In this document: positions 1 through 64,000 of the stretch, piece after piece
Layout of the letters: the number at the start of each line of letters is the position of its first letter
Numbering within the stretch: position 1 is the stretch's first letter
NCBI RefSeq assembly: GCF_000154825.1
Contig: NZ_DS560017.1
Coordinates: 1-64,000, forward strand
DNA from: Anaerofustis stercorihominis DSM 17244
GTDB taxonomy: Bacteria; Bacillota; Clostridia; Eubacteriales; Anaerofustaceae
Length of the DNA stretch: 64,000 nucleotides
Direction: 5' to 3'
Translations under genes and position numbers: made by a program
The notes under the pieces: generated by a model
The model's input: the letters and a program-made list of their open reading frames with translations, nothing else
Told to the model about the DNA's origin: nothing
Database searches by the model: none

Positions 1-8
1 TTTTTTTA

Positions 9-179
9 TTACCATTTATTATGTGTGAAAGTTTCCCTAAATATATTGAAAAAGCAGTAGACAACTCCGGCAATAACTAAGGCGTACCAAACCCATTTAG
101 GAAAGACTAATACAAGTAGAACAAATATTATGGCAGCTAGTAAACAATCTATGATCATTCTATCATTCTTACAGTTCAT
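9..179 (-). CDS. Small membrane protein, 56 aa
   Basis: A 57-codon reading frame starts at an ATG preceded by a strong AAGGAGGG ribosome site about 11 nt upstream. The product has a polar N-terminus (MNCKNDRM) followed by two hydrophobic stretches, roughly residues 9-26 and 29-46, separated by FPKWVW, and a charged C-terminus. This looks like a two-helix membrane hairpin. I do not recognise a family, and no partner gene is adjacent. Confidence 0.6.
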   Translation of the reverse strand: MNCKNDRMIIDCLLAAIIFVLLVLVFPKWVWYALVIAGVVYCFFNIFRETFTHNKW

Positions 180-434
180 GTTCTTTCTTTCCCTCCTTAC
201 TATTTATACTATATAGTATTAAAATTCAGGAAAAGTGTGACTTTGTTTTATAAATAGAAATATATAGCCTTTAAATAGTATTTGTTGGAGTACTTATATT
301 TCTATAAAAAAGCGGAATAAAATTAAATACCAAGTATCTCAAAAGTAGCTTGTGATAACAGGGAAAATGTGTAAATAAGTGTAATTGAAAAAATATCAGA
401 TATGTAATTATATAAATTAGTTTATAAATGAAAA

Positions 435-476
435 TAAAAAAGAACATATAATAATAAATTATTTATGTTCTTTTTT
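435..476. terminator. Bidirectional terminator
   Basis: AAAAAAGAACATA and TATGTTCTTTTTT form an inverted repeat with A-runs and T-runs on both sides. It lies just downstream of the ketopantoate reductase gene. Confidence 0.75.
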
Positions 477-502
477 AATCAACTGATTTTATAAAAAATA
501 TA

Positions 503-1414
503 CTAATAATTATTTTCTATTTCCTTTATTTTATCATATAAATAATCGTTGAGAGGCGTAGGTATAGCATGTTTTTTCCCTAGTTTTTTAATAGTTCCGG
601 CAAAAAGTTCAACTTCCGTTTTCCTTTTTGCCTTTGTATCCTGTCTAAGTGAGGGCATATTATCAGGATTTAACGTACACATCAAATCCATCCAGTCATT
701 TATTTCATCTTCCGTAAGTATTATTCCTTCCGCCTCTGCGACCTTTGATACTTCTCTCATTGTTTCTATTACCATATCTTTTGCTTTTCCATCTTTTTGA
801 ATACCTCCGTACCCGGTCTCAAATACTGCACAGACTTGATTGACTGCATCGTTAAGCATCAGTTTACTCCACATTTTATGCATTATATCACTCGGTATTT
901 CATATGGAAGGTTTGATTTTTTTAATACTTCCTCTACACTTTTTACATCTTCGGTTATCTTATTATCTTTACTTCCGAAACAAACTAATCCTGGCTTTGA
1001 AAAATATATTTTATTTTCTTCTTTTACAGCGTCCATTCCGTGAACTTCGCAGTATAAAAGATGTTTATCTCCGTAGTATTCTTTTATTACATTTTCGCTT
1101 TCGATGCCGTTCATCACTGAAATAAAAATAGTATCGTCTTTTACAATATTCCTTAAACTTTTTATAGCCTCATGTATCCCTGTAAACTTTACCGAAAGTA
1201 TTATCAGATCCGCTTTTAAATCTGTATTATTAGATATAAAATTAAAATTATGTTCTTTATCGTTCACATAGTACTTAGAATTTTTATATTTTTCCACTCT
1301 TTTGTCATCTGCTATAAAGTATACATTTTCTTTTCCCACTCCTTTTGATAAATAAGAAGCATACATAAGTCCCAGGGCACCTGCTCCCGAGATAAATACA
1401 TTTTTTATATTCAT
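503..1414 (-). CDS. panE: 2-dehydropantoate 2-reductase (ketopantoate reductase)
   Basis: A 303-residue protein of the ApbA/PanE family. These enzymes reduce ketopantoate to pantoate with NADPH on the route to pantothenate and CoA. The N-terminal Rossmann motif GAGALGLMYA is at residues 10-19. The C-terminal helical domain includes KMWSKLMLNDAVNQVCA, carrying the family Lys and Asn. An AAAGGAG ribosome site precedes the ATG. The gene stands alone and ends at a terminator. PanE paralogues with other keto-acid substrates exist, and a divergent relative lies at 38250-39206, so the substrate is inferred. Confidence 0.85.
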   Translation of the reverse strand: MNIKNVFISGAGALGLMYASYLSKGVGKENVYFIADDKRVEKYKNSKYYVNDKEHNFNFISNNTDLKADLIILSVKFTGIHEAIKSLRNIVKDDTIFISVMNGIESENVIKEYYGDKHLLYCEVHGMDAVKEENKIYFSKPGLVCFGSKDNKITEDVKSVEEVLKKSNLPYEIPSDIMHKMWSKLMLNDAVNQVCAVFETGYGGIQKDGKAKDMVIETMREVSKVAEAEGIILTEDEINDWMDLMCTLNPDNMPSLRQDTKAKRKTEVELFAGTIKKLGKKHAIPTPLNDYLYDKIKEIENNY

Positions 1415-1576
1415 AATAAATCTCCTTTAAGGTTTCATTATTTTAATATTTTAACACAAAAGTAATTATTTGGTTATGATTTAGTGTTAATTATAATCTT
1501 TACAATGCGGAAATGTTAAAGTATAATGAATTAATAGAAATTTTAATGTAATATATTTAGAAATTTAGAGGGCAAA

Positions 1577-2740
1577 ATGAAAAAAAGTAACTTTAAAAAG
1601 AATTTAGCTTTTATAATTCCGATAGCGGCAATATTATTTTTTATTGTGTTTAAATTATGTACTATGGATATTTCGGGTGCCACATTAAAATATGATTTAA
1701 AAGATAATCCCGATATGGTAAAAGTTTTGACAGAAGCAAAGACTGACAGTAAGGCTCTTATTGTAAACGGTAATAACGATAATTTAAATTATACCTGGAC
1801 TTATGATAAGGGTAAGGTTACAGATACAAAAAAGACTAATCTCGAAATCAAACCTTATACTAAATATAAGAAAAATATAGTTAAAACTCTCGGAACATCT
1901 AATATTACCGTTTTTACATATAATAAAGATATAAATTTGAACGGTTCTCCCAGACTTACATTTAAAGAGGTAAATACCAAAGGAAATGCTTATTTGTTTG
2001 AACTTAAAAACGGTAAAGTATCATATGTAAAAGATGCGGTAAGTAATAATAATGATATTACCTTCGATGTAACGAAAACCGATAATATCTATATTTTAGC
2101 GAGCGGAGTAAACAGTAAAACTCTGTCGTCTGTAAAGAAAAAAGCAGTATCATTAAAAGCAGAAAGTAAAAAAGAAAAAGAGAAAATAGAAAAAGACACT
2201 AAAGATAAAAAAGAAGAGAATAAAAAGGCAGCTCAAAAATCTTCTTCAAAAAAAGTAAGTAAAGCTTCAAGTGATAAGAAGAAAAAAGCTTCAAAGAAAA
2301 GCAAGATAAAAAAGAGCAACGGTTCTCCGATAAATCTGGATAAACAAAAAGTAGATAAGAAAACTACTCTTAGCTGTACTTTGACTGTTGAATGTAAAGA
2401 TATACTGGATAATAAAGATAAATTAAAAGAAGGAAAAGAAAAAAATGTTCCGAAGAACGGGTATATTTACGGACCGAGAAATGTAACTTTTTATGACGGT
2501 GAGAATGTATATGATGTTCTGGAAAGAGAAATGCGCAACAGCGGAATACCTTTTGATGCTGACGGTTATACCGAGTATTCTTCAGCTTACGTAAGAGGGA
2601 TCAACAATCTTTATGAATTCGACTGCGGGAAATCTTCGGGTTGGCTTTATTATGTGAACGGAAGCAGACCGAGCTTCGGATGTTCAAGATATGTATTAAA
2701 TGACGGAGATAATATTCACTGGGAATTTGATGTTAAGTAG
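1577..2740 (+). CDS. Surface protein with C-terminal DUF4430 (transcobalamin beta-domain-like)
   Basis: A 387-residue protein with an N-terminal signal anchor (about residues 9-28), a middle region, a very Lys-rich linker (about 185-255) and a C-terminal DUF4430 domain (about 265-387). The domain signature is visible as FYDGENVYDVLE, SGWLYYVNGSRP and LNDGDNIHWEF. InterPro describes this domain as transcobalamin-like C-terminal. It resembles the small beta-domain that closes over B12 in intrinsic factor. The gene is the first of a run with ECF transporter T, A and S genes (8-nt gap, then overlaps). I infer a membrane-tethered substrate-capture protein for that transporter. A GAGG ribosome site lies 6 nt before the ATG. 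Confidence 0.75.
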   Translation: MKKSNFKKNLAFIIPIAAILFFIVFKLCTMDISGATLKYDLKDNPDMVKVLTEAKTDSKALIVNGNNDNLNYTWTYDKGKVTDTKKTNLEIKPYTKYKKNIVKTLGTSNITVFTYNKDINLNGSPRLTFKEVNTKGNAYLFELKNGKVSYVKDAVSNNNDITFDVTKTDNIYILASGVNSKTLSSVKKKAVSLKAESKKEKEKIEKDTKDKKEENKKAAQKSSSKKVSKASSDKKKKASKKSKIKKSNGSPINLDKQKVDKKTTLSCTLTVECKDILDNKDKLKEGKEKNVPKNGYIYGPRNVTFYDGENVYDVLEREMRNSGIPFDADGYTEYSSAYVRGINNLYEFDCGKSSGWLYYVNGSRPSFGCSRYVLNDGDNIHWEFDVK

Positions 2741-2748
2741 GTGCGAAT

Positions 2749-3642
2749 ATGAGAGAAAATACTATGTTTTATAATCATAGTGCTTTTGTAAATATGTTAT
2801 ATTTTATAGTGGTTATGGGTATGACTATGTTTTTTATGCACCCTGCCATACTATTTATATCATTCATTTCTTCATTTTCCTATAGCTTATATTTAGGAGG
2901 ATTAAAAAGTCTGAAATTCAGTGCGGGAGTTTTGCTCCCGCTTTTGGTATTTATAATAATATTGAACCCTTTGATAAATCATCAGGGAAGTACTATATTA
3001 TTTTATATAAACAATAAGATGATTACAAAAGAAGCGATTTATTATGGGTTTTTTGCCGGTTTTATGATTATAGATATGTTTCTGATTTTTTCGTCATTTA
3101 ATAAAATCATGACAAGAGATAAAATCGTATATGTATTCAAAGGAAGTATCCCTAAACTTTCTTTGATGTTTTCAATGACACTTCGTTTTATTCCAAGGTA
3201 TAAAGAAGAATTTAATAAGATAAAAGCTTCTCAGAAATGTATAGGAGAAGGTCTTGGTGACGGAAATATTTTCGATAGGATAAGACATGGTGTAAATATG
3301 ATTTCCGGACTTATCACTTTTGCTCTCGAGGACGGTATTGACAGTGCCAATACAATGGTTGCCAGAGGGTATGAATTAAAGGGTAAAAGCAGTTATAAAA
3401 ATGAAAAGTTTACAAATGTGGATAAAGTAATACTTATATTTATGATATTTATCATAGTCATTCTAGGTTTTGGAATATATAAAAATGCTTTTCATATCAT
3501 ATTCTTTTCCGATTTTTCTTTTACATCCATAGGTGGAAGTAATATCATATATTTTATATCTTACTTTATATTTGCATTTATACCCTTACTTATAGAAATC
3601 AAGGAGGAAATAGTTTGGAACTTATCAAAGCAAAAAATTTAA
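2749..3642 (+). CDS. ECF transporter transmembrane T component (CbiQ/EcfT family)
   Basis: A 297-residue polytopic membrane protein with about five to six hydrophobic segments. The cytoplasmic coupling region contains SMTLRFIPRY and VARGYELKG, matching the Ala-Arg-Gly-type coupling motif of EcfT proteins that contacts the ATPases. It is the scaffold that joins the substrate-binding S subunit to the ATPase. Its 3' end overlaps the next gene by 28 nt, which implies translational coupling. Confidence 0.85.
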   Translation: MRENTMFYNHSAFVNMLYFIVVMGMTMFFMHPAILFISFISSFSYSLYLGGLKSLKFSAGVLLPLLVFIIILNPLINHQGSTILFYINNKMITKEAIYYGFFAGFMIIDMFLIFSSFNKIMTRDKIVYVFKGSIPKLSLMFSMTLRFIPRYKEEFNKIKASQKCIGEGLGDGNIFDRIRHGVNMISGLITFALEDGIDSANTMVARGYELKGKSSYKNEKFTNVDKVILIFMIFIIVILGFGIYKNAFHIIFFSDFSFTSIGGSNIIYFISYFIFAFIPLLIEIKEEIVWNLSKQKI

Positions 3643-5183
3643 CTTTTTCATATCCCAATTCAAAAGAAGTTTTAAATGATATTTCCTTTGAAATAAATAA
3701 GGGTGATTTCGTACTTCTTTTTGGTAAATCGGGGAGCGGAAAATCTACCCTAATGAAACATCTAAGCGTAAGCCTTGCTCCTTACGGAGAAAAAAAAGGT
3801 GATATTTTATATAAAGGTAAAGATATAAATGATTTAACCATAAGGGAAAGATGTGAAAAGATAGGTTATGTATCTCAAAATATAGAGGCACAGATAATAA
3901 CCGATAAGGTATGGCACGAGCTTGCTTTTACTTTGGAAAATTTGGGATATGATAAAGTTACCATGAAAAGCAGGATCGCGGAGATGTCAAGTTTTTTCTC
4001 TATGTCTCAGTGGATGAACAGAGATACATCTGCACTGTCGGGGGGAGAAAAACAAAAGCTGAATCTTGCATGCAGTATGCTTTCTTTTCCGGAAATCCTT
4101 CTTCTCGACGAACCTACATCACAGTTAGACCCTGTAATGAGAAATGAATTTATATCACTTCTTACTAAAATAAACGAAGAGTTCGGAACTACGATCATAA
4201 TCACCGAGCATTCTTTAAGCGGTATAATTGATAAAGCCGATAAATGTATATTACTTGACGGTGGTAAGATAAAATTTCAGGGAAATAATCTTGAAATGAT
4301 AAATAATATAATAGAAAAAAATAATGAATATTATGATTTTCTTCCTTCACCCGTTAAGCTCGGAAATAAAATATTTGATAAGAGAGATGTATTGACTGTT
4401 AAAGAAGCAAAAAAGCTTGTTGATAATACGGATATAAAGTTTAAGGAAATAAAAAATGAGAGCTTTATAAGAGGTAATGAAATTGCCATTGCTTTAAAGC
4501 ATATATGGTTCAGATACCATAAGCATAGTCCTGATGTAATAAAAGATATGTCTTTGAAAGTATATAAGGGAGATTTTATTTCTGTCATAGGACCAAACGG
4601 TGCGGGGAAGAGTACTCTGTTAAATATACTGGGGAAAGTTATTAAACCTTATAGAGGGAAAGTAGTTTCAACCGGCAAAGTCGCAGTACTTCCTCAAAAT
4701 CCTGTAAGTCTTTTTATTAAGAATACTATCAGAAAAGACCTTGAAGATATAAGTGAAGATTATATTTCTTTGGTAAGTAAGATTGGTGCTGAAAATTTAC
4801 TTGATTCTCATCCTTATGATTTATCGGGGGGAGAAATAGAGATAATGGCACTTATAAAAGTTCTTCTTGTAAATCCGGATATCTTGATTTTGGACGAGCC
4901 TACCAAAGGAATGGATGTTATTTATAAAGATAAAATAGGTAAGTTACTAGAAGGATTGAATAATAATGGTGTAACCATAATAGTCGTAAGTCATGATATG
5001 GAGTTTATATCAAAATATATACCTTTGAGTACGATAATGTTTGACGGGGATATAGTTTCTTTTAAAGAAAGCAGGAAACTTTTCGGTGAAAACTATTTTT
5101 ATACCACAGATATAAATAGGATCACAAAAGAAAGACTTGATAATGCCATACTTCTTGATGAGGTAAATGTATATGATAAATAA
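3615..5183 (+). CDS. ECF transporter double ATPase (fused EcfA1-EcfA2)
   Basis: A 522-residue protein with two ABC ATPase domains in one chain. Domain 1 has Walker A GKSGSGKST (near residue 35), signature LSGGEKQ and Walker B LLLDEPTSQLD. Domain 2 has Walker A GPNGAGKST (near 330), signature LSGGEIE and Walker B LILDEPTKGMD. The chosen start is TTG at 3615, placed 7 nt after AAGGAGG and inside the end of the T-component gene. A fused ATPase pair with a dedicated T and S subunit is a group I-style arrangement, specific to one substrate. Confidence 0.88.
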   Translation: MELIKAKNLTFSYPNSKEVLNDISFEINKGDFVLLFGKSGSGKSTLMKHLSVSLAPYGEKKGDILYKGKDINDLTIRERCEKIGYVSQNIEAQIITDKVWHELAFTLENLGYDKVTMKSRIAEMSSFFSMSQWMNRDTSALSGGEKQKLNLACSMLSFPEILLLDEPTSQLDPVMRNEFISLLTKINEEFGTTIIITEHSLSGIIDKADKCILLDGGKIKFQGNNLEMINNIIEKNNEYYDFLPSPVKLGNKIFDKRDVLTVKEAKKLVDNTDIKFKEIKNESFIRGNEIAIALKHIWFRYHKHSPDVIKDMSLKVYKGDFISVIGPNGAGKSTLLNILGKVIKPYRGKVVSTGKVAVLPQNPVSLFIKNTIRKDLEDISEDYISLVSKIGAENLLDSHPYDLSGGEIEIMALIKVLLVNPDILILDEPTKGMDVIYKDKIGKLLEGLNNNGVTIIVVSHDMEFISKYIPLSTIMFDGDIVSFKESRKLFGENYFYTTDINRITKERLDNAILLDEVNVYDK

Positions 5184-5877
5184 AAAAAAGAAAGTAAACC
5201 TATTTACCATAGTTTCTCTTCTTATTGGAGTACCTTTAGTATTATATATATCCATTAAAAGCTTTGGAAGAAAAAAATATTTAATACCTAGTTTTTTGAT
5301 TTTAATATTATCATTTATACCTTTTATAATGATATTTGAAAAAAAGAAAATAAGAACAAGAGAAATCGTTTTGATTTCTGCCATGTCGGCTATAGCTGTT
5401 CTCGGAAGAGTATTATTCTTTTTCGCTCCCGAAATCAAAGCAACCTCGGCTATAGTAATAATATCAGGAATGACTCTCGGAGGACAAGCGGGATTTTTTA
5501 TTGGTGCCATATCAGCTTTTGTTTCAAATTTTTTCTTTGGTCAGGGCTCATGGACTATGTGGCAGATGTTTGCTTTTGGTATGATAGGAGCACTATCCGG
5601 AGTGGTATTAAAAAAGAAACATAACAGGATATTCGTTTGCCTTATAGGTTTTTTGTTTGTAATGATAGTTTACGGAGGTATAGTGAATTTCCATTCTCTT
5701 GTTATGTTTACAAGCGGGATAACTTGGGATAATATCAAATCAATTTATTTATTATCAATACCCTTTGATTTTGTACATGCTCTTTCGACGGCAGTTTTTT
5801 TATGGTTTTTAAATAAACCTTTTTTAGAAAAAATTAGTCGAATCAAAGAAAAGTATGGTATGATAGAGCTAGAATAA
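5173..5877 (+). CDS. ECF transporter substrate-binding S component (probably cobalamin)
   Basis: About 234 residues and very hydrophobic. It holds a short N-terminal membrane part and an S-component core with GRVLFFFAPEIKATSAIVII, GGQAGFFIGAISAFVSNFFF and GSWTMWQMFAFGMIGALSG. Two ATGs lie 6 nt apart; I prefer 5173 because GAGG then sits 7-8 nt upstream. It overlaps the ATPase gene. Cobalamin as substrate is inferred from the riboswitch and the transcobalamin-like proteins on either side, not from the sequence of this subunit alone. Confidence 0.8.
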   Translation: MINKKKKVNLFTIVSLLIGVPLVLYISIKSFGRKKYLIPSFLILILSFIPFIMIFEKKKIRTREIVLISAMSAIAVLGRVLFFFAPEIKATSAIVIISGMTLGGQAGFFIGAISAFVSNFFFGQGSWTMWQMFAFGMIGALSGVVLKKKHNRIFVCLIGFLFVMIVYGGIVNFHSLVMFTSGITWDNIKSIYLLSIPFDFVHALSTAVFLWFLNKPFLEKISRIKEKYGMIELE

Positions 5878-5898
5878 AAATAACTTAAAGTTTATATA

Positions 5899-6042
5899 CT
5901 TATTAAATGAAAGGGAAGCAGGTTAGATTCCTGCACAGTCTGTGCTACTGTATTAGAAGAGTAAATATCAAAATGTCACTGTTGTGTAAGCGGGAAGACG
6001 ATATTTATGATGAAGCTTAAGTCAGGAGACCTATTTAATAAG
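5899..6042 (+). promoter_or_regulatory. Cobalamin riboswitch aptamer
   Basis: Conserved blocks GGGAAGCAGGT, ATTCCTGCACAG, GCTACTGT, CACTG, CGGGAAGACG and AAGTCAGGAGACC occur in order. They are closed by a perfect 10-bp P1 stem (CTTATTAAAT with ATTTAATAAG). This matches the B12-riboswitch class that represses in the presence of coenzyme B12. It lies between the S-component gene and the secreted alpha-toroid gene. Confidence 0.93.
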
Positions 6043-6110
6043 ACCTATAAACTCTACACAAGGATAGAGTAAGGTAAATGGCTGTAAATAGCTGTTATAT
6101 TTGACTACTC

Positions 6111-6136
6111 TAAGCCTTATTAAGGCTTATTTTTAT
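6111..6136 (+). terminator. Riboswitch expression-platform terminator
   Basis: TAAGCCTT-ATT-AAGGCTTA followed by a T-rich run, about 70 nt after the aptamer and 39 nt before the start codon. An upstream AGAGT can pair with ACTCT just before the stem, and could contribute to an antiterminator. Confidence 0.8.
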
Positions 6137-6174
6137 TGTTTAAAAAACAATTAAAAGAAGAGAGAGGAAATTTT

Positions 6175-7944
6175 ATGAAAAGTTTAAAAACAAAAATTTT
6201 AGCACTTTTACTTTCTATGATGATGGTGTTTGGTATAGCAGGTCCGGTGTTTGCCGGGAATTTAAAATCAAATTCAAAAGTAACTCAAAGTGTCACTTCA
6301 GAAGAATTAAATAAAAATATTCTTAATATTGCTAAAGCATGTAAGGCAGCGGCATCAAATCCTAAGCCATCTACTTATTTCGGGGATTGGAGTATATTTG
6401 CAGTCAACAGAGGCGGAGATTTAACATCTTCCATTCCGGGACTTAACTCATGGAATGAATTATATAAGCAAAATGTAATTAAAAATATTAGTACATTAAA
6501 AACTTCAACCGATTATGCAAGAACAATAATAGGTCTTGCTTCTATTGGTGTAGATACGACCAAACCTATAGCGGGAGTAAACTTATTTGAGCAAATGTTA
6601 AAAGATAAAGATGATTTTAAGGGAACGTATGCTTCTATTCCTATATCTGTTCTTAATGCAGTTAATGTTTCTAATTATGATTTATCAAATAGTACATATG
6701 TAAGTAGTATTGATATTTTAATCGATGATATACTTTCATATTTGGATAAAGATGGAAAGTTCTCTTATGAATATGATGGAGTTACTTATATAGATTATGA
6801 CTCTACAGCTCAGGCGATTCAAGTTCTTTATAAATATAAAGATAAAGAAAATGTAAAGGAATTTATAGACAAAGGTTTGCAGATTTTAAAAGAAGAGCAA
6901 GCTAAATCTCAAAATGGTGATGTAAATTACAGTGCGTGTACTACATCTCAAGTAATTGTTGCATTATGTACTGCAGGAGTAGATATTGAAACATATAAAA
7001 ATTCCGATGGTAAAACATTATATGATGGTTTAATGAGCTACTATGACAGTAAAACCCATATGTTTAAAGGTTGGGATGGAAATGTTGATGGAATGTCTAC
7101 TGATCAGGCTTTATATGCGTTAATTGCCTATTCGAAAAATATCAATATATACGATTTAAGCGGTATTACATTTAAGCCATTTGATAGTGTTACATTATCT
7201 TTAAATACTTCGTCTATAAATATTGCACAAGTTGGAAATACTTATCAGCTAAAAGTATCTGTTACACCTAGTAATGCTGTAACTACATATAAATCATCAA
7301 ATACTAAAATTGCAACTGTTGACAGTAGAGGTAAGATAATTGCTAAAGGTGTAGGCAGTACTACTATTACAGTAAACTCTGTATATGGTAATAAAGTATC
7401 CAAAAGTGTAAAAGTAAATGTAAAGCTAGGTAAGTTGGGAACCGTAAAAGCAGCAGGCGGACATAAATATGCAAAAATTTCTTACAGTAAAGTAAGCGGT
7501 GCTACCAAGTATGTTATTTATAAATATAACGGCAAGAGCTATGCCAAATATGCTACGACTACAAAAACATCTTTTACCGATAAGAAAGTTACTTCAGGAA
7601 AGAATTATTACTATAAAGTTAGAGCCTATAACGGGGGATATTACAGCGGTTATTCCAAAGCTGTTAAAGCGGCTGTTAAAGTCGGTATTCCTACAAAAGT
7701 AAAGGCGAAAGCGGGAAAGAAGAAAGTAACCGTTACGTTCAAAAAAGCTAAATATGCGAAGAAATATGAGATTTATAAAAAGTCAGGTAAAAAATATAAA
7801 AAAATAGCTACGGTCAAAAAGAATAAATACGTAGATAAAAAAGTTAAGAAGAATAAAAAATACTATTACAGAGTAAGAGCTGTCAAAGACAGTTCAAATA
7901 AGAGCAATTTTGCTAAGACTGTAAAATCAAATAAAGTTAAATAA
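6175..7944 (+). CDS. Secreted alpha-toroid (transcobalamin alpha-domain-like) protein with Ig-like and Fn3-like modules
   Basis: The start at 6175 is chosen over an upstream in-frame TTG because AGAGAGG precedes it and a signal peptide follows (LLLSMMMVFGIAGPVFAG). The product has 589 residues. Residues about 40-330 form an all-helical repeat region with prenyltransferase-like helical pairs (DYARTIIGLASIGVD, DYDSTAQAIQVLYKYK, CTTSQVIVALCTAGVD, MSTDQALYALIAYSK). This resembles the alpha6/alpha6 barrel of intrinsic factor. A Big2-type Ig domain (about 340-420) and two Lys/Tyr-rich Fn3-like modules (about 420-589) probably hold it to the cell wall. A cobalamin riboswitch controls it. I infer extracellular B12 binding for the neighbouring ECF transporter. 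Confidence 0.75.
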   Translation: MKSLKTKILALLLSMMMVFGIAGPVFAGNLKSNSKVTQSVTSEELNKNILNIAKACKAAASNPKPSTYFGDWSIFAVNRGGDLTSSIPGLNSWNELYKQNVIKNISTLKTSTDYARTIIGLASIGVDTTKPIAGVNLFEQMLKDKDDFKGTYASIPISVLNAVNVSNYDLSNSTYVSSIDILIDDILSYLDKDGKFSYEYDGVTYIDYDSTAQAIQVLYKYKDKENVKEFIDKGLQILKEEQAKSQNGDVNYSACTTSQVIVALCTAGVDIETYKNSDGKTLYDGLMSYYDSKTHMFKGWDGNVDGMSTDQALYALIAYSKNINIYDLSGITFKPFDSVTLSLNTSSINIAQVGNTYQLKVSVTPSNAVTTYKSSNTKIATVDSRGKIIAKGVGSTTITVNSVYGNKVSKSVKVNVKLGKLGTVKAAGGHKYAKISYSKVSGATKYVIYKYNGKSYAKYATTTKTSFTDKKVTSGKNYYYKVRAYNGGYYSGYSKAVKAAVKVGIPTKVKAKAGKKKVTVTFKKAKYAKKYEIYKKSGKKYKKIATVKKNKYVDKKVKKNKKYYYRVRAVKDSSNKSNFAKTVKSNKVK

Positions 7945-8006
7945 TTTTATATCTATATTATTCTATGCTTATTTCCCTTAGCGAGCAAAATAGATATATA
8001 ATTATA

Positions 8007-8036
8007 AAAGCCGCATTATTATGCGGCTTTATTTTA
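8007..8036. terminator. Shared bidirectional terminator
   Basis: AAAGCCGCAT-TATT-ATGCGGCTTT separates the convergent secreted-protein and thioesterase genes. The thioesterase stop codon overlaps the right arm. Confidence 0.8.
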
Positions 8037-8445
8037 TATAATCTTCTATTTTAAATTTTAGAGGGTGCATTGTGGCAAGACCCGTACATATTACATTTTT
8101 ATTTTCATCTTCTATGGTACATCTGCATACGAATATATTGTGTCCCTTTTTCACTGTTTCACCATATCCGTAAAGTATTTTATCTTTTGTTTTATTGATA
8201 AAGTTAGCATTTATATTTACCGTTACACATACATATCCAAAGGAAAGGACCGATGTTCCCGCAAGGACATCAAGCATTGAATATAAAATCCCTCCGTGAG
8301 GATACCCCATAAAGTTACAGTTAGCATCATTGATTTTTGCTGCTGCTTCTGATTTTCCCTCTGAAATTTTAGTAATCGTAATATTATTGTTCATTGTAAA
8401 TTTATCGTTTGTATTAAGAAATTCCATTATTTTTTCATAGTTCAT
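8029..8445 (-). CDS. PaaI-type hotdog-fold acyl-CoA thioesterase
   Basis: About 138 residues of the PaaI/YdiI thioesterase family, which hydrolyses acyl- or aryl-CoA thioesters in the cytoplasm. The motif FMGYPHGGILYSMLDVLAG is the family HGG[ML] active-site segment, with the helix carrying the catalytic Asp following. The strand-rich C-terminal half includes VNINANFI. An ATG at 8445 fits best because AAGGAAGTGAT lies immediately upstream; in-frame starts at 8451 and 8454 sit inside the ribosome site. The gene is monocistronic. Confidence 0.8.
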   Translation of the reverse strand: MNYEKIMEFLNTNDKFTMNNNITITKISEGKSEAAAKINDANCNFMGYPHGGILYSMLDVLAGTSVLSFGYVCVTVNINANFINKTKDKILYGYGETVKKGHNIFVCRCTIEDENKNVICTGLATMHPLKFKIEDYIK

Positions 8446-8554
8446 ATCCATCACTTCCTTATGATTTTTAATATATCATAAAAATTGATTATTTGATAGA
8501 TTTAATTAAAATGAAAATTATTGTAAATTTTTTTTATGTAAGTAAAAATATCCC

Positions 8555-8583
8555 TTGTATATGTAAAAAAATTGTATTATAAT
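8555..8583 (+). promoter_or_regulatory. Sigma-A promoter of gdhA
   Basis: TTGTAT, 17-nt spacer, TATAAT. The predicted transcript starts near 8590, giving a leader of about 145 nt. Confidence 0.75.
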
Positions 8584-8593
8584 ATGTAAAAGT

Positions 8594-8616
8594 TTTGAAA
8601 TTTCAGAAATTTCAAA
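8594..8616. promoter_or_regulatory. Perfect inverted repeat at the gdhA transcript start
   Basis: Two 11-bp arms (TTTGAAATTTC and GAAATTTCAAA) sit around a single central A, about 10 bp after the -10 box. This could be a repressor operator or a 5' hairpin. Confidence 0.6.
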
Positions 8617-8620
8617 CTCG

Positions 8621-8694
8621 GAGACGACAGAAAACATAAAGTGTTTAGCTTTATGAAAATACTTGTTAGATATTTTATGTTTTTTCTTCGTCTC
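8621..8694 (+). promoter_or_regulatory. Structured gdhA leader with alternative stems
   Basis: GAGACGA at 8621 pairs with TCGTCTC at 8688. Within it, the segment around 8634-8641 (CATAAAG) can pair either with nearby CTTTATG (8649-8655) or with distal TTTATG (8674-8679). The two pairings exclude each other. No known riboswitch family was recognised. Confidence 0.5.
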
Positions 8695-8732
8695 AACTAA
8701 AAATTAAATATTTTTTGTTATAGGGAGGATAA

Positions 8733-10079
<1,347 letters not shown>

Positions 10080-10207
10080 AAAAGTGATTTAGAAAAATTA
10101 GAAGTATAAAAACTTTGATTGGTACGCAGATTAAATTAGGTTTAATGTATTTAAAATATTTTTTTAACAGTAGTATCATAATATTTAGTATTATAAAAAG
10201 AGATAAA

Positions 10208-10240
10208 AGAAATCAGCATTATATGTTGGTTTCTTTTTTT
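10208..10240 (+). terminator. gdhA terminator
   Basis: AGAAATCAGCA and TGTTGGTTTCT form a GU-containing stem followed by seven to nine Ts. Confidence 0.75.
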
Positions 10241-10252
10241 ACCCTATTATTC

Positions 10253-10302
10253 GAACAAATATTCTAAAATATATTGACTATAGAACGTATATTCGATAAA
10301 AT
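10253..10302 (+). promoter_or_regulatory. Promoter of the tail-locus regulator with two LexA-like boxes
   Basis: TTGACT (10274-10279), 17-nt spacer, TAAAAT (10297-10302). GAACAAATATTC (10253-10264) lies upstream of the -35. GAACGTATATTC (10283-10294) lies in the spacer. Both resemble Gram-positive SOS boxes (GAAC-N4-GTTC) with ATTC in the right half. They are 30 bp apart. Confidence 0.55.
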
Positions 10303-10347
10303 GGTATTAAAGTGATTGATAATTTAACTAAATTGGAGGTGTTAAAA

Positions 10348-10821
10348 TTGGAATTTACCAATGAAAAAGAAATTATGAATAAGTCAAAATTAGCACTGGA
10401 GCTTTACCTTCCGGTATTTTGGGCTACAAATAATTCCTTAAATGACATGTACGATTATGCTTTGGAAGTAGGTGAGGGGGATATGAAAAGGGCAAATGTG
10501 ATGTTTGAAATATTTGCGCCGGATAAACAAAAGGAAGATTTTTTAGATAACGTGGATAAGAATGAATATTCATCATTGATACTTTCTTCAATCCTTAGTG
10601 CTGTCGGGCAGCTTAGAGAGTATCCGAGATATGGAATGGATTATTATACTATATTAAATGATTTATACATAAGTGCAGATCATCTTTCGGGAGAGAGCAT
10701 AGCGGAAAAACTTAATATATCCAGAACTACATTTTATAAGAGGAAGAAAGAAGCTTTAAGATTGTTTTCTGTCTGTTTGTTTGGCTATAAGATTCCGGAA
10801 TTAAAAGGGTATTTATGGTAG
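10348..10821 (+). CDS. ArpU/sigma-like phage transcriptional regulator
   Basis: 157 residues. The TTG at 10348 is chosen because GGAGGTG lies 6 nt upstream; a GTG at 10312 has no ribosome site. The N-terminal two thirds is helical with no motif I recognise. The C-terminal part (SGESIAEKLNISRTTFYKRKK) is a helix-turn-helix of the sigma region 4/ArpU type found in late-gene activators of Firmicute phages. It opens the tail-gene locus and sits behind LexA-like boxes, so I infer it controls expression of that locus. Confidence 0.6.
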   Translation: MEFTNEKEIMNKSKLALELYLPVFWATNNSLNDMYDYALEVGEGDMKRANVMFEIFAPDKQKEDFLDNVDKNEYSSLILSSILSAVGQLREYPRYGMDYYTILNDLYISADHLSGESIAEKLNISRTTFYKRKKEALRLFSVCLFGYKIPELKGYLW

Positions 10822-10926
10822 GTTTAAATTTAGATTAATAATTTAATACTAAATAGGAACTATAATTAAACACTTGCTTTACTGTATGTGAACTGATATT
10901 TTGATAAAATTTTATTATAGGGATAG

Positions 10927-10955
10927 AGGACCTTTTCTTGGGTCCTTTTTTATTT
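10927..10955 (+). terminator. Terminator 1 of a tandem pair
   Basis: AGGACC, loop, GGTCCT with a seven-T run, about 105 nt after the regulator gene. Confidence 0.75.
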
Positions 10956-10975
10956 CTGTAAATAAAAGGCTTTAG

Positions 10976-11004
10976 GAGTCAAGGTTTTCCTTGGCTCTTT
11001 TTTT
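10976..11004 (+). terminator. Terminator 2 of a tandem pair
   Basis: GAGTCAAGG-TTTT-CCTTGGCTC followed by seven Ts. Two strong terminators in a row separate the regulator from the sigma-like gene. Confidence 0.8.
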
Positions 11005-11116
11005 ATGCCCAAATCCGGAGAAAAAAATGAATACATGGCAGTGCTATTTGGCGAAATATCCGTGACTTTCTTTTCTGTTTTAACCGATTAAAAGACGAAA
11101 GAAAAGGAGAAAAGTC

Positions 11117-11521
11117 ATGGATAAAAATATCAGAACACTATTAGTCAGAAATGAAAGAATAGAAGTAAGTGAGGCTGTGTATAAGGCATATTACAAAGAA
11201 AGAGAGCATGAAAAATATTTGGATAAAAAGAAAAGAGATAATGAGTATTCATATGAAGGAATGAAGGAAAAGGGAATCGTATTTGAATATAACGAAGGGC
11301 TTATAGAAATGTCTCCAGAAGAAAAACTACTAAAGGATATAGAAAAAGAACGTTTAAGAGAGGCTTTATCGGCTCTTAATAAAGATGAAATGTTTTTGAT
11401 TGATTTATATTACTTTGAAAATAAATCTGAAAGAGAGATTGCCGAAATATTTTCTTTGTCTCAGAAAGCTGTAAACAAAAGGAAAAAGAGGATACTGGAA
11501 AAGCTAAAAAGTATTTTGTAA
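11117..11521 (+). CDS. Sigma-70 region 4-like transcription factor
   Basis: 134 residues, charged and helical. The C-terminal 60 residues form a sigma region 4 helix-turn-helix (LNKDEMFLIDLYYFENKSER, EIAEIFSLSQKAVNKRKKRI). No clear region 2 is seen, so it may be a region-4-only activator of phage late genes rather than a full sigma factor. AAGGAG precedes the ATG. A TGACTTT about 50 nt upstream could pair with AAAGTCA, which overlaps the start codon. Confidence 0.7.
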   Translation: MDKNIRTLLVRNERIEVSEAVYKAYYKEREHEKYLDKKKRDNEYSYEGMKEKGIVFEYNEGLIEMSPEEKLLKDIEKERLREALSALNKDEMFLIDLYYFENKSEREIAEIFSLSQKAVNKRKKRILEKLKSIL

Positions 11522-11744
11522 TAAAAAAACTCATAAAGGTAACCTACAGAGACTTTTATTAAAAACAAACCTATAAATCTATTTATTAATTCAACTAAAT
11601 TAAATTTTTAGTTTTCGATATGTAAAGGATAAAGAATTATCAAACTTTAAAAATCTTTACAATATTTAATCTAACAATTTATAAAAAGAAATTATTTTTT
11701 ATTTTCTAACTTTGGAATGTTTAAAGTATGTAAAAAACGATTGA

Positions 11745-12215
11745 GAAGTAGGAGTATGCGGGGCGCGGAATCTTGCGAAGCAAGGCGTAGTGCCCCATAG
11801 GTATTTACTGATATAAATGCTTTTATATTAGTATCAAAAATCAGTAACTATATTAAATCATTAAAATAATTTTTAAAAAGCGGTACTTAAATCAAAGAAA
11901 AATTCCTTAAAGATATGAGGAAGGGAAAACGGACTTAACGATGATTGAAAAGTGAATATAAACAAATCAGATACGTTCTTTTATAAAAGAGCCGAGGTGC
12001 AAGTGCGCTTGCGATAAAGGTAACTGTTTACAACACTACTGCACAAAATAAAAGAAATATCTTTTAAGGCGACGAGGTTATAAAAGGGATAATGATACTT
12101 ACGCATAGCAGGGTCACACCACGGTGCGTCCCGGATAATGTCGGGGAGGTGGAATTCCTATGAAGCAGACTTACTGCTGTTTGGTTTGTTTCGGTAAGTG
12201 ATTTATATAAAAACC
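11745..12215 (+). ncRNA. Candidate large structured non-coding RNA
   Basis: About 470 nt without a credible gene and visibly richer in G and C than the surroundings. Many stems can be drawn. GGGGC/GCCCC (11760-11796) encloses CTTGC-GAA-GCAAG. ACTGATATAAA (11807-11817) pairs with TTTATATTAGT (11822-11832). ACGCA pairs with TGCGT (12101-12129), CCCG with CGGG (12130-12145), and AGCAG with CTGCT (12164-12178). Position in a phage-derived locus recalls the large ornate RNAs (GOLLD, ROOL), but I cannot assign it to either. Ends are approximate. Confidence 0.5.
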
Positions 12216-12232
12216 TTAATAAGGAGGTAACT

Positions 12233-12397
12233 ATGATAGACGTTAAGTGTATTTCGGGGGATCCCGAATATATTGAAAGTGAGTTAGCTTCTCTGATTTC
12301 TGACGGCTATGAAGTTATGGATATGACGACAAATCTATATCCCTCTACTTCCGGTTACAGAAAAGAGACGACTATTTATTTAAAGAAAACAATTTAG
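12233..12397 (+). CDS. Small protein of unknown function, 54 aa
   Basis: ATG follows AAGGAGG by 5 nt. The protein begins MIDVKCISGDPEYIES and alternates charged and hydrophobic residues in a strand-helix-strand pattern (SLISDGYEVMD, TTIYLKK). This resembles small DUF4177-like phage or host proteins. Its reading frame directly follows the candidate structured RNA. Confidence 0.6.
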   Translation: MIDVKCISGDPEYIESELASLISDGYEVMDMTTNLYPSTSGYRKETTIYLKKTI

Positions 12398-12562
12398 TTA
12401 TGCTAAAAATGGGGTAAATAAGAAAGAAAAAAACAACATTTATTATCTGTTCTTAAACTTATTTATTCCTATTTTATATAGCGCAGAATTCAAGGCGATA
12501 CTTGGATAAAAAAAGGATTACGCTGAATGACAGCGAAAACAAACAGAAAGGAGGGACAAAGT

Positions 12563-12928
12563 TTGGTAAGAGAGAGTGATGGTATTCTTGTAAATGAAAA
12601 TCCCGTGCAGTCCAAAGTACTCATGATACCGAAGTTCAGATTTGACGAAGTAAATGAGAAGTATAAAAAATATAAAAAAGATGTAGTTTTACTGATGGAC
12701 AAGCTGGATGAAAAAGACAAGGAAAACTCTAAGCTTTTGAATGATATAAAGAGTATCAAAAAAGCTTATGACAATGCCCTTTTAAACTTAAAGGTAAAGG
12801 AGACATTTGTGGAAGGCGGAATATTCAAGGAACAATATGAAACCATAATACCAAAAATGACCTGCAGAGAAGATGAAAAGCTCGATTTGGCAAAGGCTAT
12901 AGTAGAGCTGATAAAACAAACAAAATAA
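12563..12928 (+). CDS. Tail-locus protein with coiled coil, unknown function
   Basis: 121 residues from a TTG start 7 nt after AAGGAGGG; an ATG at 12527 lacks a ribosome site. Residues about 30-90 are Lys/Glu/Asp-rich and predicted to be a coiled coil (VNEKYKKYKKDVVLLMDKLD). It lies 22 nt before the tail tube gene, so it may be the first structural or assembly gene of the tail operon. Confidence 0.55.
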   Translation: MVRESDGILVNENPVQSKVLMIPKFRFDEVNEKYKKYKKDVVLLMDKLDEKDKENSKLLNDIKSIKKAYDNALLNLKVKETFVEGGIFKEQYETIIPKMTCREDEKLDLAKAIVELIKQTK

Positions 12929-12950
12929 AGATTTAAAGGAGAAAATAACA

Positions 12951-13343
12951 ATGGCAATAAGTACACAAGGAACAATTTTAAATATTACAGGAACTAAAGG
13001 AGAAACAGCTATCAATATCGACGTTGCAATCAAATCATTCCCTGATTTAGGAGCTGCACCGGCAGCTATCGAAGTAACATGTCTTTCGGATGATTCACAA
13101 AAATTCATCCCCGGTATCAAAGGTATGGCAGCTATGGAATTCGTTGCTAACTATGATGCATCTGTATTCGAACAATTAGTGGGAGCAGAAGGCTTAGATT
13201 TAACTTATAAAGTAAACTTCGGCGAAACTGAATATTCATTCAGCGGTAAACACAATGCTTTGATCGTTGGCGCAGGTCTAAATGCGGCAGTAGATATGAA
13301 AGTTGTTGTACTTCCGGGTTCTAAAATCACAAAAGTAGCTTAA
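12951..13343 (+). CDS. Phage major tail tube protein
   Basis: 130 residues, beginning MAISTQGTILNITGT, strand-rich, with a long-loop segment and a repeated hydrophobic/polar pattern typical of siphovirus tail tube proteins. The reading as tail tube rests on size, fold pattern and position directly upstream of the tail chaperone frameshift pair. No sheath gene is present, consistent with a non-contractile tail. Confidence 0.72.
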   Translation: MAISTQGTILNITGTKGETAINIDVAIKSFPDLGAAPAAIEVTCLSDDSQKFIPGIKGMAAMEFVANYDASVFEQLVGAEGLDLTYKVNFGETEYSFSGKHNALIVGAGLNAAVDMKVVVLPGSKITKVA

Positions 13344-13435
13344 TTACATAAATATGAGGAGGGGTTACCCCTCCTAAGTAGCAGAAATCAAAAGTATTTT
13401 ATAAAATATTTTTTAATATGAAAGGAAAATTAAAA

Positions 13436-13726
13436 ATGATCATTAATAATAAAAATTATACTATACCCGAACTTAATTTTAATACTATATGTACTTTAGA
13501 GGAAATGGGTATTTCTCTAACGGATATGGACAAAAAAATATTATCTACAGTAAGGGGTTTTTTAGGCCTTGCAATGAACGGGGACTATGAAAAGGCAGGA
13601 AAAGAAATGGAAGAACATCTTGAAAACGGCGGCTCTTTGGACGAAATGCTGGAAGAGATAAATAAGGCGGTAGAAGAAAGCGGTTTTTTTCAAGCTCTCA
13701 ACAAGAACCAGAAACAGAGCTCTTAA
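13436..13726 (+). CDS. Tail assembly chaperone, short (gpG-like) form
   Basis: 96 residues from the ATG at 13436 (AAAGGA 9 nt upstream); an in-frame ATG at 13418 is possible. It is acidic and helical, with a size and position matching gpG-type chaperones that coat the tape measure during tail assembly. Near its 3' end the mRNA carries a run of seven Ts in slippery phase, giving a longer -1 product. Confidence 0.75.
   Translation: MIINNKNYTIPELNFNTICTLEEMGISLTDMDKKILSTVRGFLGLAMNGDYEKAGKEMEEHLENGGSLDEMLEEINKAVEESGFFQALNKNQKQSS
13684..13690 (+). promoter_or_regulatory. Programmed -1 frameshift site (T TTT TTT)
   Basis: In the chaperone frame the codons read GGT TTT TTT CAA, giving the slippery heptamer T-TTT-TTT. 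After a -1 slip the frame is open from 13690 through the whole downstream reading frame to 14127. This is the conserved G/GT arrangement of tailed phages. Confidence 0.8.
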
Positions 13727-14127
13727 AAGAGCAAGAGACAGAAGACGTAAAAAGCATAAAAGAAAAGGTAAAATATAATTCTTTCAGCGAACTGATAAAT
13801 GAATTTTATCTTCCTAATGCATTGATGCTTGGTGTGGATTATGACTTATTTTGGAGGCTTACTCCAAAAAGATTGCTGCCTTTTATCAAAGCTTATGAAG
13901 ATAAAGAAAAAAGAGAAATCGAAAAGAATAATTATTTATTTTGGATAAACGGGATTTATGTTTCTCATGCGGTTGCAAACGTACTTGCAGAAAATACAAA
14001 ATATCCGGATAAACCATTTCCTTTATTTGAAAATAAAGATATTGAAGAAAGTAAAGCTGAGGAAGCCGAGCTTTTCGATGCATATGCGGCAATGTTTAAT
14101 AAAGAATTCGAAGAGAAAACCAAGTAA
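13690..14127 (+). CDS. Tail assembly chaperone C-terminal extension (T part of gpG-T)
   Basis: The -1 frame encodes 145 residues, fused after the first 85 of the short form (total about 230). The internal ATG at 13822 has no ribosome site, and the frame is open 44 codons upstream of it back to the slip site. This supports frameshift fusion rather than a separate gene. Residues such as DLFWRLTPKRLLPFIKAYED are helical; in phages this part recruits the tail tube. Confidence 0.75.
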   Translation, partial: SSSQQEPETELLKEQETEDVKSIKEKVKYNSFSELINEFYLPNALMLGVDYDLFWRLTPKRLLPFIKAYEDKEKREIEKNNYLFWINGIYVSHAVANVLAENTKYPDKPFPLFENKDIEESKAEEAELFDAYAAMFNKEFEEKTK

Positions 14128-14154
14128 AATGAGTTTTCTCTTTTTATTATACAC

Positions 14155-14284
14155 TTCTTCGATTTGAAGAATTACATCAGTAAACCTTATATTATTCTTC
14201 ATTTCGAAGAAAAGTAAAAAATGCTCCTATTCTTCGTTTTGAAGAAAATATTCGTCTTGGTAAAATATTCTTCAAATCGAAGAA
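14155..14284. repeat. Four copies of the palindrome TTCTTC-N5-GAAGAA
   Basis: Copies at 14155-14171, 14195-14211, 14230-14246 and 14268-14284, start-to-start 40, 35 and 38 bp. Spacers are GATTT, ATTTC, GTTTT and AAATC. Copy 4 is almost exactly the reverse complement of copy 1. They lie in the gap between convergent genes. Confidence 0.85.
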
Positions 14285-14347
14285 TTATACCCCATACATA
14301 ATCTTTAAACATTGAGGCTTATGTATGCGGTATAAACCGCAAAAAAG

Positions 14348-14372
14348 AAAGACAACTTTTGTTGTCTTTTTT
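14348..14372. terminator. Terminator inside the tail gene run
   Basis: AAAGACAAC-TTTT-GTTGTCTTT with a T tract. It should end transcription after the chaperone genes. A second hairpin (GCGGT-ATAA-ACCGC) precedes it. Confidence 0.8.
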
Positions 14373-14437
14373 AATTACAAATTTTAGAAAGGGGTGGTTA
14401 AGTTGAAAGGTTAAGGTTTTGAGGTAAATGAGTAAAA

Positions 14438-14929
14438 TTATAAATCGGTAATTTCGGTTTCATTCCCGTTTTGTATTTTTGAGGATACAAAATCAAAGAA
14501 ATCACATATTTTACAATAACCTTTATTACGAACTCTTAATAAAGATGAAACACCTGTTGAATAGAGGAATTTAATAAATTTCTTCTCATTATCTGATTTA
14601 TAGTTTATAACGCAGTATTTATCCTGAGATAATGCACTTCTGCTTATAGGGTTTAATGGTGTACTTTCAATATTATTTTTTACCGTTTTTTCGATAGAAG
14701 TTATTTTACTATAATCCAAATTAAAAGTTTTCTTTAAATTTGGATTAGTCGTTTCAAAAGTTATTTTATCTTCGTAAGCAAAAACTATTATTTCTACACC
14801 TTGAGAAACAGGTAAAGAGCCACTATCATATAGACCTTCTAATGCACTTGATGCACCTCTATTTGATAATTCCACTTCTCTCCAGTAAGTAGTCGTAAAC
14901 ATTGAATATTTTTTTTTATTTTTACTCAT
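14438..14929 (-). CDS. Inverted gene within the tail locus, unknown (possible PH-like fold)
   Basis: 163 residues on the strand opposite all tail genes, between the chaperone and tape-measure genes. The protein starts MSKNKKKYSMFTTTYWREVE. It has alternating strands (VEIIVFAYEDKITFETT, CVINYKSDNEKKFIKFL) and a C-terminal helix with CKICDFF. The pattern could fit a PH/GRAM-like barrel, but I do not recognise a family. Its orientation and the adjacent terminator suggest an inserted accessory gene. An immunity, regulatory or defence role is only a guess. Confidence 0.65.
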   Translation of the reverse strand: MSKNKKKYSMFTTTYWREVELSNRGASSALEGLYDSGSLPVSQGVEIIVFAYEDKITFETTNPNLKKTFNLDYSKITSIEKTVKNNIESTPLNPISRSALSQDKYCVINYKSDNEKKFIKFLYSTGVSSLLRVRNKGYCKICDFFDFVSSKIQNGNETEITDL

Positions 14930-14998
14930 GATAGCACCTCAACATTAATAATTAAATAAATTATAACACAAAAAAATTTAAAAGAAAGGAAATTTAGT

Positions 14999-16510
14999 AT
15001 GGAACAATTTGAATTAACTATTGATGATAATGTTGTTAAAACATTGTCTTCTATAAAAGAAATGCTTAACGGCATTTTGGAAACGACAAAAGAAATACAA
15101 AAAGAATTATCGAATTCTTTTGATACATCTTTTTTTGAGGATTTCGCAGTTGCCTTAGGTACAGTATCTACATCAATGTCGATTATGCAATCTTTAGGCT
15201 TTTCTGATTTCTTAATAAGTATTGGTGATGGAATGCGTGCTATTTTAGGATCCTCAGGTCCATTAACAGGTGTTCTTGGCGGATTATCGGACGCATTTGC
15301 GGGACTCGGTGAGGGGGCTGCAGTTCTTGCGGGACCTCTTTGTGTTGTACTTGCTATCGTCGCGGCACTTGGAGCGGGATTTTTATATGCAATGCAGACA
15401 AGTGAGGAATTCAGAGAAAAGGTTGCTGATGTATTCGAGCCACTCTCCGAGAGCTTAACAAAGGTTTGGGAAGAAGATATCTCTCCAGTTATTGATTCCG
15501 TCGTAGAATCTTTAACAAAATTTTATGAAAAGCATTTAAAACCTATGATAGATGGAATAATGGAGTTATTTGATCAGCTCGGATTATTTCTTGGGGAAGC
15601 GGCACTTCTTCTTATCGAACCGTTTTTACCTATAATTCAAGGTATGGTTGAATTTTGCGGAACATATTTGGCTCCGTTGGTAGAGGGGGTTATAGGTATA
15701 TTTTTAACATTACTTGGTTTTGTGACAGATAACATAACGTCGATTGCAGGAGTACTTAGTGGATTTATCAAAATCCTCAGAGGACTTTTTAACGGAGATA
15801 CGGAACTTATAATGGAAGGGTTTAAAGAGATATTCGATAATACATTAGGAAGAGTTTGGAAAGGTATTCAAAATTGGTACAATAAACATATTGCAGGCTT
15901 TTTTGGAGCTAAAAAATGGGACGGTACATTTAAAAATATCGGACCATGTTTAAGAGATGCGTTTGATAAGGCTCTTAAATATGTAAGAAAAGCGATTTCT
16001 GATTGGTACAATAAACATATAGCTCCTTGGTTTACGGTTGAAAGATGGGCGAAACTTGCCCGAGATGGAGTAAGGGGGTTAGCTTCCGCACTTCATTTAC
16101 CTAATATAAGACTTAATGTTACGTGGGGAAGTTCTCCCGACTGGCTATATGATGCTGCTAAGCTTATTGGTTTAAGAGGTGTGCCTCATATTGATTTTGA
16201 TATATCTTACAGGGCAATGGGCGGTTTCGTCGATGCAGGTCAGATGTTCATCGCCCGTGAAGCCGGTCCGGAACTTGTAGGAACAATGGGAAGCAGGACT
16301 GCGGTAATGAATAACAATCAAATCGTTGACAGTGTTTCCAGAGGTGTTTACGATGCTGTTGCATCGGCACTCGGTTCGGGCGGTATAGGCGGAGACTGGA
16401 CTATACAGATCGTGGATGAAAACGGAAGCGTAAAAGCGGAAGATATCATTACGGCAATCGAAAGAAGAAACAGAAGAGACGGCAAGACCGTCATTGCATT
16501 GGGGGTGTAG
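14999..16510 (+). CDS. Tail tape measure protein
   Basis: 503 residues. There is a helical N-terminus, a Gly/Ala-rich hydrophobic stretch (LSDAFAGLGEGAAVLAGPL, about residues 95-130) and long helical, membrane-like segments (about 180-260). Two copies of a W-YNKHI-type motif follow (QNWYNKHIAGFFGAKKWD and SDWYNKHIAPWFTVERWA). A C-terminal Gly-rich tail contains GGFVDAGQMFIAREAGPELV, seen in many Firmicute tape measures. It is short for a tape measure; at roughly 1.5 angstrom per residue the tail would be near 75 nm. AAAGGAAA precedes the ATG. Confidence 0.85.
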   Translation: MEQFELTIDDNVVKTLSSIKEMLNGILETTKEIQKELSNSFDTSFFEDFAVALGTVSTSMSIMQSLGFSDFLISIGDGMRAILGSSGPLTGVLGGLSDAFAGLGEGAAVLAGPLCVVLAIVAALGAGFLYAMQTSEEFREKVADVFEPLSESLTKVWEEDISPVIDSVVESLTKFYEKHLKPMIDGIMELFDQLGLFLGEAALLLIEPFLPIIQGMVEFCGTYLAPLVEGVIGIFLTLLGFVTDNITSIAGVLSGFIKILRGLFNGDTELIMEGFKEIFDNTLGRVWKGIQNWYNKHIAGFFGAKKWDGTFKNIGPCLRDAFDKALKYVRKAISDWYNKHIAPWFTVERWAKLARDGVRGLASALHLPNIRLNVTWGSSPDWLYDAAKLIGLRGVPHIDFDISYRAMGGFVDAGQMFIAREAGPELVGTMGSRTAVMNNNQIVDSVSRGVYDAVASALGSGGIGGDWTIQIVDENGSVKAEDIITAIERRNRRDGKTVIALGV

Positions 16511-16514
16511 ATAA

Positions 16515-17090
16515 ATGGAAAAATTAACAATGAAATATGATGAATTGACGAGCAGAAGTTTGACGGAACTATGTAATCCTCTTCCTTATATAATCACAAA
16601 TGTATATGACAGTACCGAACAGGACGAAGAGGGGAATGATATAAGAGTCAAGTATGCGGAGTATATCGACCTTGGAGTATGTCCCGCAAGCTACAGCTGT
16701 GCACTCAAAGAACTTCTTTCTTCCGACAGCGGAAGGACGGAGGATACTACATACAACAAAATGAGGCTGGGTAAGTACATTGAAATAGCCATTTCTTACA
16801 GGTCTATGAACAGCGATAATTTAGCTATTCTTTTAAATAACTTTTCCGATGAATATGTAACGGTTTGTTATTTTGACCCGAGAAAAAATTCCTATAGGAT
16901 AGATGAATTTTATCTCGGAGAAACCAGTGTACCTTTATATAACGGTAAGATGGGATTTTGGGATAGTTTTTCACTGACTTTGGCTCAAAGGAAAGCTGAG
17001 GAGGATGAAATACTTACCGAAGAAGAAATTCCCGAAGCAGCTGAAAATCCGAATGAAGAAGTCATTATACAGCCCGGTGAGGAGGTATAA
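16515..17090 (+). CDS. Distal tail-type protein
   Basis: 191 residues, 5 nt after the tape measure gene, with GGGGGTG as ribosome site. The segment YVTVCYFDPRKNSYRIDEFY followed by GETSVPLY resembles tail-tip proteins encoded between tape measure and hub in Firmicute siphophages. The C-terminus is acidic (EEDEILTEEEIPEA). The position corresponds to Dit. Confidence 0.65.
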   Translation: MEKLTMKYDELTSRSLTELCNPLPYIITNVYDSTEQDEEGNDIRVKYAEYIDLGVCPASYSCALKELLSSDSGRTEDTTYNKMRLGKYIEIAISYRSMNSDNLAILLNNFSDEYVTVCYFDPRKNSYRIDEFYLGETSVPLYNGKMGFWDSFSLTLAQRKAEEDEILTEEEIPEAAENPNEEVIIQPGEEV

Positions 17091-17092
17091 TT

Positions 17093-19210
17093 ATGAGTTT
17101 TAATATTTCAAAAAAAGCTTATGATGCTGTTATGAGCTCCACTCGTCAGGGAGTTGAAGTATCATATCAGCTTGCTGATGAGCCGACAGTCGATAATACT
17201 CCTTTGGATATTTTATTCGGTGAAGATGGACAAGCCGATGAAAATCCCGAACAAGTCATTAACCGTATTACAGAGGAGAATATAATCGCGGGTTCATTTT
17301 CCATAGACAGATATACCGCAAGCGGAGATAATGTGGAAATCGGCAGTGCCGTAGCCGCGGAACTTAAAATGACTTTGGATAACCACACTGGTATATACGA
17401 TGATGTCAATTTCGCAGGGGCTACACTTAGAGTTAATGTTTCCGTTAAAAGAGAAGACGGACTTATTTCATACATACCTATGGGGATATTTATCGTAGAT
17501 GAACAAATCAAAAATCAGACTACGATATCTCTTACCGCACTTGATTATATGGCTGCATTTGATAAGGTATTCGATTTCAAGGATTATGAACAGGGAATGA
17601 GTATTCAGCAAATTTTATTTGCAATATATAACCAGTGTATGATAAAAGATAATGCGGAGAGCAGTTTGGGAGACTTTTTAGATCTTCCCAATATGGATTA
17701 TATCCCTTATGATTTGCCTCAGAGCGAAAGTCTTACTTGTAGACAAATCCTGCAGTGGATCTGTGAAATAACGGGTACATGTGCTTATATGGACGGGGAT
17801 GGTGAGTTACAGTTAGGATTTTATGAAGACTTTTTAATCCCCTCTACGGAAGATAAATTTGTATTAAGACCGAATATGCGTTATTCAAGCGAATACGATA
17901 AGAGCATTTTGGTACTTGATAAAATAATCGTTCAAAGTAAAGACGGTAATAATTCTGAGCCTGCTGTTTTTGAAAACGAATATGAAAACTGTGATTTGTC
18001 TTATTTATCGGCAAAAGGAATAAAATCTTCATCTTTGGTATATACGATTTCGGGAAATGACCTTATATCAGACCCAACGACTGCAGAAGGCGAAGAAACG
18101 GAAGAAGATAACTCGGAAAATACCGGGGATACATCGGAGGGTACAGGTGAAGACAATACAAATACGGATGATACAAATACTTCTGATATGCCTCCCGAAC
18201 TTGAAATACCCGATGATACCGACCCTTCCATATCTGCCGAATCGGATACACCGATTGAAGGTGGAAGCGGTGAAGGCGACGGTACTACGGAAGAGGTAAC
18301 GGAATATAAAAACAAAGCCAAAGAAATTGCAGCTGGATTAAAGGGAATGAAGGTACTTAGGTATCTTCCTTTTAAAGCAACGACTATTTCCATGCCGTTT
18401 TTATGGCCATTATGTAGAATAATATTCGAGGATAATCATGGAAATCTTATCGAGAGTATCATAACTCATCATACATTTAAATTGAATGGTTCTTCGACTA
18501 TAGAGGCAAAAGGTGTCAGTGAGCAAAAAAAAGGATATGCTTCGTCAAATCCTCTTACAAAACACGAAGCTAATATAATTGATAAGATAAAAGATGAAAT
18601 CAAATATGAAATCACTTCGAGAGAAAAAGATGTTTTAAAACTTAATAAAGTTGCTAATGCTATGTTCGGTTTATATAACACGGTTGATTTACAGGACGAC
18701 GGAAGCAGCATATTATATTTTCATGATCAGGAGAAGCTTAATGACAGTAAAATTGTCTATATGATGAATCAAGACGGTTTTTTCTGGACTGATGAATATG
18801 ATAAAAATGAACATATTTGGCAGAACGGTGCGACATCCGACGGTTCTTTTGTGACTACCTATTTAAGTACTGTCGGACTGAATGCAAGCTGGATAAATGT
18901 GGAGGGAAATGCGCCCAATGCTCCGATGAGAGAAAATATCAATAAAAATATTTTATTGGCAGACTCTAAAGACTCCTCTGAGGGTAAGGAAGATATAAAT
19001 GCTATTTCCGATAAAACAGCAAATATATATCTTGCCAACGGAAAAATAAATTTCAGTACTGATGATTATTTGCCTCCTACAAGTATTTATTCAGGGGGGC
19101 TTAGGACAAATGAAATCAATGCAATAAGTTCGGTCAACATAGGTAAATTCATATTTGAGTCGGGTAATGACGGAAATTTAACGATTAAATATCAAGGAGG
19201 TAATAATTAA
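17093..19210 (+). CDS. Tail hub / tail-associated protein
   Basis: 705 residues, GAGGAGG ribosome site. The N-terminal 320 residues resemble phage hub (Tal/gp44-like) domains: GIYDDVNFAGATLRVNV, YIPMGIFIVDEQ, TISLTALDYMAAFD, CRQILQWICEITGTCAYMDG. Residues about 325-395 are a long acidic Thr/Asp/Glu-rich stretch, after which the hub-like part resumes (KEIAAGLKGMKVLRYLPF). The C-terminal portion is fibre-like. It probably forms the tail tip and links to the fibre encoded next. The stop codon overlaps the next start (TAATG). Confidence 0.75.
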   Translation: MSFNISKKAYDAVMSSTRQGVEVSYQLADEPTVDNTPLDILFGEDGQADENPEQVINRITEENIIAGSFSIDRYTASGDNVEIGSAVAAELKMTLDNHTGIYDDVNFAGATLRVNVSVKREDGLISYIPMGIFIVDEQIKNQTTISLTALDYMAAFDKVFDFKDYEQGMSIQQILFAIYNQCMIKDNAESSLGDFLDLPNMDYIPYDLPQSESLTCRQILQWICEITGTCAYMDGDGELQLGFYEDFLIPSTEDKFVLRPNMRYSSEYDKSILVLDKIIVQSKDGNNSEPAVFENEYENCDLSYLSAKGIKSSSLVYTISGNDLISDPTTAEGEETEEDNSENTGDTSEGTGEDNTNTDDTNTSDMPPELEIPDDTDPSISAESDTPIEGGSGEGDGTTEEVTEYKNKAKEIAAGLKGMKVLRYLPFKATTISMPFLWPLCRIIFEDNHGNLIESIITHHTFKLNGSSTIEAKGVSEQKKGYASSNPLTKHEANIIDKIKDEIKYEITSREKDVLKLNKVANAMFGLYNTVDLQDDGSSILYFHDQEKLNDSKIVYMMNQDGFFWTDEYDKNEHIWQNGATSDGSFVTTYLSTVGLNASWINVEGNAPNAPMRENINKNILLADSKDSSEGKEDINAISDKTANIYLANGKINFSTDDYLPPTSIYSGGLRTNEINAISSVNIGKFIFESGNDGNLTIKYQGGNN

Positions 19211-21174
19211 TGGCAACTGTTAAAGGTAATTATTCCGGAGGAAGCAGTTATGATCTATATGTTTCCTGCGTAACCAATTCACAAAATATAGAAAAAAATA
19301 CTTCAAATGTGACTTTTACGTTTGGAATGTACAAAGCAGGTTCTAATTCACAAAGTTATAATCTAAATTCACATACATTTACTTATAGTATAAATGGAAC
19401 TAAATATACAAAATCCGTATCATTTGATTTTAGAAGTAAAGGTACGGGAACATATAACAAATTGTTTTCTGTAACGTTAAATATAACCCATGGTTCTGAC
19501 GGTAAAAAATCCGTTTCGGTAAGTGCATCTCATCCCACAGGCATTAGTTTAGGTACGGGAAAAGTTTCAACTTCTTTTGCGCTTAAAACCATACCTAGGG
19601 CGTCTGCACCTACCGTCAGCCCGACATCACAAAGCTTGGGAAATTCTATAACAATAAATACGAACCGCAAAAGTACAAGTTTTACACATAAAGTAGTTTG
19701 TACAATTGGCAGTTATTCCAAAACAATAAGCAGTGTTGGAGGAAGTACATCCTTTTCACTGGATAAAGCTATTGCAAATCAACTGCCAAATGCGACATCT
19801 GGAAAAGTCAATGTAACTTGTACTACTTATAGCGGAAGCACTAACGTTGGAAGTAAAACAACAAGCTTTACTGTCACGGTTCCCAATAATAACGATTTTA
19901 AGCCTAAAAAACCTACTAATACATTTGTCGGGAATAAATTATGTCAGGGGCTTTATGTTCAAAATGTCAGTATTTTAAATACTACGATTTCGTCAGTTGG
20001 AATTTATAATAGTACTATAAAAAACTATTCACTCAATATTGGTGGTAAAACTTACTCTTCGACGTCTTCTAAATTCTCGTCAAGTGCTCTTCCATCATCC
20101 GGGGAAGTAGCCATAACTTCTACCGTTAAGGATTCAAGAGGATACTCCAATACATCTGACGCAAGTAAGATAACTGTTTATCCTTATTCGGTTCCGACCG
20201 TTACGAATTTTAGTGCAGTAAGAACTGATGACAACGGAAGTTCTTTGAACATTTCTTTTGATATGGCTTTAAGTGCCGTTAACAATAAAAATAATCTTAA
20301 ATTTGATTTGTATTCGAAGAAATGCAGTGAAGACGGTGAACCTGCACATATTCATAGCGGGAATATAGTTCTTTTGGATGAAGGCGAATTGCCTATTGGC
20401 GATAATGTGTTATCTTATTTCAATACTGAAAGCAGAGTGACAAAACCGATTTCGGTTGAAGTTCCTTCTCTAACGGGTATTCCTTTTTCTTCCGATGAAA
20501 GCTTTGATATAATTGCTAAGTTCAGCGATTTTAATCATACTTTTGAACAAAGTTTTATACTGCAAACAAAATTTGTTACAGTGGATTTTAAGGCAGGCGG
20601 AAAAGGTGTTGCAATAGGTAAATATTCTGAAGAAGATGCTTTTGAAGTCGATATCCCTGCAGTTTTTCATAAATCCGTAGAAGGACTTGGGCTGATTGAC
20701 TCTATGTATCCGGTCGGTTCTATTTATCAAACGACAAATGCGAGTTTCGATCCTAATACTGAATGGGGAGGTAAATGGCGTAAATTAGAAGGTGTATTTT
20801 TATTAGGTTCAAATAGCAGTTATAAAATCAGTAGTGATATAAAAGATGGCGGTGAGGCTAGCCATAAACTGACAGTTTCAGAAATGCCTTCTCATAATCA
20901 TCCTATTACAGTAAATATTAGAAATGCTAATGGTAATATGGGGACTTTCTTCTGTGCCGGAACAACAGCATGGGATTCTGCATATTTCCAAGGAGATATT
21001 ACTTTAAAAAGAAATTATAGTGTATCAAATACTACACCGGATAATGCATGGAAAAAATTAAGTTGGCATTTTAGTCATGATCATTCTGCTTCATCGGATT
21101 CGATCGGCGGAAGTGGCGTTCATAATAACATGCCGCCATATAAAGTTGTTAATATTTGGGAAAGAATAGAATAG
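19210..21174 (+). CDS. Tail fibre, DUF859-like with C-terminal collar domain
   Basis: 654 residues. The Ser/Thr-rich N-terminal two thirds is all-strand and resembles the DUF859 siphophage structural family (GGSSYDLYVSCVTNSQNIEK, ITHGSDGKKSVSVSASHPTG). Around residue 495, SMYPVGSIYQTTNASFDPNT begins a collar/gp10-C-like tip domain that ends HNNMPPYKVVNIWERIE. The His-rich SEMPSHNHPI and FSHDHS segments are typical metal-binding tips. Host recognition is the likely role. Confidence 0.8.
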   Translation: MATVKGNYSGGSSYDLYVSCVTNSQNIEKNTSNVTFTFGMYKAGSNSQSYNLNSHTFTYSINGTKYTKSVSFDFRSKGTGTYNKLFSVTLNITHGSDGKKSVSVSASHPTGISLGTGKVSTSFALKTIPRASAPTVSPTSQSLGNSITINTNRKSTSFTHKVVCTIGSYSKTISSVGGSTSFSLDKAIANQLPNATSGKVNVTCTTYSGSTNVGSKTTSFTVTVPNNNDFKPKKPTNTFVGNKLCQGLYVQNVSILNTTISSVGIYNSTIKNYSLNIGGKTYSSTSSKFSSSALPSSGEVAITSTVKDSRGYSNTSDASKITVYPYSVPTVTNFSAVRTDDNGSSLNISFDMALSAVNNKNNLKFDLYSKKCSEDGEPAHIHSGNIVLLDEGELPIGDNVLSYFNTESRVTKPISVEVPSLTGIPFSSDESFDIIAKFSDFNHTFEQSFILQTKFVTVDFKAGGKGVAIGKYSEEDAFEVDIPAVFHKSVEGLGLIDSMYPVGSIYQTTNASFDPNTEWGGKWRKLEGVFLLGSNSSYKISSDIKDGGEASHKLTVSEMPSHNHPITVNIRNANGNMGTFFCAGTTAWDSAYFQGDITLKRNYSVSNTTPDNAWKKLSWHFSHDHSASSDSIGGSGVHNNMPPYKVVNIWERIE

Positions 21175-21216
21175 TGTCAAATTTAATATATTAGTAATAC
21201 GTTTATAACAATTATT

Positions 21217-21260
21217 AGCTCATTAAAGATATTTATATTTTTAATGAGCTTTTTTATTTT
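21217..21260 (+). terminator. Terminator after the fibre gene
   Basis: AGCTCATTAAA and TTTAATGAGCT form an 11-bp stem followed by a T-rich run. It separates the structural genes from the lysis genes. Confidence 0.8.
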
Positions 21261-21414
21261 AGTTATTATGAAAAAGATTATAAGAATACTTTGATATTTA
21301 ACTATTTTAATAATTTAGAAGACCTTAATTATTTTATAAAAAGGGGTTAAGAAATAACTGAAATATAAATGTATATTGAACATTATAAGATGCGGAAAGG
21401 AGGTAGATATAGAA

Positions 21415-21765
21415 ATGACGGCTGAAAGTACGATAGATCTATCGCTTTTACTGTCGCTATTTACAATAATATTCGTAGGCCTTACATATTACAGAAGTTC
21501 AAAGAAAGATACTTCAAATGATGTTAAAGAACAGATGAAGATGAGTGTGAAGCTGGATACTATTTGTAATACTACGAATGAAACCAGAAGCGATATAAAG
21601 AGTATAAATAAACAGCTTACGGATTTGATGGAGACTCAGATACTGCAGGGGCAGGAACTTAAGACCATGTGGAGACGGGTAGATGAGCACAGCGAGAAAC
21701 TAAGCGAACATGAAGAGAAAATAATAAATTTGGAAAAGGAGAATATAAAAAATGAAGAAAATTGA
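21415..21765 (+). CDS. XhlA-like holin-associated membrane protein
   Basis: 116 residues from the ATG at 21415, 8-9 nt after AAAGGAGGT (an upstream in-frame ATG at 21376 lacks a site). One N-terminal transmembrane helix (LSLLLSLFTIIFVGLTYY) is followed by a long coiled coil (about residues 30-116). The arrangement resembles haemolysin XhlA proteins, which sit next to holin and lysin genes. It overlaps the holin gene by 14 nt. Confidence 0.65.
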   Translation: MTAESTIDLSLLLSLFTIIFVGLTYYRSSKKDTSNDVKEQMKMSVKLDTICNTTNETRSDIKSINKQLTDLMETQILQGQELKTMWRRVDEHSEKLSEHEEKIINLEKENIKNEEN

Positions 21766-22105
21766 TTTAAAGGGAATAACTGCGGATACTATTGCAAGAA
21801 TGATTTTTTTACTTGTAAGTATGATAAACGGTGCGGCGGCAATGTTTGGTTTTACGAAGTTGGATATAGATGAAAATACTATATATACAGTAGTGACAGG
21901 TGTTTCGGTTATCGTATCGGCGGTGATAGGTTTTTGGAAGAACAACTCTTTTACATCTGCTGCGATCGAAGGTGATAACTTAAAAAACGCACTTAAAAGC
22001 GGAGATGTGACTAAAGAAGATTTGAAAGCTGTGGAAGAAGCAGAGGAAGATGATATGGATTACTTTTTAAGTGAAGAAGAACTTAAAGAAATGGATATGG
22101 ACTAA
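21752..22105 (+). CDS. Phage holin (SPP1/phi LC3-type)
   Basis: 117 residues. ARMIFLLVSMINGAAAMFG is helix 1 and TIYTVVTGVSVIVSAVIGFW is helix 2, followed by KNNSFTSAAIEGDN, the hallmark of this holin family. The C-terminal tail is strongly acidic. Holins permeabilise the membrane so the endolysin reaches the wall. Confidence 0.9.
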   Translation: MKKIDLKGITADTIARMIFLLVSMINGAAAMFGFTKLDIDENTIYTVVTGVSVIVSAVIGFWKNNSFTSAAIEGDNLKNALKSGDVTKEDLKAVEEAEEDDMDYFLSEEELKEMDMD

Positions 22106-22117
22106 GGAGGGATTTGT

Positions 22118-22846
22118 ATGGCAAATTCAGCGAGTAAAGTGCTAAAAATAGCGTTATCGGAGGTTGGGTACATAGAGAAAAAATCAAATAAGAGCTTGGA
22201 CAGCAAGACAGCCAATAAAGGTGATAAAAACTATACCAAATATAACAGGGATATGAAAAAGATAAGAGGTGCTGGTACTTTAAATGACTATTGGTGCGCT
22301 AATTTTGTCTCTTGGTGTTTTTATAAAGCTTTTGGTAAAAATACAGGCAAAAAGGTAATGTTGGGGTATTCAAATTATGTACCGACCATATACAGTAATT
22401 TCAGCAAGGCAAAAAGAATAAGCAAAAGCCCTAAAAAAGGGGATATAATCATTTTCGGTACTAACTCCCATGTAGGGCTTGTTTATGATGTTAAAGGAAA
22501 TTATGTTTATACTGTTGAAGGGAATACGAGTTCTAGGGATTTTGATTCCAATGGAGGTGCGGTTTGTAAGAAAAAGTATCATAAGACTAATTCTTGGATA
22601 AAATGCTACTGTAGACCTAAGTATACCGTTCCGGTGAGTGAATATCCGTTAATCAGAAAAGGGAGTAAAGGTTCTTATGTTAAGAAAGCTCAAACTCAAC
22701 TAAATAAAAAAGGCGGATATAAATTAAAAGTTGACGGGATATTTGGGAGTGCTACTCTAAGTGCGGTCAAGAAATTCCAAAAGAAAAATAAACTTGTCGT
22801 TGATGGTATCGTTGGAGCTAAGACTTGGAGTAAGTTATATAAATAA
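22118..22846 (+). CDS. Endolysin: CHAP-like hydrolase plus peptidoglycan-binding domain
   Basis: 242 residues. The N-terminal catalytic domain (about 1-165) carries DYWCANFVSWCF (Cys nucleophile), TNSHVGLVYDV (catalytic His) and VEGNTSSRDF, matching CHAP-type Cys/His amidases or peptidases. The C-terminal domain (about 172-242, RKGSKGSYVKKAQTQLNKKG, DGIFGSATLSAVKKFQKKN) is a PG_binding_1 module. There is no signal peptide, so release depends on the holin. AAGGAGGG precedes the ATG. Confidence 0.88.
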   Translation: MANSASKVLKIALSEVGYIEKKSNKSLDSKTANKGDKNYTKYNRDMKKIRGAGTLNDYWCANFVSWCFYKAFGKNTGKKVMLGYSNYVPTIYSNFSKAKRISKSPKKGDIIIFGTNSHVGLVYDVKGNYVYTVEGNTSSRDFDSNGGAVCKKKYHKTNSWIKCYCRPKYTVPVSEYPLIRKGSKGSYVKKAQTQLNKKGGYKLKVDGIFGSATLSAVKKFQKKNKLVVDGIVGAKTWSKLYK

Positions 22847-22886
22847 TTAGTGTGTATATTATTAATTTCAATTGGTTGAATATATA

Positions 22887-22930
22887 AATAAAAAATAGAG
22901 GATGTATTAAATCTCTATTTTTTATTTATT
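22887..22930 (+). terminator. Terminator after the lysis genes
   Basis: AAAAATAGAG and CTCTATTTTT with T-rich flank. Confidence 0.7.
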
Positions 22931-23045
22931 CTCATACAAAAACATATTAAATTGATAATGAATTTTAAAATCAATTTTAATGTATTATTTATTTAAAGGA
23001 TTATACTGACATGTCAAAGGATCTGATTTTAAGGAGGAATATATT

Positions 23046-24698
23046 ATGGAAGAAAAAAATAATGATGTAATGTCAGCAACTGAAATATTTATGTTAAAAT
23101 CTTTGTATGATATGAATGATAATAATATTGTTGATAATGCAGAAAAGGTAAATGGTCATACAGTTGAAGTTAATGTGCCGGAGGATGCCGTTTTTACGGA
23201 TACTAAGTATGATATAGCTACGGAAAGCATATCCGGACTAATGAGCAGTACTGATAAAGCAAAGTTAAATGGTATAAGTGAAAGAGCAACCAAAGTAGAT
23301 GTAATTGATAATATAACGAGTACCAGCTTTGAAGATGCTCTTTCTGCAAAACAGGGTAAGCTATTAAACGATAGAGTATCAAATCTTGAGACTTTACCTA
23401 AGGGCGATATGTTTAAGTCTATATATGATGCAAACAATAATGGTATTGTAGATTTAGCCGAAAATGCACAAAAGATAAATGGGTTCACTGTAGAAAAAGC
23501 TGTACCCTCAGATGCAAAATTCACTGATACTACATATGAAAAATCAAGTTCGGTTATAGATGGATTGATGAGCAAAGAGGATAAAGTTAAATTAGATGGA
23601 ATAAGCGAAAATGCAAATAGTATTTCGATTGCTGATAATCTCATAAGTTCCAGTGCCGATGAAGCTTTATCCGCAAAACAAGGTAAGTTATTAAATGACA
23701 GACTTACTGATGTTGAAGCGGCTTCTTGTGGAGATATGTTTAAATCCGTATATGATACAAATGATGACGGAAAAGTTGATAAATCGGATTATGCAGATAA
23801 TGCGGGAACGGTTAATGGGTTTACCATTGAAAAGTCTGTGCCTTCAGATGCAGTTTTTACAGATACTAAGTATTCTGTCGCAACTACAAGTTCAAATGGA
23901 TTATTGTCAAGTGCCGATAAACAAAAAATAGATAGATTAAATTTGGACACTTCTAAAAATTTAACTGTAGCAAACGCTACGGCTTCATATTTTAAAACAG
24001 ATACCAAACCCGGTGGATTGATAAGTTCTGATGGGCTTAGATTAATAACTCGTACATCGGCAGGAAATGTTGCTGTAGGTCAGGATGGGTTAAGCGGTGG
24101 GACTCATGCCGTAAGTTTATATGCGGGAGGAAAAATCAATCTTTGTATCAATAATTCCGGATCAGCCGCAAATGCCAGCAATATTGAATATGTTTATGCT
24201 GACAGTAAATATCTTTTCCGTAACAGAGCAAATGGGACTTGCTATTTAGGTTCGGCTTCTTATAGATGGAATACCATTTATTCAAAAACCGGTTCTGTTT
24301 CCACATCTGATAAAAGAAAGAAATATGATATAAACTCAATAATTAAGGATGAGAAAATAGAAAAATTCTTTGAAGGTTTAAGACCTGTTTCTTATAGATC
24401 TGTTGAAGGGGACGGTCATAGAACTCATTATGGGTTTATTGCTCAAGAAATTGAAGAAAACATCGAAAATGCGGGACTTAAATATAGTGATTTTGCTCCT
24501 ATAGTAAAAACTCCTGTAGATAAGGATGGAGAAGAACTTGATTATTATAATGAGTCTGACAGAGAAAAAATCGTTGATTATGAATATGGACTTAGATATG
24601 AAGAATTCATTTCAATAAATACAATGATGATACAAAAGCTTATGAATGAAGTAAAAGAACTCAAAGAAGAAATAAAAGAGCTTAAAAATAATAAATAG
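23046..24698 (+). CDS. Tail fibre/spike with 108-aa repeats and S74 chaperone domain
   Basis: 550 residues, ribosome site AAGGAGGAAT. Residues about 14-330 hold two and a half repeats of roughly 108 aa, each starting like MFKSIYDANNNGIVD and containing FTVEKAVPSDAKFTDT and ALSAKQGKLLNDR. A knob-like region (about 320-420) follows. The C-terminus has STSDKRKKYDINSII and HRTHYGFIAQEIEE, the peptidase S74 intramolecular chaperone, which trimerises fibres and then cleaves itself off. A coiled coil ends the protein. It is transcribed separately from the main tail operon, after the lysis genes. Confidence 0.85.
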   Translation: MEEKNNDVMSATEIFMLKSLYDMNDNNIVDNAEKVNGHTVEVNVPEDAVFTDTKYDIATESISGLMSSTDKAKLNGISERATKVDVIDNITSTSFEDALSAKQGKLLNDRVSNLETLPKGDMFKSIYDANNNGIVDLAENAQKINGFTVEKAVPSDAKFTDTTYEKSSSVIDGLMSKEDKVKLDGISENANSISIADNLISSSADEALSAKQGKLLNDRLTDVEAASCGDMFKSVYDTNDDGKVDKSDYADNAGTVNGFTIEKSVPSDAVFTDTKYSVATTSSNGLLSSADKQKIDRLNLDTSKNLTVANATASYFKTDTKPGGLISSDGLRLITRTSAGNVAVGQDGLSGGTHAVSLYAGGKINLCINNSGSAANASNIEYVYADSKYLFRNRANGTCYLGSASYRWNTIYSKTGSVSTSDKRKKYDINSIIKDEKIEKFFEGLRPVSYRSVEGDGHRTHYGFIAQEIEENIENAGLKYSDFAPIVKTPVDKDGEELDYYNESDREKIVDYEYGLRYEEFISINTMMIQKLMNEVKELKEEIKELKNNK

Positions 24699-24708
24699 AT
24701 AAAAATAA

Positions 24709-24742
24709 AAAAGAGAGGAGCATTTCTCCTCTCTTTTTATTT
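24709..24742. terminator. Bidirectional terminator
   Basis: AAAAGAGAGGAG-CATTT-CTCCTCTCTTTT, a 12-bp stem between convergent genes. It marks the right end of the tail locus. Confidence 0.88.
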
Positions 24743-25789
24743 TTATACCTTCACGGCATTACTGCTTTTCCTTATATAATTTAGAGTATATATCGTTACC
24801 GCAGTTCCTGAGATAAGAACAAAGAGGTAGAAGTTTATCCCTCGTGTAAGAAGCATTCCAGAGCTTACAAGCCCTATAGGATAGAAGAACTTAAACAGTG
24901 TCAGAAATCCTCCTTCACTTGCTCCTATACCTCCAGGTAGAGGGAGTGCCGCAACGGAAGAATATAGTACCGACTGTATAGTTATTATTTCTATTATATT
25001 GTAAGTATCAAGCCCGAATGACTTATATACAAAGAACGATACGGCATGCATAAAGTTAAGCTGGAAAAATGTAATTAGGATTGTCTTTAAAAGCGAAAGC
25101 TTTTCCTTTTTTATTAAGTCAGCCGCTTGTTTATATTCTGCTATCTCTTTATCCGCTTTTTCTTTGAAACTTTCTACTTTTTTATATTTTAGCTTTGTAA
25201 GTATCGCGGTTATCAAATTTACAGCTTTGGGCATTAGTTTCTTTGAGAATATGGCAAAGAATATAAAAAAGAAAACAAGTGCGTTAAGTGATATCCCTAT
25301 AAATAGAAGATATTTGATATTTCCTACTTTTGTCGTAAAGAAGCTGAAGTTTATTATAAATGAAGTTACGGCTATTAGTACCGCGTTGAACTGATAGCTT
25401 GCAAGTTCGATAAACAAGGCAATTGCTCCGTGAGATAAGTCTATTTTATCCTTATTCATATAATAAAGTTGCATAGGCTGTCCTCCCGAAGAGGAAGGAG
25501 TAATAGCACTGAAAAAAAATCCTACAAGGGCATATTTTATACCTCTGAAAAATCCCAAATTATAACCGAGCAGATTCACGTTTCTTATTATATTGATACC
25601 TTCTAAGCTTAAAAAGAGGCACATACACATTACAGCGAGGAATATATAATTCAAATTTACATTTTTTATGGTGTCGAATATTGCAGTGATATTGCCGTCT
25701 TTAAATAGTATATAAAAAGTTAGGACTATTAAAGTCACAAACAATATAAATGATTTAAACATAGTCTTAAATCTTGAATTATCGTTCAT
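24743..25789 (-). CDS. UPF0104/YbhN flippase-like membrane protein
   Basis: 348 residues with about eight transmembrane segments, of the lysylphosphatidylglycerol synthase transmembrane/UPF0104 family. Motifs include FFSAITPSSSGGQPMQLYYM and LPLPGGIGASEGGFLTLF, the two Gly/Pro-rich family signatures. The family contains glycolipid or lipid flippases. It is the last gene of a three-gene unit and overlaps the deacetylase gene by 11 nt. Confidence 0.85.
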   Translation of the reverse strand: MNDNSRFKTMFKSFILFVTLIVLTFYILFKDGNITAIFDTIKNVNLNYIFLAVMCMCLFLSLEGINIIRNVNLLGYNLGFFRGIKYALVGFFFSAITPSSSGGQPMQLYYMNKDKIDLSHGAIALFIELASYQFNAVLIAVTSFIINFSFFTTKVGNIKYLLFIGISLNALVFFFIFFAIFSKKLMPKAVNLITAILTKLKYKKVESFKEKADKEIAEYKQAADLIKKEKLSLLKTILITFFQLNFMHAVSFFVYKSFGLDTYNIIEIITIQSVLYSSVAALPLPGGIGASEGGFLTLFKFFYPIGLVSSGMLLTRGINFYLFVLISGTAVTIYTLNYIRKSSNAVKV

Positions 25790-26480
25790 ATTTTTCTCCT
25801 ACTGTCTTAAAAGTATAGCCTTGATTTAACCAGTTTGGTATCATTTCTCTTAAAGCTTCTATCGTTTTAAGAGGGGCTTTGTTTTTCCCTCTTCCGTCAT
25901 GAAGACATATTATATCATTATTATTTACTCTGTTTATAAGTTTATCCTTTATTATTTGAGTGGTGGTATCTTCTTCCCAGTCTTCTGCCATAACGTCCCA
26001 AAGGACAGGTGTCATGTTATTCTTCTTGATTTCTGAAATCATACTTAGGTTAAACTGTCCCCAAGGAGGGCGAAACAGCTTTGTATTAATGCCAAGTTCT
26101 TTTAGTGCATTGATCCCTCTGTTCATATTATCTTTAGTCATTCTTGGTGTTTGAAGCATTGCACTTTTATGCTCATACCAATGAAGTCCTATACTGTGAC
26201 CTTCATTTTTCATTCTTTCTATTATATCGGGATTATCCAGTGCAAATGTCCCGACAACAAAAAAGCTTGATTTTACATTGTATTCTTGGAGTAAATCCAA
26301 TAGCCTTATCGTATAATCTTTATCCGGTCCGTCGTCAAATGTGAGATATATACTTTTATCAAAAAATTCTTCATTCTTTTTCTTTTGTCTATATGATATT
26401 TTATAAATATAGGTGGGAAAGAGTGAATAACATAGGTAAGCACAAATCACTATGCTGATTGATATAATCATTAACTTCAT
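25779..26480 (-). CDS. Membrane-anchored polysaccharide deacetylase (NodB fold)
   Basis: 233 residues with an N-terminal membrane helix and a NodB domain. Motif 1 is YLTFDDGPDKD (catalytic Asp and metal Asp). Motif 2 is IGLHWYEHKS, an HxxxH metal motif where the usual Ser/Thr is Trp. Motif 3 is RPPWGQ, and ICLHDG supplies the late His. It should remove N-acetyl groups from a surface glycan. Its genetic pairing with a glycolipid glycosyltransferase suggests a lipid-linked sugar as the substrate. Confidence 0.85.
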   Translation of the reverse strand: MKLMIISISIVICAYLCYSLFPTYIYKISYRQKKKNEEFFDKSIYLTFDDGPDKDYTIRLLDLLQEYNVKSSFFVVGTFALDNPDIIERMKNEGHSIGLHWYEHKSAMLQTPRMTKDNMNRGINALKELGINTKLFRPPWGQFNLSMISEIKKNNMTPVLWDVMAEDWEEDTTTQIIKDKLINRVNNNDIICLHDGRGKNKAPLKTIEALREMIPNWLNQGYTFKTVGEKYER

Positions 26481-26489
26481 TATATTCTC

Positions 26490-27548
26490 CTATGCGGATA
26501 AAACACTTAGAAGATAGTCGTTATTTATTTCTTCTCTTATTCTATCCATATTTTCTTTCATTTTATTTAATTCGTGTTCATCTTTTATAAGCTCTATTAC
26601 TTCATCAGCCAAGTCTGATTTTTTGCTCCATTTTATTTTACCTATATTATTCTTTTCAATGAACCGTGCATTCCCGACTTCCTGCATCAAGAAAGGTTCT
26701 ATTATATAAAGAGGACATGATGTATGGATAGCTTCAAATGTCGTTATCCCTCCTGATTTTGTTATTATCAAATCAGATCTCATCATGTATTCATGGACTT
26801 TGTTTGTGTATCCTACTACATTTACTGACGGAAATTTTGTTTTTATCTTTTGATATAATTCTCTGTTTTTTCCGCATATCAACGTTAGATTTATATTTTC
26901 GTTTTTGTTTAGTCTATATAGTATATCTTCTATTCCCGGGATAAGTCCGAGACCTCCGCCCATTATCAGTATTTCTTTTTTATGTTTTTGTTCTACAGCA
27001 TTGTTGTTTTTGAATGCTTGTCTAACAGGGATCCCGCAGATTTGTATTTTATCTTCTTCTACACCTTTTTGAATAAGTTCATCTTTTGTTTCTTTGCTTC
27101 CCACAAAATACATGTCAGTTTCTTTCCCAAGCCATTCGTTATGAGCTGTTATATCCGTGATATATGTATACAAAGGAATGTTTGATTTCTTTGTTTCTTT
27201 ATACATTGATATATATTTACTTGCTATTGGGATAGTGGAGATAATAAAATCAGTTTCGTACCTGTCTAAAAGGTCATCTACTTTTTTTACCAAAACTTTT
27301 TTTAGCGGCACGGAATTGTTATGATTACCTGCCGTTTTATTTAATAGGTTATATAGAGATGCAAATTTGCTGGTCAGATTATTAAAACCGGAGTAAATCG
27401 TTTTTGAAAATGACGGAAATAAAAAGTCAATTACATCTACGATATAGACTTTATCGTTTTTATTATAAGAAATTATTTCTTCTTTTATTGCTTCGGCTGC
27501 ACTGATATGCCCCATGCCGAAGCGTGCGGTCAATATTAATACATTCAT
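26490..27548 (-). CDS. MGDG synthase-like diacylglycerol glycosyltransferase
   Basis: 352 residues, GT28-like. The N-terminus MNVLILTARFGMGHISAAEA is the MGDG_synth domain signature. The C-terminal half holds MGGGLGLIPGI, ITKSGGITTFEA and PFLMQEVGNARF, the nucleotide-sugar side. Relatives (UgtP/YpfP) make glucosyl- or galactosyl-diacylglycerol, the anchor for lipoteichoic acid. It is the first gene of the unit, with GAGGG before the ATG. Confidence 0.87.
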   Translation of the reverse strand: MNVLILTARFGMGHISAAEAIKEEIISYNKNDKVYIVDVIDFLFPSFSKTIYSGFNNLTSKFASLYNLLNKTAGNHNNSVPLKKVLVKKVDDLLDRYETDFIISTIPIASKYISMYKETKKSNIPLYTYITDITAHNEWLGKETDMYFVGSKETKDELIQKGVEEDKIQICGIPVRQAFKNNNAVEQKHKKEILIMGGGLGLIPGIEDILYRLNKNENINLTLICGKNRELYQKIKTKFPSVNVVGYTNKVHEYMMRSDLIITKSGGITTFEAIHTSCPLYIIEPFLMQEVGNARFIEKNNIGKIKWSKKSDLADEVIELIKDEHELNKMKENMDRIREEINNDYLLSVLSA

Positions 27549-28456
27549 TTTTTCCCTCTTTTCTTCATTTAGAAAAATGCTTTTAAAATATGTTTTCTTA
27601 AATATATCATATAAATTTCACAAAATGGGGGATTTAATAAACATATTACGTAGATTTAATGTAATCTTAATAATTTAAGAAATATTTAAGGGCTTTAATG
27701 TTAAACTTTTATATTTTTTAATCTTACGTTTTATTTTCGTCATTTTTTGCCGGTCAAAGTCTTTGTTAATAGCTTGACACATTTTGTTATATAAATTTAA
27801 AATGCGGTGACTTATTTGATGATATTGATACATTTATCTTAAAAATATTTTCATATAAATCTTAAAGAAAGCCATTTATAAATGAGAATAAATGTTATTA
27901 GATGAAACTCATAAATTTAAAATCGTGTTTCTTTATGTATTAATACACATCTTGATTTATTGAATATAATCTATTTTCAAATGTATAAAAATTAAAATTT
28001 TTCATTTAATTTAAGCAGAGGCTTTTAAATATTTTAAAAATATCTTTGGATTTTGTTATTCGCTCCACCCCTTTTAAATATGGTAAAGATTTATAAAATA
28101 TATATCAATATATATCAATATAGTTAAGAAATACCTAGCCTTAATAAAAAGGATAGTAAATGCCATATACTTTCATATCTACATAATCTATGAGTATTAT
28201 CCGCTTTTTAAAAAACAACAGACCATTATTTATATTGCACTATTATCAATCCTTGCTGATTAGCTTTTAGAGTATTTGAGAATTAATACAAACAAAAGTT
28301 TGTAGAGATACAAGAGGAAAAGACTCTTATGATTTGGCTTATATGGTAAAATCAAAACCATAAAAACAAAGTTGTGAGTCTTTAAACGCTTTTAATGTGA
28401 AGATTTAATGTGTTGTTTTGATTGGTGAGATAAATAGCTATTTAAATTTTATTTTG
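27549..28456. other. 900-bp gene-free interval
   Basis: AT-rich, no supported reading frame. Small structures only: ACAAAC-AAAA-GTTTGT near 28289, and AAAGACTC/GAGTCTTT arms about 60 nt apart near 28320-28385. No match to the dispersed repeat family seen later in the window. Confidence 0.5.
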
Positions 28457-28981
28457 TTAAGTAAAAAATATCATGGATATTATATAAGCGAATATAAATC
28501 CGACAAGGTCGGCAAGAAGACATGCTTTAAAAGCATACCTGATATTTTTTATGTTTTCGCCGGACAGGTATACGTTTAGTACATATAATGTGGTTTCCGT
28601 TGAACCCATCATAACGCTTGCCGCAAGACCGATGAATGAATCGGGGGTGAATACTTTGAATATGTCACACAGTACGGCACTGGCTCCCGAGCCTGAAAGC
28701 GGTCTGAACAACATTAAAGGCAGGAGTTCGCTTTTGAAATGTATAACGCTGCAGGCAGGGGAGAGTATCTTTACGATAAATTCGCTCAGTCCGCTTTCAC
28801 GAAAGACGCTGACGCTTACCGTGAATGCCAAAAGGAACGGAAATATGTTTAAAGTTGTTTTTATCCCTTTTTTAGCTCCTGTGACAAATGTCGCATAAAT
28901 ATCTATGTTTTGCTTGATTCCATAGGTTAAAATCCCCAGTATTATGGCGATTAATACGCCTGATGATATTAAATTTAACAT
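28457..28981 (-). CDS. spmB: Spore maturation protein B
   Basis: 174 residues, a nucleoside-recognition (Gate) domain membrane protein. LFRPLSGSGASAVLCDIF and MMGSTETTLYVLNVY are the SpmB signatures. SpmA and SpmB are needed for dehydration of the spore core in Bacillus and Clostridium. It overlaps spmA by 7 nt. Confidence 0.92.
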   Translation of the reverse strand: MLNLISSGVLIAIILGILTYGIKQNIDIYATFVTGAKKGIKTTLNIFPFLLAFTVSVSVFRESGLSEFIVKILSPACSVIHFKSELLPLMLFRPLSGSGASAVLCDIFKVFTPDSFIGLAASVMMGSTETTLYVLNVYLSGENIKNIRYAFKACLLADLVGFIFAYIISMIFFT

Positions 28982-29556
28982 TTATTGTACCTTTTGAAAA
29001 TTTTTGCTATTATGATTCCCGAAATTGTTGTAAATAGGGTAGATAATAGTATTGGGATAAAAACTATCCCGACATTTGTTGAGCCGTAGGACATCCTATA
29101 GGCGAATATAGATGTGGGAAGGAGCTGAAAACATGTTGTATTTAGTATCAGAAACATAATCATATCGTCATTTAATGTATCTTTTTTATCATTTACTTTA
29201 TTCATTTGGTGCATTGCTTCAATACCAAATGGGGTGGCGGCATTCCCAAGACCGAGGAAATTGGCGGAAAGGTTTAAAATAATGGCATTTATCACTTCCT
29301 TGTTATGTTTTAAGTCTTTAAATAATATATTAATAATGGGTTTGAATAAACTGTTTACCTTATCTATCAATTTGCTTTTTGTGATTATCTCCATCATACC
29401 CATCCAAAAACACATCGTTCCAAGTAATGAAATACATATCTTTACCGTATCCTCTCCCGAAGTTGAAAATGCCTTTGTAACATTTTCAATATTTCCCGTT
29501 GCGACTCCGTAAATCACGGAAATTATAATTATAAAATACCAAATTTTATCTAACAT
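28975..29556 (-). CDS. spmA: Spore maturation protein A
   Basis: 193 residues. LSANFLGLGNAATPFGIEAM is the SpmA hallmark, within a Gate-domain membrane protein. It is upstream of and coupled to spmB, as in other endospore formers. AGGAGG precedes the ATG. Confidence 0.92.
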   Translation of the reverse strand: MLDKIWYFIIIISVIYGVATGNIENVTKAFSTSGEDTVKICISLLGTMCFWMGMMEIITKSKLIDKVNSLFKPIINILFKDLKHNKEVINAIILNLSANFLGLGNAATPFGIEAMHQMNKVNDKKDTLNDDMIMFLILNTTCFQLLPTSIFAYRMSYGSTNVGIVFIPILLSTLFTTISGIIIAKIFKRYNKC

Positions 29557-29588
29557 AAATTCTCTTTTTCCTCCTAAAAACTTAAAAA

Positions 29589-29604
29589 TGTGACATTTGT
29601 CATG
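29589..29604. promoter_or_regulatory. CRP/FNR-type site between spmA and an alcohol dehydrogenase
   Basis: TGTGACATTTGTCATG contains the palindrome TGACA-TT-TGTCA. It shares the 11-mer TGTGACATTTG with a site at 40343-40353 next to the CRP/FNR gene of this window. Confidence 0.5.
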
Positions 29605-29742
29605 TGACTTTTATAAAAATTTAAAATGTAAACTTTTTCAAATTACAAAAGTTTCATTTTTTATATTTTATTCTGCTTGACTTTGTGATATAATCAATTC
29701 ATCGAAAAAATAAAAAAAATTAATTTTAAGGAGAAATAATAA

Positions 29743-30786
29743 ATGGAAGCAGTCGTATTTAGAGGACCAAATGATTTTAGTTTAGAAGAAGTAGAAACAC
29801 CTAAATGTCCCGAAAAAGGTGTGTTAATAAAAGTTGATGCAGTAGGACTTTGCGGTTCTGATATTAGAACATTCTCTTCAGGTCATAAAGATGTTACACC
29901 ACCACATATCTTAGGACATGAAGTTGCCGGTGAAGTTGTGGAAAGTGATAATGCAAATTATCCTGTAGGAGAAAAAGTAGTATTAAATCCGCTTATCAAA
30001 CTTTGCGGAGAATGTTATTTCTGTAAAAACGGTTTAAAGAACCACTGCAGCAATAAAAAAGTACTTGGTACAGAAATGCCGGGAGGATATGCACAATATG
30101 TTGCCCTTCCTGAAGAATGCTGTACGGATGACGGTATCGTAAAAGCTCCGGAAGGATTTAACTTAGATTTAATCCCACTTGCTGAAACACTTTCAAGTGT
30201 ATACTCTACACAAGAATTCGCTAACGTAAAAGAAGGCGATATTGTAGTAGTTATCGGTGCAGGTCCATTAGGAAACTTACATAGTGCAGTTGCAAAAGCA
30301 AGAGGAGCTAAAAAGGTTATCATTTCGGAACCAAGCGAATCAAGACTTGATATGGCAACAAGATTCACAACAACAGATGATTTCGTAAACCCACAATATG
30401 GTGATTTACATGACTTCGTAATGCAGGAAACAGAAGGTGTTGGTGCTGACGTAGTTATCACAGCTTGTCCTGTAGGCTCTGTTCAAGTAGAGGCTACACA
30501 CTTACTTAAACCAAGAGGAAAAGTTATTCTTTTCGGAGGTCTTCCAAAAGATAACTGTCACGTAGCATTTGACTCTAACTTGATCCATTACCAAGAATTA
30601 GTTCTTTACGGCGGATATGCTTATGCTCCTGAAGTATTTGCTAAAGCTGTTGAACTTATTACATCAGGTCAAATTGATGCAAGCCAATTCGTAACACACG
30701 TAATACCTCTAAGAGACATCAAAAAAGGTATCGATTTAGTTAAAACAGGTGAAGCTATTAAAGTAGTTTTGAAACCTTGGGAATAA
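29743..30786 (+). CDS. Zinc-dependent medium-chain alcohol/polyol dehydrogenase, copy 1
   Basis: 347 residues. The catalytic zinc site is Cys37 in GLCGSD with LGHE (His59, Glu60). Structural zinc Cys are at 88, 91, 94 and 102 (LCGECYFCKN, NHC). The Rossmann site is VVIGAGPLGNLHSA. The family oxidises sorbitol, threonine, galactitol-1-phosphate and similar substrates; the exact substrate is not visible. A close paralogue, about three quarters identical by eye, lies at 57988-59031. AAGGAGA precedes the ATG. Confidence 0.88.
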   Translation: MEAVVFRGPNDFSLEEVETPKCPEKGVLIKVDAVGLCGSDIRTFSSGHKDVTPPHILGHEVAGEVVESDNANYPVGEKVVLNPLIKLCGECYFCKNGLKNHCSNKKVLGTEMPGGYAQYVALPEECCTDDGIVKAPEGFNLDLIPLAETLSSVYSTQEFANVKEGDIVVVIGAGPLGNLHSAVAKARGAKKVIISEPSESRLDMATRFTTTDDFVNPQYGDLHDFVMQETEGVGADVVITACPVGSVQVEATHLLKPRGKVILFGGLPKDNCHVAFDSNLIHYQELVLYGGYAYAPEVFAKAVELITSGQIDASQFVTHVIPLRDIKKGIDLVKTGEAIKVVLKPWE

Positions 30787-30800
30787 TACATATATTCTTT

Positions 30801-30831
30801 AAAAGAACCGCTTAACGCGGTTCTTTTTTAT
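30801..30831 (+). terminator. Terminator of alcohol dehydrogenase 1
   Basis: AAAAGAACCGC-TTAAC-GCGGTTCTTTT plus Ts. Confidence 0.88.
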
Positions 30832-30854
30832 TCCTTTGTATAAAGAATAAATAC

Positions 30855-31130
30855 CAATGGGGCTCTGCTTTAATACTCCTTCTAAGGGACTGAGTACCTT
30901 ATATCCACCTTCTGCAAGGCTCAGTCTTGTTATAAAGATGAAAATATAACTTAATGAAAACTCGCAGATATTCCTTCATAAATCCGCTGCACAGAAAACT
31001 AAGAAATCGTGTTGTTTAATGTGCTAAGGCACATCCGGATTAAAATCCGGCTCATTTTTAAAATGTGTAAACAGTCAAATTCTTTCACTGAATCGCCTTG
31101 ATGGTTTTTACGCTTCTCAATGTAACTGTT
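30855..31130 (+). repeat. Degenerate copy of the dispersed intergenic element
   Basis: Starts AATGGGGCTCTGCTTTAA (compare AAGGGGCTCTGCCCCTTA elsewhere). It later contains CACTGAATCGCCTTGATGG, matching the conserved CCACTCAATCGCCGTGGTGG block. It is decayed, so the ends are uncertain. Confidence 0.45.
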
Positions 31131-31328
31131 AACTATTTCGAAGAAATAGGCGTATTTTTTTATAAATACGATTATCCGATAAGATGATAAAGAATATGAA
31201 CAAATTTGCTTTAGCAGTATTTGTGAATTATTAAGAAGTCCTGCCAGCGTTTCTTGGAAGAGAATCTATCTCATTCTTCTTATCAAAAAAGTTTTATCGT
31301 ATTTTAAATATAAAACTTTCTAGTTATA

Positions 31329-31400
31329 TGGGTTAGGTTAGCGACTTTTTTACAAAATGCGGGTAACATTTCGTAGAAAATCCAGTTGCATTATATTTTC
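31329..31400 (-). repeat. Partial dispersed element
   Basis: Reverse strand reads AACTGGATTTTCTACGAAAT, then a TTACCCGCATTTTGT segment and AGTCGCTAACC. This is the 3' half of the dispersed element. Confidence 0.65.
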
Positions 31401-31654
31401 TGCGACGTTTGAGTTTAGTCATTTTTTAATCAATGTTAAGATTTTATTTGATTTGAATATACAGCGTACGCAAAATAGTATTATTAAGTTTATACAAGAA
31501 ATATTAGTGAATAATTTCCTTATTTTATTTCTGTCATAGAGTTTTAATACTATAGTTGTTAAAACTGAGTAAATATAAGAGTATTATATTAATATAGTAG
31601 TTAATTTTTTATGTAAATAGCGGGTGAATAAATTATGTAAGTTAAAGATTTCTT

Positions 31655-31735
31655 TTGGTAAAGGCTTTAGCACCACACAGTGGGAGACTTTTTCCTTTTG
31701 GCTTTGGAAAAAATATGGTCACCCTTTATAGCGAA
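31655..31735 (-). repeat. Variant dispersed element
   Basis: Reverse strand has GGGTGACCATATTTTTTCC, AAAGCC, an A-rich arm, GTCTCCCACTG and GTGGTGCTAAAGCC. This aligns with the element after 54901. Confidence 0.5.
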
Positions 31736-31750
31736 ATCTAAAATTAACCA

Positions 31751-31800
31751 TTGACAAAAAAGACTTATAAGTATATCATATAAACATACTAGCGGTATGT
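31751..31800 (+). promoter_or_regulatory. tetR promoter with operator
   Basis: TTGACA (31751-31756), 17 nt, TATCAT (31774-31779). The operator ACATAC-TAGCG-GTATGT (31784-31800) covers the predicted start site. Confidence 0.8.
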
Positions 31801-31820
31801 ATGGAGGTTATGTATAAATA

Positions 31821-32465
31821 ATGTCAAGAAATAAACATCCCGAAGTTACGGTAAACAGAATAATTGATGCGGCTTATAAACTTTTTTCAACTAAAGGTTA
31901 CGAAGGTACATCTATTCAGGATATAATTGATGAACTGGGGGATCTGAGCAAGGGCGCCATATATCATCACTTTTCTTCAAAGGAAGAAATATTTGAAGCT
32001 GTCAGTGATAAAGTTTACAAGTTAAGTGAAAAGGAAGCTATGGAGGCTATTGAAGACAATAGTTTGTCGGGTCTTGAAAAGATAAGGACCTTGATTTTGG
32101 TTTCTATTACAAGCTCTGTTCATCTGCCTTTTATAGCGGCTTCGCCGGATATTTTACAAAATCCTAAATTTCTTGTTCAGCATTTATATACTTCTCTGAA
32201 TGATGTAGCACCAAACATACTAAAGCCCATAATAGAAGAGGGGATAGAGGACGGCTCCATAAAGGGAGAAAATCCGAAAATAATGGCGGAAGTTTTGATA
32301 TTACTTCTTAATATCTGGATGGATCCTGCGGTGATCCATTATACTAAAGATGAATTTACCGACAGAGTGTTATTCTTAAAAGATTTGCTTAAAAGTATGG
32401 GAATGGATATTGTAAATGAAGATATGATGAACAAACTTGATGTGTTCAGAAATATATTAAGTTAA
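31821..32465 (+). CDS. TetR family transcriptional repressor
   Basis: 214 residues. The N-terminal TetR helix-turn-helix is clear (IIDAAYKLFSTKGYEGTSIQ, LSKGAIYHHFSSKEEIFEAV). The C-terminal ligand domain is helical. A palindrome at its own promoter and a second similar one before the MFS gene indicate self-regulation and control of the efflux pump. Confidence 0.9.
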   Translation: MSRNKHPEVTVNRIIDAAYKLFSTKGYEGTSIQDIIDELGDLSKGAIYHHFSSKEEIFEAVSDKVYKLSEKEAMEAIEDNSLSGLEKIRTLILVSITSSVHLPFIAASPDILQNPKFLVQHLYTSLNDVAPNILKPIIEEGIEDGSIKGENPKIMAEVLILLLNIWMDPAVIHYTKDEFTDRVLFLKDLLKSMGMDIVNEDMMNKLDVFRNILS

Positions 32466-32471
32466 ATATTG

Positions 32472-32521
32472 CTGCCTGAGGGCAGTTTATTTAAAAAGAT
32501 TTACATACCGACGGTTGGTAT
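32472..32521 (+). promoter_or_regulatory. Hairpin and second TetR operator before the MFS gene
   Basis: CTGCC-TGAG-GGCAG (32472-32485) is a weak terminator-like hairpin. ACATACCGACGGTTGGTAT (32503-32521) matches the operator at 31784 in sequence and half-site spacing. Confidence 0.65.
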
Positions 32522-32553
32522 TAAAATGAAAATAACTTACGAAAGGATAACAA

Positions 32554-33801
32554 ATGAAACAGCAAAAATTATTTTCAAAAGATTTTACTTTAATAGTAAT
32601 AGGGCAGATAATATCACTTTTCGGAAATGCTATATTAAGATTTGCACTTCCGCTTTATTTGCTTAACAAGACAGGTTCACCTTCATTATTTGCCACGGTG
32701 TCCGCATGTGCTTTTATTCCTATGATAGTGCTTTCTCCCATAGGAGGGATAGTTGCGGACAGGGTGAACAAGAGGAATGTCATGGTGATACTGGATTTTG
32801 CCACGAGCTTACTCATGTTATTATTTACGTTTCTATTCGGCAGTGTAAATATGATAGTTTTATTTATAGTGACTTTGATGTTGCTTTACGGTATTGCAGG
32901 GGCTTATCAGCCATCCGTGCAGGCGAGTATACCTTCACTTATGGATGATGAAAATCTTATTAGTGCGAATGCGATAATAAACCAAATCAATTCTCTTTCA
33001 AGCCTTATCGGTCCGGTCGCAGGGGGTGCTCTTTATGGGTTTTTCGGATTAAAACCGATACTTATAATAAGTATAATATGCTTTTTATTTTCCGCTGTAA
33101 TGGAAATATTCATCAAGATACCTTTTGAAAAAAGGGAAGATACGGATGGTATTTTCAATATAGTAAAAAAGGATTTGAGTGAAAGCGGGGGATTTATAAA
33201 GAATGATAAGCCTATAATCGGTAAAGTGATAATTATAGTTTGTGCTTTCAATTTATTTTTAAGTTCTCTTATAATAGTCGGTCTTCCGGTAATCATAACT
33301 CAGGCTCTTGATTTCTCCGAGACGGTATCATCTCAGCTTTACGGTATCGCACAGGGTATCACTGCACTGGGAGGGCTGGCGGGAGGTATCCTGACTGCTA
33401 CCAAATTTAAGGGATTTGAAATGGAAAAGTGTCATGTACTCCTTTCATGGGCTGCGATTTTGCTTATACCGATAGCGCTTTCGATGATGTTAGGATTGTC
33501 AGATATATTTATTTATGCGGTAATATTGGTGTCGGTCTTCTTGATCATGACTTTTGCGACTATATTTACCATAAAAGCAATGACTTTTTTGCAGATAGTG
33601 ACTCCTAACTATTTGATAGGAAAGATGATTTCACTCGTTATGTGCCTTTCTATGTGTTCTCAGCCGCTGGGACAGGTGATATATGGGTTTTTGTTTCAAA
33701 ACTTCATGACTAACAGCTATATTGTTATCTTTATAGGTGCTGTAATGAGTTTACTTATAGGTCTTGCTTCCAAGAAAGTATTTTCTGTTATCAACGATTA
33801 G
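32554..33801 (+). CDS. MFS efflux transporter (MefA-like)
   Basis: 415 residues, twelve predicted helices. The family motif A variant GGIVADRVNKRNVMV lies after helix 2. Overall it resembles macrolide/drug exporters of the MFS (LFGNAILRFALPLYLLNKTG, ATIFTIKAMTFLQIVTP). Regulation by the upstream TetR protein suggests export of a toxic compound. AAAGGA precedes the ATG. Confidence 0.87.
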   Translation: MKQQKLFSKDFTLIVIGQIISLFGNAILRFALPLYLLNKTGSPSLFATVSACAFIPMIVLSPIGGIVADRVNKRNVMVILDFATSLLMLLFTFLFGSVNMIVLFIVTLMLLYGIAGAYQPSVQASIPSLMDDENLISANAIINQINSLSSLIGPVAGGALYGFFGLKPILIISIICFLFSAVMEIFIKIPFEKREDTDGIFNIVKKDLSESGGFIKNDKPIIGKVIIIVCAFNLFLSSLIIVGLPVIITQALDFSETVSSQLYGIAQGITALGGLAGGILTATKFKGFEMEKCHVLLSWAAILLIPIALSMMLGLSDIFIYAVILVSVFLIMTFATIFTIKAMTFLQIVTPNYLIGKMISLVMCLSMCSQPLGQVIYGFLFQNFMTNSYIVIFIGAVMSLLIGLASKKVFSVIND

Positions 33802-34365
33802 GATGATAGGGTGGTGCTAATAAAGCTGTAGTGTTTTGAGCGTTCCGGAATAAAAAGTTTTAATATTTTAATTTTGTTAATATGAAAATGACCGAGCAAA
33901 TTTAATAAATTTAACACTAAAAAATTTTAAATAATTATTTTTATAAATACATTATTATTATCCATATAATAAAAGATAGTATGATGTTGGATTTAAAAAA
34001 ATTGAATTTAGTTTATCTATATTTATGAATAGCAGAAATAAAACTAATAATTATTTCTTTGATATTTGATTCATAATAACCTTAAAAACAATGCTGCTTA
34101 TGAGATTAAAGATTTTTATATATTTTATTTATCAATTATATTTTTTAACAGTGATAAGAAAGATTTTCCTTGTATTTTAGAGAAGAGATATTTTATTATT
34201 AAAATAAATGATATATAGGTAATAGTTTTTTAATTTAAAATTTATGTTAAAAGTTTGTTCATATAACAAATTATAATGGTAAAGAAATTCTTTACGAATA
34301 ATGAAAATATAAAATCATTTGTTATAATACTTTGGTAGCTGATAAAACATTAGCGGAGGTATCGA
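33802..34365. other. 560-bp interval without a gene
   Basis: Very AT-rich, with no supported reading frame or recognisable RNA. A TATAAT-like box (TTGTTATAAT, ending near 34327) may start the ferredoxin-nitroreductase transcript. Confidence 0.4.
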
Positions 34366-35136
34366 ATGAAACATATGATTGAAGTTGATGAAAATAAATG
34401 TATAGGCTGCGGACTGTGTAAAAGGGATTGTCCGACTGCAAACATCAAGCTGGAAGATAAGAAGGCAAAGATAATTACAATGGAATGTTTGTACTGCGGT
34501 CACTGCGAAGCTATTTGTCCTAAAAATGCAATAATACTTACGGGATTTGATGAAAAATCAGAGCAGTACAATGAACAAGTTAGATTAAATCCAAAAGAAC
34601 TTATGGATGCGATAAAGACCAGAAGAAGTATACGTAATTTTAAAAATAAAGAGATACCAAAAGAAATTATAGAAGATATTATCGAAGCGGGGAGATTTGC
34701 TCCAACGGGTAAAAATGCTCAAAATGTTTCTTTTATTGTACTTGAAAAAGATAAAAAGAGATTCGAGAAAATAGCGGTGTCATTATTTAAAAAAATCACT
34801 AAAATACTTAAGCCTTTTTCCAAAGAAGTCTCAAGGGTTAAAATAGACGAAGATTTCTTTTTTAAAAAAGCACCTGCCATTATCCTTATAGTATCAAAAG
34901 ATAAAGTTAACGGTTCTTTAGCTGCTGAGAATATGGCTTTCATGGCAGAAGCGTACGGATTGGGTGTTCTTTTCAGCGGATTTTTTGCTATGGCGGTAAA
35001 TAACAGCAGAAAATTAAGAAAAGAACTGGGGCTTAAAAGAAAAGACAGAGCAGTGACAGCGTTGGTTTTGGGATATGCCAATGTAAAATATCATAGGACA
35101 ACATTTAAAGAACCTGCTAAAGTTAGAAGATTTTAA
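34366..35136 (+). CDS. Ferredoxin-nitroreductase fusion
   Basis: 256 residues. Residues 1-60 hold two [4Fe-4S] motifs, [11 protein letters not shown] and [14 protein letters not shown]. Residues about 75-256 are an FMN nitroreductase domain ([40 protein letters not shown]). Such fusions use reduced ferredoxin directly to reduce nitro compounds or flavins. GGAGG precedes the ATG. Monocistronic. Confidence 0.92.
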
Positions 35137-35166
35137 AGTAATATATGATAAATTATATATTTAAAT

Positions 35167-35193
35167 AAAAAAAGGGATAGCTATCCCTTTTTA
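35167..35193. terminator. Bidirectional terminator
   Basis: Perfect palindrome AAAAAGGGATAG/CTATCCCTTTTT between convergent genes. Confidence 0.88.
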
Positions 35194-36033
35194 ATGTATA
35201 CCTGATAAAAATTCCACTGTTTCGGGGTCGTAATGATTTATAAACAGACTTTCTTTTTTATCCAATGTTTTGATTAAATTCATGTCATCATCCGATAGTT
35301 GGAAATCAAACACATCGAAGTTTTCTTTCATCCTTTCTTTATGTGTGGATTTGGGAATAACAATAACTCCATTTTGTATTAAAAATCTTAGTGCTGTCTG
35401 AGCAATGGATTTATTGTATTTTTTTCCGATTTCTTTTAATACTTCGTTGGAAAACATATTGTTTTTGCCTTCTGCGAAGGATCCCCAAGCTTCTATTTGA
35501 ACATTATATTTTTTCATTATTTCATGAGCTTCCGTCTGCTGATTGAATGGGTGTGTTTCCACTTGATTTATCATAGGTGTTATTTCATTGAATTTAATCA
35601 AATCCACTAGTCTGTCAGGGTAAAAATTGCTGACGCCAATCGCCTTTAATTTACCTTCTTTATAAGCTTCTTCCATAGCTCTGTATGTTCCGTAGTAATC
35701 TGAAAAAGGCTGATGTATGAGCATTAAGTCTATGTAGTTGCTTTTTAATTTATTCAATGACTCTTCGATTGACGCTTTTGCTTTTTCATATCCTGCATTG
35801 GATATCCATACTTTTGAAGTTATGAATAAATCTTCTCTTTTTACTCCCGATTTTTCCACTGCATTTCCCACCGCTTCTTCGTTAAAGTATGCCTGTGCGG
35901 TGTCTATCAATCTGTATCCCGTATCTATTGCATCTATAACACATCTTTCACATTCTTTATGGTCGGGGATTTGATATACTCCGTATCCGAGTATCGGCAT
36001 TTTTAAATCGTTATTTAATGTTACATATTCCAT
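35191..36033 (-). CDS. Aldo/keto reductase
   Basis: 280 residues from the ATG at 36033, preceded by AAGGAG 6 nt away. A ten-codon upstream extension lacks a site. AKR signatures are GYRLIDTAQAYFNEEAVG (Asp, Tyr), LFITSKVWI (Lys), LMLIHQPF (His) and a C-terminal IPKSTHKERMKEN coenzyme site for NADPH. It reduces aldehydes or ketones. It is divergent from a MerR regulator and has a 19-bp-spacer promoter. Confidence 0.92.
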   Translation of the reverse strand: MEYVTLNNDLKMPILGYGVYQIPDHKECERCVIDAIDTGYRLIDTAQAYFNEEAVGNAVEKSGVKREDLFITSKVWISNAGYEKAKASIEESLNKLKSNYIDLMLIHQPFSDYYGTYRAMEEAYKEGKLKAIGVSNFYPDRLVDLIKFNEITPMINQVETHPFNQQTEAHEIMKKYNVQIEAWGSFAEGKNNMFSNEVLKEIGKKYNKSIAQTALRFLIQNGVIVIPKSTHKERMKENFDVFDFQLSDDDMNLIKTLDKKESLFINHYDPETVEFLSGIH

Positions 36034-36097
36034 TTTTATTCTCCTTAAAATAATACTTTTCACTTAATTTACATTTAATAATATAAGTGATATAATG

Positions 36098-36128
36098 ACT
36101 TTACTACCTTAGAGTAACTCTAAGTCAA
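36098..36128 (-). promoter_or_regulatory. MerR-type promoter of the aldo/keto reductase
   Basis: On the minus strand TTGACT (36128-36123), 19-nt spacer, TAAAGT (36103-36098). The spacer overlaps the palindrome CTTAGAGTAACTCTAAG (36108-36124). A 19-bp spacer with the operator inside is characteristic of MerR-activated promoters. Confidence 0.85.
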
Positions 36129-36155
36129 TACTTTTTTTAAAAAAGGAGAAAAATT

Positions 36156-36578
36156 ATGTATACGGTAAAAGATATAAGCAAAAAGTTGAATTTAAGCGAG
36201 CATACCATACGTTATTATACTGACAGGGATTTAATTCCAAATGTAAAGAGGAATAAAAACAATGTGCGTTTATTCGACGAAGAGTCTGTAAACTGGTTTA
36301 TAGGTATAAAATGTCTTAAAGAATGCGGGATGTCTATCGAAGATATAAAGAATTATATCGATTTATGCCTTGAAGGGGATAATACCATACATGAAAGATT
36401 TGATATCATATTGAAACAAAGAGAAATAGCAGAAAAGCAGCTTGAAGAGGCAAAAGAAAGGCTTATATATCTTGAAAATAAAGTAAAGCATTATGAAGAT
36501 ATAATAAACGGTGATCTTACGGATAATACAAACCCCAGGAAAGAGGGGTACTACATTGAACATATTGATGTAGTATGA
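36156..36578 (+). CDS. MerR family transcriptional regulator
   Basis: 140 residues. The N-terminal winged helix is MYTVKDISKKLNLSEHTIRY and DLIPNVKRNKNNVRLF. A dimerisation coiled coil spans about residues 80-120. There is no Cys-rich metal site, so it is of the aldehyde/organic-signal type (AdhR-like). It presumably activates the divergent aldo/keto reductase. Confidence 0.9.
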   Translation: MYTVKDISKKLNLSEHTIRYYTDRDLIPNVKRNKNNVRLFDEESVNWFIGIKCLKECGMSIEDIKNYIDLCLEGDNTIHERFDIILKQREIAEKQLEEAKERLIYLENKVKHYEDIINGDLTDNTNPRKEGYYIEHIDVV

Positions 36579-36936
36579 TTTTGTGAATAAAACAAGCAGA
36601 AGTTTTTTTAAGTATCAATGCCGACTATGTTAAAAGGAGCTTACACTTTTAATATTTATAACATTAAAATAATTGATGAAAATGTTTGATATATATTGTT
36701 GATATAAAATTACTGGGTCAATGTGGGTTTAAAGTTAATTATCAATAAAAATTATTTATGAACATATATAAGCTTAAAATTATGATAAATAGGATAATTG
36801 GTATAAAAATTAACGGTTTTATTCTGGCTTCATAAAATATTATAGTAATATCGTTATTATTTATTGATTTATAAAAGCTGTTATAAGTTTGATTTATAAA
36901 AATCTTCTCATTTATGACTTTTAAATAATACATTAA

Positions 36937-36962
36937 AAAAAGAGATGTCTAGTCTCTTTTTT
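36937..36962. terminator. Terminator in the merR - 37081 interval
   Basis: AAAAAGAGA-TGTCTAG-TCTCTTTTT, usable from both sides. The rest of 36579-37080 is AT-rich without a supported gene. Confidence 0.7.
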
Positions 36963-37080
36963 GGTTTTTATAATTATGATATAAAATATATAAATTTTTC
37001 ATAAAGAAATAATTACAGGTTATAGGTAAAACTTCAAATATTTAGATGATAATATAAGAATTTTTATTTATTTCATTATT

Positions 37081-37377
37081 CTACGCTGCGTCTTTGCCGA
37101 AAAGTACATGTTCCATTTTTCTGATGGCAGCTGTTTTTACTTTTGATGTATATTCTCTTGTAAGCTGTATTTCCAGTGATATTTCATACATAGTAAGGTT
37201 ATTTATATAAAAATCGGTTATGATTTTCTTTTCCAAATCGGTGAGACATTCCATGGCTTTATTTATATTATCCATAAGTTTTCTTGTGTTTTCTTCTTCT
37301 CTTATTTCCAGGATCTTTTCATAAATAACCATTTCTTTGAGTAATTTTTCTGTTTTTTTATAGTTTGTTGTTTTCAT
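37081..37377 (-). CDS. Sigma region 4-like small regulator
   Basis: 98 residues, AAGGAG site. The C-terminal part, CLTDLEKKIITDFYINNLTM and YEISLEIQLTREYTSKVKTA, is a region-4-like helix-turn-helix similar to phage ArpU-type regulators. It is divergent from an S24 repressor across three shared operator-like palindromes. The pair looks like a phage-derived control module. Confidence 0.65.
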   Translation of the reverse strand: MKTTNYKKTEKLLKEMVIYEKILEIREEENTRKLMDNINKAMECLTDLEKKIITDFYINNLTMYEISLEIQLTREYTSKVKTAAIRKMEHVLFGKDAA

Positions 37378-37428
37378 GTTTAATCTCCTTTTTTTCTTCT
37401 TTATTTTCAGATTTTATTTTGTTTAATA

Positions 37429-37539
37429 TGAATTATATTCATATTTTAATATAATTGGTAATTTATGTCAAGATGAATATGAATATTATTCAATCTAAAA
37501 CAATTCTCTCTTTACATTCTGAATATAGTTCACTATAAT
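37429..37539. promoter_or_regulatory. Three operators TGAAT-N3-ATTCA-like and repressor promoter
   Basis: TGAATTATATTCA (37429-37441), TGAATATTATTCA (37480-37492) and TGAATATAGTTCA (37520-37532). The last lies in the 17-bp spacer between TTTACA (37511) and TATAAT (37534-37539). The arrangement implies autorepression. Confidence 0.75.
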
Positions 37540-37589
37540 GTAGGTATACATATACGGTTATAAAATATTTTTGAAACGGAGAATAAAAA

Positions 37590-38183
37590 ATGTTCGGTGA
37601 AAAATTAAGGTCTCTTAGAAAAGAGCATGGTATGACTCAAGTAGATCTTGCAAATGCTTTGGATTTAGATAAATCTTCAATAGCTAAATATGAAAGTGCG
37701 GGGATAATCCCTTCCGTGGATACTCTTCAAAAGATTTCTGCTCTATTTAATGTATCTATTGATTATCTATTAAATGCACCTTTCGGAGACATAAACAATG
37801 TCATGAATGTAGAGATAATAGGTACTGTGGTTGCGGGAAGAGACGGGATAGCAACATATGAATTCCTCGGGATATCTCAGGCTATCAACATTAATAACAA
37901 AGACGAATATAAGTATTTAAAGGTAAGAGGGGACAGTATGGCTCCTCAGATATTGGAGGGGGATTTGGCTCTTGTCAGGCTTCAGCCGGATATAGACAGC
38001 GGAGATTTGGCTGTTGTGATAATAGGAGGAGAAGAAGGGGTTATCAAGAAAGTTCAGAAAACAGATAATTCAATATCTCTGATATCCTTTAACCCTATGT
38101 ACGATACGAGAGTATTTATCGGTAAAGATATGGAACAGCTTCAGATATTCGGTAAAGTGGTAAAAGTTGAAAGAAGTTATTAG
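37590..38183 (+). CDS. XRE/S24 self-cleaving repressor (CI/LexA-like)
   Basis: 197 residues. Helix-turn-helix at residues 1-60 (GMTQVDLANALDLDKSSIAK). The C-terminal S24 domain has Ser116 in GDSMAPQ and Lys153/154 in VIKKV as catalytic dyad, and Ala82-Gly83 as the likely cleavage site. Proteins of this type are inactivated by RecA filaments or similar signals. It could act on the tail locus 13 kb upstream, but the operators seen there differ. Confidence 0.88.
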   Translation: MFGEKLRSLRKEHGMTQVDLANALDLDKSSIAKYESAGIIPSVDTLQKISALFNVSIDYLLNAPFGDINNVMNVEIIGTVVAGRDGIATYEFLGISQAININNKDEYKYLKVRGDSMAPQILEGDLALVRLQPDIDSGDLAVVIIGGEEGVIKKVQKTDNSISLISFNPMYDTRVFIGKDMEQLQIFGKVVKVERSY

Positions 38184-38249
38184 CATAAGTTCTTATTTTA
38201 ATTAAAAAAGCATACACCTTATTATTGTAAGTTAAATAAGGGGTATTAA

Positions 38250-39206
38250 ATGAAAATAATGATTTTAGGTTTGGGTGCAGTGGGAACTGCCTACGGTTTT
38301 ACCTTTAAAAAAGCCGGACATGACGTTTATCATTTTATAAGAGAAAACAAGAGAAAAAGCATTCAAAAAAGGCTGGATATCAGTTTTCTAGACGGAAGAT
38401 TTAGAGAAAAAGGGGAAAACAAAAAAGATTTTTATGAAGTGGCTTTAGCCGAAGATACTTCATTTGATTTTATATTTATTTCTGTATCTCCGGGTATGAT
38501 AGCGGATGCGGTAAAGACCATAAGAGATAATGAGTTAAAAGGTACTTTGGTACTTTTCAATGCTCTTTGGTATACGAGAGAAGAACTTGAAGAAATCACT
38601 TTGGGGTATGAATATATAATTGCTTATCCTTTGACTGCGGGGAATATACAACAAAACAAATTTGACTTTGTTTTATTTAAGTCCGTAATGCTTGAAAGAA
38701 AAGAAAAATCGAATATCAATAATTATGATGATATCGTAAAGTTATTCGGTGACTGCGATATTGAGATAGAATTTCCTTATGATATGCTTCAGTGGATATG
38801 GGTATATATGGGAGTAAGTGCGGGGTTTATAACCACTGCGGGAAGATATTTTGATTTGAATGATACTAAAAACGCATTTTTCAGTATAGTCAATTCTTCG
38901 GGGGCAATATCAAATTCATTTACATCAATCAGACAGATATGTTCAATAATACGTTCAAGAGGAGTGGATTTAAGGTATTATAAGGATATACTTTCAAACT
39001 ATAATACTCCGCCAATGATAGCGGGGATGGTAATAAGGAACTCTCTTAAAAACAATGAATTCATGAGAAGGATATTAAGTCTGGATATAGATATAAAGGA
39101 TTTATTTTATGTTTGTAAAGTCGTTTATGAGTGCGGAAAAGAAAATGGCATAGACTGTCCTGTCTTCTATGAAAATTACGAAGAGATGATAAAGAAATAT
39201 CAGTAA
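38250..39206 (+). CDS. Ketopantoate reductase-like NAD(P)-binding protein
   Basis: 318 residues. Rossmann motif LGLGAVGTAYGFTFKKAGHD at the N-terminus and a PanE/ApbA-like fold. The C-terminal domain diverges and the canonical active-site segments are hard to find, so the substrate is unknown. It follows the S24 repressor gene by 66 nt and may be co-transcribed. Confidence 0.75.
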   Translation: MKIMILGLGAVGTAYGFTFKKAGHDVYHFIRENKRKSIQKRLDISFLDGRFREKGENKKDFYEVALAEDTSFDFIFISVSPGMIADAVKTIRDNELKGTLVLFNALWYTREELEEITLGYEYIIAYPLTAGNIQQNKFDFVLFKSVMLERKEKSNINNYDDIVKLFGDCDIEIEFPYDMLQWIWVYMGVSAGFITTAGRYFDLNDTKNAFFSIVNSSGAISNSFTSIRQICSIIRSRGVDLRYYKDILSNYNTPPMIAGMVIRNSLKNNEFMRRILSLDIDIKDLFYVCKVVYECGKENGIDCPVFYENYEEMIKKYQ

Positions 39207-39207
39207 C

Positions 39208-39237
39208 AAAAGCCTTCATATAATATGAAGGCTTTTG
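39208..39237 (+). terminator. Terminator
   Basis: AAAGCCTTCATA-TAA-TATGAAGGCTTTT. Confidence 0.85.
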
Positions 39238-39260
39238 TTCTTTTATAAAGAAACAAACAT

Positions 39261-39413
39261 TAAGGGGCTCTGCCCCTTATACCCCGGCACTTTTTAAAAG
39301 ATTAAAAAGTACCAAAAAATCTCCGCTCAAGCCGCGGTGGCTTAAAGCAACTGGATTTTCTGCAAAATGCTGCCCGCATTTTGCGAAACAGTCGCTATCC
39401 CACCCCCTATAAA
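39261..39413 (+). repeat. Dispersed intergenic element, full copy
   Basis: Contains AAGGGGCTCTGCCCCTTA, ACCCC, a variable hairpin ACTTTTTAA/TTAAAAAGT, and CCGCTCAAGCCGCGGTGG. AACTGGATTTTCT, a second hairpin GCAAAATGC-TGCCC-GCATTTTGC and AACAGTCGCTA follow. Confidence 0.85.
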
Positions 39414-39597
39414 AAAGTTTTATCTTAAATTAAAGTTAATAAATCTTTAAGGTAATATGTGGTTGAGTGACTTAGGTAAGTTTAATATCCCTTTTGGCGA
39501 AGCCTTAGCCGCCGCGGCAAGCGGGGTCGTTTCATCCATTCTTTGGACAAGCAAAGAATGGTGGGGTTTAAGGGGTAAAACCCCTTATAAAAATATT
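39414..39597 (-). repeat. Dispersed intergenic element, inverted neighbour copy
   Basis: On the reverse strand: AAGGGGTTTTACCCCTTA, ACCCC, hairpin CCATTCTTTG-CTTGTC-CAAAGAATGG, then AAAAGGGATATTAAACTTA. It faces the copy at 39261, so the pair forms a 330-bp composite. Confidence 0.75.
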
Positions 39598-39645
39598 TGA
39601 ATAAAAAATGAGGATTTGACATAATTTACTGTTAAGTTGGAGATA

Positions 39646-40293
39646 CTATTTATCTGTATTTAATAAAAGAAACTTACGCTTATGGGATTTTATTATTCCT
39701 TTATCGTTCATTGCTTTTATTTCTCTTGTCATTGCACTTCTGTCTATACATAGATACTGAGCAAGGGAAGATAGCGACATAGGTATGGTAAAGGGATTTT
39801 CTCCCGACACACTTCTTACATATTTTAAATATGTTATTAGCTTTTTTTGTATGGTTGGCTGTTTTAGTATATTTAAATGGAGGGATAAAGACTGGGCTCT
39901 TTCTGCCGCCATCATGAATAGATTGCTTATGAGTTTTGTATGATGAGTGCATACTTTTTCGCATGGGGTTATTATATGGTTATAATCGATAAACATGACT
40001 TCGCATTTGTCTTCTGCCGTAACCAGATATTCGTAGTTATCCAAAGGAAGATAGAATATCTGACCGAACATATCTTTTGTGGTATAAGTTTCCAAAAGCA
40101 TATCGTTTCCGTCGATGTCTATGGCATGGAGAGATGCATTCCCGCTTAAAATAAGTCCGACTTGAATTTTATTATCGGAGTAGCGAAGGATCGTATCCTT
40201 ATGACTGTAGTTTTTTATCTTGGGATTAAAACACACCAACATTTGATTTATGGAATCATTTGATATCCCGTCATCTATAAAATATTTATTCAT
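39646..40293 (-). CDS. CRP/FNR family transcriptional regulator
   Basis: 215 residues. There is an N-terminal cyclic-nucleotide-type beta barrel and a C-terminal HTH_Crp domain (MSLSSLAQYLCIDRSAMTRE). No N-terminal Cys cluster is seen, so it is not a classical iron-sulphur FNR, although Cys residues occur in the middle (PCEKVCTHH). It is divergent from the oxygen-related acyl-CoA dehydrogenase/flavodiiron operon and is probably its regulator. Confidence 0.85.
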   Translation of the reverse strand: MNKYFIDDGISNDSINQMLVCFNPKIKNYSHKDTILRYSDNKIQVGLILSGNASLHAIDIDGNDMLLETYTTKDMFGQIFYLPLDNYEYLVTAEDKCEVMFIDYNHIITPCEKVCTHHTKLISNLFMMAAERAQSLSLHLNILKQPTIQKKLITYLKYVRSVSGENPFTIPMSLSSLAQYLCIDRSAMTREIKAMNDKGIIKSHKRKFLLLNTDK

Positions 40294-40338
40294 AATATCC
40301 TCCGGTAAAGAAAAGTTTTTTTATATTATATCATAAAT

Positions 40339-40356
40339 GTTGCAAATGTCACAAAT
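40339..40356. promoter_or_regulatory. CRP/FNR-type site in the divergent promoter region
   Basis: GTTGCAAATGTCACAAAT. Its complement contains TGTGACATTTG, identical to the core of the site at 29589. Confidence 0.5.
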
Positions 40357-40433
40357 TTATTTATAAAAAAGGTTTACAATTAGTATAAATCAAGAGTAAG
40401 TGATTAGTTTCATTTTAGAAAGGAGAAATGATT

Positions 40434-42338
40434 ATGTTATTCACGACAACGAAAGAACACGAGGAGTTTCGTCAAAAAATCAGGGATTTTGCAGAAAGCG
40501 AAGTAAAGCCTATTGCTTTTATGCTTGACCAAAAAAATCAATTTCCCGATGAAATAGTAAAGAAAATGGCTAAATTGGGATTTATGGGTATACCATATCC
40601 GAAGAAATACGGAGGTGTCGGACTTGATATTATTTCTTATGCCATTGCGGTAGAGGAATTATCCAGAGTTGACGGAGGAGTCGGCGTTATACTTTCCGCT
40701 CACGTTTCTTTAGGTTCATATCCTATATTTGCCTTCGGCAGCGAAGAACAAAAGAAAAAATACTTGGTTCCTCTTGCGAAAGGCGAAAAGCTGGGAGCAT
40801 TCGGACTTACCGAACCTAATGCTGGAAGCGACGCAGGCGGAACTGAAACTACTGCGGAATTAAAGGGAGACTATTACCTTTTAAACGGCGGCAAGATATT
40901 TATAACAAATGCGGATAAAGCAGATACTTATGTCGTATTTGCGGTAACCACACCCGGTATAGGAACTAGAGGGATAAGTGCATTTATCGTTGAAAAGGGC
41001 TGGGAAGGTTTTGAATTCGGAGACCACTACGATAAAATGGGTATCCGTTCTTCTGCGACAGCAGAGCTTATATTCAACGACGTTAAAGTTCCTAAAGAAA
41101 ATTTACTCGGTAAAGAAGGCGAAGGCTTTAAAATCGCTATGGCTACTTTGGATGGCGGACGTATAGGTATCGCTTCTCAGGCACTGGGTATAGCTCAGGG
41201 TGCATATGAAAATGCGGTGGAATACGCAAAAGAGAGAGAACAGTTCGGGACTGCGATCGCACATAATCAAGTCATTGGATTTAAGCTTGCGGATATGGCA
41301 ACAAAACTCAGATGTGCCAGATTTTTAAATTATTCTGCGGCTGAACTAAAAGAACACCATGAACCTTACGGAATGGAATCGGCAATGGCTAAGATGTATT
41401 CATCTGATATTTGTCTTGAAGTCGTAAACGACGCACTTCAAATCTTCGGCGGAAGCGGTTATTTAAAAGGTATGGACGTGGAAAGAGCTTATCGTGACGC
41501 TAAGATTTGTACCATATACGAAGGTACGAACGAAATCCAAAGAGTCGTAATAGCTTCTCATATAGTAGGTAAGACTCCAAAGAAAGAAAAAGTTTCGGCG
41601 AAAGCCAAGGGAGCTATAACCGGAGCAAGAAAGAAAAAGATATTCGAAGAAGGAGATATCAATAAAAAGGTAGAGGACTTGGTAACGGCGCTTAAAAACG
41701 ATGGATACGACTTTACCGTTGGAATAGATATAGATACACCTATCCCCGAAGCAGAAAGAGTAGTAAGCGTAGGAAAAGGGATAGGAGATAAGAAGAATAT
41801 GAAACTTATCGAGGATTTGGCGATCCAGGCGGGAGCGGCGATAGGCTCTTCAAGACCTGTAGCGGAAACACTTAAATACGTTCCTTTAAACAGATATGTG
41901 GGTATGTCGGGTCAGAAGTTCAACGGAAACTTATATATCGCATGCGGTATTTCCGGTGCGGGACAGCATTTAAAAGGAATAACCGGGGCTACGACGATAG
42001 TTGCTATAAATAAAAATAAGAATGCACCTATATTTAAAAATGCGGACTACGGTATAGTAGGGGATTTGACGGAAGTACTTCCTATCCTTACAAAGGCTCT
42101 CGATAACGGAGAGGAAAAGAAACCTGCTCCTCCTATGGTAAAAATGAGAAAAGCTACACCTAAGAAGGAAGCTCCGCCTTGGAAGACTTTTGTATGCAGC
42201 GGCTGCGGTTATGAATACGACCCTGCTGTGGGTGATGAAAGTGCGGGAGTTTCTCCGGGAACATTATTTGAAGCACTTCCGGAAGACTGGATTTGTCCGG
42301 ACTGCGGAGAAAGTAAGAATGAATTTATAGAGGCATAA
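40434..42338 (+). CDS. Acyl-CoA dehydrogenase fused to ETF-alpha FAD domain and rubredoxin
   Basis: 634 residues from the ATG at 40434 (AAAGGAG 8 nt before; the ATG at 40428 is too close). Residues 1-380 are an acyl-CoA dehydrogenase with [16 protein letters not shown] and catalytic Glu363 in [10 protein letters not shown]. Residues about 420-560 match ETF alpha domain [30 protein letters not shown] (from 505) and IVAINKN. Residues 583-634 are a rubredoxin with CxxC pairs at 588/591 and 621/624. No ETF beta or domain I is present. Electrons could pass from acyl-CoA through both flavins to rubredoxin iron, then to the flavodiiron protein encoded 12 nt downstream. Confidence 0.93.
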
Positions 42339-42350
42339 GGAGGCTAATAA

Positions 42351-43553
42351 ATGTATAACGTAAGAAAAGTAACAGAGGATCTATACTGGGTTGGTGCCAG
42401 CGACAGGAGACTTGAACTGTTTGAAAATGTTCATCCTATACCTCGCGGTGTTTCATACAACTCATACTTGTTAATGGACGAAAAAACGGTTTTGTTCGAT
42501 ACGGTTGACTGGTCTGTTGCGAGACAATTTTTGGAAAATGTGGAATATGTACTGGACGGAAGAGATCTTGACTATTTGGTAATAAATCATATGGAGCCTG
42601 ACCACGGCGGAAGTATTGAAGAGATACTCATAAGATATCCCAACGTCAAGATAATCAGTACGGAAAAAGCATTTTTGATGATGAGACAGTTCCACTTTAC
42701 CGTTGACGGTCATGTGGACGAAGTAAAAGAAGGAGATACGAGAAAGTTCGGTAAGCACGAAGTGACTTTCGTTATGGCTCCTATGGTACACTGGCCCGAA
42801 GCCATGGTCACATTCGACCTTACAAACGGAGTACTCTTCTCTGCGGACGCTTTTGGCTCATTCGGAGCTTTGGACGGAAGACTGTTTAACGATGAAGTGA
42901 ATTTCGACAGAGACTGGATAGACGACGCAAGAAGATATTATACAAATATCGTAGGTAAGTACGGACCTCATGTTCAGGCACTATTAAAAAAAGCGGGAAC
43001 CATAGATATCAAAATGATTTGTCCGCTTCACGGTCCCGTATGGAGAAACGATTTCGGATATTTATTAGATAAGTATGATAAATGGAGCAGTTATGAACCC
43101 GAAGAAAAGGGCGTTTTGATAGTATACGCTTCTATGTACGGGAATACCGAGAATGCGGCAAACGTACTGGCTTCAAAGCTCGTGGAAAGAGGAATGAGCA
43201 ATATATCGATGTTTGATGTTTCAAAGACTCATATTTCATATTTGATAAGCGAAACATTTAAACTCAGTCATATAGTGCTTGCTTCGGTTACGTATAACCT
43301 TGGTATATATCCTCCAATGCACAATTATTTAATGGATATGAAAGCACTCAATGTTCAAAAACGTACGGTAGCTTTAGTGGAAAACGGTTCTTGGGCTCCT
43401 AAATCAGGAGAACTTATGAAGGAATTCTTGGATGAAATGAAGTTGATGACCGTTTTAAATGAACAGGTTTCACTTGTTTCCGAACTTAACGAGAACAGCA
43501 TTGTTGAAATGGATGTTTTGGCGGATGCGATAATTGAATCTATTAATGAATAG
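42351..43553 (+). CDS. Flavodiiron protein (rubredoxin:oxygen/NO oxidoreductase, FprA type)
   Basis: 400 residues. The N-terminal metallo-beta-lactamase domain holds the diiron site (NHMEPDHGGS, then APMVHWPEAM, ADAFGS and PLHGP). The C-terminal flavodoxin domain (about 255-400) has the FMN loop YASMYGNTENAANVLA. These enzymes reduce oxygen to water, or NO to N2O, with rubredoxin as donor. Co-transcription with a rubredoxin fusion gives it a likely dedicated donor. AAGGAGG precedes the ATG. Confidence 0.95.
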   Translation: MYNVRKVTEDLYWVGASDRRLELFENVHPIPRGVSYNSYLLMDEKTVLFDTVDWSVARQFLENVEYVLDGRDLDYLVINHMEPDHGGSIEEILIRYPNVKIISTEKAFLMMRQFHFTVDGHVDEVKEGDTRKFGKHEVTFVMAPMVHWPEAMVTFDLTNGVLFSADAFGSFGALDGRLFNDEVNFDRDWIDDARRYYTNIVGKYGPHVQALLKKAGTIDIKMICPLHGPVWRNDFGYLLDKYDKWSSYEPEEKGVLIVYASMYGNTENAANVLASKLVERGMSNISMFDVSKTHISYLISETFKLSHIVLASVTYNLGIYPPMHNYLMDMKALNVQKRTVALVENGSWAPKSGELMKEFLDEMKLMTVLNEQVSLVSELNENSIVEMDVLADAIIESINE

Positions 43554-43557
43554 TAGA

Positions 43558-43722
43558 TAAGGGGCGCTTTCCCTAAAACCCCGCAAAGTTTTTTCCAAAG
43601 CAAAAAAACTTTGAGTTAAATGCTTCCGCTCAAGCCGCGGAGGCTTATAAGGCGACTGGATTTTCTGCAAAATGCTGCCCGCATTTTGTGAAACAGTCGC
43701 TACCCTATCCCTTTTGGGAGGG
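43558..43722 (+). repeat. Dispersed intergenic element, full copy
   Basis: Variable hairpin 1 is CAAAGTTTTTT-CCAAAGC-AAAAAAACTTTG. CCGCTCAAGCCGCGGAGG and GACTGGATTTTCT follow. Hairpin 2 is GCAAAATGC-TGCCC-GCATTTTGT, then AACAGTCGCTACCC. Confidence 0.85.
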
Positions 43723-43787
43723 AATGTTATAATCAAAATTTACTAAATTTTACTTCGCTATCGAAAACAAGAATTTGTGGAATATAT

Positions 43788-43861
43788 AAAAGTCACGATA
43801 GCTTACATCGCAGCGTTATTTAGAAATTTAAAAAGCTCCTTTATGGGAGCTTTTTATTTTT
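43788..43861 (+). repeat. Left direct repeat flanking the acd/lysR segment
   Basis: About 73 bp, including GATAGCTTACATCGCAGCG and a terminator hairpin AAAAAGCTCC/GGGAGCTTTTT. It matches 46316-46388 in the same orientation with about six differences. Confidence 0.8.
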
Positions 43862-44019
43862 AATCATTTATCATTTTTTAATGATAAGAGTAAGTATAAT
43901 TAAAAGTCAAAATTTAAATTTATTTTTAAAATCTTTATATAATATAAGAAATTTATTTATGAAAAATAGTTTGATTTTATAAACATATAAAAGATATATG
44001 ATTTCGTTATTCTTTTATA

Positions 44020-45162
44020 TTATTTAATGCCCATCCATGAAGAAATAACCATTCTCTGAACCTCGCTAGTTCCCTCATAAATCTCTGTGATTTTTGCATC
44101 TCTCATCAAACGCTCGAATGGATAATCCCTTGAATATCCGTCATAGCCGACTAGCTGGATACAGCGGCGTGTTACATTCGTTGCGGCTTCCGCGGCGTAT
44201 AATTTACCCATGGCTGCAAGATGTGAAAATGCTTCATGGTCTTGTTTCGCCTGTGCGGCACGGTATACCAATAAGCGGGCTGCGTCAACTCTTGCCTGCA
44301 TATCTGCAAGTTCAAATTGTGTAAACTGATATTGTGAAATTCTCTGCTCTCCCTGCATATGCTCAGTGACATATTTTTTACAGTGATCAATCGCGCTTTG
44401 AGCAATCCCCAGCGCCTGTGCCGCAACCCCGATACGCCCGCCGTCCAATGTCATAAGAGCCATTTTAAAGCCTTTTCCTAATTCTCCCAATAGATTTTCT
44501 TTTGGTATCTTACAGTCTTGGAAAACCAGTTCATATGTTGCAGAACCTCGTATACCCATCTTTTTTTCCTTTGTCCCGAAAGTAAATCCCGGTGTGCCTT
44601 TTTCAACGATAAATCCGGAAATACCTTTACTGCGTTTGCTTTTATCCGTCATAGCTGTAACAAAATATGTATCAGCATAAAAGCCGTTTGTAATAAATAT
44701 TTTGGAACCGTTTAGTAACCAATGGTCTCCCATATCTACTGCCGTCGTTTGCTGATTTGAGAGGTCACTTCCTGCGGAGGGTTCTGTTACCGCAAACGCT
44801 CCGAGTTTTTCTCCTTTTAAAAGAGGTACTAAATATTTTTGTTTTTGTTCCTCTGTGCCAAACTCCGATATAGGGAAAGCACCTAAAGAATGGTGATCGG
44901 ATAACATAACGGATGTAGTGGAACAATGCTTTGCCAATTCTTCAATGACTGCGATATATGTAAGATATGAGTGACCTGCACCTGCATATTCTTTGGGGTA
45001 GCAAATGCCCATCATACCGAGTTCGGCTAACCTTTTTCTGTTTTCTTCGGGAAAGCGTTCCTGCTCATCGACTTCTGCCGCTAATGGTGCTGCTTCATTT
45101 ACTCCAAATTCGTGAATTAGGTCAATTACCTGTTGTTCTTCTTTTTTAAATTTAAAATCCAT
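44020..45162 (-). CDS. Acyl-CoA dehydrogenase (butyryl-CoA dehydrogenase type)
   Basis: 380 residues from the ATG at 45162 (GGAGGA 6 nt before; a 26-codon upstream extension is discarded). FAVTEPSAGSD, FIVEKGTPGF, KKMGIRGSATYEL and IYEGTSEVQRMVI carry the FAD contacts and catalytic Glu. It is about half identical by eye to the N-terminal part of the fusion protein at 40434 but lacks ETF and rubredoxin parts. It is divergent from a LysR gene, and both lie between direct repeats. G/C-richer codons than its neighbours hint at a different history. Confidence 0.93.
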   Translation of the reverse strand: MDFKFKKEEQQVIDLIHEFGVNEAAPLAAEVDEQERFPEENRKRLAELGMMGICYPKEYAGAGHSYLTYIAVIEELAKHCSTTSVMLSDHHSLGAFPISEFGTEEQKQKYLVPLLKGEKLGAFAVTEPSAGSDLSNQQTTAVDMGDHWLLNGSKIFITNGFYADTYFVTAMTDKSKRSKGISGFIVEKGTPGFTFGTKEKKMGIRGSATYELVFQDCKIPKENLLGELGKGFKMALMTLDGGRIGVAAQALGIAQSAIDHCKKYVTEHMQGEQRISQYQFTQFELADMQARVDAARLLVYRAAQAKQDHEAFSHLAAMGKLYAAEAATNVTRRCIQLVGYDGYSRDYPFERLMRDAKITEIYEGTSEVQRMVISSWMGIK

Positions 45163-45314
45163 ATTTAAATCCTCCTGCTTTTTTCTATCTTTAAAGATTG
45201 AAATGCTTGCTTTTCTTTTATTTGAAATATATAATAGCATAGGAAAATATATTTAAAAAGTTAATGTTTTTGATTTCTTAATTCGATATATTCGATATAT
45301 TGTTGGAGGTATAT

Positions 45315-46217
45315 ATGAATACAAAAAGTTTAATAACGTTTAAAACCATTCTTGAAACAGGCAGCTTTCAAAAGGCGGCAGATACTTTGAATTACACACA
45401 ATCTACGATCACATTTCAGATAAAGCAGTTGGAAGAAGAATTGTCTTTAAAACTATTTGAAAAAATAGGAAGGAAAATGGAGCTTACACAAGCAGGTAAG
45501 GATATACTTCCTTATATTGACACGATTTTACATAATGAGGAACAAATAAATAACTACGGGAAAAGTCTTTCTGAAATTACAGGCTCGTTAAAGCTGGCTA
45601 TCCCCGATTCTATTTTAATATATAATATGCAGCCCTTTTTACAAGCATTTTTACATAAAGCACCGAATATTCGCCTTATTGTAAACTCAATACCTTCAGG
45701 AGAAATAAACAGAGCCGTTATGGAGGGTAGTGCCGATATAGGTATAAATTGTGAAAAAAGCAGTTATCCCGATACTGTCATTCATAAACGACTGGGCACA
45801 TATAAAATCCTTCTTGTTGCTTCTCCTTTTATAAATAAAGATTTGCTTGATTTTACTACTCCAAATCAAAGAAAACCTCTTAGTTTGATTTGCAATGAAC
45901 CGGACGGGTATTATCAAATTGAAATGAATAAATATCTTGATCAAAAGGAAATTGTGCTTAATCCTTATATGAAAGTTCAAAGTATAGAAGCAGTAAAAAG
46001 GTGCGTAATGAATAATTTGGGGATCGCGGTCGTTCCGACCTATTCTATCGAAGAAGAGTTAAAAAACGGTTCGTTGGTGCCGATCAAGACAGAGCTTGAT
46101 GAAAAAATATTTAATTCCATTTATGTTTATAATAAAAATAAATGGCTTAGTCCGCAAATGGAGTTAGCACTTGATTTATTGGATAAAAAAGTCGGGATAG
46201 AGGATTTATTGAATTAA
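45315..46217 (+). CDS. LysR family transcriptional regulator
   Basis: 300 residues from the ATG at 45315, 7 nt after GGAGG; a TTG at 45300 is an alternative but precedes the ribosome site. The N-terminal winged helix is FKTILETGSFQKAADTLNYT and QSTITFQIKQLEEEL, followed by a periplasmic-binding-like effector domain. It is divergent from the acyl-CoA dehydrogenase by about 150 bp, the usual LysR arrangement, so it likely controls that gene. Confidence 0.92.
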   Translation: MNTKSLITFKTILETGSFQKAADTLNYTQSTITFQIKQLEEELSLKLFEKIGRKMELTQAGKDILPYIDTILHNEEQINNYGKSLSEITGSLKLAIPDSILIYNMQPFLQAFLHKAPNIRLIVNSIPSGEINRAVMEGSADIGINCEKSSYPDTVIHKRLGTYKILLVASPFINKDLLDFTTPNQRKPLSLICNEPDGYYQIEMNKYLDQKEIVLNPYMKVQSIEAVKRCVMNNLGIAVVPTYSIEEELKNGSLVPIKTELDEKIFNSIYVYNKNKWLSPQMELALDLLDKKVGIEDLLN

Positions 46218-46315
46218 TAAAATCGTTATCAGCCTAATGCGAAGGTGTTTTTATTAAGTATGATTATTAAAATTTCCTCTTAGTTTTAAAATTATATACT
46301 TAAGGGGAGAGATCT

Positions 46316-46388
46316 AAAAGTTACCATAGCTTACATCGCAGCGTCATTTAGAAAATAAAAAGCTCCTTTTATGGGAGCTTTTTATTTC
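46316..46388 (+). repeat. Right direct repeat flanking the acd/lysR segment
   Basis: Partner of 43788-43861. The terminator AAAAAGCTCC-TTTTAT-GGGAGCTTTTT lies at its right end and also serves the convergent gene. Confidence 0.8.
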
Positions 46389-46693
46389 ATCTTATAGTTC
46401 TTGAATTTATTTTCGTCTGATATGGAAACAAATAAAAATATGTTTTCTATTATTTGTCTGAGGTTATTTACTGCTTCTTTATATCCTCTGATAAAACATT
46501 CTTTTTCAGCAAAATAAGCATAATCTCCGATATCCTGCTCGATTTTTCGGAAGACTTCGTCTCCCACGGTATCATTTATCTTTTTTATGATAATAAATCT
46601 TTTATTATTGATTTCTTCAAAACCGTCTCTACTTTGATTGATATCACTGTTTATGTAATTGTCATATATTTCTTCCAATATTCGATTTTTCAT
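46382..46693 (-). CDS. DUF6809-like small helical protein
   Basis: 103 residues. Starts MKNRILEEIYDNYINS and has CFIRGYKEAVNNLRQIIENI near the end. The same pattern (ILNEIYYGDF and AFIMGFKAGARIMVEVF) occurs in the protein at 56903-57172. Both follow a ribbon-helix-helix gene. Its start overlaps the upstream stop (ATGA), which implies coupling. The function is unknown. Confidence 0.65.
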   Translation of the reverse strand: MKNRILEEIYDNYINSDINQSRDGFEEINNKRFIIIKKINDTVGDEVFRKIEQDIGDYAYFAEKECFIRGYKEAVNNLRQIIENIFLFVSISDENKFKNYKMK

Positions 46694-46851
46694 TTTTGTT
46701 CCTCATTGCTAAAAAAGTGATGATTTTTTAGACTTGAAATTATTTGATGTATTGCTTCTTGTTCACTGATATTATTTGATTTGCATATTTTATTTAACTT
46801 TTCTTTAGTTTGATTATCCATATCAATACCTATATATTTATATTCTTTCAT
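46690..46851 (-). CDS. Ribbon-helix-helix (CopG-like) small protein, 53 aa
   Basis: A 54-codon frame after CGGAGG. MKEYKYIGIDMDNQTKEKLN gives the strand, and KICKSNNISEQEAIHQIISS the two helices of an RHH fold. It is coupled by ATGA to the downstream helical protein. Confidence 0.65.
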   Translation of the reverse strand: MKEYKYIGIDMDNQTKEKLNKICKSNNISEQEAIHQIISSLKNHHFFSNEEQK

Positions 46852-46875
46852 AAAAAATACCTCCGTGTTTTATTG

Positions 46876-46961
46876 CCAAACAGAGGTACGAAGTGTATAA
46901 TATTTACATACTCCGTTTGGGGTTGGTAGTCCATGTTTGCTTGGTGAGCGGGTGGGCTACC
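46876..46961 (-). other. Two-hairpin spacer between RHH genes
   Basis: GGTAGTCCA (46925-46933) pairs with TGGGCTACC (46953-46961), 9 bp with one GU. CCAAACAGAG (46876-46885) pairs with CTCCGTTTGG (46911-46920), 9 of 10. The first hairpin starts 3 nt after the upstream stop codon. Confidence 0.55.
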
Positions 46962-46963
46962 TT

Positions 46964-47131
46964 TTATTTTTCCTTTTCATAAACCAACTTGATCCCGAGC
47001 CTTATAATTTCAGCTTTTGTTTTATTTAGCTTTTTACAGCAAAAATCTAAATAATTTATATCCTCATCTGATAATCTTACTTCCATTCTGTTTCTCTTGG
47101 GATTATTTGTGGGTCTTCCTTTTCGTAACAA
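46964..47131 (-). CDS. Ribbon-helix-helix small protein, 55 aa
   Basis: TTG start 8 nt after AAGGAGGG. The N-terminus KGRPTNNPKRN matches the KKxGRPKxxNP start of the three RHH proteins at 55993-56633. EVRLSDEDINYLDF is the DNA-contact strand, and KKLNKTKAEIIRLGIKLVYE the helices. Its own promoter carries two copies of TTATGTACGTA, so autoregulation is likely. Confidence 0.65.
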   Translation of the reverse strand: MLRKGRPTNNPKRNRMEVRLSDEDINYLDFCCKKLNKTKAEIIRLGIKLVYEKEK

Positions 47132-47148
47132 TAAAATACCCTCCCTTC

Positions 47149-47192
47149 TTATGTACGTATATATTATAATACTATTTATGTACGTAAGTCAA
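47149..47192 (-). promoter_or_regulatory. RHH promoter with repeated operator
   Basis: On the minus strand TTGACT (47192-47187), 18 nt, TATAAT. TTATGTACGTA occurs at 47149-47159 and 47176-47186 on the plus strand, 27 bp apart. One copy lies in the promoter spacer and one downstream of the -10. Confidence 0.75.
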
Positions 47193-47285
47193 TGTAAAAG
47201 TAGGATAAAGTATGATATATCGCCTATGTTTATTTTTATTTATATTGTATTTTTTTATATAAAAAGGCAAAAATTTTATGTAATC

Positions 47286-47442
47286 GAGGTGGGGTAGCGA
47301 CTGTTCCAAGAAAATCGGGTAGATTTTCTGAGGAAGTCCAGTCGCGTAAGAGCCTCCACGGCGATTGAGTGGAAGCATTTTATCCATTTTTGTTGCTTTG
47401 GACAAAAATGGTCGGGTTCTTAAGGGCGGATAGCCCTTAAAT
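47286..47442 (-). repeat. Dispersed intergenic element, full copy
   Basis: Reverse strand: hairpin 1 CCATTTTTGT-CCAAAGC-AACAAAAATGG, then CCACTCAATCGCCGTGGAGG. Hairpin 2 is AGAAAATC-TACCC-GATTTTCT, then AACAGTCGCTACCCC. Confidence 0.85.
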
Positions 47443-47547
47443 GGTTTGATAATTAGTTGCAAATAATATGAAAAAAATGTATAATAAAACAATTAATGGA
47501 AGAGTTAATAATAAAGTAAATGATTAATAAAACATGGAGGAAAAAAC

Positions 47548-49008
47548 ATGGCTTTATATGACAAAACTATATATGAGTTAAGAGAGCTTCTAGATAAAAA
47601 AGAAGTGAGTGCAAGTGAAGTTTTAAACAGCTATATCGATAGGATAGAAGCGGTGGATACTAAGCTTGACGCATTCTTGACAAAGACTTTTGACCTTGCT
47701 AAGAAAAATGCAAAGGAAAGTGAAGAAAGGATATTGAAAGGGGAAACATTAAGTGTTTTGGACGGTATACCTTATGCTCTAAAGGATAATATGTGTACCA
47801 AGGATATAAGGACTACTTGTTCATCCAAACTTCTTGATAACTTTATACCTCCTTATTCCGCTACGGTTTATAAAAAGCTTCAAAAAAGCGGAGCCGTTTT
47901 ACTCGGTAAAGTGGATATGGACGAATTTGCAATGGGTTCTTCAAACGAAAACTCGGCTTATCATATCGTAAAAAATCCATGGGATACTTCAAGAGTTCCG
48001 GGAGGTTCTTCGGGAGCCTGTGCCGTAAGCGTAAGTGCGGGTGAAGCCGCATTCTCTCTCGGTTCCGATACAGGCGGATCGATAAGGACTCCTGCCGCAT
48101 TCTGCGGAGTGACCGGACTTAAACCTACCTACGGAAGAGTATCCAGATACGGACTTGTTGCTTTTGCTTCTTCTCTTGACCAAATCGGTCCTTTCGGAAA
48201 AGATATAAAAGACGTTGCAAGTGTACTCAATGTGATTGCGGGACATGACGAAAACGACTCTACCAGTATGAAAGTGGACGTGCCGGATTATACTTCTTTC
48301 CTTAGTGAAGATATCAAGGGAATGAAAGTCGGCGTGGATTATGCTCTTTTGGACGAAAATAAAATAGATAAAGATGTTGTTTATAATATAAGAAAAGCCA
48401 TAGATAAATTCAAGGAAATGGGAGCTGAAATCGTAGATATTTCCTTTGACTGTTTCGATTATGCAATACCTGTTTACTACCTTATTTCTTCATCTGAAGC
48501 TTCTTCGAACTTATCCAGATTTGACGGTATCAGGTATGGAGTAAGAGAAGAGGGCGAAACTTTGGAAGATATAATAATCAACTCCAGGACAAAAGGTTTC
48601 GGGGAAGAAGTAAAGAGAAGGATACTTCTCGGAACTTATGCTTTATCTGCGGGATACTACGATATGTATTACAACAAAGCCTTGAAAGTAAGAAAACTTA
48701 TCAAAGATTTATATAACGATATATTCAAAAAATGCGATATAGTCCTTACTCCCACAACACCCGGCGAAGCATTTAAAATCGGAGAAAAAACAACCGACCA
48801 AACTCAAATGTACTTGGCTGATATATTCACCGTTACGGCTAACTTGGTAGGTATCCCTGCTGCAAGTATACCTTGCGGAATGTCCGAAAACGGTATGCCT
48901 ATAGGACTTCAGATTTCAGCAAATGTATTCGATGAAGGTAAGATAATAAAGGCTGCTTACAATTATCAAAATGTAACGGATCATCATAAACAAAAACCAA
49001 ATTTATAG
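47548..49008 (+). CDS. gatA: Asp-tRNA(Asn)/Glu-tRNA(Gln) amidotransferase subunit A
   Basis: 486 residues, amidase-signature family. The catalytic Lys lies in PYALKDNMCT, and the Ser-cisSer-Lys triad partners lie in VPGGSSGACA and DTGGSIRTPAAFCGVTG. It releases ammonia from glutamine for transamidation of misacylated tRNA. TGGAGG precedes the ATG. It forms a two-gene unit with gatB. No gatC is visible on either side. Confidence 0.96.
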   Translation: MALYDKTIYELRELLDKKEVSASEVLNSYIDRIEAVDTKLDAFLTKTFDLAKKNAKESEERILKGETLSVLDGIPYALKDNMCTKDIRTTCSSKLLDNFIPPYSATVYKKLQKSGAVLLGKVDMDEFAMGSSNENSAYHIVKNPWDTSRVPGGSSGACAVSVSAGEAAFSLGSDTGGSIRTPAAFCGVTGLKPTYGRVSRYGLVAFASSLDQIGPFGKDIKDVASVLNVIAGHDENDSTSMKVDVPDYTSFLSEDIKGMKVGVDYALLDENKIDKDVVYNIRKAIDKFKEMGAEIVDISFDCFDYAIPVYYLISSSEASSNLSRFDGIRYGVREEGETLEDIIINSRTKGFGEEVKRRILLGTYALSAGYYDMYYNKALKVRKLIKDLYNDIFKKCDIVLTPTTPGEAFKIGEKTTDQTQMYLADIFTVTANLVGIPAASIPCGMSENGMPIGLQISANVFDEGKIIKAAYNYQNVTDHHKQKPNL

Positions 49009-49018
49009 GAGGTAAGAA

Positions 49019-50449
49019 ATGAAAAATTATACAATGGTTATAGGGCTTGAAATCCACTGCGAACTTGGCACCAAAAGTAAGATTTTCTGTTCTTGCCCGA
49101 CGGAATTTGGCGCCGAAGAAAACGCACATGTATGTGAAAGATGTATGGGAATGCCGGGAACACTTCCGGTTTTAAATAAAAAAGTAGTTGAGTATGCGGT
49201 AAAAGCGGGGCTTTCTCTAAACTGCAAAATAGCGAACTATTCTAAGCTTGACAGAAAGAATTACTTCTATCCCGACCTTCCGAAAGCTTATCAGATATCT
49301 CAGTACGACCAGCCTTTATGTATAGGTGGATATCTTGATATAACAAAGGAAAACGGGGAAGAGAAGAGGATAAATTTAACTAGGATCCATATCGAAGAAG
49401 ACGCGGGAAAGCTTATCCACGAAGATTATCAGACTCTTTTAGATAACAACCGCTGCGGAGTTCCTTTGATAGAAATAGTTACGGAACCCGAAATCAGAAG
49501 TGCGGAAGAAGCATTACTATTTGCCGAAACGGTAAGAAACAATCTTTTGACGGTGGGTGTATCGGACTGTAAAATGCAGGAAGGTTCACTTCGTTTCGAC
49601 GTAAACTTATCCGTAATGCCCGAAGGTTCTTCTGAATTCGGAACGAGAACGGAAATGAAGAACTTAAACTCTTTCAGATCTTTAAAGAGAGCTATCGAAT
49701 ATGAATATAAAAGACAGGTAAAGGCTGTTGAAAAGGGCGAAAGAATAGTTCAGGAAACCAGAAAATGGGATGACGAAAAGGGCAAGTCCTTCTCTATGAG
49801 AAGTAAAGAAGACGCTCATGACTATCGTTATTTCCCTGACCCCGACCTTGTACCTATAATCCTTACGGATGAGGAAATTCAGAAGTATAAAGAAGAAATG
49901 CCCGAACTTCCTGACGCTAAAAAGAAGAGATTTATCGACGAATATAAGCTTAGCGAATATGACGCAGGTTTCCTTGCTTCATCTATAGAAGTAGGAAACT
50001 TCTTTGAAGAAGCTATAAAGGATACAAAGAATATAAAATCAGTTGCAAACTTCCTAATGGGGGATATTTCAGCTTATCTGAACAGCAATGAACTCGAGTT
50101 CTCCGACATCAAGTTTACTCCAAGTAACCTTGCAAAGCTCGTTAACTTGGTAGATAAAGGAGATATCAACTTATCTACGGCTAAAAAAGTCTTAAGCGAA
50201 ATGTTTGAAAGCGGAAAAGACGCCGAAGAAATAGTCGAAGAAAAAGGACTTAAACAAATGAACGACACCGGAGAAATCAAGGCTATCGTAGAAAAGATAT
50301 TAAATGATAATCCTCAGGTCGTTGAAGATTTAAAAGGCGGAAAGAAAAAAGCTGGCGGATTTGTTGTCGGTCAGGTAATGAGACAGACAAAAGGAAAAGC
50401 CAATCCGGGAATAGTTAATCAATTAATCAACGAAATACTCGGATTATAA
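49019..50449 (+). CDS. gatB: Asp-tRNA(Asn)/Glu-tRNA(Gln) amidotransferase subunit B
   Basis: 476 residues. The N-terminal GatB kinase-like domain is recognisable from GLEIHCELGTKSKIFCSCP, DRKNYFYPDLPKAYQISQYD and HIEEDAGK. The C-terminal YqeY-like tail ends VGQVMRQTKGKANPGIVNQL. It activates the Glu- or Asp-tRNA by phosphorylation and binds tRNA. It lies 10 nt after gatA with GGAGG. Confidence 0.96.
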   Translation: MKNYTMVIGLEIHCELGTKSKIFCSCPTEFGAEENAHVCERCMGMPGTLPVLNKKVVEYAVKAGLSLNCKIANYSKLDRKNYFYPDLPKAYQISQYDQPLCIGGYLDITKENGEEKRINLTRIHIEEDAGKLIHEDYQTLLDNNRCGVPLIEIVTEPEIRSAEEALLFAETVRNNLLTVGVSDCKMQEGSLRFDVNLSVMPEGSSEFGTRTEMKNLNSFRSLKRAIEYEYKRQVKAVEKGERIVQETRKWDDEKGKSFSMRSKEDAHDYRYFPDPDLVPIILTDEEIQKYKEEMPELPDAKKKRFIDEYKLSEYDAGFLASSIEVGNFFEEAIKDTKNIKSVANFLMGDISAYLNSNELEFSDIKFTPSNLAKLVNLVDKGDINLSTAKKVLSEMFESGKDAEEIVEEKGLKQMNDTGEIKAIVEKILNDNPQVVEDLKGGKKKAGGFVVGQVMRQTKGKANPGIVNQLINEILGL

Positions 50450-50483
50450 AAGAGACGCGTCTAACAGACGCAGTCTCTTTTTT
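50449..50483 (+). terminator. gatAB terminator
   Basis: AAAGAGACGCGTCT-AAC-AGACGCAGTCTCTTT with a T run, beginning at the last base of the gatB stop codon. The following 320 bp to 50806 are AT-rich with nothing recognised. Confidence 0.88.
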
Positions 50484-50806
50484 GTGAGAAAATATAAAAA
50501 ATATATGAAAGGATTATCGTTAATGTAAGTTCATAATTTTTTAATAGATAAACATTTTAACTTTTTAAAGTTATACGTTTGCTATTTATTATAAAGAGTT
50601 AATATGAAAATTAATTTGAACATTAGATATTTAATAAATATTGAGTAAATTTGTTAATATATAGTTCACTTTTATATGTGGTAGAGCATTGCTTTATAAA
50701 AATAATTATTATGTGAATTTTGTGTATCTAATATTGGTATTTCGTGTTTGAAAAATAGTTATGAAAGAGGTATAAGAGTAATATAAATAAATAGAATTTT
50801 TTAGAT

Positions 50807-50962
50807 GGGTTTGGGTAGCGGTCGTTTCAAAAATCTCGGGTAGAGATTTTTAGAAAATCCGACTGCGTAAAAGCCAACACGGCGATTGAGTGGAAGCATT
50901 TTGTCCAGTATTTTTTGCTTCGGAAAAATACTGGCAGGGTTCTTAAGGGGCAGAGCCCCTTA
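50807..50962 (-). repeat. Dispersed intergenic element, full copy
   Basis: Reverse strand: AAGGGGCTCTGCCCCTTA, hairpin 1 CCAGTATTTTT-CCGAAGC-AAAAAATACTGG, then CCACTCAATCGCCGTGTTGG. Hairpin 2 is AAAAATCTC-TACCC-GAGATTTTT. It abuts the SIS gene's stop codon. Confidence 0.85.
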
Positions 50963-51553
50963 TTAATCTTTTAGCATTTGTCCAACCGCACCGTTAGGGT
51001 GAATGAGTTTAAAGTCTTTATCCGTTATATTATTTTTCTTCATTACAGCACCGCCTATTATATCGAGGATAATGCTCGAGCATGTTGTGGAAGATGTGGC
51101 TACCATATCTTTGTCGTCCAGTTCTTTTAAGGAATTGAAAGTAATAGCTATATGGGAATTTTCGGCTATGTAAGAATTATCGTTTTCCGTAAGACCGATT
51201 ATATATGCTCCCAGCTTCTTTGCTATGGGGATAGACTGTACGAGTTCTTCGGTGTTTCCGCTTTTAGATATAGGGATAAATATATCCCCTTCTCTAATCA
51301 TTCCATATTCTCCGTGAAGGGCATTCATAACATTGATCGCTACAGACGGGATATATAAGAAATTATATATGTTTGCCGCCCTGAATGCCGCAGTGCTCGA
51401 TGAACCGCAGCCTGCAAAAATCACATTCCCTTTGCAGTTTGCTATTTTTTCAACCGCTTTATCGATTTTATCAAAATCAAGCACCTTGCTGAGGTTATTT
51501 ACCGCGTTTACTTCTCTATTAAGCATTTCTTTTAATACTTCTTTGTTATTCAT
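50963..51553 (-). CDS. SIS-domain sugar-phosphate isomerase
   Basis: About 196 residues. VIFAGCGSSSTAAFRAANIY and IPISKSGNTEELVQSIPIAK are the SIS sugar-phosphate loops. HPNGAVGQML at the C-terminus resembles arabinose-5-phosphate isomerases (KdsD/GutQ), but the CBS domains are absent. The start may be 51553 or 51565; the former leaves more room for GGATGGTG as ribosome site. The substrate is unknown. Confidence 0.83.
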   Translation of the reverse strand: MNNKEVLKEMLNREVNAVNNLSKVLDFDKIDKAVEKIANCKGNVIFAGCGSSSTAAFRAANIYNFLYIPSVAINVMNALHGEYGMIREGDIFIPISKSGNTEELVQSIPIAKKLGAYIIGLTENDNSYIAENSHIAITFNSLKELDDKDMVATSSTTCSSIILDIIGGAVMKKNNITDKDFKLIHPNGAVGQMLKD

Positions 51554-51565
51554 GTTTTTCACCAT

Positions 51566-51914
51566 CCTTTATTGATTTAATCGTTTATTTATATTTCTAT
51601 ATTACCATTTTTTATTGTTTATTTAAATATTTTTTTTACTGCATTGAAAAATTTATAAAAACTTATGTGATTAATCCTTTACGGTTTCATATTAAATAAC
51701 TGATATAAAAGTAAGGGTTTCTTTATTGTTTATATGTTTCAATTTAAAAATATGATTTTGATTTAGTTATTACTGTGTTTGATTTCCGAAGTTATTATAT
51801 TGGTTTCAAAATGAAATAAAAATCTAAAAAATATATTATTTATGATATAATTAAAAAACTTATGATAAATTTATATCACGGATTTAAAATATATATTATA
51901 CAAAGGTACAAAGT
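51566..51914. other. 350-bp AT-rich interval
   Basis: Divergent promoter space for the SIS and wall-protein genes. No structure stands out beyond general AT richness. Confidence 0.4.
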
Positions 51915-53153
51915 ATGAAACCCAAAAAAATTATTTTATCGTTAATCCTTATTTCCATTATGTTTATAACTTTATGTACACCTAATATAACAATGGCTAA
52001 AACTCAAATGAATGGTAAAAAAGATATTGATGTAAAAATAGAAAATCTAAATCCATTGGGTATTACGAAATATTCATTTGTTATTTTAACCGTTTGGGAT
52101 AAAGAAAGCGGGAATTTAATTCCGAATTTAGGTAAATTTAAAATAAAAGGCTACGACAGCAGGGGAGGCTCTTCCTTTGCTTCATTAACAACGAATAATT
52201 ATGGGGAATGTTATTGGATGCCTACACCTAATATGGGTGATGGTGTTATAACATATCTTGAAATCGATTTTGACGGAAATGATGAATATAATTCATTTAA
52301 ATTAGATAAGACAGAATGGTACACATTTAAAGATCAAAGTTATGAAACAAAAAATGTAAAGGTAGATGCAGAAATACAAGATTATAATGATACCGTTTTA
52401 TTTTCTTTTAAAGACGATGATAATAATCCTATAGAAAAATATATCACTTTTTGTGGTTATACTGGAGGAGGTTCCGATTACAAAGTCGATGAAAATGGTA
52501 TCGTAAAAATAAAGGACGAAAATTTATTTAATAATCGTTTGAAATTATCGTTATATAGTCAGGTCATAAATGATAAATATTATGTTGCAAGTGGAAGTCG
52601 TTATTACTATATCATAAAGCTGAAAATCGAAAATTCAGATGTGAAAAAAGGAGAAGGATTTAAAGGTCAGATAAAAGATGCCGACAATAATTTGGCGGTA
52701 AAAAATAAATGTATTGCATTAAAATTATCCGACGGAACCGTAAAGGACGTAAATGAAGACGGCAGTTTTACTCTCAATGCTAAAGAAACTTTAAACTGCG
52801 ACAGTTTTACTTTATTTATAAAGGATACGAAATTGGAAATTCCCCTTTACCCCGATTATCCGCAGATGGGTGTGGAGGAATTAACCATACTTGGTAATAA
52901 CAGCACTTTTGAAATAAAAAAAGAAGGAACCAAACCATCTGATGATGAAAAAGAAGATAATTCCCATAAAACCAAACCTGTAAAGGATAATACTTCAGAT
53001 AAAGAAAATAAACCGCATATTAAAAAGACAAGTACCGATGTGAAATCTCCCAATACATATGACAATACAAATTTAACGCTGATAAGCTTGGTTTTCTTGA
53101 TATCTGTTTTGGGTGTGTTATTCTCTGTGAGAAAAATAGTTAAAATAAAATAA
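51915..53153 (+). CDS. Secreted cell-wall protein with variant sorting signal
   Basis: 412 residues. Signal peptide at residues 1-30 (LSLILISIMFITLCTPNITM). The body is strand-rich with Gly/Asp loops, possibly Ig-like or Cna-B-like modules. A Lys/Thr/Ser-rich spacer (about 335-375) is followed by SPNTYDNTN, a hydrophobic helix and KIVKIK, the layout of a sortase signal. The pentapeptide differs from LPXTG and from SPKTG at the fifth position (Tyr instead of Gly). The ligand is unknown. Confidence 0.7.
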   Translation: MKPKKIILSLILISIMFITLCTPNITMAKTQMNGKKDIDVKIENLNPLGITKYSFVILTVWDKESGNLIPNLGKFKIKGYDSRGGSSFASLTTNNYGECYWMPTPNMGDGVITYLEIDFDGNDEYNSFKLDKTEWYTFKDQSYETKNVKVDAEIQDYNDTVLFSFKDDDNNPIEKYITFCGYTGGGSDYKVDENGIVKIKDENLFNNRLKLSLYSQVINDKYYVASGSRYYYIIKLKIENSDVKKGEGFKGQIKDADNNLAVKNKCIALKLSDGTVKDVNEDGSFTLNAKETLNCDSFTLFIKDTKLEIPLYPDYPQMGVEELTILGNNSTFEIKKEGTKPSDDEKEDNSHKTKPVKDNTSDKENKPHIKKTSTDVKSPNTYDNTNLTLISLVFLISVLGVLFSVRKIVKIK

Positions 53154-53188
53154 AATTTAAAACTTAGATCAATATTAGAATAAATTTT

Positions 53189-53222
53189 AAAGACTTCGTT
53201 AAATGCCTGCGAAGTCTTTTTT
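53189..53222 (+). terminator. Terminator
   Basis: AAAGACTTCG and CGAAGTCTTT around an 11-nt loop, then Ts. Confidence 0.85.
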
Positions 53223-53340
53223 GATATTTTAATCATTTTATATTCGGTAAAGCATATTATTTATTGAAATTGAAAAATAATAAGCTGTTATTAAAAATTT
53301 ATTGCCTATCGGTTCAGTAAATTTTATTTAAATGTTTTCA

Positions 53341-53369
53341 TTGACAAATCGTTGATTATACATTAAAAT
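53341..53369 (+). promoter_or_regulatory. Sigma-A promoter of the riboswitch transcript
   Basis: TTGACA, 17-nt spacer, TAAAAT. Confidence 0.75.
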
Positions 53370-53380
53370 ACTTGATTGGA

Positions 53381-53448
53381 GAGATTATATAAATTCATGA
53401 TTGGATGAATGTTTCTACCAACTGCCGTAACAGTTGACTATAATGCTC
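53381..53448 (+). promoter_or_regulatory. Purine riboswitch, guanine-type
   Basis: P1 is GAGATTA with TAATGCTC (one bulge). P2 is ATTCAT-GATTGG-ATGAAT. J2/3 is GTTTCTACC, P3 is AACTG-CCGTAA-CAGTT and J3/1 is GACTAT. The loop GG and CC can make the L2-L3 contact. The J3/1 position equivalent to base 74 is C (GACTAT, not GATTAT), which in known members selects guanine or hypoxanthine. Confidence 0.88.
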
Positions 53449-53489
53449 AATGGGAGTAGTCTACATGTTTACAAGGCAGTTATTTTTTT
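53420..53489 (+). terminator. Riboswitch-linked alternative terminator
   Basis: AACTGCC (53420-53426, the P3 5' strand) can pair with GGCAGTT (53475-53481), which is followed by A and seven Ts. Forming it needs P3 to open. GACTA/TAGTC and CTC/GAG can pair in between. Confidence 0.6.
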
Positions 53490-53512
53490 GCCAAGAACAC
53501 GGAGGTAATATG

Positions 53513-54901
53513 ATGAAAACAGATGTAGTTATAATAGGAGCAGGACCTGCGGGGATTTTTACGGCCCTTGAAATGATAAGAAAGGGAAGTAAAAAGAAGA
53601 TCGTAATGGTTGAAAAAGGCAAGGCTATAGAACAGCGAAAATGCCCTAAGACCGAACTTAAAAAATGCGTGGGATGCAAACCATACTGTCATATCACAAC
53701 GGGATTTTCGGGTGCGGGAGCGTTTAGTGACGGGAAGTTATCACTTAGCTATGAAGTAGGGGGAGATCTACCTTCGCTGATTGGTGAAGATTTGGCTCAG
53801 GAAATGATCGATTATGCGGATAAGATATATCTTGAATTCGGAGCCGATGAACATATAGAAGGTATTAATAAAGGCGAAGAAGTAAAAGACATCAGAAAAA
53901 GGGCAATACAGGCGGGACTCAAGCTTGTTGATTGTCCGATAAGACATCTTGGTACGGAAAAAGCACAGGAAATATATCTTGCAATAGAGAAGTACCTTCA
54001 AAACAACGGAGTTGAAATAATATTCGGATATGAATGTACCAACCTTATTCTTGAGGGCGAAGACTGCAAGGGAGTATATATCAAAAAAGGTGAAAAAGAA
54101 GACGAGATATATGCAGATGATATAATCGTTGCAACGGGAAGAAGAGGTGCGGACTGGCTTGAAAACTTATGTGCTGAGCATGGTATCGCTCATGAACCGG
54201 GTACAGTGGATATCGGAGTCAGAGTAGAGGTAAGGAATGAAATCATGGAAAGCGTGAACAATGCTTTATATGAATCCAAACTTATCGGATATCCAAAACC
54301 TTTTAAAAACAAAGTCCGTACGTTCTGTCAAAATCCGGGAGGGTTTGTAAGTCAGGAAAATTACGACAATGACCTTGCCGTTGTAAACGGACATTCTTAT
54401 AAAGATTTGAAATCGGGAAACACTAATCTTGCCATACTTTGTTCCCTTAATTTTACGGAGCCTTTCAATCAGCCTATAGCTTACGCTCAAAAGGTGGGAG
54501 AGCTTACGAACATGCTGGGAGACGGCAGGATATTGGTACAAAGGTACGGAGATATATTGGACGGAAAGAGGACATGGCAGAAGGAGCTTGTTAGGTCGAA
54601 TGTGAAACCTACTCTTCCCGACGCTGTAGCGGGGGATATAACTTCCGCAATGCCTTATAGGGCGATGATGAATATAATCAATTTCATTCAAGCCGTAGAC
54701 CATGTGGTTCCGGGCTTTGCTTCAATGGAAACACTTTTATATTCTCCCGAGCTTAAATTTTATTCCAACAGAGTTAAAATGGATAATAAATTCAACACCA
54801 ATATAAAAGGACTTCACTGTCTGGGGGATTCCAGCGGATGGACCAGAGGGCTTATGATGGCTTCCGTTATGGGAGTGTTGATGGGCAGAGAATTGGTTTA
54901 G
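53513..54901 (+). CDS. FAD-dependent dehydrogenase, COG2509-like
   Basis: 462 residues; ATG at 53513 is 7 nt after GGAGG, with an adjacent ATG at 53510. The Rossmann FAD site is VVIIGAGPAGIFTALEM. A Cys cluster CPKTELKKCVGCKPYC follows, and GFSGAGAFSDGKLSLS is typical of the family. The GD motif is near the C-terminus (LHCLGDSSGWTRG). The family is widespread in anaerobes and its substrate is unknown. Control by a guanine-type riboswitch suggests a purine link. Confidence 0.85.
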   Translation: MKTDVVIIGAGPAGIFTALEMIRKGSKKKIVMVEKGKAIEQRKCPKTELKKCVGCKPYCHITTGFSGAGAFSDGKLSLSYEVGGDLPSLIGEDLAQEMIDYADKIYLEFGADEHIEGINKGEEVKDIRKRAIQAGLKLVDCPIRHLGTEKAQEIYLAIEKYLQNNGVEIIFGYECTNLILEGEDCKGVYIKKGEKEDEIYADDIIVATGRRGADWLENLCAEHGIAHEPGTVDIGVRVEVRNEIMESVNNALYESKLIGYPKPFKNKVRTFCQNPGGFVSQENYDNDLAVVNGHSYKDLKSGNTNLAILCSLNFTEPFNQPIAYAQKVGELTNMLGDGRILVQRYGDILDGKRTWQKELVRSNVKPTLPDAVAGDITSAMPYRAMMNIINFIQAVDHVVPGFASMETLLYSPELKFYSNRVKMDNKFNTNIKGLHCLGDSSGWTRGLMMASVMGVLMGRELV

Positions 54902-55165
54902 GTTTCGCCCTAAAGGGCGACCATCTTTTTTCCGAAGCCAAAAAAGATGAAAAAAAGTCTTCCGCTGCACGGTGCTAAGAGCTTCGCTAAAAGGGATATT
55001 AAACTTACTGAAGTCATTCACCCGCAAATTACCTAAAAGATTTATTACCTTAGATATAATATAAAACTTTTCAAGGTAATGTGCGGGATATAGGTTATTT
55101 CACAAAATGCTGGCAGTATTCAAAAGAAACCCGCAATTTTGCAAAACGACCGCTGTCCCAGCCCA
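54901..55165 (+). repeat. Dispersed intergenic element, long variant
   Basis: Begins TTTCGCCCTAAAGGGCGACC, then hairpin CATCTTTTTT-CCGAAGCC-AAAAAAGATG. CTTCCGCTGCACGGTGCTAA, AAAAGGGATATTAAACTTAC and a decayed second hairpin (CCCGCAATTTTGC, ACGACCGCTGTCCC) follow. Confidence 0.75.
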
Positions 55166-55260
55166 TAATTCAAATTAAACTTATTTATTAGTAAATAACA
55201 ACTTTAAAAGTTCAAAAATGATATAGCAAATTTTTGTCACTTTTAAACTAGTTAGAATTA

Positions 55261-55289
55261 TTGACAAGAAATAGATTAAAGAATATAAT
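55261..55289 (+). promoter_or_regulatory. Consensus promoter of a small RNA
   Basis: TTGACA, 17-nt spacer, TATAAT, perfect at both boxes. Confidence 0.82.
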
Positions 55290-55295
55290 ATAAAC

Positions 55296-55395
55296 AAAGA
55301 AGGAGCCATAGAGATGAAGGTGGCTTCCTCAAAGTTGTTAGTTTTTGAAACAACTACCCTGAGTTAGCGTTTTGGGTAGTTGTTTTTATTTTCTT
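55296..55395 (+). ncRNA. Candidate antitoxin small RNA
   Basis: About 100 nt from the promoter at 55261 to the terminator AACAACTACCC/GGGTAGTTGTTTTT (55348-55387). It converges on the toxin gene. It includes AAGGAG plus a 17-codon frame at 55314-55367 that may or may not be translated. Confidence 0.5.
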
Positions 55396-55405
55396 AAAAA
55401 TATTT

Positions 55406-55489
55406 TTAAATAAAGAAACTCAAAACAGCGGTTGCTATTTCGAATAGTAGTATGAGTACTTTTATTATCAGTACATAATCTATCTTCAT
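55406..55489 (-). CDS. Small hydrophobic peptide, type I toxin-like, 27 aa
   Basis: MKIDYVLIIKVLILLFEIATA begins a single membrane helix preceded by a short charged head. A GGGGGTGG ribosome site precedes the ATG. A promoter (TTGAAC, 17 nt, TATAAT) lies about 60 nt upstream, giving a leader of about 57 nt. A strong convergent RNA promoter faces it. The layout matches type I toxin-antitoxin modules such as TxpA/RatA or BsrG/SR4. Assignment to a named family is not possible by eye. Confidence 0.55.
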   Translation of the reverse strand: MKIDYVLIIKVLILLFEIATAVLSFFI

Positions 55490-55552
55490 AGCACCACCCC
55501 CTTTATGTAGTAAAGAGGAAACCACCCGCACCTTATTCTACGGCTCGGTATT

Positions 55553-55581
55553 ATTATATACTACTTCGAATATTTGTTCAA
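55553..55581 (-). promoter_or_regulatory. Promoter of the toxin-like mRNA
   Basis: Minus strand TTGAAC (55581-55576), 17 nt, TATAAT (55558-55553). Confidence 0.72.
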
Positions 55582-55621
55582 TATTTATGGTGAAAGTGGT
55601 CACTTTCTGTTCACAATAGTA

Positions 55622-55785
55622 TATAAGGGGCGCTGCCCCTTACACCCCGCTAAATCTTTGCTCGCCCAAAGATTTAGAATAAATGGCTCCACTCAATCGC
55701 CGTGGTGGCTTTTAACTCAACCGGATTTCCTAAAATTTTCTACCCGAAAATTTTGGAACAGTCGCTACCCCTCCACGGTTAATAT
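55622..55785 (+). repeat. Dispersed intergenic element, full copy
   Basis: Contains AAGGGGCGCTGCCCCTTA, ACCCC, hairpin 1 CTAAATCTTTG-CTCGCC-CAAAGATTTAG and CCACTCAATCGCCGTGGTGG. Hairpin 2 is AAAATTTTC-TACCC-GAAAATTTT, then AACAGTCGCTACCCC. Confidence 0.87.
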
Positions 55786-55901
55786 TAAAAGTTATATATT
55801 GTATTAAAAATTAAGAGCTTTTTTAGTTAATAATGATATTAAAGATAAAAGTAAATTACCCGCATTAAAAAATAATAATGAAACTTTAGAATGCAATTTA
55901 T

Positions 55902-55930
55902 TTGACAAAATATATAATATATATTAAACT
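55902..55930 (+). promoter_or_regulatory. Promoter of RHH genes, copy A
   Basis: TTGACA, 17-nt AT-only spacer, TAAACT. Nearly the same 37 bp recurs at 56385-56413. Confidence 0.72.
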
Positions 55931-55992
55931 AAAGATACTTTTTGGAGTACATAAAGTGTATGGTATTTTAATGAATAATTAGGAGTTTATAA

Positions 55993-56160
55993 ATGAGTAA
56001 AAAGATTGGTAGACCAAAGCTTGAAAATCCTAAAGATGTAGAGGTTAAAGTTAGAATAACAACTGATATGAATAATAAGCTTCTTGATTATAGTAAGAAA
56101 AATCATATTACACGTGCTGAAGCTATAAGAAATGCAATTGATGAATTATTAAATAAATAA
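55993..56160 (+). CDS. Ribbon-helix-helix protein 1, 55 aa
   Basis: MSKKIGRPKLENPKDVEVKV starts the protein. The strand VEVKVRITTDM and helices NNKLLDYSKKNHITRAEAIR form an RHH fold. It is one of three tandem paralogues with the same KKxGRPK leader. Probably a DNA-binding autorepressor. AGGAG precedes the ATG. Confidence 0.72.
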   Translation: MSKKIGRPKLENPKDVEVKVRITTDMNNKLLDYSKKNHITRAEAIRNAIDELLNK

Positions 56161-56186
56161 TTAATATTTGGATATGGAGATGAATA

Positions 56187-56351
56187 ATGAGTAAAAAGAT
56201 GGGTAGACCCAAAGTAGATAATCCCAAAAATGTAGGGCTTAGAGTAAGGGTTACAGAGGAAATGAATAAGCAAATTATTGAATATAGCAAAGAAAATAAT
56301 ATAACATGCGGTGAAGTTGTAAGAATAGCCGTTACTGAATTTTTTAAATAA
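56187..56351 (+). CDS. Ribbon-helix-helix protein 2, 54 aa
   Basis: MSKKMGRPKVDNPKNVGLRV with VRVTEEMNKQ and a helical end (EVVRIAVTEFF). About half identical to protein 1. It follows 26 nt later in the same transcript. Confidence 0.72.
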   Translation: MSKKMGRPKVDNPKNVGLRVRVTEEMNKQIIEYSKENNITCGEVVRIAVTEFFK

Positions 56352-56384
56352 ATAAAATAAAAACTTCTATATAGTTTGATTTAT

Positions 56385-56413
56385 TTGACAAAGTTTATTA
56401 TATATATTAAACT
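56385..56413 (+). promoter_or_regulatory. Promoter of RHH gene 3, copy B
   Basis: TTGACA, 17 nt, TAAACT. The context from TTTATTTGACAAA to TATATATTAAACTAA matches copy A, which points to duplication of gene plus promoter. Confidence 0.72.
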
Positions 56414-56462
56414 AAGTGTAATTTATGGAAACCACATTATAAATATTAATTAAGGAAACATT

Positions 56463-56633
56463 ATGGGTAAAAAAATGGGAAGACCTAAAAGTAATAATCC
56501 TCTGGATATTGATATAAAAGTAAGAATAAATCAGAGTACAAACGATAAAATTTTAAGAATATGTGAAAAAAAACAAATTACAAGAGCAGAGTTTATTAGA
56601 AATGCTATTAAGGAATATTTAAATATTAATTAA
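56463..56633 (+). CDS. Ribbon-helix-helix protein 3, 56 aa
   Basis: MGKKMGRPKSNNPLDIDIKV, strand IDIKVRINQST, helices NDKILRICEKKQITRAEFIR. Third paralogue, with its own promoter and a terminator right after. Confidence 0.72.
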   Translation: MGKKMGRPKSNNPLDIDIKVRINQSTNDKILRICEKKQITRAEFIRNAIKEYLNIN

Positions 56634-56655
56634 CACTCATTTTGAGTGTTTTTTT
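56631..56655 (+). terminator. Terminator
   Basis: AACACTC-ATTTT-GAGTGTT and seven Ts, beginning within the stop codon. Confidence 0.8.
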
Positions 56656-56664
56656 ATTTTTCTC

Positions 56665-56710
56665 TTGACTTGTTGAGTTCCAACTACTATAATTAATTTA
56701 TGGAACTCAA
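56665..56710 (+). promoter_or_regulatory. Promoter and palindromic operator of RHH gene 4
   Basis: TTGACT, 17 nt, TATAAT (56688-56693). TTGAGTTCC (56673-56681) and GGAACTCAA (56702-56710) form 9-bp inverted arms on either side of the -10. Confidence 0.8.
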
Positions 56711-56733
56711 ATATTAAATCAGGAGGAAAAATC

Positions 56734-56901
56734 ATGAATAAGAAAGAAAGTGACAATGTAATAAGGTTCAGGCTGGATTTGAAAACATATTTGTCGGTAT
56801 TGAAATACTGTAAGAAAAAGAAAATATGTTTTAAAGATTTTGTAAGTTTTGCCATAGATGAATTCACCGGGGATAAAAAAACGGGGAAGGCGGTGCAGTG
56901 A
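56734..56901 (+). CDS. Ribbon-helix-helix-like protein 4, 55 aa
   Basis: AGGAGG site. MNKKESDNVIRFRLDLKTYL, then KYCKKKKICFKDFVSFAIDE. It has an RHH-like pattern but no GRPK leader. It is coupled to the next gene with a one-base gap, repeating the RHH plus DUF6809-like order seen at 46382-46851. Confidence 0.65.
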   Translation: MNKKESDNVIRFRLDLKTYLSVLKYCKKKKICFKDFVSFAIDEFTGDKKTGKAVQ

Positions 56902-56902
56902 T

Positions 56903-57172
56903 ATGAAAGATAGTATCTTAAACGAAATATACTACGGTGATTTTGAGCCCATAGAACAGTTTGCTTATTCTTTGGATGAATATAAGAAAATGTATTATGA
57001 AGTATGCGAAAAGGAAAATGATATCAGATACAGACTTCCAAAGGAACTTGAAAAGGATTATGTGAATTTAATGAATAAGATATTTTTATTGGAACCCCTT
57101 GCAGTTAAAGACGCATTTATTATGGGATTTAAGGCGGGGGCTAGGATCATGGTCGAGGTTTTTGAAGAGTAA
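56903..57172 (+). CDS. DUF6809-like small helical protein
   Basis: 89 residues from the ATG at 56903. MKDSILNEIYYGDFEPIEQF at the start and AFIMGFKAGARIMVEVFEE at the end match the family of the protein at 46382-46693. Function unknown. The conserved pairing with RHH genes suggests a two-gene accessory module. Confidence 0.7.
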   Translation: MKDSILNEIYYGDFEPIEQFAYSLDEYKKMYYEVCEKENDIRYRLPKELEKDYVNLMNKIFLLEPLAVKDAFIMGFKAGARIMVEVFEE

Positions 57173-57177
57173 ATAAT

Positions 57178-57430
57178 AGGGGTGCTGTCTCTTACACCCA
57201 GCTAAATCGCCCAAAGATTTAGAATAAAAGGCTCCACTAAATCGATGTGGTGGCTTTTATGGCGGTCGGATTTGACTATTCACTGTTCGTCAGAACAGAT
57301 AAATTTAACAAAAGTTAAATTTATGCAAGCTTACACTTGATGAATAACACGAGCAAATTGCCGAAGGAATATTTGCGAGTTATTTTTTTATCTCTCCCCG
57401 AGATTTTTAAAACGACCGCTGCCCAAACTT
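57178..57430 (+). repeat. Dispersed intergenic element with internal insertion
   Basis: Starts AGGGGTGCTGTCTCTTACAC, with a collapsed hairpin 1 (CTAAATC-GCCCAAA-GATTTAG) and CCACTAAATCGATGTGGTGG. Hairpin 2 is opened by about 130 extra bases before CCCCGAGATTTTT and ACGACCGCTGCCC. Confidence 0.75.
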
Positions 57431-57439
57431 CATTATCGA

Positions 57440-57660
57440 GACGAGTTTTCCCTTTAAATCTTTTTTGATATAAGCTTGGAAGGGATATTAAATTTACTTA
57501 AGTCATTCAATCGCAGGTTATCTAAAAGAGTCATATATTTCTCATATGAAATAGTAACTTTAAATTATAAGGATAGAAAATAAGATAAGTTCAAAGAAGG
57601 ATATTAAACTTATAACAGTACATCACACGCAAATCACTTAAAAGAATTATTTATCTAATG
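57440..57660 (+). repeat. Tandem remnants of the element's GGATATTAAACTTA block
   Basis: AAGGGATATTAAATTTACTT (from 57480) and GGATATTAAACTTATAACAG (from 57600), each followed by a TCA-x-CGCA..TAAAAGA-like segment. The same block is seen near 54995 and, inverted, near 39475. The remaining 57661-57987 is AT-rich without a gene. Confidence 0.6.
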
Positions 57661-57987
57661 ACCAAGCATAACTTATAACGATAAGTAAGGAGTATTTAAA
57701 AGAGATGTTAACTTATAAGAAAATTATATCATTTAATGATGAAATCACTCCTAATATTTTCACAATGGAAAATAATGTAATAAACATAATGATTTTTAAA
57801 TAGATAATAAAATATCTATTTAATGAGCAAAAGTATCAAAAAACCACGAATAAACGTGTATACAGTAACGTGCAAATGTTTTCATTTAAGTTTGCCTTGA
57901 AAAGATAGTAATTATGTTTATAATAAATATTAGGAAATACATAATGATGTATTTAAAATATGTTTTTATATAAGGAGATAAGATAAA

Positions 57988-59031
57988 ATGGAAGCAGTTG
58001 TATTCAGAGGTCCCGAAGATTTCGGGCTTGAAGAAGTAGAAACACCTAAGTGCCCTAAGGGAGGAGTTCTTATAAAAGTAGATGCCGTAGGACTTTGCGG
58101 TTCTGACGTAAGGACATTCTCATCAGGTCACTTTGCAGTTACACCACCATATATATTAGGTCATGAAGCCGCAGGCGAAATAGTTGAAAGTAATAATGAA
58201 AAATATCCTAAGGGCGAAAAAATCGTTATAAATCCGCTTGTTGGACTTTGCGGAGAATGTTATTACTGTACACATGATTTAAAGAACCACTGTGAAAACA
58301 AGATAACTTTAGGAACAAACTTACCGGGAGGTTATGCTCAGTACACAGCACTTCCCGAAGACTGCTGTACGGACGATACTATAGTAAAAGTTCCCGATGA
58401 TTTCGATCTTGATTTGATCCCGTTGGCTGAAACGACATCAAGCGTTTATTCAGTTCAGGAATTCGCGAGAGTCAAAGAAGGCGACGATGTAGTTATAATG
58501 GGTGCAGGTCCTTTAGGTAATTTACATAGTGCCATTGCAAAAGCAAGAGGAGCAAGAAAAGTCATTATTTCAGAACCAAGCGAATCAAGACTTGAAATGG
58601 CTCATAGATTTGAATCTACAGATGTATTCAATAATCCTAAAGAAGAACCTCTTGAAAAATGTGTTGAGAGAGAAACTAACGGTTACGGAGCAGACGTTGT
58701 AATAGTTGCATGTCCGGTAGGTGCCGCTCAGGAACAGGCTACACATCTTGTTAAACCAAGAGGAACTGTAGTACTATTCGGTGGTCTTCCAAAGGATAAC
58801 TGTCATGTATCCTTTGACTCTAACTTGATTCATTATAAAGAATTGAACGTAGTTGGCGGATTTGCTTATGCACCTGATGTATTTGCCAAAGCTGTCGAAT
58901 TGATCGTTGAAAAGAAAATCGATGCAACAAAATTCGTTACACACATCATGCCTTTAAAAGATATAAAAGAAGGTATCAAGGCTATCAAGACAGGGGAAGC
59001 TATCAAAGTCGTACTTAAGCCTTGGGAATAA
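57988..59031 (+). CDS. Zinc-dependent medium-chain alcohol/polyol dehydrogenase, copy 2
   Basis: 347 residues, the same length as the copy at 29743 and about three quarters identical. All zinc ligands are kept (GLCGSD, LGHE, LCGECYYCTHDLKNHC) and the Rossmann site is VVIMGAGPLGNLHSA. Differences cluster around residues 45-120 and in the cofactor lobe. The promoter region does not share the TGTGACATTTG site of copy 1, so the two are probably regulated differently. AAGGAGA precedes the ATG. Confidence 0.88.
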   Translation: MEAVVFRGPEDFGLEEVETPKCPKGGVLIKVDAVGLCGSDVRTFSSGHFAVTPPYILGHEAAGEIVESNNEKYPKGEKIVINPLVGLCGECYYCTHDLKNHCENKITLGTNLPGGYAQYTALPEDCCTDDTIVKVPDDFDLDLIPLAETTSSVYSVQEFARVKEGDDVVIMGAGPLGNLHSAIAKARGARKVIISEPSESRLEMAHRFESTDVFNNPKEEPLEKCVERETNGYGADVVIVACPVGAAQEQATHLVKPRGTVVLFGGLPKDNCHVSFDSNLIHYKELNVVGGFAYAPDVFAKAVELIVEKKIDATKFVTHIMPLKDIKEGIKAIKTGEAIKVVLKPWE

Positions 59032-59039
59032 AATAAAAG

Positions 59040-59172
59040 GTACTTTGTCCCTAAATCTTTGCTCATCCAAAGATTTGGAATAAGGGGTGTCAATAAGCCG
59101 ATTCGGCTAAAGTAGAAGACTTTTTTCATCTTTTTGGTTTCGTAAAAAAGATAGGCGTCTTTTAGGGCGAAA
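59040..59172 (-). repeat. Rearranged dispersed element
   Basis: Reverse strand: TTTCGCCCTAAAAGACG, hairpin ATCTTTTTTACGAAACCAAAAAGAT, GTCTTCTACTTTAGCC, then ACACCCC and CCAAATCTTTGGATGAGCAA, an incomplete stem. It mixes parts of the two subtypes. Confidence 0.6.
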
Positions 59173-59222
59173 TTATAATTTATTTAATAAGGGTAGTCGG
59201 TAATAAAATATTACCGAGATTA

Positions 59223-59270
59223 AAGAAAAGAAGAACAGCCTTGCTAAGGGGGCTGTTTTTCTTTTCTTTG
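59223..59270 (+). terminator. Terminator
   Basis: AACAGCC and GGCTGTT, extended by AGAAAAG/CTTTTCT arms, T-rich. Confidence 0.75.
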
Positions 59271-59406
59271 GAGTATAAATGTAGATATAGATAGATAAAA
59301 ATAACATGGAAGTTATTAAATATAACAATTTCTGTATTATTTTATTTTACTTTCTATCGCATGAAGTAGTATAATATTATATATAAATTGATTAGGGGAA
59401 ATAAAA

Positions 59407-61326
59407 ATGAAAAAAAGATTTGTTGCGAGTTTTATGTCAGTGTTTATTTTATTTAGCATAATAACTCCTTTTTCTGTATTTGCGTCTGAAAAGACTAATA
59501 ATACACAACTTAAAAAATCTGTACAGTCAAAAGATGAATTGAAAAGAAATGGCAATTCTGTAAAAAAAGTGATGGCTTCAGTAATGTATGGAGATTTTGA
59601 GTATGATAAGGATAGTAGTTGTATAGTTAAATATAATGGAAATGATACAAATGTTACAATTCCAAGTATGATTGAAGGGCAAAGTATAACAAAAATAGGC
59701 ATGGATGCCTTTAGTAACAATAAGAAAATCAGAAAAGTAAAACTTCCAGATACTATTAAAAATATTGAGCCTTATGCCTTTAAAAATTGTACTATGTTAT
59801 CGGATATTAATTTTCCAAGTGGATTGTTAATGATAGATTGTGGTGCTTTCGATTCTTGTTCTTCTCTTACTTCCATTACTCTTCCGGATACAATTGAGAA
59901 TATAAATTATGCATTTTTAAATTGTTATAGTCTTGTTAGTGTAAAATTACCGGTTAAGGTTTCTAATAAATTTAATATGGACAGTGCGTTTTATGGCTGC
60001 AGCAGCTTAAAAAGCGTAAATATACCCGAAGGTACTACCTCGTTATATAGTACTTTTTCAGATTGTAAAAGATTAAAAAATTTAAAAATACCTAGTACGG
60101 TTACAGATTTAAGCCAAGCTTTTAGTGGGTGTGAATCATTAACAAGTATGACAATACCATCTTCTGTAACAGATACAAAAATAGCCTTTAACGGTTGTAA
60201 AAAACTATCTAATGTATATATTGAAAAAGGAGTACAGTTTATTGATGAAAACTGCTTTAATGGTACATATGCATTAAAAAATATCAATATTCCCGACAGT
60301 GTGATATTAATAGGTAAAAATGCATTTTCTTATTCCGGATTGACATCGGTAAATATCCCTAATTCTGTGGAACGTATCGGATATCAAGCTTTTGCTGATT
60401 GCTATTATTTAAATTCAGTAACTATTCCTTCGTCAGTTGAATATATTGATGAAGAAGCATTTTTATCTTGCAGCAAGTTGACCGGAGTTAATATAAAAAA
60501 TCAAGTAGTAAGTGATACTTCAAATACGAAATCAGTAAAATCAACGAAAGTAAAAGGACTTCCTATGATTTCAAAAAAGATGTTCGGTGCTTGCGGTAAC
60601 TTAAAGAATATAAAAATTCCTTCTTCTGTAAAAAGCATAAATGCAAGTGCGTTTAGCAGCTGCAGGAATTTGCAGTCTATAGAAATACCTGCGAGCGTTA
60701 CATCAATAAGTTCAAATGCTTTTTATAAATGCCCTAATGTTGTTATTTGTGGTAAAAAAGGGTCTTATGCTCAAACCTTTGCTAAAAATAATAAAATACC
60801 TTTTGTTACAGTGAAGATTACAAAAGTAAAAACGAATAAAACATCATTAAAGCTTGGCATAGGCAGTACTTATATGTTGAAGACAAGCGTATCGCCTTCG
60901 AATGCAAGTTATAAATCTGTATCGTATGATTCTTCCGTTATATACGTGGCTAGTGTATCTTCGAAAGGAACAATAAAAGCTAAAGATATAGGCAAAGCCT
61001 ATATTTATGCGAGGGCAAAAGACGGAAGCGGTAAGTATGCTAGGGTTACAGTAACTGTCGTACCGAAGAAAGTTTCAAAATTAAAGCTAAAGAGCAGAAA
61101 GAAAAAAGCGACGATAAACATATCCAAGACATTCGGAGCGAGAAAGTTTGAAATATATCGTTCTACCAAGAAAAACAAAGGATTTAAGAAGATAAAGACT
61201 ACATCGTCCAGAAAATATGTAAATAAGAAGCTTAAATCAAAAAAGACCTATTACTATAAAGTAAGAGCCGTTAACGGAAAATATAAAGGAAGTTTTTCTA
61301 AGGTTTATAAAGTAAAAGTTAAATAA
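59407..61326 (+). CDS. Secreted BspA-type leucine-rich-repeat protein with Ig-like and Fn3-like modules
   Basis: 639 residues. Signal peptide (SVFILFSIITPFSVFA), then about 14 LRR_5 repeats of about 23 residues (residues about 60-465; for example LKSVNIPEGTTSLYSTFSDC, LTSVNIPNSVERIGYQAFAD). A Big2-like domain (about 475-560) and a Lys-rich Fn3-like module (about 560-639, KTYYYKVRAVNGKYKGSFSK) follow. The last two resemble the C-terminus of the B12-linked protein at 6175. BspA-like proteins bind host or bacterial surface ligands. Confidence 0.87.
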   Translation: MKKRFVASFMSVFILFSIITPFSVFASEKTNNTQLKKSVQSKDELKRNGNSVKKVMASVMYGDFEYDKDSSCIVKYNGNDTNVTIPSMIEGQSITKIGMDAFSNNKKIRKVKLPDTIKNIEPYAFKNCTMLSDINFPSGLLMIDCGAFDSCSSLTSITLPDTIENINYAFLNCYSLVSVKLPVKVSNKFNMDSAFYGCSSLKSVNIPEGTTSLYSTFSDCKRLKNLKIPSTVTDLSQAFSGCESLTSMTIPSSVTDTKIAFNGCKKLSNVYIEKGVQFIDENCFNGTYALKNINIPDSVILIGKNAFSYSGLTSVNIPNSVERIGYQAFADCYYLNSVTIPSSVEYIDEEAFLSCSKLTGVNIKNQVVSDTSNTKSVKSTKVKGLPMISKKMFGACGNLKNIKIPSSVKSINASAFSSCRNLQSIEIPASVTSISSNAFYKCPNVVICGKKGSYAQTFAKNNKIPFVTVKITKVKTNKTSLKLGIGSTYMLKTSVSPSNASYKSVSYDSSVIYVASVSSKGTIKAKDIGKAYIYARAKDGSGKYARVTVTVVPKKVSKLKLKSRKKKATINISKTFGARKFEIYRSTKKNKGFKKIKTTSSRKYVNKKLKSKKTYYYKVRAVNGKYKGSFSKVYKVKVK

Positions 61327-61327
61327 T

Positions 61328-61358
61328 AAAAAAGGACCGCTAAAACGGTCCTTTTTAT
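61328..61358 (+). terminator. Terminator
   Basis: AAAAGGACCG-CTAAAA-CGGTCCTTTT plus T. Confidence 0.88.
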
Positions 61359-61457
61359 TTTATGTTATAAATTATTATAAAGGATTTATAATATATCCTA
61401 AAAATTTTGTCGAATTTTGTATACTTTTATATTATTTTATATTATAATATATTTGTA

Positions 61458-61475
61458 ACTGAGTTTATACTCAGT
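61458..61475 (+). promoter_or_regulatory. Palindromic operator ahead of the Rrf2 gene
   Basis: ACTGAGT-TTAT-ACTCAGT, directly downstream of a TATAAT-like -10 (61443-61448). Rrf2 regulators commonly bind such sites at their own promoters. Confidence 0.7.
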
Positions 61476-61586
61476 CAATAATATGTATTTTAATTTCATT
61501 TGTTTGGAATAGGGATTAAAATACAGTGATTTACGGAAAAGAATTAATTTATTTAAAACAAGATAAAATTTGAATATGGTGAAAAA

Positions 61587-61985
61587 ATGCAGCTGAATAT
61601 AACTACAGATTATGCAATAAGATCTCTTATATATATTGCCGAAAAGGACAGGGAAGTCAGCAGGCGGGATATATGCTCGGCTACCAAGATACCTGAAAAT
61701 TATTTGTATAAGTTGATGGCAAAGTTTAGAGAATGCGGATATGTAGAGGCAGTAAGAGGAATTGACGGAGGATATAAATTAATAGTTGATCCGAAAGATA
61801 TATCTGTATTTGATATCGTAACTTTGGTTGAAGGTTCTATAAATATAAACCGATGTGCCTTGGACGGCAGAGAATGTTCAAAGGACGGACACGGGAATTG
61901 CAAAGTCCATGCTTTTTATGTGGGGCTTCAGGGGAGTATAGAGAAAATTCTTAGAAAAACCACGCTTAAAAGTCTGATGAGATAA
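61587..61985 (+). CDS. Rrf2 family transcriptional regulator
   Basis: 132 residues. Winged helix MQLNITTDYAIRSLIYIAEK, ATKIPENYLYKLMAKFRECG and RGIDGGYKL. Three Cys in CALDGRECSKDGHGNCKVH fit the iron-sulphur cluster spacing of IscR/NsrR-type members. No iron-sulphur assembly genes are adjacent. The ribosome site is weak (GGTG). Confidence 0.9.
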   Translation: MQLNITTDYAIRSLIYIAEKDREVSRRDICSATKIPENYLYKLMAKFRECGYVEAVRGIDGGYKLIVDPKDISVFDIVTLVEGSININRCALDGRECSKDGHGNCKVHAFYVGLQGSIEKILRKTTLKSLMR

Positions 61986-62220
61986 ATCATTAAAATGCCC
62001 ATGATATCTTTTTGATATTATAAGCTAAATTTCCTTTCAATATTAATATCTAACCCATACGTATAAATATAAAAAAGGAAATTTAGCAAATAGATAATAA
62101 TACTTATGTATTAATATAAACTTTTCAACTCTAAAATTTATTTTAAAGGAGGGGATATTAAAAGAAACCAAAAACAATAACCTTAAAACTAAAATTCATT
62201 TAAATCAACTAATCACAACA

Positions 62221-62256
62221 AAAAACGACTGCATACAAAGCGGTCGTTTTTTTTAT
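62221..62256. terminator. Terminator of the cation efflux gene
   Basis: AAAAACGAC and GTCGTTTTT around a 13-nt loop, usable in both directions. 61986-62220 holds no gene. Confidence 0.8.
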
Positions 62257-62258
62257 AG

Positions 62259-63140
62259 TTAAAAGAAAATCGGATCTACATGGACCATGCAGTGCTTTAC
62301 TCCTTCAAATTCCGTTTCTATTGCCTCATGAACGTTCATTGCGATATGATGCCCTTCGGCAACGGAAATCTCTCCGTTTACGTATATTATTATATCTACA
62401 TATTTTTTGCTTGCGAATAGTCTTGTTTTTATGTCTTTGATGGAATACACTCCGTCGATATTTAAAATTACTTCTTTCATCTCTTTTATTGTTTGTTCGT
62501 CGCACGATTTATCCACAACTTTATCTACACTGTCTTTTCCTATATCGAATGCGGCTTTAAATATAAGTATACATATGACTATACAAGCTATAGGGTCAAG
62601 GATAGGATATCCGAGCCTTGCTCCGAGTATACCTATGAAACTTCCTATTGAAGAAAGTGCATCCGACCTATGGTGCCATGCGTCTGCCATTAGAGCTGTT
62701 GAACCTGTCTTTTTTCCCGCATTCATGGTTACTCTGAACATTACTTCCTTTGTTACCACGGATAATATGGCTATATATAAAGCTATGCTTTCCGGGGTTG
62801 ATATCTGAGTATGATTTACTATCTTCAATATCCCGTCGTAGCCTATACCCGCACCTATTACAGCAAGGAAAGCGGATAAATACATCCCTACGACACATTC
62901 AAGCCTTTCATGTCCGTAGCGGTGTTCTTTGTCGGATTTTTTGCTTGAAACATTTATCCCTACCATTACAGCAACGGTGCTGAACACATCCGATAAAGAA
63001 TGAACGCCGTCGGATATAAGAGCCGAAGACATTGCAAAAAGACCTACCGCTACTTTTACTATAGATAATAGGATATTGACTATCATGCTCCACCATGAAA
63101 CTTTCATTGCGATTTGTTTGTTTTCCAAAGTCTTATCCAT
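62259..63140 (-). CDS. Cation diffusion facilitator metal exporter
   Basis: 293 residues from the ATG at 63140 (AAGGAG upstream); a 15-codon upstream extension runs through the leader and is discarded. Six predicted helices. The metal sites are SALISDGVHSLSDVFS (helix 2, DxxxD-type) and ALMADAWHHRSDALSS (helix 5, HxxxD). The cytoplasmic C-terminal domain ends in VKHCMVHVDP. It exports divalent cations such as Zn, Co, Ni, Fe or Mn by proton exchange. The leader looks like a riboswitch. Confidence 0.92.
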   Translation of the reverse strand: MDKTLENKQIAMKVSWWSMIVNILLSIVKVAVGLFAMSSALISDGVHSLSDVFSTVAVMVGINVSSKKSDKEHRYGHERLECVVGMYLSAFLAVIGAGIGYDGILKIVNHTQISTPESIALYIAILSVVTKEVMFRVTMNAGKKTGSTALMADAWHHRSDALSSIGSFIGILGARLGYPILDPIACIVICILIFKAAFDIGKDSVDKVVDKSCDEQTIKEMKEVILNIDGVYSIKDIKTRLFASKKYVDIIIYVNGEISVAEGHHIAMNVHEAIETEFEGVKHCMVHVDPIFF

Positions 63141-63160
63141 TTTTAACTCCTTATGTTTAT

Positions 63161-63223
63161 AAAAAAATATATCCATGAAACCCACAGATATATCCTGCTG
63201 CTATTAGCCCGACCTAAGTCTGT
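63161..63223 (-). promoter_or_regulatory. Riboswitch-like leader of the cation efflux gene
   Basis: In the transcript, ACAGA (63223-63219) pairs with TCTGT (63188-63184) to close a short aptamer-like loop with GGTCGGGCTAATAGCAGCAG. The overlapping segment ATATATC (63193-63187) pairs with GATATAT (63173-63167), followed by a U run, making a terminator. The two pairings compete. Known NiCo and Mn riboswitch consensus blocks were not recognised. Confidence 0.5.
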
Positions 63224-63593
63224 TTAATACGATATTTCGCTAAATTTATTAGACGTATATTACTACATATTTTATTATATGTCAATAAGCTTTGATGTGT
63301 TCTTTATTAAAGGCGGAAAATTTACTTAAATCATACAAATCTTGGTTACCCCAAATATCATGTATGATAAATCAAGAAACGGTGTTTATTATTAATATTT
63401 AATTTTGAACATATCTTAGATTTATAAAAAACGTATATGATAACAGTGAAAGGGGACAATACAAATCTTTGGAGCGTTTATTGCATTCATTTTAGATAAA
63501 ATATAAGTGAAGTTAGTATAAGGTAAATATGAAAAATCAAAATATTAATTTAAAATAAGATAAAAAATGCAGAACCGATTTAAATATTACTTT
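63224..63593. other. Interval without a gene
   Basis: AT-rich. It holds the probable promoter region of the cation efflux gene and nothing else recognised. Confidence 0.35.
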
Positions 63594-63635
63594 AAAATGT
63601 GCAAGGAGTTTTGCTCCTTGCACATTTTTTATTGT
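63594..63635. terminator. Terminator of the PTS gene
   Basis: ATGTGCAAGGAG and CTCCTTGCACAT form a long stem with T runs. Confidence 0.85.
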
Positions 63636-63659
63636 AACAATATATTTAGTTATATAAAA

Positions 63660-64000
63660 TTATGTCAAAAAGAATTTTGCAAGTGCGAACGGTATCCATG
63701 AATACCACTGAAAAGCCGCACCAAGGCAAGTAAGCTGTGCCGCACCTTCGGGAACCGTTAGGTTGGCATTGCTCGCAAGTCCCGTCATATACGGTGCCGC
63801 ATAAGATGCAACGTAAAGTACTATTATCATGGTTATGGTCGCCATTATAAGTGCTCTGAACAAGTTGCCTTTGCAAGGCACAACGGAAAATATAACTGCA
63901 AAAGTAAGAACAGATAAGTCAGCCAAAGGCAGTGTGGTATTTCCGGGAAGTATAAATGCTAAGAGTAAAGTTATAGGTATCATGAGTAACCCTGTTGCTA
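63660..64000 (-). CDS. PTS galactitol-type EIIC component, C-terminal part (cut by window end)
   Basis: At least 113 residues; the frame continues past the window edge (ATGLLMIPITLLLAFILPGN at the first visible residues). LLAFILPGNTTLPLADLS and QWYSWIPFALAKFF match the C-terminal half of galactitol permease IIC. EIIC is the membrane channel that imports and helps phosphorylate the sugar alcohol. EIIA/EIIB would be expected on the far side. Two polyol-type dehydrogenases occur in the window, but not next to it. Confidence 0.82.
   Translation of the reverse strand, partial: ATGLLMIPITLLLAFILPGNTTLPLADLSVLTFAVIFSVVPCKGNLFRALIMATITMIIVLYVASYAAPYMTGLASNANLTVPEGAAQLTCLGAAFQWYSWIPFALAKFFLT

Follow-up and report, generated by a model that had tools for sequence, protein, structure and literature searches.

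A pemK-family RNA, putatively a canT-type processive antiterminator, in the leader of a tailocin-like operon of Anaerofustis stercorihominis

The leader of a tailocin-like operon in Anaerofustis stercorihominis DSM 17244 contains an RNA of the pemK family (Rfam RF02913), which, judging from its sequence, probably acts in cis as a processive antiterminator of the canT/pemK type. The locus lies in a 64,000-nt stretch of contig NZ_DS560017.1 (positions 1 to 64,000, referred to here as the window), and it is best read as one where a canT-type antiterminator would have been co-opted to transcribe a tailocin operon. The RNA proper spans approximately 11940-12205, about 260 nt including its newly recognised parts. 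It is situated between a gene for a sigma-like factor and the structural genes of the tail, exactly where a preliminary description of 11745-12215 had placed it. The features of the locus are as follows.

10925-10999, plus strand: two hairpins resembling intrinsic terminators, upstream of the sigma gene (the second -15.6 kcal/mol, z -5.28)
11117-11521, plus strand: sigma-70 region-4 protein of 134 aa (Pfam Sigma70_r4_2, E 7e-10)
11760-11796, plus strand: dispersed hairpin repeat outside the RNA, with about 40 other partial matches in the same genome
11868-11928, plus strand: block common to the sister locus that lacks the RNA (blastn against L011, 79% over 63 nt)
11940-11958, plus strand: degenerate boxA-like GATGATTGAAAAGTGAATA at the 5′ border of the RNA module, differing from the family consensus at 4 positions
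11971-11996, plus strand: CAGATACGTTCTTTTATAAAAGAGCC, like GAATACGTTTCGATAAGAAAAGAGCC at the same place in Tn916 (sequence comparison)
12049-12066, plus strand: hairpin P0, beyond the Rfam model, predicted in nearly all members and covarying
12068-12076, plus strand: conserved single-stranded GGCGACGAG (family form GCGATGAC), from the family alignment
12089-12163, plus strand: pemK core AUAAUGAUACUU and helices P1-P3 (RF02913 match, covariation)
12089-12091, plus strand: ATA, the first bases of the pemK core, equivalent of the Tn916 canT(S3) site
12164-12178, plus strand: hairpin P4 (AGCAG-ACTTA-CTGCT), beyond the Rfam model (hairpin scan, alignment, covariation)
12233-12397, plus strand: first ORF past the RNA, 54 aa (KCISGDPEYIESEL...), conserved in the sister genome G001 (L011:1605-1829)
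12527-24698, plus strand: tail and lysis operon, about 12 kb (PHROGs, Pfam, ORF list)
21217-21250, plus strand: intrinsic terminator between the tail and lysis genes (-16.0 kcal/mol, z -6.08)
24708-24738, plus strand: operon-end terminator, usable on both strands (-17.8 kcal/mol, z -6.46)

A permissive Rfam covariance search of 11500-12560, with E up to 5, matched RF02913 at 12089-12163 over the full model, positions 1-61, with 55.6 bits and E 4.6e-9 against a cut-off of 34.8, the only other hit being a sub-threshold one to dinG. This places the RNA in an existing family and not in the new class that had been thought possible. In Rfam, RF02913 is a 61-position model of type ‘Cis-reg’ with no stated function, and pemK has been listed beside RAGATH-18 as another RNA near defence genes (PMC11061315). 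Our own extended model, R1, was built from 41 sequences that include the window and Tn916-type copies, so that its scores for these two (87.6 bits, E 3e-18, over 12039-12195 in the window; 91.8 bits for the Tn916-type copy) are not independent. Helix P2 is shortened in the window, with gaps at 2/5 of its columns, while P1 and P3 are kept, the invariant bases are all in place and the core, P0 and P4 are preserved. Against phage records, the window RNA gave no match in blastn. A self-splicing intron was ruled out, with no Rfam intron family matched in 11500-12560 at E up to 5, and an IStron/IS607 omega-RNA was dropped, as no transposase directly adjoins the RNA in the window, nor does one as a rule in its relatives.

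The covariation analysis that had been proposed for this region was run on an alignment of 41 diverse members with their flanks. RNAalifold gave almost no structure on a badly gapped alignment, and column-pair counts were used to assess pairing. Across the helices, 82.7% of cells are paired, compared with 59.8% in shuffled data, and the covariation score is 0.655 versus 0.257 when shuffled, with 0 of 500 shuffles scoring as high. Sliding the helix partners by one to three columns lowers this score to 0.13-0.19. Pairing in helices P1-P3 is 95-100% over the 41 sequences, and both strands of these helices show changes; P0 (next to the conserved GCGATGAC) and P4 (right after the core) covary too, neither being part of the Rfam model. 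With this strong compensatory covariation in the family, and with no ORF longer than 41 aa in 11600-12232, the earlier claims of a structured RNA in a phage-tail locus and of a region free of reading frames are borne out.

The stretch originally delimited, 11745-12215, is a composite of a 5′ hairpin repeat and the separate RNA rather than one unit. Its GC content of 0.367 compares with 0.179 immediately upstream and 0.331 for the whole window, in agreement with the G/C-richer island first reported, and 11807-11935 within it is AT-rich (GC 0.233). Of the 470-nt island with many nested stems, the folding held up, in that 99 of 100 shuffles fold less well than the whole 486 nt (z -2.79), but its unity did not, with a dispersed repeat lying inside and the conserved RNA accounting for only some 260 nt. 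This repeat, GGGGCGCGGAATCTTGCGAAGCAAGGCGTAGTGCCCC at 11760-11796, is a GC-rich hairpin dispersed in an AT-rich genome, resembling REP or MITE sequences; several matches are also found in a sister species (G002), and it is absent at the syntenic locus of G001. The repeat contributes much of the apparent structure and is the main cause of the earlier impression of an ornate RNA. Folded alone, 11940-12205 is barely better than shuffles (z -1.43), so that free energy did not reveal the RNA; it was recognised through homology and covariation.

The functional reading of the RNA draws on canT of Tn916, an antiterminator that acts in cis, processively and in one orientation only, is most likely an RNA, is needed for transfer-gene expression after excision and works on heterologous terminators (Wirachman and Grossman, 2024, PMC11658703). 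Two mutants locate its activity: canT(S3), an inactivating change of ATA to TGC starting at nucleotide 283 past the orf8 stop codon, and Delta162, an inactive deletion of nucleotides 229-390 after that stop (PMC11658703). In the Tn916-type element of pCF10 (L197), RF02913 matches 2323-2423 (55.0 bits, E 3.2e-7), placing the pemK match between orf8, which ends at 2040, and xis, which starts at 2501. The S3 site is L197:2323-2325, where the letters read ATA, the opening triplet of the pemK match, and Delta162 is L197:2269-2430, a deletion that removes the whole pemK core. Because S3 and Delta162 both map onto the pemK match, the pemK core would be an essential part of the demonstrated antiterminator, and from these coordinates we infer that canT of Tn916 contains a pemK RNA. 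This link is stated in no paper found, the literature searched being that outside the original pemK description, and a text search of PMC11658703 returned no mention of Rfam. The RNA is also found on an E. faecium plasmid, flanked by a Tn916-like sigma/HTH pair on one side and by xis/int on the other. The Tn916-type element also carries, before its sigma gene, Rfam SQ2397 (L197:874-1103), an HTH-factor cis-regulator.

In the window, the RNA is followed by the 54-aa ORF, whose product has no Pfam or PHROG match, and then by genes for a tail tube, tape measure, further tail proteins, holin, endolysin and tail fibre (PHROGs and Pfam, main ORFs). No head, terminase or integrase genes were seen (PHROGs and Pfam on the main ORFs; ORF list for 10-48 kb), and host-type genes flank the tail cluster. 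Judged from these genes, the operon has an F-type tailocin layout. The sigma-70 region-4 protein is the likely activator of the operon, with the block at 11868-11928 as a candidate promoter region that it may serve, while the hairpins at 10925-10999 would insulate the locus from the preceding host gene. Just before these two terminators and the sigma gene, an HTH/DUF1492-like gene (10312-10821) is a second candidate regulator. Within the tail operon, a 163-aa ORF on the opposite strand (14438-14929, minus strand) lies head-on as a cargo-like insertion, with a minus-strand terminator-like hairpin behind it at 14369-14348. Elsewhere in the window, cobalamin (5878-6044) and purine (53365-53460) riboswitch aptamers are present and ordinary.

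The mechanism that we propose would begin with transcription from a point past the sigma-like gene, for which the sigma-like factor is probably responsible. The nascent RNA would first expose the boxA-like element, and would then fold the pemK core, with its invariant AUAAUGAUACU strand and helices P0-P4. Once folded, the RNA would remain with RNA polymerase and confer terminator resistance. In effect, expression of the roughly 12 kb of tail, holin, endolysin and fibre genes, also of those past 21217-21250, would be confined to transcripts that began at the proper promoter. The terminator at 21217-21250, proposed as the target of antitermination, favours the antiterminator reading by its presence. 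That it is the only strong intrinsic terminator within the operon counts against this reading, as do the degenerate boxA, the shortened P2, the sister locus lacking the RNA, and the missing integrase or recombinase.

A boxA-like GTTCTTTGAMAAYTGAATA lies about 135-270 nt upstream of the core in most family members, and a match with three or fewer mismatches to the 19-base boxA-like consensus is present in 29 of 47 members as compared with 0 of 940 simulated sequences. For the window, where GATGATTGAAAAGTGAATA is followed by TACGTT (motif TACNTT), the joint match was equalled by 1 of 4000 simulated sequences. In rRNA operons, boxA sites for rRNA antitermination are expected upstream of 16S and in the post-16S spacer, and sequences similar to the boxA-like element occur at these positions in three of the four same-class genomes looked at. 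This resemblance suggests a NusB/S10-type contribution to the action of the RNA. The G001 leader, which is without the pemK core, keeps a boxA-like sequence with 4 mismatches.

Across the sampled Clostridia, RF02913 is found in 122 of 391 genomes (119 above the cut-off), frequently in several copies per genome. The pemK motif itself reportedly originates with Weinberg et al. 2017. The ORF upstream of the RNA matches sigma-70 region 4 in nine of ten tested loci (the window included; one match weak), and the distance from the sigma-like gene to the RNA in relatives is commonly about 220-300 nt. Downstream, a tyrosine integrase or serine recombinase is encoded in 13 of approximately 17 regions tested, and other downstream genes in relatives are of the ParA/ParB/SpaA type. 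Contigs of a viral collection that carry the RNA agree with this layout in their ORF sizes, the downstream ORF being mostly one of 520-570 aa, a comparison of sizes and not of domains. In two such contigs, a c-di-GMP-I riboswitch aptamer (L221:2237-2324 and L225:25-119) is found close to the sigma-like gene, some 1.1-1.3 kb before the pemK RNA, making second-messenger control of such elements possible.

Related copies of the tail locus differ in whether they hold the RNA. It is present in L212/L228, from a closely related strain among the viral-collection contigs, while the sister locus in G001 (L011) agrees in its sigma gene, small ORF and tail genes, with neither the 11760-11796 repeat nor the pemK core found there by blastn and R1 search. 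The block shared with the sister was located by local blastn, as MAFFT with the sister locus alone misplaced it. One lineage of the tail locus has therefore either acquired the RNA or lost it, and the sister, with the same sigma gene and tail locus but no such RNA, shows that an operon of this kind can do without it.

The absence from the sister also speaks for the main rival to the antiterminator reading, that of a relic. On this view a conjugative or mobilisable element once inserted next to the sigma gene, and the RNA is what remains of its right end, with no function left in the tail operon. We regard this as unlikely. At almost every other locus looked at, the RNA is part of the end of an element that has an integrase or recombinase, and a decayed copy would also agree with the degenerate boxA-like part in the window; however, the core is intact, as are P0, P4 and the invariant bases, there is no integrase remnant, and the RNA is found exactly at the leader position after a co-oriented sigma gene. 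The RNA in L212 is nearly unchanged as well, with 1 difference from the window in 500 nt (11700-12200) versus 15 in 190 nt just upstream, but this is only suggestive of selection because the neighbouring coding DNA is little diverged too. We give still less credence, and very little overall, to a local cis-regulatory switch, in which an attenuator or riboswitch would act on the next gene only. The Rfam type ‘Cis-reg’ and the leader position are in keeping with such a switch, but a T-rich octamer 15-60 nt after the RNA is present in only 11 of 47 members, with no directly following terminator as a rule; downstream genes vary widely, from integrases and serine recombinases to ParA and tail genes; and canT is processive and acts on heterologous terminators (PMC11658703). 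As for GOLLD, ROOL or another large ornate RNA class, first suggested by the size and phage-tail setting of the region, the chance is negligible as far as Rfam models reach, since 11500-12560 matches none of GOLLD, ROOL and OLE at E up to 5 and has a clear match to RF02913.

Taking the antiterminator reading beyond the window, we lean, if only slightly, towards the view that the whole pemK family consists of cis-acting, rRNA-like (boxA/Nus-assisted) processive antiterminators that couple long mobile-element operons to their own promoter, and that at least one lineage moved such an RNA from conjugative elements into a tailocin operon. This would provide a testable function for an orphan RNA family found in about one third of the sampled Clostridia genomes. 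The only point mutation known to abolish canT activity lies in the most conserved strand of pemK, and the covariation model supplies the structure that the canT authors left open (PMC11658703). The boxA-like element, in turn, suggests how the RNA may recruit Nus factors. As far as our survey reached, the window is the first case of such an RNA leading a phage-tail operon.

Several known RNAs provide points of comparison. Relative to the RF02913 model, members carry the additional P0, P4, GCGATGAC strand and upstream boxA-like element, and the window member shares the core sequence and P1-P3 with the family, yet precedes a tail operon and not an integrase. The dinG RNA (RF03082) has a weak overlap with the window RNA, with AAUGAUACUU and the first hairpins in common, but the window scores only 24.1 bits, well under the cut-off of 46.9. 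The put RNA of HK022, the EAR RNA of the Bacillus eps operon and conAn2 of pLS20 would by hypothesis be alike in kind, as leader RNAs for processive antitermination of a long operon, although the window region has no above-threshold Rfam match to any family except pemK. As a relative, conAn2 was set aside, with no pemK match (E up to 1) or R1 match in pLS20 1-50000. For canT of Tn916, antitermination has been measured; for the window RNA it is predicted. In Tn916, canT is followed by the xis and int genes of a conjugative element, and reads into the integrase and, after excision and circularisation, into the transfer operon; the window locus is without an integrase, and the RNA is followed instead by tail, holin, endolysin and fibre genes. 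Both have a sigma-like gene upstream (in the window, on the same strand), both stand as the leader of a long operon, and the window RNA has the same core as canT, including the S3-sensitive ATA at 12089-12091.
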